Virus record (IMG/VR): IMGVR_UViG_3300000651_000008
Span: 1-28,546 of that record
Source of the DNA: a virus
Strand: one strand, 5' to 3'
DNA length: 28,546 bases
Part shown: piece after piece, positions 1 through 28,546 of the stretch
How the letters are laid out: each line of letters starts with the position of its first letter
Numbering within the stretch: the stretch's first letter is position 1
Program-made: the position numbers and the translations under genes
Notes under the pieces: generated by a model
Databases searched by the model: none
What the model was told of the DNA's origin: nothing
What the model saw: the letters and a program-made list of their open reading frames with translations, nothing else

Positions 1-66
1 GTAGCCGTCGCCGTCGCCGTAGCCGTAGCCGTCGCCGTCGCCGTCGCCGTAGCCGTAGCCGTAGCC
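1..66. repeat. Hexanucleotide tandem repeat GT(A/C)GCC, 11 units
   Basis: Eleven consecutive 6-bp units, each GTAGCC or GTCGCC, run from the window edge to position 66. On the minus strand they read in frame as GGC-TAC and GGC-GAC codon pairs, so they encode alternating Gly-Tyr and Gly-Asp dipeptides in the edge gene. The unit length is a multiple of three, so gain or loss of units would keep the frame. Confidence 0.95.
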
Positions 67-87
67 GGAGCTAAAACCCTCCGGCAC
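1..87 (-). CDS. Gly-Tyr/Gly-Asp repeat protein (5' part only, cut by window edge)
   Basis: A minus-strand reading frame opens with GTG at 87 and stays open to the edge (29 codons visible). A GCGAGG element lies just upstream of the GTG, and the previous gene stops 21 nt before it. The product begins MPEGFSS and then runs (GY)3(GD)3(GY)2(GD)2(GY). Similar Gly/Tyr/Asp/Ser low-complexity proteins occur in early regions of other Pseudomonadota phages, from memory, with no assigned function. The GTG start is inferred; an in-frame TTG four codons upstream is an alternative. Low-complexity composition suggests a disordered or self-associating segment, but the rest of the protein is not visible. Confidence 0.6.
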   Translation of the reverse strand, partial: MPEGFSSGYGYGYGDGDGDGYGYGDGDGY

Positions 88-107
88 AGCGCCTCGCAAA
101 ACGCGCC

Positions 108-398
108 CTAGCTCCACGGCGCATCCTCCCAGCGCTTCACCGCGCCGTCCGACACTTCAGCGACGCACGTTATCGCGCGTAGTTCGATATCTGCTGGCGG
201 ACCGATGCGCGAGCCTTTCGCTGGCCCCATGTTCGCGAGCCCGAGGAAGCCCTTGTTCTCTGCGGGCCAGTAGATGCAATTCCGCGCCGCGCGTAGTTTG
301 ATCGTATCCCCGTCGGTCTTCGTCGCATATCCGAAGAACACGCCGCGATGCGCCGTCGTGACGAGCACCGCGCGTTCTTTACCATTCGTTTTTGCCAT
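108..398 (-). CDS. Small phage protein, DUF6948-like
   Basis: 96 aa. The start at 398 is chosen because GGGGAG lies a few bases upstream and the conserved part begins there (MAKTNGKERAVLVTT); the open frame extends further upstream but without a comparable ribosome site. The body, with V-T-T-x-H-R-G-V-F-F-G near residue 15, an aromatic I-Y-W stretch, and a C-terminal V-S-D-x-A-x-x-x-W motif, matches a widespread small phage family that I place from memory as DUF6948. Its function is unknown. It lies at the distal end of the leftward early operon, in the zone where lambda-like phages keep accessory genes. Confidence 0.75.
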   Translation of the reverse strand: MAKTNGKERAVLVTTAHRGVFFGYATKTDGDTIKLRAARNCIYWPAENKGFLGLANMGPAKGSRIGPPADIELRAITCVAEVSDGAVKRWEDAPWS

Positions 399-406
399 GG
401 TCTCCC

Positions 407-703
407 CTAGCTGAACCTCGGCTCGGTCACCCACTGAATCTCCCGCCCGTCGCTCGTTTGCCCTGCCGCATCCAGCGTCGGCGGCGTCCCAGAAAATACC
501 GGCTGCACGAACGCCTCGAAGTCGGGATCGCCGGTCATGCAAGCGCGCAGCAGCGCGTCGTTGCTCACCTTGAAGGCGTAAATGTGGCTTGCGTCCAGCG
601 TGCGGACGTAAGCCTTGGCGCGGGTAATGACGTCGGGCGGGAAAGCGTGCCCCGGCCTGACTCCGGTGTGCGGCGTGTCGTCGTGCTGCTTATCCTTGTG
701 CAT
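407..703 (-). CDS. Hypothetical early protein
   Basis: 98 aa, not recognised. Two starts are possible. ATG 709 overlaps the previous stop as ATGA, but AGGAG is only one base from it; ATG 703 has that same AGGAG at about 7 nt, so 703 is preferred. The N-terminus is polar and His/Asp-rich, and the rest looks like a soluble alpha/beta protein with no signal peptide or membrane segment. It stops 8 nt before the next gene. Function unknown; position suggests an accessory early gene. Confidence 0.6.
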   Translation of the reverse strand: MHKDKQHDDTPHTGVRPGHAFPPDVITRAKAYVRTLDASHIYAFKVSNDALLRACMTGDPDFEAFVQPVFSGTPPTLDAAGQTSDGREIQWVTEPRFS

Positions 704-705
704 CG

Positions 706-1056
706 TCATTCTCCTTTCGGTTGTAAATCATCCGCCCCCTCCGTCGGGGCGCGCGATTGCGCCCATGCGACGGCGGCTTGCCATGCCCTACGCGCTGCAA
801 TGGCTTCATTTCCGCCGAGCGGCATCCCGCGTTTTATATATTCCTGCTGAATCCATGTATCAATCGCCTCTCGCATCGCCATCTCATCCGCCCCCGCAGC
901 GCGAGGCAGACCGATCATCTGTCCGGTCTGCTGAGCGACGTAAGCGTTTTGCGATACCTGTCGCGCACGCATTGGGATTGATTCGATAATGCCGCTTGAT
1001 TGCTCATATGGTCGGCGGCACAGCGGACACACTTGAAGATCATCAGGATTCGGCAT
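706..1056 (-). CDS. Hypothetical early protein with one Cys-x2-Cys knuckle
   Basis: 116 aa. Start at 1056 is supported by AAAGGA about 8 nt upstream; the frame is open further upstream but that part overlaps the previous gene and looks unlike protein. The N-terminus carries a single CPLC knuckle (residues 10-13), then an Ala/Gln-rich helical body with a conserved-looking W-A-Q-S near the C-terminus. A lone CxxC would need a partner to bind zinc. The family is not recognised. It overlaps the upstream Lar-like gene by 14 nt, so the two are probably co-translated. Confidence 0.6.
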   Translation of the reverse strand: MPNPDDLQVCPLCRRPYEQSSGIIESIPMRARQVSQNAYVAQQTGQMIGLPRAAGADEMAMREAIDTWIQQEYIKRGMPLGGNEAIAARRAWQAAVAWAQSRAPTEGADDLQPKGE

Positions 1057-1513
1057 CGTCGTTTCCTTTGTCCGTCCCCGCAGCGCGAGGCGGGGAGGCG
1101 TCGCTCCAGTCAACGTCGGAATCGTCCGCCACGTAGCGCTGAAACGTCTGCCCATGACTGCCGCAATACGACTGCGCTTTGTCAGGGTCAGCGAACACGA
1201 CGCCATCGCTCGATACATATATTTCCGGCGATAACTCGCGGCTAACTTTCAACGCCGGAAGCGGATCATCCCTCGGCGGCACCTGCGGCGAGGCGCGGCG
1301 GTTCCATGATTCGATCAGTCGCGCGTAGACGTTCGCATCCCATTCTTCGTTGGTCCCGTCGCCTAGCGTCTGGATGCGTTCCTCGCCACACTGTGCGCCG
1401 CATTCATTGCAAGCGAGATAGCGCCACCGAAACGTAGAACCTTCCTGCGGCTCACTGATGCTTGTGCTGCCGCAAAACGGGCATGGCAGCAGCGGCGCGC
1501 TCGGCTTGGTCAT
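1043..1513 (-). CDS. Lar-like restriction alleviation protein
   Basis: 156 aa. The first 75 residues show the Lar-family signature: C11-P-F-C14-G, C35-N-E-C38-G-A, and W70-N-R-R, the usual zinc ribbon followed by a W-N-x-R motif. Lar of the Rac prophage modulates the host type I restriction-modification system so that incoming unmodified DNA is cut less. Classic members are shorter, about 60-90 aa; here an acidic tail of about 80 residues follows with no motif I recognise. Start 1513 has AGGTGA 5 nt upstream. It is the next gene after the coiled-coil gene at 1518. Family call is fairly firm; anti-restriction activity is inferred. Confidence 0.65.
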   Translation of the reverse strand: MTKPSAPLLPCPFCGSTSISEPQEGSTFRWRYLACNECGAQCGEERIQTLGDGTNEEWDANVYARLIESWNRRASPQVPPRDDPLPALKVSRELSPEIYVSSDGVVFADPDKAQSYCGSHGQTFQRYVADDSDVDWSDASPPRAAGTDKGNDDAES

Positions 1514-1517
1514 CGGG

Positions 1518-1970
1518 TCACCTATGACACATATCGCAGTTGAGGATGCCGTGATCCTCGCATCCAGTGTAGTCGCCCCACCCCTTCCCGTCCGGCGCTG
1601 CGAGGGCGGCGTCAATCGCGTCGCTCAACGCATCCCGTACACTGCCGTATCCGTTCATTCGGTCTAGCGCCAATCGCACACACGCGCGCATCTTCTCGCA
1701 GCGCATCTCTGCGGCGGCGAGCTTGGCTCGGAGTCCGACAATCTCATCGTGTGCGGCGACTAGCTTTACATCGCAATCGGATAGTGCGCTCGCCTGCGCT
1801 TCGAGGGCATCAAGAGCGGCGGCGCACATCCGCTGGGCTACCACTCCCGGCGATGTCTGGCACTGTCTGGCGAATGCCGCGAGTTCATCTGTCGGTGGCG
1901 AAGCATACGGGTCGATTACCACTTTCAGCCGCTCCACCAGCGCCGCCAACTCCTGCGCGCGGGCGATCAT
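1518..1970 (-). CDS. Coiled-coil early protein with C-terminal Cys/His cluster (Ea22-like in style)
   Basis: 150 aa. Start 1970 has CGGAGG about 6 nt upstream and overlaps the exonuclease stop as ATGA. Residues about 45-105 are Ala/Leu/Glu-rich heptads (ALDALEAQASAL, GLRAKLAAAEMRCEKM), predicting a helical coiled coil. The C-terminus has a Cys-x2-His-x5-Cys-x2-Cys cluster (CEDHGILNCDMC) that could bind zinc. This architecture, helices then a terminal Cys/His patch, resembles Ead/Ea22-type phage proteins of unknown role. Translational coupling to the exonuclease suggests expression with the recombination genes. Confidence 0.65.
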   Translation of the reverse strand: MIARAQELAALVERLKVVIDPYASPPTDELAAFARQCQTSPGVVAQRMCAAALDALEAQASALSDCDVKLVAAHDEIVGLRAKLAAAEMRCEKMRACVRLALDRMNGYGSVRDALSDAIDAALAAPDGKGWGDYTGCEDHGILNCDMCHR

Positions 1971-2647
1971 GCGGCCTCCGTGAACTCGCGGAACATCTGC
2001 TCGACCTCGTCCAGGAACTGCTTGGCGTGCGACTCGATTAGCTGGATGTAGTGAGCCTCTGGCGTGAATCTGCGAATGAATAGCCGCCGCTTCTCGTCCT
2101 TGATGCGGGGATCGAACGCGACGAATTCGCACCACTTCCGGCCCGTACAGGCGAGCTGCAGCGCCATCTGCGGCTCATGCTCGGGCGGCACGATCCCTGC
2201 CTTGACCCAGCCGATGAACGTCTCCGTGGTCGGACATTTGATCTCGATCAACCCATCGCGGCCGATCTCGCCATCGGGCGTCGCGCCGCACATGTCGATC
2301 ATGGGATGGTCATAGAACCCGCTCTCTTGGAGGATTACCCCGGCAATGCGCATATATGCCAGCTTCGCTTCCGGCTCGTATTGAATGCCCCATTCCATCG
2401 CCGTGTTGACATAGTTGCGCATGTTCAGGCCGGTAATGCGTTCCGCGACGAGCGCGCGTTGCAAGTCCGATCGTGCTTGCGTCGGCGTGCCGTCTTTCTT
2501 GAACGCAAGGGCGACATGCATCTTGCTGGCGGTCAACTTGCCGCAACGCTCGGCAAGCCATGCGGCGCGTTCAGGACCATCGCGAGCGGCATCGGTGAAT
2601 GCCGCTGGTGTCTGACTTGCTGCGGGATCGAAGGTGATTCGTGGCAT
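1967..2647 (-). CDS. Phage recombination exonuclease, YqaJ / lambda Exo type
   Basis: 226 aa, the same length as lambda Exo. The family degrades one strand of duplex DNA 5' to 3', leaving a 3' tail for a partner annealing protein. PD-(D/E)XK elements are visible: ERCGKLTASK near residue 35, the E-containing helix WGIQYEPEAKLAY (85-97), GATPDGE with D125, and GLIEIKCPT with E135 and K137, then a QMALQLACTG helix (Q160/Q164) typical of YqaJ-like enzymes. It starts 3 nt after the stop of the SSB-tipped protein gene, as expected for an exonuclease/ssDNA-binding pair. The ribosome site is weak, so coupling to upstream translation is likely. No catalytic residue appears lost. Confidence 0.9.
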   Translation of the reverse strand: MPRITFDPAASQTPAAFTDAARDGPERAAWLAERCGKLTASKMHVALAFKKDGTPTQARSDLQRALVAERITGLNMRNYVNTAMEWGIQYEPEAKLAYMRIAGVILQESGFYDHPMIDMCGATPDGEIGRDGLIEIKCPTTETFIGWVKAGIVPPEHEPQMALQLACTGRKWCEFVAFDPRIKDEKRRLFIRRFTPEAHYIQLIESHAKQFLDEVEQMFREFTEAA

Positions 2648-2649
2648 GG

Positions 2650-3264
2650 TCAGAACGGAATATCATCGTCGAGGTCGTCGGCGGGGCCATTGGCTTTCTT
2701 GCTACCCGCGCCATTGCTCTCGCCAAATTTGGCCTTGTATTCGTCGCTACCCTGGATCATGGCCTTGATGCGGTCGGAGAGCGTGTCGAATTTCTCCTGA
2801 TCCCAATCGTCAATCCAGAACGAAAACGATGGATTGACCTGTTCCGGCAGCGTGGTCTCCATGCCCTTCATGATCTTGGCGATGCTGCTAATTTTCGCCT
2901 TGTCGTCCTTGTGCACGATCGTGACGAGTGCCGGCTTGCCAAGGATCGACTCGAGATCGAAGCGGAGCAGTTCTTCAGTTGTGAATGGCCGACCGCGCCA
3001 GGACTCCAGCGCGGGGCGGAGATTGGACTTCTCCGACAGCGAGTTGGTGAAGAACTGGCTTACGAGCGCCGGTTTCTCTTGGCCCTCAATCTGCACGGTT
3101 TCGTTCGGCAGTTCGAACATGATGATGACTTGGTTGCGCTTGTTCGGTTTGCCGTTGTATTCGCCGTGCTGGGTTCCAAGATCGATGATCTTGATGCACC
3201 GCGCGAGATGCGTTCCGGCGGGCGCGGGTGTGAGCTTTTTCCCCTCAGTCGCGAAGCGTCCCAT
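2650..3264 (-). CDS. ssDNA-binding or annealing protein with SSB-type C-terminal tip
   Basis: 204 aa. Start 3264 is preferred over the frame's upstream ATG because GGAGAGG lies 4-5 nt ahead and the conserved MGRFATEGKK begins there. The body (about residues 15-160) looks like a beta-rich OB-type domain but lacks an obvious textbook SSB motif. A Gly/Lys/Ala-rich linker leads to the last residues DDLDDDIPF; the final DDDIPF is identical to the E. coli SSB tip that docks host repair and replication proteins. Position directly before the exonuclease makes it the probable ssDNA-binding or annealing partner. Membership of SSB, Bet or another annealase family cannot be decided by eye. Confidence 0.7.
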   Translation of the reverse strand: MGRFATEGKKLTPAPAGTHLARCIKIIDLGTQHGEYNGKPNKRNQVIIMFELPNETVQIEGQEKPALVSQFFTNSLSEKSNLRPALESWRGRPFTTEELLRFDLESILGKPALVTIVHKDDKAKISSIAKIMKGMETTLPEQVNPSFSFWIDDWDQEKFDTLSDRIKAMIQGSDEYKAKFGESNGAGSKKANGPADDLDDDIPF

Positions 3265-3421
3265 TGTCCTCTCCCAAGTCAAGATCCATTTGTGGCGAAG
3301 GCTCCGCAACGACGAGCAGCGTTAATTCCCGGTCGATGCGTTCGCGCTCCCACTCCAAGCGCTGGCGGTGCTCATCGAAGACTTGCTGCTCGGCGATCCA
3401 TTCATCGCGGAAGCTGCTCAT
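3245..3421 (-). CDS. Small charged helical protein
   Basis: 58 aa, starting MSSFRDEWIAEQQVFDEHRQ and ending near DLGEDNGTLRD. It is strongly charged (Glu/Arg/Asp) and likely one long helix, with an acidic C-terminus. ATG 3421 overlaps the stop of the preceding 27-aa ORF as ATGA, and its end overlaps the next gene by 20 nt, so it is tightly embedded in the operon. No family recognised. Its reading frame fills a stretch that would otherwise be a gap of about 150 nt, which supports it being real. Confidence 0.6.
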   Translation of the reverse strand: MSSFRDEWIAEQQVFDEHRQRLEWERERIDRELTLLVVAEPSPQMDLDLGEDNGTLRD

Positions 3422-3501
3422 CCCTTGGCCCGGATGTTGGTATCGATCGCCTTGGTATAGCGGAACTCAGGCGAGGTAATCGGGATGCGAGGCAGGCTCA
3501 T
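3418..3501 (-). CDS. 27-aa micro-ORF coupled on both sides
   Basis: The peptide begins MSLPRIPITSPEFRYTKAID. Its ATG overlaps the upstream gene's stop as ATGA (3498-3501), and its own stop overlaps the next ATG in the same way (3418-3421). Coupling on both sides without frameshift or gap is the main evidence for it. There is no membrane segment or known motif. It could be a functional micropeptide or merely a translational bridge. Confidence 0.5.
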   Translation of the reverse strand: MSLPRIPITSPEFRYTKAIDTNIRAKG

Positions 3502-3788
3502 CGGTCCGCCACTTCATCGGCGTACTCGCTCGCAAGCCGCGCGAACTCGAGCCGCGCCAGCTTGCCCAACTCGGCATCGGTCATCGGCGGTTCCCGGCGC
3601 AGGAGCGCGCAGAAGCGCACAAAGAATCGGCCGCTCTGGTCGTAGTAGTCATGAAGGCGTTCATCGCAGAACGGGCCATTGCCGGCCATCGCTTGGGATA
3701 GCGCGTTGTGGTAGCGCTCCTCGCGGGCGTAGTCGTCGCGCTCGGGCTCGGGCGGTTGCTGGGTTGCCATGGTGACAGTTTGGTTCAT
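3498..3788 (-). CDS. Hypothetical early protein
   Basis: 96 aa. ATG 3788 overlaps the previous stop as ATGA and has GAGG just upstream (GAGGCCGCATG); an internal ATG at residue 7 is an alternative. Sequence is charged, with a YYDQSGRFFVRFCALLRR stretch in the middle and a helical C-terminus (KLARLEFARLASEYADEV). No family recognised, no transmembrane segment. Probably co-translated with its neighbours in the leftward early operon. Confidence 0.65.
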   Translation of the reverse strand: MNQTVTMATQQPPEPERDDYAREERYHNALSQAMAGNGPFCDERLHDYYDQSGRFFVRFCALLRREPPMTDAELGKLARLEFARLASEYADEVADR

Positions 3789-3979
3789 GCGGCCTCCTCA
3801 TGAAGCGCGGCGTTCTCAAGCTTCTTCGCTGCGTCGTATTCGTTCAACAATTCGCGGAGCAGCGGCTTGGCGTAATCAGGGGTGAGTTCGCTGCGCTCCA
3901 TTGCCCGCATCATTCCGGCCATTTGTGCAGCGACTAGGTAGATCTCGTCCCAAGCGCGGCGATAGAGTTCCTTGTTCAT
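3785..3979 (-). CDS. Small helical early protein
   Basis: 64 aa, predicted almost entirely helical (RAWDEIYLVAAQMAGMMRAM; LLRELLNEYDAAKKLENAAL). Start 3979 overlaps the preceding stop as ATGA and is preceded by GGGG 6-7 nt upstream. Family unknown. Its chemistry suggests a small dimerising or protein-binding factor, but that is inference only. Confidence 0.6.
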   Translation of the reverse strand: MNKELYRRAWDEIYLVAAQMAGMMRAMERSELTPDYAKPLLRELLNEYDAAKKLENAALHEEAA

Positions 3980-4284
3980 GCTTGCCCCTTCTCGATCTCC
4001 GCGAGCAGCGCGCGGGCGTCTTTGAGTCGCACATCACTTTCCGCGTGATGCGCCTTGATGACTGACATTGCGATGCGCAGCGCCGCGACGAGCCGATCAT
4101 GGGCGTTGACGCAGCGGACGATGTGGGCAGCGTTGGCTTCGTATTCCTCGCGCGTCTCCGGCACATAAGCGACGCTGTCGTTAACGAATGTGCCGTTAGC
4201 GATACGGACGCTATGAACAATCTGGAATGGCTGGCAGTGTCCACCTACGCGCCACGGCGTCGGCGTATGCGTTGCGGTCGTCAT
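3976..4284 (-). CDS. Phage hypothetical protein of the 'TPxPWRV' type
   Basis: 102 aa, first gene of the main leftward early operon. The N-terminus HTPTPWRVGG followed by a hydrophilic region and EANAAHIVRCVNAHDRLVAALR matches a very common small phage protein pattern ('TPGPW...', 'EANA..I...VNA...LL.AL'), function unknown. Start 4284 has GGGAGAG 7 nt upstream. It lies 36 nt downstream of the predicted -10 element of the leftward promoter, so it would be the first open frame on that transcript. Confidence 0.7.
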   Translation of the reverse strand: MTTATHTPTPWRVGGHCQPFQIVHSVRIANGTFVNDSVAYVPETREEYEANAAHIVRCVNAHDRLVAALRIAMSVIKAHHAESDVRLKDARALLAEIEKGQA

Positions 4285-4319
4285 GTCGGCTCTCCCTTGG
4301 TTGATCTCAGTACGACGCT

Positions 4320-4349
4320 AGAATGCCTGACTGTTGACGACGTGTCAAC
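4320..4349 (-). promoter_or_regulatory. Leftward early promoter with operator-like dyad (PL/OL-like)
   Basis: On the minus strand TTGACA (4348-4343) is followed after 17 nt by CATTCT (4325-4320), a consensus -35 with a weak -10 (3 of 6 to TATAAT). The -35 is embedded in a dyad GTTGAC-N5-GTCAAC (4333-4349). The dyad overlaps the stop codon of the HTH gene. The same half-sites recur at 4536-4573. It faces the exonuclease operon, so repressor binding here would block leftward early transcription. Promoter activity is predicted, not shown. Confidence 0.6.
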
Positions 4350-4536
4350 TACCGTTCGTCGGCTGATAGGTCACTTTGAAACCCATCGCCCGCAGGAGTT
4401 TCGGACCGGGCTGCCGCCGGCCGGCAAGGATATGGGACAGGTACGATCGGGACACCCCCAATTCGCGGGCTACGCTGGCCTGGCCCTGTTTGGTTGACCG
4501 CTTCCGCAGGTCGGTTACAATCGAGCGCATTTCCAT
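4345..4536 (-). CDS. Small helix-turn-helix repressor (Cro/CI-type DNA-binding domain)
   Basis: 63 aa. Residues 19-41 (QASVARELGVSRSYLSHILA, then GRR) form a canonical HTH of the XRE/Cro type: A-x3-E-L-G-V-S-x2-x-L-S-x-I-L-x-G-R. Beyond it there are only about 20 residues, so there is no LexA-like cleavage or dimerisation domain as in lambda CI. It is transcribed leftward between two GTTGAC/GTCAAC dyads, the position and direction of cI in lambda. No Shine-Dalgarno precedes ATG 4536, and the predicted transcription start coincides with it, so the mRNA may be leaderless. It could act as an immunity repressor or a Cro-like switch protein; which one is undecided. Confidence 0.75.
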   Translation of the reverse strand: MEMRSIVTDLRKRSTKQGQASVARELGVSRSYLSHILAGRRQPGPKLLRAMGFKVTYQPTNGS

Positions 4537-4573
4537 GTTGACAATATGGCACGGCTAGACTACGCTGTCAACA
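4536..4573. promoter_or_regulatory. Overlapping divergent promoters and operator-like inverted repeat (PR/PRM/OR-like)
   Basis: An 8-bp perfect inverted repeat, TGTTGACA (4536-4543) and TGTCAACA (4566-4573), bounds the intergenic gap. Rightward: -35 TTGACA (4538-4543), 17-nt spacer, -10 TACGCT (4561-4566). Leftward: -35 TTGACA (4571-4566), 17-nt spacer, -10 CATATT (4548-4543). The -35 boxes are perfect while the -10 boxes are weak (3 and 4 of 6). Each -35 lies beside the other's -10, so two polymerases could not bind together. Predicted starts fall at about 4573 rightward and 4536 leftward. Confidence 0.65.
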
Positions 4574-4574
4574 A

Positions 4575-4676
4575 ATGAAATGGTTCCTGCTCGCCCTGCT
4601 GATTGCAGCGGTCCTGTTCATCGCCTGGATCGTCGCGACAGGACCAAAGAACGATGCTGACGGGGGATCGGGATGA
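4575..4676 (+). CDS. Small single-span membrane protein 1
   Basis: 33 aa. Residues 3-22 (WFLLALLIAAVLFIAWIVAT) form a clear transmembrane helix behind a single Lys; the tail GPKNDADGGSG is polar. ATG 4575 lies only about 2 nt after the predicted rightward transcription start, with no Shine-Dalgarno, so it may be read from a leaderless mRNA. Its stop overlaps the next ATG (ATGA). As the first gene of the rightward operon it would be made very early. It could be a superinfection-exclusion, signalling or toxin-like peptide; the sequence does not decide. Confidence 0.6.
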   Translation: MKWFLLALLIAAVLFIAWIVATGPKNDADGGSG

Positions 4677-4762
4677 AACACGGAATCGAAATAGCACTGT
4701 TGCTCGCCGACTTCTGTATCTGGCTGATCGTGCTCATGCAGGCCGCGAGGATCGGGCATTGA
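4673..4762 (+). CDS. Small single-span membrane protein 2
   Basis: 29 aa. Residues 6-24 (EIALLLADFCIWLIVLMQA) form a membrane helix with one Asp and one Cys in the middle, and the tail ARIGH is short and basic. Its ATG overlaps the stop of membrane protein 1 as ATGA, and its stop overlaps a TTG start for the nuclease gene. The tandem pair may act together. No family recognised. Confidence 0.55.
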   Translation: MKHGIEIALLLADFCIWLIVLMQAARIGH

Positions 4763-5196
4763 GCACGCGCTGGCTCTCTTCGGACATCGATCGCTACGCC
4801 CAGCGGCGCCGGGAACGGCTCGGCCTCGCGGAGCCCAAGCGCAATGAGAACGGCTTCGTGGACGTCAAGGTCAAGCGGCCGAAGCACACGAACGAGTATC
4901 TCTACCATGCGGCCGCGTACTGCCGGCACATCGGCATACCGGAGCCCGTAGGCGAATGGCATTTCCACCCGACGCGCGAGTGGCGGCTAGACCTAGCTTG
5001 GATCGATTCGAAGATCGGGCTCGAGATCAACGGCGGTAACTGGGTGCAGGGCGCGCACGCTCGTGGGGCGGGCTTGCGCGAGGAGTACGACAAGGGCAAC
5101 GCGGCGGTCCTTTGCGGCTGGCGCGTGTTGAAGTGCGAGCCGGGGGGCTTGGCCGATGTCATCCAAATGGTGGCGCAACTGTTGCGAGGCACTTAG
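4759..5196 (+). CDS. PD-(D/E)XK endonuclease, phage Holliday-junction-resolvase-like
   Basis: 145 aa from TTG 4759, which overlaps the upstream stop; the longer in-frame ATG at 4603 would run through both membrane-protein genes in another frame and is rejected. Residues 65-95 read GEWHFHPTREWRLDLAW...KIGLEINGG, giving D78 and E89-x-N91, followed by GxHxRGxG and Y-D-K-x-N-A-A-x-x-x-G-W-R-V-L. This is the pattern of small phage PD-(D/E)XK nucleases often annotated as VRR-NUC-like or resolvase-like. The usual E-x-K lysine is Asn here, which is common in this subgroup from memory. Position just upstream of the replication gene suits a role in processing replication or recombination intermediates. 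Confidence 0.7.
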   Translation: MSTRWLSSDIDRYAQRRRERLGLAEPKRNENGFVDVKVKRPKHTNEYLYHAAAYCRHIGIPEPVGEWHFHPTREWRLDLAWIDSKIGLEINGGNWVQGAHARGAGLREEYDKGNAAVLCGWRVLKCEPGGLADVIQMVAQLLRGT

Positions 5197-5257
5197 CTGG
5201 TATCTGGAGTGGGGCCGCGCCTGGGCTGACTTCCTGCGCGGACGGAGTTGGGACTAA
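5156..5257 (+). CDS. Possible 33-aa Trp-rich basic protein, nested start
   Basis: ATG 5156 lies inside the 3' end of the nuclease gene in another frame and runs to TAA 5257. A GGGGGG tract sits about 8 nt upstream. The peptide begins MSSKWWRNCCEALSWYLEWG and ends RGRSWD: six Trp, two adjacent Cys, and an amphipathic helix. It fills most of the otherwise empty gap 5197-5280. There is no recognised family; overlap with the nuclease frame makes chance possible. Confidence 0.4.
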   Translation: MSSKWWRNCCEALSWYLEWGRAWADFLRGRSWD

Positions 5258-5280
5258 CCGCATTCGGGGGGCTGGAAGCG

Positions 5281-5409
5281 GTGCAGAAGCAACAACCGGC
5301 CGACAAGCCGGGCCTCGTCCGTAGCGCGATCCACGCGCTTCTCTACGCCTATTTCGTGGCGATCGCTGCTGCCGCAGTGCCGTTCGTCTTGAGGCATTGC
5401 AATGGCTGA
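5281..5409 (+). CDS. Small membrane protein (42 aa)
   Basis: Starts at GTG 5281 after GGGGGG-CTGGAA, ending at TGA 5409, so it overlaps the next ATG by 8 nt. Sequence: a polar N-terminus (MQKQQPADKPGLVRS), then a hydrophobic helix (IHALLYAYFVAIAAAAVPFV) and a short basic tail. It fills the gap between the nuclease and zinc-protein genes. Function unknown; it is the third tiny membrane protein in this operon. Confidence 0.5.
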   Translation: MQKQQPADKPGLVRSAIHALLYAYFVAIAAAAVPFVLRHCNG

Positions 5410-5635
5410 TCTTGCCAAGTTCTTCGGCTTCGAGGATCTGCAAATCACCTCAGTCGATGGCATCCCCTATGCCCAACCGAGTTCGGGCTACGCCTGGCGC
5501 GAGGAGTGCACGAGCTGCGGCAGGCATCCCAAGTATTTCCTAGTTCCGGCGGAGATTGCCTTGTGCCGGCGCTGTGTCGCATCGATCCGCGAGAACGCGG
5601 CGTTACGAGAAAAACGGGCTGGCGATGGCGGGTGA
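5402..5635 (+). CDS. Small zinc-ribbon protein
   Basis: 77 aa with C36-x2-C39 and C55-x2-C58, a four-Cys zinc ribbon with the knuckles 15 residues apart. The N-terminus (MADLAKFFGFEDLQ) is probably helical and the C-terminus charged. It overlaps the next gene (start 5625) by 11 nt, so it is likely co-translated with the replication protein. Such small ribbons accompany phage replication genes and often bind nucleic acid, but no specific function can be given. Confidence 0.65.
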   Translation: MADLAKFFGFEDLQITSVDGIPYAQPSSGYAWREECTSCGRHPKYFLVPAEIALCRRCVASIRENAALREKRAGDGG

Positions 5636-6006
5636 CTGGATCAAGCTCGAGCACGCGACCCTCCAGAAGCCCGAAGTCCACGAGATCGCGGAAGTCATGA
5701 ACCTAAGCCGGCGGGAAGCCATCGGCCTGCTCGCCGAATACTTCTGTTGGCTCGACCTGCATATGGCCGATTCGCGTAACGGTCTCGTAACGCACGTGTC
5801 ACGCAAGAGCGTTGATGAAGCGTTACACGAACCCGGCTTTTCGGCCATGTTGGAGCAAATCGGATGGGCCAAATTCGATGACGAGAAGCGGACTTTAACG
5901 GTCACTAACTGGGATAGGCACAACGGAAAGACAGCGAAATCAAGGGCTTTGGGACAGAAGCGCGCGCAACGATTCCGTAACGATTCCGTAACGCTCGAAG
6001 CGTTAC
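5601..6006. other. Candidate replication origin: cluster of GTAACG/CGTTAC iterons
   Basis: Seven copies of the hexamer GTAACG or its complement lie within 406 bp: 5601, 5776, 5787, 5821, 5977, 5988 and 6001 (first base of each). Two pairs are spaced exactly 11 bp apart, one helical turn. AACGATTCCGT is tandemly repeated at 5968-5989, and the last two hexamers form a dyad with 8-bp arms (GTAACGCT, AGCGTTAC) around CGA at 5988-6006. A purine-rich, then AT-richer tract follows. This matches lambda ori, which lies inside gene O, in layout but not in sequence. Confidence 0.55.
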
Positions 6007-6398
6007 CAGAGAAGAGAAGAGAAGAGAAGAGATTAAAGACAAATACAAAGGCATCAGCGCTCACGCGCTGCCCCCCCGACTTCGCGATAAGCGATCGGGT
6101 CAAAAGCTGGGCGGTAGAGAAAGGCCACAACCACCTAGACGCGCAGTTTGAAGCCTTCATGAGTTACGTCCGGCGCAAGCAGCCCAAGTACGCCGATTGG
6201 GATGAGGCGTTGATGACCTGCATCCGCGAGGATTGGGCGAAGCTGGGCGAACACCCAAAGGGCAATGGTGCGGCTTGGTGGTCGAGCGAGAAAGCAACCG
6301 AGGCAAAGGCTCGCGAGCTCGGCATGTGGCCGGCTCGAGCGGGCGAATCTTGGAATGATTTCCGTGGGCGCATCCGGGCCCGGCTGGGAGGCGCATGA
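5625..6398 (+). CDS. Replication initiator / replisome organiser, lambda O-like
   Basis: 257 aa from ATG 5625 (MAGDWIKLEHATLQKPEV), the typical N-terminus of O-like phage replication proteins; 23 more upstream codons are open but overlap the zinc-protein gene. Residues 1-125 look like the winged-helix origin-binding part (EAIGLLAEYFCWLDLH; LTVTNWDRHNGKTAKSRA). A Lys/Arg/Glu linker (EKRREEKRLK) follows, then a C-terminal domain from about residue 145 (PPDFAISDRVKSWAVEKG ... YADWDEALMTCIREDWAKLGE) of the kind that recruits host helicase loader or helicase. No separate helicase or loader gene is visible, so host DnaB/DnaC or equivalent is presumably used. Iterons in its own coding sequence support a cis origin. 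Confidence 0.8.
   Translation: MAGDWIKLEHATLQKPEVHEIAEVMNLSRREAIGLLAEYFCWLDLHMADSRNGLVTHVSRKSVDEALHEPGFSAMLEQIGWAKFDDEKRTLTVTNWDRHNGKTAKSRALGQKRAQRFRNDSVTLEALPEKRREEKRLKTNTKASALTRCPPDFAISDRVKSWAVEKGHNHLDAQFEAFMSYVRRKQPKYADWDEALMTCIREDWAKLGEHPKGNGAAWWSSEKATEAKARELGMWPARAGESWNDFRGRIRARLGGA
6011..6031. repeat. GAAGA pentamer microsatellite in the replication gene
   Basis: Four perfect GAAGA units (6011-6030) follow the iteron cluster and encode the charged linker of the replication protein. One strand is pure purine here, and the following stretch (GATTAAAGACAAATACAAAG) is AT-rich, so it could serve as the strand-opening region of the origin. A pentamer repeat inside a coding frame is also a possible slippage site, since a unit change would shift frame. 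Confidence 0.8.
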
Positions 6399-6697
6399 GC
6401 GAAGGACTCGATCCGAACATCGATTTCGTTGAAGTCGAATTTCCGCAATATCCGCATCAGCCGCCATTGCGTGTGCGGCGCTGCGCCAACGAATTCCAGG
6501 GCCAGCGCTGCGCCAAGCCTGGCACCTTGAGCGAGGGCCAGAAAGGCGAAGGCCCTTGGTATTGCTCGGCGCATTTCCCGCCCTTCAGGGGGCGCACCTA
6601 CTCGGCACTACCCAAGACACGGCCGAAAGAATTGGACGCGCTACGCAACGTTCTGAAGCCGATTGCGCGCGTGTTTGGCGGGGAGACTGTGGAATGA
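6395..6697 (+). CDS. Small protein with Cys3His cluster
   Basis: 100 aa; ATG 6395 overlaps the replication gene stop as ATGA. C30, C39, C57 and H60 (CANEFQGQRC ... WYCSAH) suggest one zinc site. The N-terminus is acidic and the C-terminus basic (RTYSALPKTRPKELDALR). No family recognised. Its position directly after the O-like gene is that of lambda P or of NinB/NinG-type recombination genes, but the sequence does not resemble those by eye. Confidence 0.6.
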   Translation: MSEGLDPNIDFVEVEFPQYPHQPPLRVRRCANEFQGQRCAKPGTLSEGQKGEGPWYCSAHFPPFRGRTYSALPKTRPKELDALRNVLKPIARVFGGETVE

Positions 6698-6870
6698 TCT
6701 GCTCGCGTTGCAAAACCGCCGAGATCCCGCCAGACAGGAACGATCGCTACTGCTTCGCCTGCCGCTCGGCCTACTTCAAGGCGTGGCACCAGCGCATCTA
6801 CCAACGCAAGAAAGAGCGCGAAGAAAAAGTTTTGATACAAAACAAATTGACAGACCCTTGCAAAACATAG
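6694..6870 (+). CDS. Small four-Cys zinc protein, last gene of rightward early operon
   Basis: 58 aa from ATG 6694, which overlaps the preceding stop as ATGA. C3-x2-C6 and C20-x2-C23 make a zinc ribbon, followed by a very basic helix (KAWHQRIYQRKKEREEK). The combination of ribbon and basic helix suggests nucleic-acid binding; a late-gene regulator is one possibility because the gene is the last before the early/late terminator. That role is inference from position only. Confidence 0.55.
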   Translation: MICSRCKTAEIPPDRNDRYCFACRSAYFKAWHQRIYQRKKEREEKVLIQNKLTDPCKT

Positions 6871-6873
6871 ACG
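6847..6873 (+). promoter_or_regulatory. Possible late promoter upstream of the terminator
   Basis: TTGACA (6847-6852), a perfect -35, is followed after 15 nt by TAGACG (6868-6873), a poor -10 at short spacing. If active it would make a short RNA ending at the terminator 6931-6966 before the late genes, the arrangement of lambda PR' and tR'. The -35 overlaps the end of the zinc-protein gene. Evidence is weak. Confidence 0.25.
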
Positions 6874-6879
6874 CTACCT

Positions 6880-6907
6880 TTCCGAAGGCGGGCAACTTCC
6901 TTCGGAA
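6880..6907 (+). other. Perfect 9-bp hairpin in early/late junction
   Basis: TTCCGAAGG (6880-6888) and CCTTCGGAA (6899-6907) are exact inverted repeats around a 10-nt loop. No T-run follows, so it is not a standard terminator. It lies between the last early gene and the rho-independent terminator and could be an RNA processing, pausing or antitermination element. Confidence 0.6.
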
Positions 6908-6930
6908 CTGTTTCATCTCCTCCCAAGGTT

Positions 6931-6966
6931 GAACGGGGCTGCCCACCTAGCGGCCCCGTTCTTTTT
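6931..6966 (+). terminator. Rho-independent terminator at the early/late boundary
   Basis: GAACGGGGC (6931-6939) pairs perfectly with GCCCCGTTC (6953-6961) around a 13-nt loop, immediately followed by TTTTT (6962-6966). The GC-rich 9-bp stem plus T-run is a strong intrinsic terminator. It ends the rightward early operon 13 nt before the first late start codon, so late expression needs either readthrough (antitermination) or a promoter within or after it. Confidence 0.85.
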
Positions 6967-6978
6967 CGGAGCAACGCG

Positions 6979-7176
6979 ATGCGCGAACCACTCGTTCCAG
7001 GCTACAGCCAAGCAGTCAACGACAACTCGCGCCGCAAGAAAGTGCTTCCCACAACGTCCAATCGCGCAGGATCGATGGACGTGAAAGACGCAAGCCTCGA
7101 GCCGGCGATGAAGGTCAAGCCGGCCTGTGACTTCTACCTCGATGCCGACAACACTCCCGGCGAGAGGCAAGATTAA
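6979..7176 (+). CDS. Hypothetical small late protein
   Basis: 65 aa. Start 6979 has GGAG about 8 nt upstream, directly after the terminator T-run. The sequence is hydrophilic (NDNSRRKKVLPTTSNRAG) with an acidic tail (DFYLDADNTPGERQD) and appears disordered. Family not recognised. It is the first gene after the terminator and so the leading gene of the late transcript. Confidence 0.6.
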   Translation: MREPLVPGYSQAVNDNSRRKKVLPTTSNRAGSMDVKDASLEPAMKVKPACDFYLDADNTPGERQD

Positions 7177-7196
7177 CCCCACTCAAAGGCAAATCC

Positions 7197-7559
7197 ATGA
7201 GCTCAATTAAAGGCAAGGCCGATCTGTGGCGTACTGGCAAGAACGGTGCGTCGCCCGGCAAACGGCAGCGCACCCCCGGCGGTGGTGAGGACTTCCAGGC
7301 CCCAGCCAAATTCTCCCGGCAGTTCGATGGCGGTCACAAGGTCGGCGGCGGCGGCATGAACTCGCCCTCGAGCCTCGACAACCTCGGCGTATTCGCCAAC
7401 TCGATCGCCGGTCTCGGTGTCGATGACAAGCCCTTCCTGCCCAGCCCTGGCTCCGGCCGTTCCGGTCTCGACATGTACTCGATCGGCTCCAAGCAGAGCG
7501 AAGACGACTTCGGCCTCGACATGGGCAAGGCCCCGCCGAAGAAGGACAAGGGCTTCTGA
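7197..7559 (+). CDS. Hypothetical Gly/Lys/Ser-rich small protein
   Basis: 120 aa, low in hydrophobic residues, with a basic N-terminal third (SSIKGKADLWRTGKNG; GKRQRTPGGGEDFQ) and a Gly/Ser/Asp-rich remainder ending KAPPKKDKGF. Likely disordered. It overlaps the next gene at TGATG. Similar small basic genes sit upstream of terminase in other podophages; a virion or DNA-binding role is possible but not shown. Confidence 0.6.
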   Translation: MSSIKGKADLWRTGKNGASPGKRQRTPGGGEDFQAPAKFSRQFDGGHKVGGGGMNSPSSLDNLGVFANSIAGLGVDDKPFLPSPGSGRSGLDMYSIGSKQSEDDFGLDMGKAPPKKDKGF

Positions 7560-7834
7560 TGCCCCGCGTCTATGCCAACCTGAAAGCCTCGAGCAAACCG
7601 GCTTGGGGCTTCATCCGCTGCGAAGGCGACGCCGGCAATCACAGCCAGACCTCGGAGCATCCGCTTACCGATATCGCCAACTGGCGGGCCGACGTTGCAA
7701 CCGACTTCAATCGCGCCTTCCATGAGGTTGTGCATCGCGATGCAACCGCAGCGGAGATTGCCGACATCAAGGCTGCGGCAGCTCCTAAACCTGCTGCCAA
7801 GCCCGCTCCAAAGGCCGCAGGGAAGGGCAAATAG
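7559..7834 (+). CDS. Small protein with Ala/Pro/Lys tail
   Basis: 91 aa. A folded N-terminal part (about 1-65, PRVYANLKASSKPAWGFIRC ... HEVVHRDATAAEI) is followed by a tail of KAAAAPKPAAKPAPKAAGKGK, like the Lys/Ala/Pro tails of histone-like nucleoid proteins. ATG overlaps the upstream stop. Family not recognised; the tail suggests binding to DNA or another polyanion. Confidence 0.6.
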   Translation: MPRVYANLKASSKPAWGFIRCEGDAGNHSQTSEHPLTDIANWRADVATDFNRAFHEVVHRDATAAEIADIKAAAAPKPAAKPAPKAAGKGK

Positions 7835-7838
7835 GGCC

Positions 7839-8051
7839 ATGGCTGTCCTGACTACCAAACGGCGCAAGAGCCTCCCTAAGAGCGATTTTGGCCTGCCAGC
7901 GCAAGGCAAATACCCAATGCCCGATCGATCGCACGCGGCCAACGCCAAAGCGCGGGCAAGCCAGATGGAAGCCAAGGGCAAACTCAGCCCCGCGGGGAAG
8001 TCGAAGATCGACGCCAAAGCCAATCGCATCCTGGGCAAGCGAGGCAAGTGA
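7839..8051 (+). CDS. Small basic phage protein of the 'ALPxxxFALPxxxxYPxxDxxHAxNA' type
   Basis: 70 aa from ATG 7839. The motif LPKSDFGLPAQGKYPMPDRS followed by HAANAKARASQ is a recurring pattern in small phage and virion-associated proteins, in which L-P, Y-P, D and H-A-x-N-A are conserved. The C-terminus is Lys-rich (KSKIDAKANRILGKRGK). Function unknown; often found near head genes. It overlaps the next gene at TGATG. Confidence 0.65.
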   Translation: MAVLTTKRRKSLPKSDFGLPAQGKYPMPDRSHAANAKARASQMEAKGKLSPAGKSKIDAKANRILGKRGK

Positions 8052-8200
8052 TGCCGTACAAGTCCAAAGCGCAGGAGCGCTACTTCAACGCCAACCGCGG
8101 CAAGCTCGAGGCCCAGGGCGTGGACGTCAACGAATGGAATCAGGCCAGCAAGGGCAAGAAGCTACCGGCCAAGGTCAAGTCGGGCAAGAAGAAGCGCTGA
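8051..8200 (+). CDS. Small basic phage protein (MPYKSKAQxRYF type)
   Basis: 49 aa, starting MPYKSKAQERYFNANRGKLE and ending in a Lys cluster (KVKSGKKKR). The N-terminus and the D-x-N-E-W-N-Q-A-S-K-G-K-K-L-P motif match a small phage family seen next to head and terminase genes, of unknown function. ATG overlaps the previous stop as TGATG. About one residue in four is Lys. Confidence 0.65.
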   Translation: MPYKSKAQERYFNANRGKLEAQGVDVNEWNQASKGKKLPAKVKSGKKKR

Positions 8201-8201
8201 A

Positions 8202-8224
8202 TTCAATATTAGAACGATATTGAA
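8202..8224 (+). promoter_or_regulatory. AT-rich hairpin at the TerS start codon
   Basis: TTCAATAT (8202-8209) and ATATTGAA (8217-8224) are perfect inverted repeats around a 7-nt loop. The last base is the A of the TerS ATG, and there is no Shine-Dalgarno upstream. As RNA the hairpin would fold the initiation region; as DNA it could be a protein-binding dyad. It occupies the whole gap between the two genes. Confidence 0.55.
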
Positions 8225-8487
8225 TGCCATTCCAGAAGGGGCGAGAGAAGACCGGAGGACGTAAACCGGGGCAACTGAACAAAACCAGCAAGACGGCGCG
8301 GGAGAACATCGTCGCCGTGTTCGATGAGATCGGGGGCGTTCGAGCAATGGCGAAGTGGGCCGGAGACAATCCGACCGAGTTCTACAAAATCTATCGCGGG
8401 ATGCTACCTGTCGAGGAAGGCGCTCCAGGTAGCAAGTCCAATCCAATCCAAGGCGAAACTGTTCTCCGATGGGCCACGGAGAAATAG
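8224..8487 (+). CDS. Terminase small subunit (candidate)
   Basis: 87 aa. The N-terminus FQKGREKTGGRKPGQLNKTS is the Gly/Lys/Arg pattern seen at the start of many small phage proteins just upstream of terminase large subunits (DUF5681-like). A helical region with aromatic residues follows (WAGDNPTEFYKIYRGML). It overlaps TerL by 19 nt. In headful phages TerS recognises the pac site, and P22 pac lies within its own gene. It is much shorter than P22 gp3 (162 aa), so the assignment rests mainly on position. Confidence 0.6.
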   Translation: MPFQKGREKTGGRKPGQLNKTSKTARENIVAVFDEIGGVRAMAKWAGDNPTEFYKIYRGMLPVEEGAPGSKSNPIQGETVLRWATEK

Positions 8488-9770
8488 TCATTCCCTATGC
8501 GCCGCGACCGCTCCAGCTCGCCATCCATGAAAAGCTCGCGGCCCATCGCTTTGCGGTGTTGGTCTGCCACCGCCGCTTCGGCAAGACCGTGCTGGCGGTC
8601 AACCACCTGATCCGCCGCTTGGCCGAGAACCGAAAGCTGATGCCGCGTGTTTCCTACATCGGACCGACCTACAAAGAGGTTAAGCGGGTCGTTTGGGACT
8701 ACGTCAAGCACTACGCCAATCCCATTCCAGGGCGCGAGTTCAACGAAGCTGAACTTATGCTGTCCCTGCCCGGCAATCGAAAGATGTACCTCTTGGGCGC
8801 GAACGATCCCGACAGCCTCCGCGGGCCGTATTGGGATGACGTCGTGTTTGATGAGTACGAAATGATCCCGGCTCGAGCTTGGACGCAGATTGTGCAGCCC
8901 TCGCTTGCTGATCGGTTGGGCTCGGCGATGTTCATGGGGACGCCCAACGGCCGCAATCAGTTCTACGACATGCGCAACCAGGCGCTCCAAGACCCGAGTT
9001 GGTACGTCGCGACCTACAAGGCGAGCGAAACCAAAGTCATCCCGTATGACGAGCTCGAGCGCCAGCGCAGCAAGATGCTGCCGGAGGAATATGCCCAGGA
9101 GTTCGAATGCTCGTTCGAAGCCTCAGTCCGCGGTGCTATCTATGCCGCCGAGCTTGCCCAAGCGCGTGAAGATGGCCGTATTGGGAGCGTACCGCACGAT
9201 CCCTCAACCTCGGTGCATACAGCTTGGGATATTGGCTTTGGCGATGCGACTGCGATCTGGTTCTACCAGCAGCGGCTCGGAGCCATCCGAGTAATCGATT
9301 ACTACGAAGCCGAGCGGGAAGGGATGGATCACTATGCCCAGGTCCTTGCTAAGAAAGGTTATCAGTACGGAAGACATTGGGGACCGCACGACATCCAGGC
9401 GGGCGAATTCGGTAGCGGGCTCACTCGAGCGCAGACTGCGGGCCGGCTTGGCATCACTTTCAGCCCTGTACCCCGAGTGGGATCTGGCCAGGAAGGGGCG
9501 CGAGAGGAGCGAATCCACGCCGCCCGAATGATCCTGCCGCGGTGTGAGTTCGACGAAAAGAAGTGCGCCGCGGGTCTGGAAGCGCTACTCAACTATCGCC
9601 GCGACTACAACGAGCGCATGGGTGAGTTCAAGGCCCAGCCGGTGCACGATTGGGCGAGTAATGGCGCGGACGCCTTCGGGCATCTGGCGATCAGCATCGT
9701 TGAATCCCCGCAAGCCAAGCGCCCGGCACCGCGCGCCGTTGAGCAGCAGGTTGGCGGGTGGATGCAATGA
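8469..9770 (+). CDS. Terminase large subunit
   Basis: 433 aa. This is the packaging motor ATPase and headful nuclease. Walker A-like CHRRFGKT at 33-40 and Walker B VVFDEY at 125-130 (D128, catalytic E129) define the ATPase. MFMGTPNG near 155-161 fits coupling motif III. The nuclease half shows TAWDIGFGDATAIWF (D254), HDIQAGE, and HDWASNGADAFGHLA near the C-terminus, giving the Asp triad of the RNase H-like fold. Start 8469 overlaps TerS; no clear ribosome site, so coupling is likely. Length is normal for a compact large terminase. Confidence 0.95.
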   Translation: MGHGEIVIPYAPRPLQLAIHEKLAAHRFAVLVCHRRFGKTVLAVNHLIRRLAENRKLMPRVSYIGPTYKEVKRVVWDYVKHYANPIPGREFNEAELMLSLPGNRKMYLLGANDPDSLRGPYWDDVVFDEYEMIPARAWTQIVQPSLADRLGSAMFMGTPNGRNQFYDMRNQALQDPSWYVATYKASETKVIPYDELERQRSKMLPEEYAQEFECSFEASVRGAIYAAELAQAREDGRIGSVPHDPSTSVHTAWDIGFGDATAIWFYQQRLGAIRVIDYYEAEREGMDHYAQVLAKKGYQYGRHWGPHDIQAGEFGSGLTRAQTAGRLGITFSPVPRVGSGQEGAREERIHAARMILPRCEFDEKKCAAGLEALLNYRRDYNERMGEFKAQPVHDWASNGADAFGHLAISIVESPQAKRPAPRAVEQQVGGWMQ

Positions 9771-10060
9771 CGAGCCGTCGTAGCTTTCTAGCTTCGATAC
9801 TGACGCTGGGCGTAGCGCCAGCCATCGTGCGGGCTGATTCGCTCATGCGAATCGTTCCGAGAGATACAGCAATCTTGCTTGGCTCTCCCGGTCCCAGCCT
9901 AACGATTGACCATGCTGAACCGCAACGCATTCAGGTCGAAACTACTTCGCTGCGTTTGCGGGTCTACGATATAAACAGCGATTCAATGGTCTGGGTGTAT
10001 CGCTCAGACGTATCAGAACGCGCATGGAACGGCTTGATCCGGTCCGGATATAGGCCATGA
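9767..10060 (+). CDS. Small protein with twin-arginine signal peptide
   Basis: 97 aa from ATG 9767, which overlaps the TerL stop as ATGA. The N-terminus MTSRRSFLASILTLGVAPAI, then VRA, matches the Tat motif S-R-R-x-F-L followed by a mild hydrophobic core and an A-x-A-like cleavage site near residues 23-25. The mature part is small and beta-rich (SLRLRVYDINSDSMVWVYRS). Similar 'RRxFL...APAIVRA' proteins recur between terminase and portal genes in podovirus-like genomes, from memory, without known function. Export by the host Tat system or mimicry of such a signal is inferred. It also overlaps the portal start. Confidence 0.7.
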   Translation: MTSRRSFLASILTLGVAPAIVRADSLMRIVPRDTAILLGSPGPSLTIDHAEPQRIQVETTSLRLRVYDINSDSMVWVYRSDVSERAWNGLIRSGYRP

Positions 10061-12375
10061 TGAACCTGCCCCAAGGCCCTGGCCCGGCCGAGAAAGCCAA
10101 GACCGTCTTCGGCTCCAACGTCGCCAAGACCGGCGCTGACAAGCCGCAGGACCAAGACCCGCAAGGCCGGCAGGATCAGCGCAAGTACACCGATGCCGAG
10201 CTCCTGCAAGAAGCGCGCGAATTCCTCGACTACGTAGACGAGCGCGAGAGCCAGAACCGGCTCCGAGCGGCTGAATTGCTGCGCTTCTGCTATCGCCGCG
10301 GGAGCCAGTGGCCGGACAAGATCCGCCGGGAGCGCGAGCAGGACAATCGGCCCTGTCTCGAGATCAACATGATGCCGACGTTCATCAATCAGGTCACGAA
10401 CGATGAACGGCAGAACCGGCCCGCCTGTAAGATTCGCCCGGCCTCGAGCGATGCCACGGTTGAGATTGCGGAAATCTACCAAGACCTGATCCGGCATATT
10501 GAGTACGACTCCAATGCCGGGGCGGTCTACGACAATGCCTATCGATACTGTGTGGCGGGCGGAATCGGCTATTGGCGGATCGTGACCGAATATGAGTCAG
10601 AGCAGAGCTTCTACCAGAAGATTTTGCTCAAGCCGGTCAACAACATTTTCAGCGTGTACTTGGACGACGCCAAAGAGCCGGATGGCTCAGACGCGGAAAA
10701 GTGCCTCGTAGTGCAAGAGATGAAGCGCTACGACTTTGAGAGGGCCTATCCGAATGCGCAACCGATCGATTGGCAAAGCACTGACCCGGCGCTTAGTGCG
10801 TGGCTCAATGCTGATTCGATCAAGGTGGCTGATTACTTCCACAAGGTCTATTGGAAGGAAACTCTTTACCTACTCCCTGACGGTTCCACGCGGTTTGAGT
10901 CCGAGGGACCGCCTACGGGTCAAGTCGTTCCGATGGAATGGCCCCCGAAGAAAGGAACCTACATCGATGCACGTGAGGTGGACCGTTGTGAAGTGCGCTG
11001 GGAGGTCGTTAACGGCGTCGAAGTCCTTGAGCAACATGAGTGGGCGGGCAAACACATCCCGATCATTCCCGTCTATTCCGACGTCGTAAACATCGAAGAC
11101 GATGTGATCTGGCAAGCCTTGGTAGACAAGGCCCAAGACACCCAGCAGATGGCGAACTACATGGTGACGAAGTCCGCCGAGGGCTTCTCGATCCAGCCGA
11201 TGGCGCCTTACGTCGGGGCCGAAGGCCAGTTCGATCAGCGCGAGCGCGAATGGGGGCAGGCCAACACGCGGCCCTATCCGTATCTCACCTATCGCAAGTT
11301 CGGCGAGGATGGCAAGGAATTGGGCTACGGCCCACCGCAGCGCTCCACGGCTGACGTGGACATGACGCAGACGCTGGCCCAGGCGATGCAGTTCTTCCAG
11401 TTCATCAACCGCGTGACGGGTGTGCAAGACCCGCTGGCGCAGCAGGACGTCGATGATCGCTCGGGCCGGGCAATATTGGCTCAGGAGCGCGTGGCGAACA
11501 CACAGACGTTTCACTTCGTGGACAACCTCTCGCGCGCCATCCGCTACAGCGGCCGGCAGTTGGTGGACCTGATCCCGAAGATCTACGACACCCAGCGCGA
11601 GATTCAGCTCCTCCGCGAGGATGGCACCAGCTATAAGCAGACGGTGAACCAAGCCCAGCCCATGCCGCCGCAACAGCCCGGTATGCCGCCACCGCAACCG
11701 CTGCCGGATCTCAATGATATCCGCGTGGGTGAGTATGACGTCGTAGTTGATACCGGCCCGAGCTACGCCAGCAAGCGCGCCGAAGCTTCCAATTCGATGA
11801 TGGAGATGGTCAAGCAGACCAACGGGGCCCTATTCGGCATTGCCGGCGACTTGCTGGTCAAAAACATGGATTGGCCGGGAGCCCAGGACGTCGCCGATCG
11901 CATCCAAGTCACCCTGCCGGCAGCGATTCAGCAATTGATGGCGCAGAAGTCGCAGAACCCGCAGGTCATTGCCTTGGGGCAGGCCCTTCAGAAGCAGGGG
12001 CAAGACTTCCAACAGCAGATGCAAGCGATGGGCGTCGAATTCCAGAAGATGCAGAACGAGAACCAGACGCTCAAGGGCCAGAACGCGGTCCTGAAGGCCA
12101 ATAACGCCTATCAACAGGCCAAGGCTGAAAAGACCAATATTGAAGCCATGACCGACCTACAGACTCAGGTCATGGAATCCCATGACGTGCAGTTGCATGC
12201 GGCCATCGACAAGGCCCGTCTGGCGGCGGATATGAAGGATGACGAACGTCAGTTCCTGCTCGGTATCCTCGATCGGGCGCTCAAGATGGTCGAGCTGCAA
12301 CAGAAGCAGGCTCAAGACGTGCGGCAGGAAGCCGCAGCGATGGATCAAGAGGCGGCGAGCCTCACCAAAGGATAA
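10057..12375 (+). CDS. Portal protein, P22 gp1-like
   Basis: 772 aa (P22 gp1 is 725). The portal is the dodecameric ring at one capsid vertex through which DNA is packaged and ejected. The P22-like pattern is visible: EAREFLDYVDERESQNRLRA, then CLEINMMPTFINQVTNDERQ, GIGYWRIVTEYE, a long beta-rich clip region, and RAILAQERVANTQ in the crown part. From about residue 640 it is Gln-rich with heptads (ALQKQGQDFQQQMQAMG, LKGQNAVLKANNAYQQAKAE), predicting a long coiled-coil barrel like the P22 portal barrel. ATG 10057 overlaps the preceding stop. It stops 3 nt before the next gene. Confidence 0.93.
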   Translation: MMNLPQGPGPAEKAKTVFGSNVAKTGADKPQDQDPQGRQDQRKYTDAELLQEAREFLDYVDERESQNRLRAAELLRFCYRRGSQWPDKIRREREQDNRPCLEINMMPTFINQVTNDERQNRPACKIRPASSDATVEIAEIYQDLIRHIEYDSNAGAVYDNAYRYCVAGGIGYWRIVTEYESEQSFYQKILLKPVNNIFSVYLDDAKEPDGSDAEKCLVVQEMKRYDFERAYPNAQPIDWQSTDPALSAWLNADSIKVADYFHKVYWKETLYLLPDGSTRFESEGPPTGQVVPMEWPPKKGTYIDAREVDRCEVRWEVVNGVEVLEQHEWAGKHIPIIPVYSDVVNIEDDVIWQALVDKAQDTQQMANYMVTKSAEGFSIQPMAPYVGAEGQFDQREREWGQANTRPYPYLTYRKFGEDGKELGYGPPQRSTADVDMTQTLAQAMQFFQFINRVTGVQDPLAQQDVDDRSGRAILAQERVANTQTFHFVDNLSRAIRYSGRQLVDLIPKIYDTQREIQLLREDGTSYKQTVNQAQPMPPQQPGMPPPQPLPDLNDIRVGEYDVVVDTGPSYASKRAEASNSMMEMVKQTNGALFGIAGDLLVKNMDWPGAQDVADRIQVTLPAAIQQLMAQKSQNPQVIALGQALQKQGQDFQQQMQAMGVEFQKMQNENQTLKGQNAVLKANNAYQQAKAEKTNIEAMTDLQTQVMESHDVQLHAAIDKARLAADMKDDERQFLLGILDRALKMVELQQKQAQDVRQEAAAMDQEAASLTKG

Positions 12376-12378
12376 GAC

Positions 12379-12738
12379 ATGTTTCTTGACAACTTCTGCC
12401 CCGCGCAGAACGCCAACCCAGCGGCCGGGGGCTCTGGCGGTTACTGCTCGATCACCATTGCTGTGACCAACTCCAGCGCGGTGCGCTCGCTTCCTCCTGG
12501 TGGCCTGTGTCTCGAGCTCACCAACACCGGCTCGGCCGCCTGCTTTGTGGAATTCGGCCTATCGACCGCGACCGCTCTGGCGCCTTCGGGCACGAGCACC
12601 GGCAGCTACAACGTGCAGCCCGGTCAATGCAAGCTGATCCGTCGGCCTGTCATGCAAGGCGGGGCCTATGCCGACACGATAGCGACGATCAGCGGCACAT
12701 CGACAACGCTCCTCGTGGCTACGGGCGAAGGCAATTAG
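12379..12738 (+). CDS. Beta-rich structural protein (possible decoration protein)
   Basis: 119 aa, Ser/Thr/Gly/Ala-rich, with AAGGSGGYCSITIAVTNSSA and LVATGEGN at the end and scattered Cys (four) in the first half. Composition and alternating hydrophobic pattern suggest a small beta-sandwich. AAGGA lies 9 nt upstream. Placement between portal and scaffold is the usual site of head decoration or head-completion proteins. No family recognised. Confidence 0.65.
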   Translation: MFLDNFCPAQNANPAAGGSGGYCSITIAVTNSSAVRSLPPGGLCLELTNTGSAACFVEFGLSTATALAPSGTSTGSYNVQPGQCKLIRRPVMQGGAYADTIATISGTSTTLLVATGEGN

Positions 12739-12739
12739 C

Positions 12740-13189
12740 ATGAGCTTGCGCGCAGTATCGAACACCATCACTGGCGGCTCACAGGTCGGGGGCACGATCA
12801 GCGGCGCGACCATCGATAACTCGGTCATCGGTGGCACGACGCCGGTAGCGGGGACGTTTACGACGCTCATTAGCCAGACTGAGAACCTCTCGAGCAGCGG
12901 TCGGCAGATCATCAACAACAACGCCGCGACCCCGACCAACATCAATGCCGGCGTGAGTTATCTCGGCTATACGGGCACGAACCTGGCGACGCTGACCATC
13001 AACTTCCCGGCGGGGGCGGCGGGTATCGATGGCTTGATTATCACCGTTTACTTTAGCGCAGCGGTCGGTACGGCGCTGACGCTTGCATCATCCGGTGCGA
13101 CCTTTGTGGACGCTCCGGCAACCGTAGCCGCGAAGACTCGCGTGAGCTACATCTACAACAATGCGTCAACCCAATGGTTGCCGCGTTAG
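12740..13189 (+). CDS. Fibre-like structural protein
   Basis: 149 aa. The N-terminal third (GGTISGATIDNSVIGGTTPV, then AGTFTTL) is the pentapeptide-like or short triple-helix motif typical of trimeric tail-fibre and head-fibre proteins. The C-terminal part (LTINFPAGAAGIDGLIITVY ... AKTRVSYIYNNASTQWLPR) is a small beta domain. It lies between portal and scaffold, not in the tail module, so a capsid fibre or decoration role is more likely than a tail fibre, though this is inference. GAAGG is 10 nt upstream. Confidence 0.65.
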   Translation: MSLRAVSNTITGGSQVGGTISGATIDNSVIGGTTPVAGTFTTLISQTENLSSSGRQIINNNAATPTNINAGVSYLGYTGTNLATLTINFPAGAAGIDGLIITVYFSAAVGTALTLASSGATFVDAPATVAAKTRVSYIYNNASTQWLPR

Positions 13190-13201
13190 AAGGAAAATTC
13201 C

Positions 13202-14011
13202 ATGTCCTCTCGGATCATCACTGTCCCAGCCGGTACGACGCAGATCATCCAGGCCCCGGCGCGTTCGTCCGTCTGTTTCCAACCGGTTTCGGGCGGCACC
13301 GTTACCGCGGCTGTAGGCCCATCGGGTGTCGCGCCGGTCTTCACCGCCCTGCCGCAGTCGGGCAACACCACACCGTTTTCGGTCGCCACCGACACTTACG
13401 CCTCGATCATGGGTTCGCTTGGTCAAGTCCAAGTGACCGCAGCCGGCGGCCAGAACTGCACGGTCATCGTGTCCGACATTCAGAACTATCCCACGGTCGG
13501 GACCGAGCGGCAGACCATTGCGCAGTCCGGCGTGGCCTTCACCGCGCTGGGCTCGAGCACCGCGGAGAACACACTGTTCTCGATGCGCTTCCCGGCCGGC
13601 TTCTTCACGCCCAACTTCCGTATCGAGTGCTACTACCAATTGACGCTGACCAACTCGGCCAACGTCAAGACGCTGAAGGGCTACTTCGGCAACAGCACGA
13701 ACAGCTCGACGGCCGGCGCGCTCGAGACGAGCGCCAGCGCAATCGTTTCCAATGCCTATACCTCCATGATCGGCGCTTATGGCACGTTCGCAGTTGCGGG
13801 GCGGAACGACAACCAAACCATCATCGGATCCAACGCCGGCTTGCTGTCGGCCGGTGGCTGGGGCTCGAGCACGACCGCTAACACCACGGTCTCGAGCGCG
13901 AACTACTCCGGCACCGGCGCAGTGGAACAGGTGCTTGTGCTCACCGGCACAAAGGCGACCGGCTCCGAGACGTTCACGCTGGATGCGGTCGTGGTCAAGG
14001 TCTACCAATAA
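13202..14011 (+). CDS. Beta-rich virion structural protein
   Basis: 269 aa. Start 13202 has AAGGA about 8 nt upstream. Repeated beta-strand and Ser/Thr-rich patterns with no signal peptide or membrane segment; a Gly/Ser/Thr region near 180-230 (MIGAYGTFAVAGRNDNQTII; TTVSSANYSG) is typical of virion surface proteins. Family unknown. As third in a run of three beta-rich proteins before the scaffold, it may form a decoration or head-fibre complex with its neighbours. Confidence 0.6.
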   Translation: MSSRIITVPAGTTQIIQAPARSSVCFQPVSGGTVTAAVGPSGVAPVFTALPQSGNTTPFSVATDTYASIMGSLGQVQVTAAGGQNCTVIVSDIQNYPTVGTERQTIAQSGVAFTALGSSTAENTLFSMRFPAGFFTPNFRIECYYQLTLTNSANVKTLKGYFGNSTNSSTAGALETSASAIVSNAYTSMIGAYGTFAVAGRNDNQTIIGSNAGLLSAGGWGSSTTANTTVSSANYSGTGAVEQVLVLTGTKATGSETFTLDAVVVKVYQ

Positions 14012-14032
14012 GGAAAACTCAATCCCTTGCGC

Positions 14033-14058
14033 GAGGAGGAGTAATGCCCATGCGATAG
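14033..14058 (+). promoter_or_regulatory. Strong Shine-Dalgarno and four-codon upstream ORF before the scaffold gene
   Basis: GAGGAGGAG (14033-14041) is the best ribosome site in the late region and is ideally placed for ATG 14044, not for the scaffold ATG at 14059. The upstream frame reads Met-Pro-Met-Arg-amber (14044-14058), and the amber codon directly abuts the scaffold ATG in the same frame. It could set scaffold level by re-initiation. Alternatively the annotated stop is a recent nonsense change in the true N-terminus. Confidence 0.6.
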
Positions 14059-15021
14059 ATGAGCGATACCATCAAAGTTACCGGGCTGACGCCTGATCCG
14101 GCATTAACACCGCCGGAACCGGCTCCAGCTCCCGCCGCGCCGCCTGCGAAGCCGCCGGAACCCCCGACGGCTGAAGCAGGAGAGGCACAACCCCCCGAGC
14201 AACCGGCGGACGGGGAAGAAGCCTCGCAGGAAGCTACGGCCCAGACTCCGGTCGCGTCCAGCGAGCAGGCTCCAGAGGGTGACGGGACGCCGCCGCCCAA
14301 GAAGCCTGCCCGCGGGGTGCAAAAAGCTCTGGATCGACTCGCCGGACAGCGAGATCAAGCCCTGGAAGCAGCCCAGCGCGCAACGCAAGAGCGCGATGCC
14401 TTGGCTGCTGCCGTGCAGAGATTGTTAGAGCAGGGGAAGCAGGCGCCTGCCGCCAAAGTCGAACCTCCGAAGCCGGAAGCCTTCAGCAATGCGCTCGATT
14501 ATCAGCGCGCAGTGGCCCGGTTCGAGGCGACGCAAGCGGCGCAAGGGGCCGTCAGGGAAGGGCTGGGCCAGTTCGTCGGCTCAGTCTTGCAGCAAGCCAA
14601 TACCAATGCCGCGAAGGCTCATGAAACGGCTCTGAACGCCAAGTATGCCGAGGCGTTGCAGACCGCTCCCGAGCGTTTCGAGGATTGGGAGGACACCGTT
14701 ATTGCCTCCGATTTGCCGGTTCCGCCGTCACTGGAGCTCGCAATCAAGGGCAGCAACGATCCGGCAGCGGTCTTGCACTACCTGGCGACTAATCCGCAGG
14801 TGCATACCTCGCTCATCAATCTCCCGCCGTGGCAGCAAGCCCTCGAAGTGGGGCGGCTCTCGGGTCAGATGCAACCGCGTCCGGTTCCATCCAAAGCGCC
14901 ACCGCCGGCCAAGCCGATCGGTGGCAAGACCGTTCCCGCGGGGCCCAACCCTGATGACATGTCGCCGGCTCAATGGCGCGCATACCTCGCGAAGAACGGC
15001 ATGACTCGAGGACTGCGCTAA
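14059..15021 (+). CDS. Scaffolding protein
   Basis: 320 aa, immediately upstream of the coat gene. The first 95 residues are extreme Pro/Ala/Glu-rich (PPEPAPAPAAPPAKPPEPPT) and disordered. The middle (RGVQKALDRLAGQRDQALEA; TQERDALAAAVQRLLEQ) is coiled coil, followed by a helical domain and a basic C-terminal segment ending AQWRAYLAKNGMTRGLR. This plan, disordered N-terminus, long helices and a basic C-terminal coat-binding end, is that of P22-like scaffolds (P22 gp8, 303 aa), which guide coat assembly and leave the procapsid. Family assignment rests on position, length and architecture. Confidence 0.8.
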   Translation: MSDTIKVTGLTPDPALTPPEPAPAPAAPPAKPPEPPTAEAGEAQPPEQPADGEEASQEATAQTPVASSEQAPEGDGTPPPKKPARGVQKALDRLAGQRDQALEAAQRATQERDALAAAVQRLLEQGKQAPAAKVEPPKPEAFSNALDYQRAVARFEATQAAQGAVREGLGQFVGSVLQQANTNAAKAHETALNAKYAEALQTAPERFEDWEDTVIASDLPVPPSLELAIKGSNDPAAVLHYLATNPQVHTSLINLPPWQQALEVGRLSGQMQPRPVPSKAPPPAKPIGGKTVPAGPNPDDMSPAQWRAYLAKNGMTRGLR

Positions 15022-16245
15022 ATGGCGAACCTGACTCTCACCCCAACGATGGTGACGAACGATGCCGTCATCGTCTTGGAAAACAACCTGACCTTTGCCA
15101 AGTTCATCGATCGCTCTTACGAGCCGCAATTCGGCCGCGAGGGCGAGAAAGTTGGCAATACGATTTACATCCGCAAGCCGCCGCGCTTCCTGGGCCGAAC
15201 GGGCCCCGCGCTGTCGGTCGAAGATGAGTACGAAACGAGCGTTCCGCTGACGCTCACCACGCAATATGGCGTGGATATTCAGTTCACCAGCCAGGAGATG
15301 GCGCTGAATATCCAAGACTTCCGCGAGCGCATCCTCGTGCCGATCATGGCAACCATCGCCAACAAGATCGATCGCGACGGCTGCGGGCTGTTCTCGTCAG
15401 TCTGGAACCTTGTCGGTACGGCGGGCGCGACGCCGGCTTCCCAACAGGTCATCCTGCTGGCCGGCCAGAAGTTGAACGAAATGGCCGCGCCGATCGATGA
15501 CAACCGCGCTTGCGTACTCGGCCCCGCGGCGAATGCGGGGCTGGTGAACGGCTTGGTGGGTCTGTTCAACCCGATGGGCAAGATCAGCGACAACTACGAC
15601 ACCGGCAACATGGGCAACGCGCTGGGGTTCAAGTTCTCGCTCGATCAGAACATCCAACTCCAGGCCAACGGGCAGCTCGGCGGCTCGCCGCAGATCAACG
15701 GCTCCAATCAGGGCCTGACGAGCGGCTGGGCAGCGTCTACCAACCTCGTGACCAACAACTGGACCGCGAGCGCGGCGCAGCGCCTGAACGGTGGCGAAGT
15801 CATCACTCTAGCCGGCTCGAATGCGGTCAACCCGCAATCGCGCACCAGCACCAATAGCCTGCAACAGTTCGTGGTGAATGGTCCGGCGAGTACGGACGGC
15901 TCGGGCAACATGACCGTCAACATTTCGCCTGCGATCATCTACGGCGGGGCGTTCCAGAACGTGTCGGCGGCTCCGACGTCGGGCGGCGCGGTCACGATCG
16001 TCGGCTCGGCATCGACCTCCTATCCGCAGAACCTAGCGTTCCACAAGAACTTCGGAACGCTGGCAATGGCGGATCTGCCGTTGCCGGGTGGGGTGGACTT
16101 CGCCAAGCGCGCCGAATACCGCGGCTTCCGCATCCGCGTGGTTCGGGCCTACGACATCAACGGCGACCGCATGCCGCTGCGCACGGACGTGCTGTACGGC
16201 TTCAAGGCAGTGCTCCCTGAGTTGGCGGTTCGCGTTACGGGCTGA
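15022..16245 (+). CDS. Major capsid protein, P22 coat-like (HK97 fold)
   Basis: 407 aa (P22 gp5 is 430). The start MANLTLTPTMVTNDAVIVLE and the stretch FIDRSYEPQFGREGEKVGNT, then the later LAFHKNFGTLAMADLPLPGG and R-x-V-R-A-Y-D-I-N-G-D motif, are characteristic of the P22 coat family. It assembles on the scaffold into the icosahedral procapsid and expands during packaging. GAGGA lies upstream of ATG 15022. A terminator-like hairpin follows 40 nt after the stop, which would raise coat output relative to downstream genes. No tRNA or intein interrupts it. Confidence 0.93.
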   Translation: MANLTLTPTMVTNDAVIVLENNLTFAKFIDRSYEPQFGREGEKVGNTIYIRKPPRFLGRTGPALSVEDEYETSVPLTLTTQYGVDIQFTSQEMALNIQDFRERILVPIMATIANKIDRDGCGLFSSVWNLVGTAGATPASQQVILLAGQKLNEMAAPIDDNRACVLGPAANAGLVNGLVGLFNPMGKISDNYDTGNMGNALGFKFSLDQNIQLQANGQLGGSPQINGSNQGLTSGWAASTNLVTNNWTASAAQRLNGGEVITLAGSNAVNPQSRTSTNSLQQFVVNGPASTDGSGNMTVNISPAIIYGGAFQNVSAAPTSGGAVTIVGSASTSYPQNLAFHKNFGTLAMADLPLPGGVDFAKRAEYRGFRIRVVRAYDINGDRMPLRTDVLYGFKAVLPELAVRVTG

Positions 16246-16285
16246 TCCCCAGGGACTGACTCCCCCTAACAGCCCGTTGCACTAC

Positions 16286-16317
16286 CCCCGCCCCCTTCAG
16301 CAAGGGGCGGGGTTTCT
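16286..16317 (+). terminator. GC-rich hairpin terminator after the coat gene
   Basis: CCCCGCCCCCTT (16286-16297) pairs with AAGGGGCGGGG (16302-16312) with one bulged C, loop CAGC, followed by TTTCT. The stem is very stable and the T-run short, which suggests partial termination. It lies in the largest gap of the late region, 85 nt. Confidence 0.65.
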
Positions 16318-16330
16318 ACCGAGGAGATTT

Positions 16331-16816
16331 ATGGATCTCAGCAAGTTCACCAAAGAGCAGTTGGAGGAGCTACAGGAAGCGCTCGATCAGGCGACAGCCC
16401 GCAAGGGCCATGCGCGCCGGATCGATTGGGACAACATGAGCGAGCAGGAGCGGCAGAACTACAACAAGACTACGCAGCCGGTCACGCCGATGGTGGCTTA
16501 TGCCGAGTATCCCAAGATGATCTACGGCAAGTTCCCCGACGGCGGCTATCGGCAGGCACGCGTTGCGAACCGGCGCGATGAGGAGCAGATCAAGGCCGAC
16601 CACCCCGCCGACTGGCGCGATTCCATGATGGCGCATGGCGTAGACCTGACCTCGCGGCCGAGCCGAGAGATCCAGCGCATTCAGTTCCTGGGCGCTCCGG
16701 TCGAGGACAGCGTATCCGTGAAAGCCGACGAGCCGCAGGCCAGCGTGCCGCAGGAGCATCCGGCCGCCGCTGCTGCCCGCAAGCGCGGACGGCCCCCGAA
16801 GAATGCAGCCGCGTAA
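16331..16816 (+). CDS. Hypothetical head-module protein with C-terminal AT-hook
   Basis: 161 aa from ATG 16331, with GAGGAG 4 nt upstream. Residues 1-40 are helical (DLSKFTKEQLEELQEALDQA), the middle is soluble and aromatic-rich (AYAEYPKMIYGKFPDGGYRQ), and the C-terminus ends ARKRGRPPKNAAA, where KRGRPPK is a canonical AT-hook core (GRP flanked by basic residues). AT-hooks bind the minor groove of AT-rich DNA. Family not recognised. It follows the coat gene and precedes the first GroES-like gene, overlapping it by 14 nt. Confidence 0.65.
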   Translation: MDLSKFTKEQLEELQEALDQATARKGHARRIDWDNMSEQERQNYNKTTQPVTPMVAYAEYPKMIYGKFPDGGYRQARVANRRDEEQIKADHPADWRDSMMAHGVDLTSRPSREIQRIQFLGAPVEDSVSVKADEPQASVPQEHPAAAAARKRGRPPKNAAA

Positions 16817-17081
16817 CCAATGGCTCGCGGTCAAGCGCGAGTCTAGCGAGCACCTATCCCCGCTCTGGCTGCCGCCGGGCGTGGAAGGGCTTTCGCACGA
16901 TTGCCGCATCGGCACCGTGCAGGCGGTCGGCACCGGCCGGAAGCTGAAGCATGGCTGGTACTCGCATGAGGCGCGACCGGGCATGCGCATTGTCTACTCC
17001 TCGCGCGTGGATACCTACCGCCCAGAGGGTGACAAGGTAGATCTTATCGAGGATCAGAGCGTGATTGGGCTGATTTCATGA
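16803..17081 (+). CDS. GroES-like cochaperonin-type protein 1
   Basis: 92 aa (GroES is 97). It aligns by eye to GroES through most of its length: LAVKR at GroES VIVKR; IGTVQAVGTGRKLKHG at GEVLAVGNGRILENG; RPGMRIVYSS at KVGDIVIFND; and VDLIEDQSVIGLIS at VLIMSESDILAIVE. The segment corresponding to the mobile loop is SSEHLSPLWLPPGVEGLSH, where LWLP would sit at the IVL position. GroES heptamers cap GroEL; T4 gp31 and similar phage proteins replace it for coat folding. It overlaps the neighbouring genes on both sides. The fold call is reasonably strong; GroEL binding is unproven and the loop is unusual. Confidence 0.65.
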   Translation: MQPRNQWLAVKRESSEHLSPLWLPPGVEGLSHDCRIGTVQAVGTGRKLKHGWYSHEARPGMRIVYSSRVDTYRPEGDKVDLIEDQSVIGLIS

Positions 17082-17800
17082 CCGGCCTGGACATCCTCAA
17101 TCAAGCCATGCGCCGCGCGGGGCTCTTTGCCTTGGGCGAGACGATGGACAACGACACCGCCAACTTCGCGATGCAGATCATGAACGCGCAGTTGGATAGC
17201 TGGTCGGCGGAAATCGTCCCGCTCTACAACATCGTGGATTCGCAGACCGGCGCACCGATCCCCGGCTTCACGCTCACCCCCGGCACGGCGACTTACACCA
17301 TCGGGACCGGCGGCGGGCAATTGCTGGGCGTGCGGCCAACGCAGTTTGCCGATGTCTATCTCACCGATTCGAACAATGTCAGCTATTACCAGAAGATCAT
17401 CGAAGCGGACGCCTACTCTCGGCTCATCTATAAGGTTGCTCCGGGAAGACCTGACCGTGTGTATGTCAACTACCAAGAGACAACGGTCACTTTCACGTTC
17501 TTTACGACGCCAGCTTACGCAGATCAGGTCCACGCTCTGTACTACGCGCCGCTTACTCAACTCGTCACCGTTAACGATACGGTGGTGATCCCGCCGGGCT
17601 ATCGCAAAGCCTATGAGACCTGCTTGGCGCTTGAGCTCTCGACGGCGTTTGGCAAACAGCCCACGCCGCAACTCTCGGCCGCTGCCGACTATTCCAAACG
17701 CGTTCTGACTGCGGCGAGCGAGAACGTATACCTGTTGCAATCGCCGCTGCCGACGCAGAAGCGGCGCTTCTTCAACATCCTGACCGGGGAGACAGTATGA
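17078..17800 (+). CDS. Tail accessory factor / head-tail connector, P22 gp4-like
   Basis: 240 aa (P22 gp4 is 166). It begins MTGLDILNQAMRRAGLFALG followed by MQIMNAQLDSWSAE, the helical pattern of the P22 gp4 family, which binds below the portal and starts tail assembly. A beta-rich insertion (TPGTATYTIGTGGGQLLGVR ... TVTFTFFTTPAYADQ) and a C-terminal helical part (YETCLALELSTAFG) explain the extra length. Both ends overlap GroES-like genes as ATGA, so all three would be made together. Call based on order before gp10 and the N-terminal pattern. Confidence 0.8.
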   Translation: MTGLDILNQAMRRAGLFALGETMDNDTANFAMQIMNAQLDSWSAEIVPLYNIVDSQTGAPIPGFTLTPGTATYTIGTGGGQLLGVRPTQFADVYLTDSNNVSYYQKIIEADAYSRLIYKVAPGRPDRVYVNYQETTVTFTFFTTPAYADQVHALYYAPLTQLVTVNDTVVIPPGYRKAYETCLALELSTAFGKQPTPQLSAAADYSKRVLTAASENVYLLQSPLPTQKRRFFNILTGETV

Positions 17801-18111
17801 GCGAATACGGCTGGACGCCGATTCTCGATCGCGTGGTATGCAAGCGACCGAGCGGCACCGAGACGCTACCGAGCGGCATTCTCGTTGAGCGCAAGCACGA
17901 TGAGGAAGTCGAGGTGGAAGTGGCGATGGTCGGGCCGGGCGAACTCGACGGTCACGGCCGGCATATTCCGCCCAATATCAACCCCGGCGATACGGTGTTG
18001 GTGAACAAGTTCCAAGTCCAGAACATTCGGGTGTTCGACAAGAATTGGATCGTGGTGAGAGAGAAAGACGTCCGAGCGGTGGTCAAACGTGCTCACGATA
18101 CTGCGGCCTGA
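17797..18111 (+). CDS. GroES-like cochaperonin-type protein 2
   Basis: 104 aa. ILDRVVCKRPSGTETLPSGI, then LVERKH, matches GroES LHDRVIVKR plus the mobile loop; SGILV is close to the GroES GGIVL tripeptide that docks GroEL. VAMVGPGE..DGHG, NPGDTVLVNKF and WIVVREKDVRAVV match the remaining strands. It differs strongly from the first GroES-like protein, which argues against recent duplication. ATG overlaps the gp4-like stop as ATGA. A cochaperonin role in folding capsid or tail proteins is inferred; a purely structural role of the fold is possible. Confidence 0.7.
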   Translation: MSEYGWTPILDRVVCKRPSGTETLPSGILVERKHDEEVEVEVAMVGPGELDGHGRHIPPNINPGDTVLVNKFQVQNIRVFDKNWIVVREKDVRAVVKRAHDTAA

Positions 18112-18298
18112 AATCTGCGCGAGCTGCTTGCGGCCGCTCAACTATGGCGTCATTCACTCTGACGACCCATCGACGCTGACCGCGTTCTGTACCCATCGCG
18201 GCTGCCAGTTCTACAACCGCGAGTTCCACTGGCCCGCCATCGAGGTTGAGGAAGTCACCCAGGCGGCCCTGCTAAGAGCTAGGAGGGCCGTCAATTGA
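18089..18298 (+). CDS. Small zinc-ribbon protein
   Basis: 69 aa from GTG 18089, overlapping the previous gene by 23 nt. C10-x2-C13 and C34-x4-C39 make a zinc ribbon; the C-terminus is helical (VEEVTQAALLRARRAVN). No family recognised. It is placed between the second GroES-like protein and the gp10-like gene, and its stop overlaps the TTG start of the next gene. Confidence 0.6.
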   Translation: MLTILRPEICASCLRPLNYGVIHSDDPSTLTAFCTHRGCQFYNREFHWPAIEVEEVTQAALLRARRAVN

Positions 18299-19704
18299 TC
18301 GTGCCATTGTGGGGGCAGGGGGAAGGCTACAAGTCGGCCAATGTCAGCCGACAGCGGCGCATCAACTGCTATCTCGAGCCGCAGAGCGATGCCGACCGCT
18401 CGCCGGTCACGATCTACGGCACGCCGGGCCTGACGCTCTTTGCGAGCCTCGGGGTGAATTCGCCCCGCGGGGCACGAACGGTCATTGCGCGCAGCGTGAC
18501 CTATATCGTCGCTGGATCGACGCTCTACAGCCTGAATGCGGCGGGGGTCTATACCTCGCTGGGAACGCTTAACACTTCTGCCGGCCGGGTCTCGCTCTCG
18601 GACAACGGCACGCAACTCATGTTGGTGGATGGCCTGAATGGCTACATCCTCAACATGAACACGAACGTGTTTGCGGTTATCACCGATGTCAATTTCCCGA
18701 GCGGCGCGACGACGGTAGCCTTTCTCGGTGGTTACTTCATCGTCAACAAGCCGAATACCGGGCAATTCTGGTGGAGCAATGTCTATGACGGTACGACATG
18801 GAACGGGCTGCAATTCGCCACCGCCGAAGCCGATCCCGACAACCTCCTCGCCGTGTATGTCATCCACAAGGAATTGCTGCTGCTGGGGGAAAAGACAGTT
18901 GAAGTCTGGACGCTCTCGGCCGACACGCGCATCTTCGCGCCGGTCGGTAGTGCGGTGGTGGAATGGGGCCTCGCGGCGGTCTGGAGCATCGATCGTTTCG
19001 GCGATGACACAATCTATCTCGCGCGCAATCGCATGGGGCAATTTCATGTGATCCGCCAGCAGGGCTACAACGTCACTACGGTATCGACGCCGGAGATCGA
19101 ATACGACTTGCAGCAGCGCGCCAATATTAGCGGCGCGACGGCCTATTCCTACCTCTGGTACGGCCACTACTTCTACCAGATCAACTTTCCCGACAAGTCC
19201 TATCTATATGATGGTTTGGCCGAAGCATGGTCGGAAGTCAGCAGCGGTCCCGCGGGCGGCCCGTACTCGCGCCACTACGGCGAGATCCGGTTCGAGCTCC
19301 TGACGACACCCTACGTCACCGACTACCGCAACGGCAATATCTACAAGGTCGATCAGACCGTCTACACCGATAACGGCGACCCGATTTGCATGGAAGTCGT
19401 CACCAAGCATCTATTTGATCCCAGCTTGGGCTATGTGACGGTGGATGAGTTGCAGGCGGACTTGGAAGCTGGCGTCGGCATCAATACCGGGCAGGGATCG
19501 AGTCCGCAAATCATGCTTCAGACGAGTCGCGATGGCGGCCATACGTGGGGCAATGAGCGCTGGACGAGCATGGGGCCGATTGGCGGCTATCTCTATCGTG
19601 CCCGCTGGCTCGGCCTCGGTGCGGCGCGTGATTTCGCCTTTCGCATGCGAATCACCGATCCGGTCAAGCGGGCAATCCTGAATGCAAATCTGAGGGCGCG
19701 ATGA
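18295..19704 (+). CDS. Tail hub / packaged-DNA stabilisation protein, P22 gp10-like
   Basis: 469 aa (P22 gp10 is 472). TTG 18295 has AGGAGGG 7 nt upstream and overlaps the previous stop. The family signature is present: QRRINCYLEPQSDADRSPVT, YGTPGLTLFASLG, then many repeated beta strands in a propeller-like pattern (GGYFIVNKPNTGQFWWSNV, ELLLLGEKTVEVWTLS). gp10 binds gp4 and plugs the tail so DNA does not leak. No truncation or frameshift. Confidence 0.88.
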   Translation: MIVPLWGQGEGYKSANVSRQRRINCYLEPQSDADRSPVTIYGTPGLTLFASLGVNSPRGARTVIARSVTYIVAGSTLYSLNAAGVYTSLGTLNTSAGRVSLSDNGTQLMLVDGLNGYILNMNTNVFAVITDVNFPSGATTVAFLGGYFIVNKPNTGQFWWSNVYDGTTWNGLQFATAEADPDNLLAVYVIHKELLLLGEKTVEVWTLSADTRIFAPVGSAVVEWGLAAVWSIDRFGDDTIYLARNRMGQFHVIRQQGYNVTTVSTPEIEYDLQQRANISGATAYSYLWYGHYFYQINFPDKSYLYDGLAEAWSEVSSGPAGGPYSRHYGEIRFELLTTPYVTDYRNGNIYKVDQTVYTDNGDPICMEVVTKHLFDPSLGYVTVDELQADLEAGVGINTGQGSSPQIMLQTSRDGGHTWGNERWTSMGPIGGYLYRARWLGLGAARDFAFRMRITDPVKRAILNANLRAR

Positions 19705-20195
19705 CCGCCATTGCCCCGATCAGCAATCAGCTTGAAGCAAAGTTCACGCAAGCCTACGGGCGTGATGGCGTCAAGTTCTTCAATGACCTGTACTTCGGCA
19801 TGCAATGGTTGTGGGCGAGCGGCACGACTGCCCAGCGGCCGCCGAATCCTTACCTCGGCCAGATTGCCTACGACACGACGTTAGTAGGTTGGATCGGCTG
19901 CGATAACGCTGGAGCCCCGACCAAAGGTGTCCCGCCGCATTGGGTGCAATTCGTTACCGGTAGCGGAGGTGGTGGAACGGTCACGAGCATCACGTCCGTT
20001 CTGCCGATCATCAATACGCCGAATCCGATTACTGGCGTAGGCACGACTTCGCACGCGACCACGGCTGTCACACCGGGAAGCTACACAAACACGAATCTCA
20101 CCGTGGATCAGTGGGGCCATCTTACGGCTGCCTCCAATGGATCAGGCGGCGGCGCAACGAGTTTCTTCTGGGCGCTCGTGCTGGGCGGTAACTGA
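19701..20195 (+). CDS. Tail fibre/needle-like protein
   Basis: 164 aa. The N-terminal half has a helical start and the motif RPPNPYLGQIAYDTTLVGWI, a common element of phage tail proteins; after a Gly4 hinge the C-terminal half includes TPGSYTNTNLTVDQWGHLTA, a short beta repeat seen in many phage fibres and other trimeric virion proteins. It sits where P22 encodes the tail needle gp26. No long coiled coil typical of gp26 is visible, so needle identity is uncertain. ATG overlaps the gp10 stop. Confidence 0.6.
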   Translation: MTAIAPISNQLEAKFTQAYGRDGVKFFNDLYFGMQWLWASGTTAQRPPNPYLGQIAYDTTLVGWIGCDNAGAPTKGVPPHWVQFVTGSGGGGTVTSITSVLPIINTPNPITGVGTTSHATTAVTPGSYTNTNLTVDQWGHLTAASNGSGGGATSFFWALVLGGN

Positions 20196-20554
20196 TGTCT
20201 GCGCCGAATCTCAACTCGTCGTCCATGATCGCGAATGGCGCGGTGGATCGGATAACACCCAATAGCACCGCCGAGCAGAGCTTAACGACGAATGCTGCAG
20301 CGAGCGGGCATACCTACATCACCCTATCCCTGACGTGCGCCAACACGACGACGAGCGGCATCGCCGTCAGAACGAATTGGTTTGACGGCACCAATAACAA
20401 CCCGATCATTCAGGATGCCGTTGTGCCCGGCAATGCGCAGATGGAAATCACGCCGACTCGAAAATTCCTGCTCGAGAACTGGACGCTAAAGATCACGACC
20501 CCGAACACGACGGCAGGTATCACTTTTACTCATCACTACGTTGATTCGCACTGA
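20195..20554 (+). CDS. Beta-rich hypothetical virion protein
   Basis: 119 aa, Thr/Ser/Asn-rich (Thr especially), predicted beta-sandwich (TYITLSLTCANTTTSGIAVR; NWTLKITTPNTTAGITFTHH). No signal peptide. Both ends overlap neighbours at TGATG. Likely a tail or adsorption component by position; family unknown. Composition resembles the 119-aa protein at 12379, though no direct alignment is evident. Confidence 0.6.
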   Translation: MSAPNLNSSSMIANGAVDRITPNSTAEQSLTTNAAASGHTYITLSLTCANTTTSGIAVRTNWFDGTNNNPIIQDAVVPGNAQMEITPTRKFLLENWTLKITTPNTTAGITFTHHYVDSH

Positions 20555-20802
20555 TGGCTGAGCCGACAATCATCGTCGAGGTTAAGAAGTGTCGCGAGGT
20601 CTTGCGGTTGGACTTTCATGGGGCGGCAGCGCTATTCGAGTGCGACCTATCGGAAGGACACGACGGACAACACGATTGCGGATTTGACAATCCGAACGAT
20701 AAGCGCTCGACGCATGAAACCGCCAATGGCAGGGCGCGCATAAGTGTACGTTGGGATCTCCCGCCTGTTCCAGAGTCGGAGCAAGGTAATGTGGCCGGGT
20801 AG
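20554..20802 (+). CDS. Small protein with Cys/His cluster
   Basis: 82 aa. FECDLSEGHDGQHDCGFDN supplies two Cys and two His in a 14-residue span (C-x6-H-x3-H-x-C), and an earlier Cys lies at residue 13, so a zinc or metal site is plausible. The ends are beta-rich (TIIVEVKKC; ARISVRWDLP). Overlaps the following gene by 14 nt. No family recognised. Confidence 0.55.
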   Translation: MAEPTIIVEVKKCREVLRLDFHGAAALFECDLSEGHDGQHDCGFDNPNDKRSTHETANGRARISVRWDLPPVPESEQGNVAG

Positions 20803-21658
20803 AGCCTGCCTCATCGGTGGACAAGCGGCGACCGTGGCGAACTCCTCTGCCGCATCTTCCGATCAGATTGGAAGCATTCCAACGGCAACGCTTGCCAATG
20901 GGATCTTTACGCCCGCTGACGCCATGTTCTACCTCAACAATCAAATGAAGGGGATGAACTGGCCCTCCTTGCCTGATCCCAGCTTTTCAAGTGTGCGGTT
21001 TCTCTGTCACATGGACGAGCGCGGCACCTCGCAGGGCAACACGCGGATGCTGCCTCCAAGCCGCGCGCCGAATGACTGTGACGCTTTTGAAGCCGTGAAT
21101 TCTGGCATCTCCGGCTTGATTCGCGATCAGCGAGTCTTTGGGCTCTATGGCATGTTGCCGATCGTCGCCAGCGGCCACATTGTTCATAACACGGGCGCGG
21201 TGCTAACGCTGGGCAGTGGCGACTTGACCATTGAGGGATGGTTTTACTCCACGAATAACGGCGTAGTGTCGTCGATCTGGGATTTCCGCTCTGGCGCTGG
21301 TGACACGGTGCGGCCGTTGCTGCGTCTGAACAGCGGTAAGTTTTCTTTCTTCCAAAACGGTGTGGAAGTTGCTGCCGCTGCCGCCGCCGCGAGTTTGAAC
21401 ACTTGGCATCATTTCGCTTGGTGCAAGGATACCGGCGCACCGAATAAAAGTTTCCTCTACGTCGATGGTGTATCGGTCGCGAACTTCGCGGACACGACCA
21501 ACTATTCGACGGCGGGCACTATCCGCATTGGTCTTAACTTCGCCCTGACGGTCGCCTTTGGCGGTTATCTGGACGAGTTTCGCATAACTACGACCGTAGC
21601 CCGCTATCCCGGCGGAACGACGTTCACGGTTCCGGTCGGACCCTTCCCCGACTACTAA
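20789..21658 (+). CDS. LamG-fold adhesin / tail protein
   Basis: 289 aa from ATG 20789, which has GGAGCAAGG just upstream; a GTG at 20744 would add 15 residues but overlap the previous gene more. From about residue 150 the LamG/concanavalin-A-like pattern is clear: LTIEGWFYSTNNGVVSSIWD, LRLNSGKFSFFQNG, WHHFAWCKD, FLYVDGVSVANF, then GGYLDEFRITTTVARYPGG and a terminal VPVGPFPDY. Such domains bind carbohydrates and are used by phages for receptor contact. A Cys-containing N-terminal region of unknown fold precedes it. It sits between gp10-like and ejection genes, suggesting a tail-tip or needle-associated adhesin. Confidence 0.75.
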   Translation: MWPGRACLIGGQAATVANSSAASSDQIGSIPTATLANGIFTPADAMFYLNNQMKGMNWPSLPDPSFSSVRFLCHMDERGTSQGNTRMLPPSRAPNDCDAFEAVNSGISGLIRDQRVFGLYGMLPIVASGHIVHNTGAVLTLGSGDLTIEGWFYSTNNGVVSSIWDFRSGAGDTVRPLLRLNSGKFSFFQNGVEVAAAAAAASLNTWHHFAWCKDTGAPNKSFLYVDGVSVANFADTTNYSTAGTIRIGLNFALTVAFGGYLDEFRITTTVARYPGGTTFTVPVGPFPDY

Positions 21659-22344
21659 TGAGCGCGCCCCTCGCCGACGTCTTCTCTCTGCTCTCATACG
21701 GTGGCGGCACCGATGAGTACGGGAATCCGTCGTACTTGCAAGTCGATGCCGGCAAGCAAGCGGGCGACCCCAGCATCGCCCAGGTCGCGCAGCAATTGCA
21801 GCAATCAGGAGCGCTCACGGCCGCATCGCCGCAACAGGCTGGCGTCGGCTTCAATGTGGACTACTCCAAGCTTCCGAAGACTTCATTGGGTACGAGCGTG
21901 CAGGGCTGGAGCCCGACGCCGTATCAGCCTGGATCGAATGGCGACCCAAGCAAATTGTTCAACTCCAAAGCCGTCATCAACGATCCCAACTATGGCTGGA
22001 TCACGCGGACCGCGAACGTCAACAATGCAAGCGGCGACGTGCTCGATAGATACGGCGGCGCGATTCCCTACGCGATCATGGCCGGTTTGGGTGCGGGCTT
22101 TGGCGCTCTTACGCCGCTCTCGGGGATGCTCGGCCAAGCCTTCAATCAGGCGGGCAACGTAATTGAGGGGAACAAGTTCAATCCGCTGACGCTGCTAGGC
22201 ATTGGCTTGGGCGGTTTGGGTGTGCCCTCGTGGGCGACCACGTTGGGTGGGCTAGGCATGAATGCCGCGCGAGGCGGTGGCATCAATCCGATAACCGCGC
22301 TCCTGACGCTCGGGCGTCTGGCGCAAGGATTCAATCATGGGTGA
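21658..22344 (+). CDS. Ejection-module protein, Gly-rich
   Basis: 228 aa. After a soluble Gln-rich N-terminus (PSIAQVAQQLQQSGALTAA), residues about 135-215 are Gly-rich and hydrophobic (YAIMAGLGAGFGALTPLSGM; LTLLGIGLGGLG), able to enter membranes when released, as for P22 gp7/gp20-type ejection proteins. The role is inferred from position after tail genes and before similar proteins. It overlaps the next gene by 8 nt. Confidence 0.6.
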   Translation: MSAPLADVFSLLSYGGGTDEYGNPSYLQVDAGKQAGDPSIAQVAQQLQQSGALTAASPQQAGVGFNVDYSKLPKTSLGTSVQGWSPTPYQPGSNGDPSKLFNSKAVINDPNYGWITRTANVNNASGDVLDRYGGAIPYAIMAGLGAGFGALTPLSGMLGQAFNQAGNVIEGNKFNPLTLLGIGLGGLGVPSWATTLGGLGMNAARGGGINPITALLTLGRLAQGFNHG

Positions 22345-22954
22345 TTTTTCTTGGCTGACCGATCTCAGCAATCTTGGGGAGGCGACCACTGCATTCCCCA
22401 ACGATTCATTGGGCATCGATTGGAGCACGTTTGACCCGAACAACCCCAATCCGTCGATTCCGAACATCACCGATCCCAGCACGACGGTAGGCGATACCGG
22501 CGGCAACTTCGGTAGCAATGTCGACACGGGCTTCCAGCCGCAGATCAATCCCGATGGCTCGATCAGTTGGGTTGACGGTCAGGGCAATTGGGTTGGCGGT
22601 GCACCGCTCGGCAATGAAGGCGGGACACAAGGCCCTCCTGGCAGCGGCGCAAGCCAGCAATGGCCGCAAGGATCGAATTCTGGGCTCTTGAGTGGCCTCG
22701 GAGGTATTCCGGGGCTCGCGAGCCTGCTAGCGCCGCTTCTAGGCGGTTTGCTGGGCTACCACGCGACGAATAAGGCGACCGGCCAAGTCGTCGCTGGCAT
22801 CAACAATGCACAGAACGCAGTCAATCAGATCCTCGGCGGCCAGAGCCTCTATGCGCCCTACATGAATCAGGGGGCAACGGCTTTGGGCAATCTCGCCAAC
22901 ATGAAGTGGAGTCCGCTCAACTACGGGCCGCTCGGCGGCTCATCTAAGAGGTAA
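22337..22954 (+). CDS. Ejection-module protein (DNA transfer protein-like)
   Basis: 205 aa. The first half is Asn/Pro/Asp-rich and probably disordered (FDPNNPNPSIPNITDPS). The second half has a Gly/Leu-rich segment (SGLGGIPGLASLLAPLLGGL) and then VAGINNAQNAVNQILGGQSL followed by YAPYMNQGATALGNLANM, a motif that recurs near the end of phage DNA-transfer and internal virion proteins. AAGGA lies 9 nt upstream. Probably packaged inside the head and injected. Confidence 0.65.
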   Translation: MGDFSWLTDLSNLGEATTAFPNDSLGIDWSTFDPNNPNPSIPNITDPSTTVGDTGGNFGSNVDTGFQPQINPDGSISWVDGQGNWVGGAPLGNEGGTQGPPGSGASQQWPQGSNSGLLSGLGGIPGLASLLAPLLGGLLGYHATNKATGQVVAGINNAQNAVNQILGGQSLYAPYMNQGATALGNLANMKWSPLNYGPLGGSSKR

Positions 22955-22959
22955 CGATC

Positions 22960-23598
22960 ATGCCAGCGTTTTATCAAGGGCAGCCGATGCAAAGAAGTTT
23001 GGGCGATCTCGCCATGAATCGTGCGCCTCGGACATTCAGCGGCGGCAGTGGCATGGGCGGCATGCAGCCCTATCCATCAATGCAGCCCTATCCGTCAATG
23101 TCACCCATGCAATCCTATGGTCCGCAGGCAGGCATGATGGCGGGCGGTGGTCTCGGCGGTCCACAAATGATGGGACCGGCGCAGGGTATGACATCGATGC
23201 CGGGCGCGCTTGGACCGGGAATGATGGGATCTGCTGGCGGCGGATTGGGACCGGGAATGATGGGACCATCCAATAGCTTCGGCTCTTATGGGTCTGCTGG
23301 CGGTCTCGGCTTCGGTGGCCTCGGTTCGATGCCGGGCATGGGTCAGATGGGGGGCGATTCAGGATTCCCCGGCTATACCGATTCCAATGGCACATGGCAG
23401 AACTATCCATCGAACAATAGCGGATGGATGCCCGGCATGCAGCAACAGCAAATGTCTCAATTACATCCCTTGATACAAAGCCTGCTCGGCGGCGGCGGTG
23501 GTGGCGGATTAGGGTACGGCATGATGGGTCCGGCGCAAACAGCGCAGCCGAATGCGTTTAACACCATGTTCCGCGGCCCAGTGGGATACGCGAGGTAA
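22960..23598 (+). CDS. Met/Gly-rich low-complexity protein
   Basis: 212 aa with about 27 Met (13%) and high Gly. Repeats include two MQPYPS units near residue 36 and GPGMMG-type units (GALGPGMMGS, GGLGPGMMGP, GYGMMGPAQT). A Gln-rich part with HPLIQSLLGGGG follows. AGAGG upstream of ATG 22960. No family. As it lies among ejection genes it is probably a virion protein; repeated Met-Gly units could form a flexible or self-associating tract. Confidence 0.6.
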   Translation: MPAFYQGQPMQRSLGDLAMNRAPRTFSGGSGMGGMQPYPSMQPYPSMSPMQSYGPQAGMMAGGGLGGPQMMGPAQGMTSMPGALGPGMMGSAGGGLGPGMMGPSNSFGSYGSAGGLGFGGLGSMPGMGQMGGDSGFPGYTDSNGTWQNYPSNNSGWMPGMQQQQMSQLHPLIQSLLGGGGGGGLGYGMMGPAQTAQPNAFNTMFRGPVGYAR

Positions 23599-23602
23599 CA
23601 CG

Positions 23603-24769
23603 ATGGCCTATGTCAACGGAGTTAATCCGCAAACTGGCGCGCAGCGCCTCGGTCGTATAGCGCAACCGGGAGCGGTGCGGCAGCAATACGCCGGCATCAA
23701 TCCGCAGCAATTTGCCTCGTGGTTCGGCAATCAGAACGCGGCGACCCAGCAAGGCTTGCTGTCGCCCGGTGGCGGCGGCGTGCAGACGCCTTGGGGCAAT
23801 CTCGGCGCAGAGGGCCGCACGATCGGACTGTTGCAGCAGGGCGGCATGAACGGCAATGCGCTGAATCAGTTCATCAACAACACCGATGCGAACGTTGGCT
23901 ATAACGGCGGGATAGCAGGCGGGCGCAATCCCGCGACCGTCTGGGACTTCACCAGCGGCGGTCCCTACTACGGTGGTTCCACCGCAGCCGGCGCGGGCTA
24001 CGGCACGCCGGACCAACTCGGCGGCTGGTCGGGCAGCGATGCCTTTAACGCTGCGCATCCATTCAATGCTAGCGCATATACGGGCGGCGCTGGAACACCG
24101 CAATCAGCGCCGTATGGGAGTGCTATTCAGCAAGCAGCGCAGTCGGCTAATCCTGGCGGCGGCTTAAGCCAAGTTGGCGGCACTGGCGGTATGCCGCCAG
24201 CCACGACCGCGCAGCCCAATACCATTGGCTCGATCGCCAATCCGAACGCGCCCAGCTATCCGCTCAACGTCGGGGCGTATCTCAACCCCGCTGCCGGCTT
24301 CGCGCAGGATTGGGCCAACAAGGGCCTGCAAGGCACCTATGCCGGACAAGGTGACTTGCTCTCGGGTGCAGCCATGCGCGGGATCTCCGACTACAACCGC
24401 AACATGGCGATCAACGACGTATGGAACCCGGCGGTGCAGACCGCCCAGCAACAGCAAGGCTTCGGCTATGGGGTGAACGCTGCCGATCGCAACTTCGCAT
24501 TTCAGCAGCAGTTGGCGAATCAGACCATTCCATTTAATCAGCAGATGCAGCTCGCCCAGCTCGGCATGCAGGGCACACAAGGCGCGGCGGGACAGCAGAA
24601 CCTGCTGGCGACGCTGCAAGCGCAGTTGGCGCAAGCGCTCGGCAACGCGCAGGGAACGGGCACGATCGGCCAGAACAATCAGATCACCGGAGGACTGCAA
24701 AACGCCTTGAATCAGTGGCTCTCGAATCAATACCTGAATCGCATCCTGCCGGCAGGAGGAGGCAGCTGA
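23603..24769 (+). CDS. Ejection-module protein, Gln/Gly-rich
   Basis: 388 aa from ATG 23603 (GAGG upstream); 17 more upstream codons are open but overlap the previous gene. Composition is Gln/Gly/Asn-rich. Residues about 230-300 carry YPLNVGAYLNPAAGFAQDWA followed by GQGDLLSGAAMRGISDYNRN, a pattern found in phage internal virion proteins, and then a long Gln-rich helical region (FAFQQQLANQTIPFNQQMQL). Likely a head-internal protein injected with DNA, but no P22 homologue can be named by eye. Confidence 0.65.
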   Translation: MAYVNGVNPQTGAQRLGRIAQPGAVRQQYAGINPQQFASWFGNQNAATQQGLLSPGGGGVQTPWGNLGAEGRTIGLLQQGGMNGNALNQFINNTDANVGYNGGIAGGRNPATVWDFTSGGPYYGGSTAAGAGYGTPDQLGGWSGSDAFNAAHPFNASAYTGGAGTPQSAPYGSAIQQAAQSANPGGGLSQVGGTGGMPPATTAQPNTIGSIANPNAPSYPLNVGAYLNPAAGFAQDWANKGLQGTYAGQGDLLSGAAMRGISDYNRNMAINDVWNPAVQTAQQQQGFGYGVNAADRNFAFQQQLANQTIPFNQQMQLAQLGMQGTQGAAGQQNLLATLQAQLAQALGNAQGTGTIGQNNQITGGLQNALNQWLSNQYLNRILPAGGGS

Positions 24770-24770
24770 T

Positions 24771-26342
24771 ATGCCGAGCATGGCTGACTTCGCGCCGCTC
24801 TTGGCGGCCAAAGGGATCGACCTGCCGACCCCGATGCAGTACGGGGGGCAGGCGCTGACGCTCGGGAATATGGCACTCGGCAATCAGATGCAACAGCTTC
24901 AGTTGCAGAAGATGCAGGACATGATCTCGGCCGTGAGCAATCCGGCTTACCTCCAAGCGGTGTCGCAGATGTTTGGTGGTGGGGGCGGCGGCATGGGTGG
25001 CCCCGGTACGGGCGCTGGCGCTCCTGATCTCTCGTTCCTATCAGGTAATAAGGCCGCCCCGGAATTGCTGCAAAACTTGTTTGGAATGGCCGAGAAGTCT
25101 TCGCAAATCGGCAAGAACTACGCCGAAGCCGGCAAGATGGGCAGCGAAACTTTGAACATGGGGCTAACACGCTTGCTCAATTCTGCTGCTGGTACGCCTC
25201 GAGATCAAGTAACGCCGGAACTCGCTTCCTTCTGGTATCACCAACTCGGCATGATGGGCTTCGATCCGCGGCAGATCGGTGCCGGCAACGCAGGAACCCC
25301 AGCAGACTTTCGCGATGCGTTGGTCAATCAGTTGCAAGACCCGCAGACGCGCCAGAAGTTGGTCAACGAAGCCACCGAGAATTGGGCCAAGCAAGCAGGC
25401 GTGATGCAGAAGCAGGCCGAGCTCGGGAAAGGTGAAGCGATCAAGGGCGACTTCGGCTATGACGTGTTCCATCCGACGACGCCGCCGAATTTGCCAGCGC
25501 CGCCAGGTGCATTGGGTCAGCAATGGGGCGCGCAGTCACCGCCGTTCCAAGGCGTGCCTGCCGGTGCCACGGTCAAGTTGACCGGGCCGGCCTCGGCGAG
25601 CGACGTACAAACGCTTTTGAGTGCTGCGGCCCAGGAAGGGGGCCAAGCCCCGCCACAAGGCGTGGCCCCACCGCAGCAGAGTCGAGGAACGGGCGGACAA
25701 GTCTTCTACTCTCCGCAGCAGAAGCAGGACATTGAAATCGGGGCCAAGGAAATCGAAGACCTTCGTACCAAGAATTCTGCCGCAACCCAAGTTATGGGGA
25801 TGATTCAGGATCTCCGCAATCTCGATCATCAGGGCATCTACAGCGGTGGCATTCAAGGAACGGACTTCTTCAGGAAGATTGCCAACATCGTTGCCGCGCT
25901 GCCGAATCACGGCGGCCTCTCGCCCGAACAGTTGCAGAAGCTTGGCAACTCGCAAGCGTGGGATGCCGACACGCGCAACCTCGTCGCGCTGGCGGTCAAG
26001 CAGTTTGCCGGCTCTCGCGTCGCAGCGCGCGAGCTCTCTTACTTCCAAGGCTCAAAACCTGATGACCTGATGACCGATGCGGGTCGGGAGTTGACCTATC
26101 GCATGGTCTACACGCTCGCCGATCGCACGCATCAGGACTATATGCAAGCCGACAAGTACGCGCACACCAAAGGCAATTATGGCTTGGCCGGATATACGCC
26201 GCAGTTCACCGATACCAAGATGCCAGATATTCAAGTCGGTGGCGTGCCGAATCCGACAACGCACAAGGGCTGGGTCTGGACTGACGACAAGGGAACGAAG
26301 CATACGAGCGACGGCATGCAATGGTGGCCGCCGATCAAGTAA
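24771..26342 (+). CDS. Internal virion / ejection protein
   Basis: 523 aa. GGAGGAGG lies 8-10 nt upstream. Regions: N-terminal helix with Gln/Met (NQMQQLQLQKMQDMISAV), Gly-rich hinge near 70-85, helical middle (EKSSQIGKNYAEAGKMGSET), Pro-rich linker about 240-310, helical domain 320-460 (IEIGAKEIEDLRTKNSAATQ), and an ending GWVWTDDKGTKHTSDGMQWW, a short beta-like tail. No lysozyme or transglycosylase motif is visible. Position and composition suggest gp16/gp20-like ejection protein. Confidence 0.65.
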   Translation: MPSMADFAPLLAAKGIDLPTPMQYGGQALTLGNMALGNQMQQLQLQKMQDMISAVSNPAYLQAVSQMFGGGGGGMGGPGTGAGAPDLSFLSGNKAAPELLQNLFGMAEKSSQIGKNYAEAGKMGSETLNMGLTRLLNSAAGTPRDQVTPELASFWYHQLGMMGFDPRQIGAGNAGTPADFRDALVNQLQDPQTRQKLVNEATENWAKQAGVMQKQAELGKGEAIKGDFGYDVFHPTTPPNLPAPPGALGQQWGAQSPPFQGVPAGATVKLTGPASASDVQTLLSAAAQEGGQAPPQGVAPPQQSRGTGGQVFYSPQQKQDIEIGAKEIEDLRTKNSAATQVMGMIQDLRNLDHQGIYSGGIQGTDFFRKIANIVAALPNHGGLSPEQLQKLGNSQAWDADTRNLVALAVKQFAGSRVAARELSYFQGSKPDDLMTDAGRELTYRMVYTLADRTHQDYMQADKYAHTKGNYGLAGYTPQFTDTKMPDIQVGGVPNPTTHKGWVWTDDKGTKHTSDGMQWWPPIK

Positions 26343-27793
26343 TGGGAACGCTGACTCCACCGCCGGATGCTGGCCCCGCGCTTGGCACGCTGACACCGCC
26401 AACGGCGGATAGCTTCATGCCCTCCGATCCTACCGCCGGAATGGATTGGTGGGACACGTTCTCGGCTAGTGCCAAGCGCACGCTTGAAGGATTGGGTAAG
26501 GGAGCGCTCCAGCGCGCCTATGAGTTCGCTTCTGATCCCCTGATGCCATTCAATCCGATACCCACGGCCGCGCCATACATCGAACGGCAATTCAAGCCGC
26601 AATACGAAGCGTTGCAACGCGACAAGGTCGAACGCGACGCGCGCGACAAAGCATTAATGAATGCTCCCGGCTCTGGCTGGGGCGAATTCGCGGCCAATAC
26701 CATTCCGTTTCTGACCCTTCCGGCCAAGATCCCGGCGGCGGCTGGTGGTGGTTTATTCGGGCTCTTGCAACAGACCGGGCCGAACGAAAGCCCATTGATG
26801 AATGCCATGACCGGCGCGGGCATGGGCAAGCTCGGACAGACCATCGGCGGCATGGCGGGCAGCGGCATTAGCTGGCTTGCAGGCAAAGCAAAGAATGTAG
26901 CGCAGACGATCGAGAGCGTCTTGCCAGCGATGAAAGACGGTCGAGCAGGGCAACTCTATGACCAAGTGCCGCATGCCCCCGGCGCGGATCAGCCGTTCCC
27001 TGTGCAGTCGTTTTTGGACAAGGTGGCGAGCGTTTATGACACGTTCGAGGACTTCATTCCCGGCGCAGTGACCAAGCGCATTCAAGAGTTTCGTGCCGGT
27101 CAACTTGCCAACGAGGGACAGATACCTGCGCCCGGCGGTGTCGCGCCTCGGGAGATGACGATCGCTGAAGCGGCGAAGCTCAATCGCAAGATCAACGACA
27201 CGATGGGCGATACCGACAGCAAACAAATCGCCTCGGCCGCTTCTGGCTTGCGCCAAGCGATTCGGGAAGCTGGAGATGAAGGATTAGGCGACGGCAACCT
27301 TGCATGGCAAGCGTTCCGGCAGGCCAATCAGACGTTCTCGCACGATGCCGTCCTAGGCGAGTTACAAGCGGCATTGGAGAAAGGCCCCGGCAAGCTCGGC
27401 AAGGTCATGGATGAAATGGGTCCGAAACGCTTGCAGGCCGCGCTATCGCCGCAAGAACTCGCGCGCATCTCGACGCTGCGCATGGCGGACGAGTCGCGCA
27501 GCAAAGGCGGCGGCATGTTTACCTCTGCCGGCCTAGGGGCGCTTGCCGGCCCGGCGCTCGAGCATGGCGCAGAGGCGCTTGGTCATTCGATTCCTGGCGG
27601 GGGAATGCTTACCGGCGCTCTGCTTGGAATGCTCGCCAACAAAGCCTTCGGCAAGATGGGCGAGGCGCGGTCTAACGCCATGCTGATTCAGCCGACTATT
27701 GCCGACTTGGTTGCGCAGACTACTGGTGCGCGGGCATTGCCAGCATTGCCGCCCTACCAGTTACCAAATCTCTTTGGTCAGAATTCGCCGTAG
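26342..27793 (+). CDS. Internal virion / ejection protein with hydrophobic Gly/Ala segments
   Basis: 483 aa from ATG 26342 (TAATG overlap with the previous stop); ATG 26321 is an in-frame alternative adding 7 residues. Residues about 105-185 contain amphipathic and Gly/Ala segments (FAANTIPFLTLPAKIPAAAG; IGGMAGSGISWLAGKA) found in phage internal proteins able to insert in membranes. A helical domain follows (MTIAEAAKLNRKINDTMG; QAFRQANQTFSHDAVLGEL) and another Gly-rich hydrophobic region near 395-440. No enzymatic motif. It is the last of six presumed ejection proteins before the tailspike. Confidence 0.65.
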   Translation: MGTLTPPPDAGPALGTLTPPTADSFMPSDPTAGMDWWDTFSASAKRTLEGLGKGALQRAYEFASDPLMPFNPIPTAAPYIERQFKPQYEALQRDKVERDARDKALMNAPGSGWGEFAANTIPFLTLPAKIPAAAGGGLFGLLQQTGPNESPLMNAMTGAGMGKLGQTIGGMAGSGISWLAGKAKNVAQTIESVLPAMKDGRAGQLYDQVPHAPGADQPFPVQSFLDKVASVYDTFEDFIPGAVTKRIQEFRAGQLANEGQIPAPGGVAPREMTIAEAAKLNRKINDTMGDTDSKQIASAASGLRQAIREAGDEGLGDGNLAWQAFRQANQTFSHDAVLGELQAALEKGPGKLGKVMDEMGPKRLQAALSPQELARISTLRMADESRSKGGGMFTSAGLGALAGPALEHGAEALGHSIPGGGMLTGALLGMLANKAFGKMGEARSNAMLIQPTIADLVAQTTGARALPALPPYQLPNLFGQNSP

Positions 27794-27937
27794 GCGACCA
27801 TGCGGGACAAACAACAGGATCACTCGTGCAATCACATAGATGATGCACAGTTCGATGAAGATGGCGAACGGTCTCAGCAGGACCGCGAGCAGCCAGCTCA
27901 TAGGATTTAGGAGCATAGCATAAATGGCGCAACCCAT
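27761..27937 (-). CDS. Possible small membrane protein on the opposite strand
   Basis: 58 aa from ATG 27937, with GGGG five bases upstream. It reads MLLNPMSWLLAVLLRPFAIF, then IELCIIYVIARVILLFV, and a basic tail (PHGRLRRILTKEIW), that is one or two membrane helices and a positive cytoplasmic end. It fills the 130-bp gap between the ejection and tailspike genes and overlaps both ends. Third-position GC is about 69% by hand count over residues 14-58, higher than for a competing 36-aa plus-strand ORF at 27800-27910 (about 53%). Antisense hydrophobicity can arise by chance, so confidence is moderate. Confidence 0.42.
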   Translation of the reverse strand: MGCAIYAMLLNPMSWLLAVLLRPFAIFIELCIIYVIARVILLFVPHGRLRRILTKEIW

Positions 27938-28546
27938 CCTTTCCCCGGTCTTTGCATGGTTCACCTCGGCGGGGCTGCCGGCTTCGGGCTACAAGCTCAA
28001 CACCTACTTCGCGGGAACCAGCACCCCGCAAGCGACCTATACCGATTCGACGTTAGGGACGCCGAACGCTAACCCTGTAGTCCTCAACAGCCAGGGCTAT
28101 GCGCCGGTCTGGATTGGGAGTGGAACCTATAAGTTCGTCCTTACCGACAGCCTCAACAACGTCATCTGGACGGCTGACAACGTAAGCCAGGCGGGGGGCG
28201 GTGGGAGCGGCGGGAGTTCGAGCACCTCAGAGTGGGTGACAGATACTGCCGTTCCCACCTTTATTTCGGCCACGTCGTTTTCCTTCGTCGGCGACCGGAC
28301 TTCGACCTACCACGTCAACCGGCGCATCAAGTCATCCAACACCGCCGGCACGATCTACAGCACGATTACCGCGGCATCCTTCGGCGCTGGGATTACCACA
28401 ATCACCGTCAGCAACGACTCGGGCGCCCTGGACTCGGGCCTGTCGTCGGTCAGTTACGGGATCTTAGACTCGGTCAATGTCTCCTATCCTGCCAATATCG
28501 GCGGGGGCGGGGGCTCGACGCCAATCCTCTACAACGGCGACTTCGG
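27924..28546 (+). CDS. Tailspike or tail fibre protein, N-terminal part (3' end outside window)
   Basis: 207 codons visible. TAGGAG lies 10 nt upstream of ATG 27924. The N-terminus has the typical phage fibre head-binding pattern: FTSAGLPASGYKLNTYFAGT followed by STPQATYTDSTLGTPNANPV, VLNSQGYAPVWIGSGTYKF and VIWTADNV. A Gly/Ser hinge (GGGGSGGSSS) leads into a second beta domain (VPTFISATSFSFVGDRTSTY). The receptor-binding end is beyond the window. In P22-like phages the spike binds and often degrades surface polysaccharide; activity cannot be judged here. Confidence 0.8.
   Translation, partial: MAQPILSPVFAWFTSAGLPASGYKLNTYFAGTSTPQATYTDSTLGTPNANPVVLNSQGYAPVWIGSGTYKFVLTDSLNNVIWTADNVSQAGGGGSGGSSSTSEWVTDTAVPTFISATSFSFVGDRTSTYHVNRRIKSSNTAGTIYSTITAASFGAGITTITVSNDSGALDSGLSSVSYGILDSVNVSYPANIGGGGGSTPILYNGDF

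Follow-up and report, generated by a model that had tools for sequence, protein, structure and literature searches.

Does the repeat-rich first half of a phage replication gene contain the origin at which the product of the same gene starts replication, and would such an origin resemble that of phage lambda? The question is raised by a 28.5-kb virus record, IMG/VR IMGVR_UViG_3300000651_000008, which we analysed over positions 1-28,546 (this whole stretch is called the window below) and which carries P22-type genes for portal, terminase, scaffold and major head. We consider it highly probable that the segment 5601-6050 is a phage replication origin embedded in its own initiator gene. The features of this locus are collected in Table 1.

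Table 1. Features of the candidate origin and of the initiator gene (window coordinates).
Feature	Position	Strand	Remarks
Replication initiator gene	5625..6398	+	257 aa; PHROG 2509 match, AlphaFold2 model
Upstream GTAACG site	5601..5606	-	exact match; PAN70 and Rac 442/2 likewise have sites near -20 to -30
Iteron cluster 1	5776..5803	+	GTAACG at 5776 and 5787, GTCACG at 5798; 11-bp steps
Inverted GTAACG closing cluster 1	5821..5826	-	PAN70 and L008 have a site at the equivalent place
Iteron cluster 2	5966..5993	+	GCAACG at 5966, GTAACG at 5977 and 5988; 11-bp steps
19-bp dyad GTAACGCT-CGA-AGCGTTAC	5988..6006		13-bp half-site offset, 8-bp arms
Purine tract (AGAGA)5	6008..6032	+	25 nt
AT-rich patch, probable strand-opening site	6033..6050		from its sequence and the AT excess in relatives
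Initiator C-terminal domain, residues about 148-206	6066..6242	+	common to L021-L024

The initiator gene and its neighbourhood

The gene product matched PHROG 2509 ('replication initiation protein') over residues 1-148 with an E value of 7.3e-32, and its N-terminus showed 28-40% identity to 46 phage records in tblastn. Judged from these alignments, it is a member of the epsilon15-type PHROG 2509 initiator family. In the AlphaFold2 model (mean pLDDT 82), the N-terminal domain is winged-helix-like and leads into a basic helix formed by residues 104-120. Searches with this model using Foldseek and VIA-align recovered generic winged-helix matches only, which were too weak for naming the fold family; the best structural match was CRP (Z 6.0), and the Rep-DNA complex 5kbj reached Z 5.2. 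For the C-terminal module, Pfam gave no match and the comparison with DnaT by hhalign resulted in a probability of 11%. Several relatives possess a DnaT-like C-terminal domain, and the module in the window is of another kind. The ORFs next to the window initiator had no PHROG match and included no recognisable helicase loader of the P/DnaC type; in several relatives a DnaC-like loader gene adjoins the initiator.

To the left of the candidate origin, the minus strand encodes a RecE-like exonuclease at 1967-2647 and, at 1043-1615, a Lar-like restriction alleviation protein. The extreme end of the contig (1-71) is occupied by a hexamer repeat of GTAGCC and GTCGCC with about 12 units. GC skew shows no clean switch across the window. 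AT skew flips its sign near 5 kb, a signal that is confounded because those genes on the left that have database matches lie on the minus strand.

Repeats, dyad and purine tract in the window

The preliminary description of this DNA had claimed seven GTAACG iterons in the replication gene, with two pairs spaced by 11 bp and a perfect dyad followed by a purine tract and an AT-richer stretch. All seven exact copies were located between 5601 and 6006, at 5601(-), 5776(+), 5787(+), 5821(-), 5977(+), 5988(+) and 6001(-), and the remaining 28.1 kb of the window holds five more. The spaced pairs are 5776/5787 and 5977/5988, the 19-bp dyad at 5988-6006 has 8-bp arms free of any mismatch, and it is indeed followed by five AGAGA units and then by TTAAAGACAAATACAAAG. 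The position inside the gene holds for six sites only, because the one at 5601 lies 24 bp before the start codon.

Two copies with one mismatch had been overlooked, GTCACG at 5798 and GCAACG at 5966. Both keep the same 11-bp register, and each cluster therefore has three direct copies. In relatives, the counterpart of cluster 1 is found at nt 135-210 and that of cluster 2 at nt 330-405. The purine tract measures 25 nt against 11.9 nt expected from codon usage, and 1% of the resamplings contained a run this long.

The copies had also been said to exceed chance by far, and here the outcome depends on how they are counted. In GC-rich DNA the raw number is unremarkable alone, because eight hexamers reach seven copies in some 440-bp stretch of the window and 96 of 200 Markov simulations also show some hexamer doing so; raw hexamer counting is thus weak proof. 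After correction for frequency (0.11 copies expected) the claim stood, as GTAACG forms the top cluster among all hexamers of the window (p 3.0e-11) and none of the 200 simulations was as extreme. Synonymous-codon shuffling of the window gene with the protein kept fixed left 1.1 GTAACG (maximum 3 in 200 shuffles), compared with the 6 observed.

Conservation of the repeats as DNA

Homologues were collected using conserved peptide patterns, which favoured typical members, and comprised 241 genes from annotated phages, viral contigs and bacterial genomes; 97 were left after dropping N-termini at least 80% alike. A scan of viral contigs with a single protein query gave no matches, and alignment-based scans found homologues.

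At least four GTAACG copies in the first 450 nt were present in 53 of the 97 homologues, against 1.3 expected under synonymous shuffling. Across the homologues the repeat copies numbered 5.8, compared with 1.2 after such shuffling. The preliminary description would have been refuted by a hexamer equally common elsewhere, which is not the case: in the 56 GTAACG genes, the origin region contains 11.4 copies per kb and the flanks 0.29, a ratio of 39. The sites occupy several reading frames and both strands (coding for GNA, SVT, ALP, VT or SNA) and the protein sequence therefore does not dictate them. In the GTAACG genes, sites are grouped into two clusters, within which inverted copies are offset by 13 bp and direct copies by 11-12 bp. 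In three motif classes, no spacing is more frequent than the inverted one of 13 bp.

The elements downstream of the clusters are conserved as well. The median start of the purine tract in relatives is nt 390, AGAGAAGAG was found in 77 of 97 relatives, and the purine run exceeds the codon-usage prediction in 52 of 96 genes. A 40-bp stretch spanning the tract end has a mean AT excess of 0.16-0.17 (86 genes), while it is at most 0.07 in the other 20-bp bins within 400 bp. The layout is conserved well beyond the phage of the window, and selection acts on the DNA itself.

The dyad is also largely confined to the initiator gene when searched for without any protein criterion. Searching 2.9 million viral contigs with the pattern GTAACGCT-N3-AGCGTTAC yielded at least 119 loci, and among the matches listed 115 of 119 lie in initiator ORFs (three of these ORFs being truncated). 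Counted as distinct contexts, these are 67 of the 73 listed, and such ORFs account for 8% of the sequence scanned. For GTCACGCT-N3-AGCGTGAC, 31 of 39 loci and 25 of 32 contexts among the listed matches fall in initiator ORFs. GTCACG dyads were seen in ORFs outside the initiator family too, around position 2095 of L376, where the ORF may also encode a phage initiator, and as an array around position 2100 of L384, where the ORF is unassigned.

Change of the repeat word along initiator lineages

The repeat word travels with the initiator lineage and the geometry stays constant. The initiator genes of epsilon15, SPN1S and phiPSA1 contain no GTAACG and seven to eight copies of GCGGAC/GTCCGC. At least three GTAACG copies were found in 128 of the 241 genes, at least three GCGGAC copies in 88 and both in none, with minor classes using GTCACG (10 genes), GTGACG, GTAGAC, TGTGAC and TGTCCG; the candidate words were picked after inspection, and the assignment of genes with three copies is less certain. 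Both offsets, 13 bp for inverted and 11 bp for direct copies, recur in the GTCCGC and GTCACG classes. Cluster 1 of the GTCCGC class is situated at nt 45-105 and codes for other amino acids. Flanking bases extend the half-sites to GTAACGCT, GTCCGCAT and GTCACGCT.

On the protein tree, which is poorly resolved, the word changes 17 times, compared with 36 times when labels are shuffled. The nearest relative of the window (L021) uses TGTCCG. At another locus (L023:3552-4235) an N-terminus of the GTCCGC class, together with its iterons, is fused to a C-terminal domain of the window type (42% identity). By its sequence, this gene looks like the product of a joint exchange of DNA-binding domain and iterons.

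Column 114 of the initiator, within helix 104-120, has the strongest association with the word. Of the 55 GTAACG proteins, 50 have V there; all 22 GCGGAC and 6 of 8 GTCACG proteins have K, the GTGACG proteins M and the GTAGAC proteins Q. The window initiator itself has A and not V, which counts against the origin explanation, as do the lack of a recognisable loader next to its gene, the doubtful link of its C-terminal domain to DnaT and the missing GC-skew switch. No motif copy overlaps codon 114 in any of 92 genes. Three of the supported independent comparisons agree and none disagrees; because there are only four of them, we treat residue 114 as a lead rather than a result.

Comparison with lambda and other systems

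In lambda, gene O contains four 19-bp iterons to which dimers of the O protein bind; they wrap the DNA and, with the help of transcription, open the adjacent AT-rich tract (PMC3985674, PMC7466680). As a positive control, the lambda iterons were recovered by the same script. A lambda-like layout with a different motif had been proposed for the window, and this is what we see: iterons, a dyad and a purine-biased AT-rich tract in the initiator gene, all conserved in homologues. As in lambda, the origin would lie inside the initiator gene with iterons beside an AT-rich tract, the units are 19-bp inverted repeats with a half-site offset of 13 bp (one dyad with perfect arms in the window), and the tract is purine-biased on the coding strand downstream. 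Lambda has a single block of four iterons, whereas the window type has two clusters about 200 bp apart and 11-bp direct half-sites, and the words differ.

No such resemblance was detected between the proteins. The window initiator had no Pfam match, and hhalign of a 60-sequence profile against lambda O gave a probability of 0.2% over 10 columns. By the tests applied, the initiator is not a member of the lambda O family: homology to O was undetected and no P/DnaC-type loader gene was recognised next to it. By analogy of layout, the candidate origin probably works like lambda ori.

The epsilon15-type initiators of PHROG 2509 (epsilon15, SPN1S, phiPSA1, TL-2011b and Xanthomonas CP2) share with the window the homologous N-terminal domain, the two-cluster layout and the AGAGA tract. 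They differ in the word, which is GTCCGC in epsilon15, SPN1S and phiPSA1, and in the C-terminal domain, which is often DnaT-like, unlike that of the window. In the Rac prophage of E. coli 442/2, ydaU has a homologous N-terminus and GTAACG iterons at equivalent places. In E. coli K-12, however, the N-terminal domain of the Rac ydaU is DUF1376 and a GTAACG cluster is absent, so the layout was rejected as an explanation of the K-12 oriJ. Passages found in the Rac papers that mention oriJ map it to no sequence element. The K-12 gene (L244:4120-4977) has a C-terminal part as in 442/2 and TGTTCAAAC(A) repeats at nt 390-465. By its sequence, this slot possibly also accommodates another cassette of initiator and iterons.

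For geminivirus Rep, too, short iterons are described that differ from one close relative to the next and fit the cognate initiator (PMC12548392). Geminiviruses are in contrast ssDNA viruses with an unrelated protein and a rolling-circle origin upstream of the gene.

A candidate origin and its alternatives

We infer that the encoded protein binds the repeats, that the DNA melts at the tract, that the helicase is loaded and that the segment has origin activity. The winged-helix-like N-terminal domain and the basic helix 104-120 would bind GTAACG half-sites: an initiator dimer would occupy the 19-bp dyad with its 13-bp offset, and the initiator would also occupy the 11-bp-phased copies, which share one helix face. 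With the clusters about 200 bp apart, the bound protein may loop or wrap the DNA, and the strain, together with transcription through the gene, would open the AT-rich patch at the purine tract. The C-terminal domain might aid the recruitment of the host helicase.

The alternative that survives best is that the initiator binds the sites mainly to regulate its own transcription or copy number, as operators or by handcuffing, and that strand opening takes place elsewhere. Iteron systems often combine regulation with origin function, and the site 24 bp before the start codon, like the upstream sites of some relatives, would suit this role. However, nearly all sites are deep in the gene, up to 380 nt past its start, which is a poor position for operators, and the fixed distance of the clusters from the purine tract and the AT-rich patch is unneeded for autoregulation. 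We consider regulation as the main function improbable.

Still less probable, to a degree that makes it quite unlikely, is that a host protein, DnaA-like or a nucleoid factor, binds the repeats instead of the phage initiator. Host factors bind many origins, and the link between residue 114 and the word, which would tie the repeats to the initiator, is only suggestive. Against a host protein speaks that GTAACG is common to loci of Pseudomonadota, Planctomycetota, Verrucomicrobiota and Lentisphaerota, and that phages of the same enterobacteria carry either GTAACG or GCGGAC, tracking the initiator lineage.

It is hardly credible that a repetitive or conserved protein sequence gave rise to the repeats as a side effect: although the peptides GNA and SVT recur in the translation of many copies and that of the tract reads EKRREEKR, the repeats vanish under synonymous shuffling with a fixed protein, which refutes this as a full explanation, the word occurs in several frames and on both strands with one window site upstream of the gene, and two relatives with different words retain the DNA geometry.

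Implications for phage replication

Intragenic iteron origins are already known from lambda. For GTAACG and GTCCGC iterons, and for the switching of iterons with the initiator in this family, we found no description in the open-access literature searched; among titles and abstracts, none was found that links GTAACG to a phage origin. Beyond the window, we lean towards a widespread class of phage origins without detectable relation to lambda O. Here the initiator's DNA-binding domain and the iteron word would be passed on jointly, as an exchangeable cassette, and a small readable code (notably helix 104-120 and residue 114) would set the variable core within the conserved 13/11-bp geometry.

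If this is true, sequence would allow the position of the origin and the specificity of replication to be predicted for phages from several bacterial phyla. It would provide a candidate origin for epsilon15-like, Xanthomonas, Pseudomonas, planctomycete and verrucomicrobial phages and prophages, for which we found none described. The natural series of initiator-iteron pairs would be a source for reading a DNA-recognition code. It also suggests that phage modules can recombine while the match between initiator and origin survives, since a swap of the N-terminal half of the gene would swap the origin too and so keep the match.
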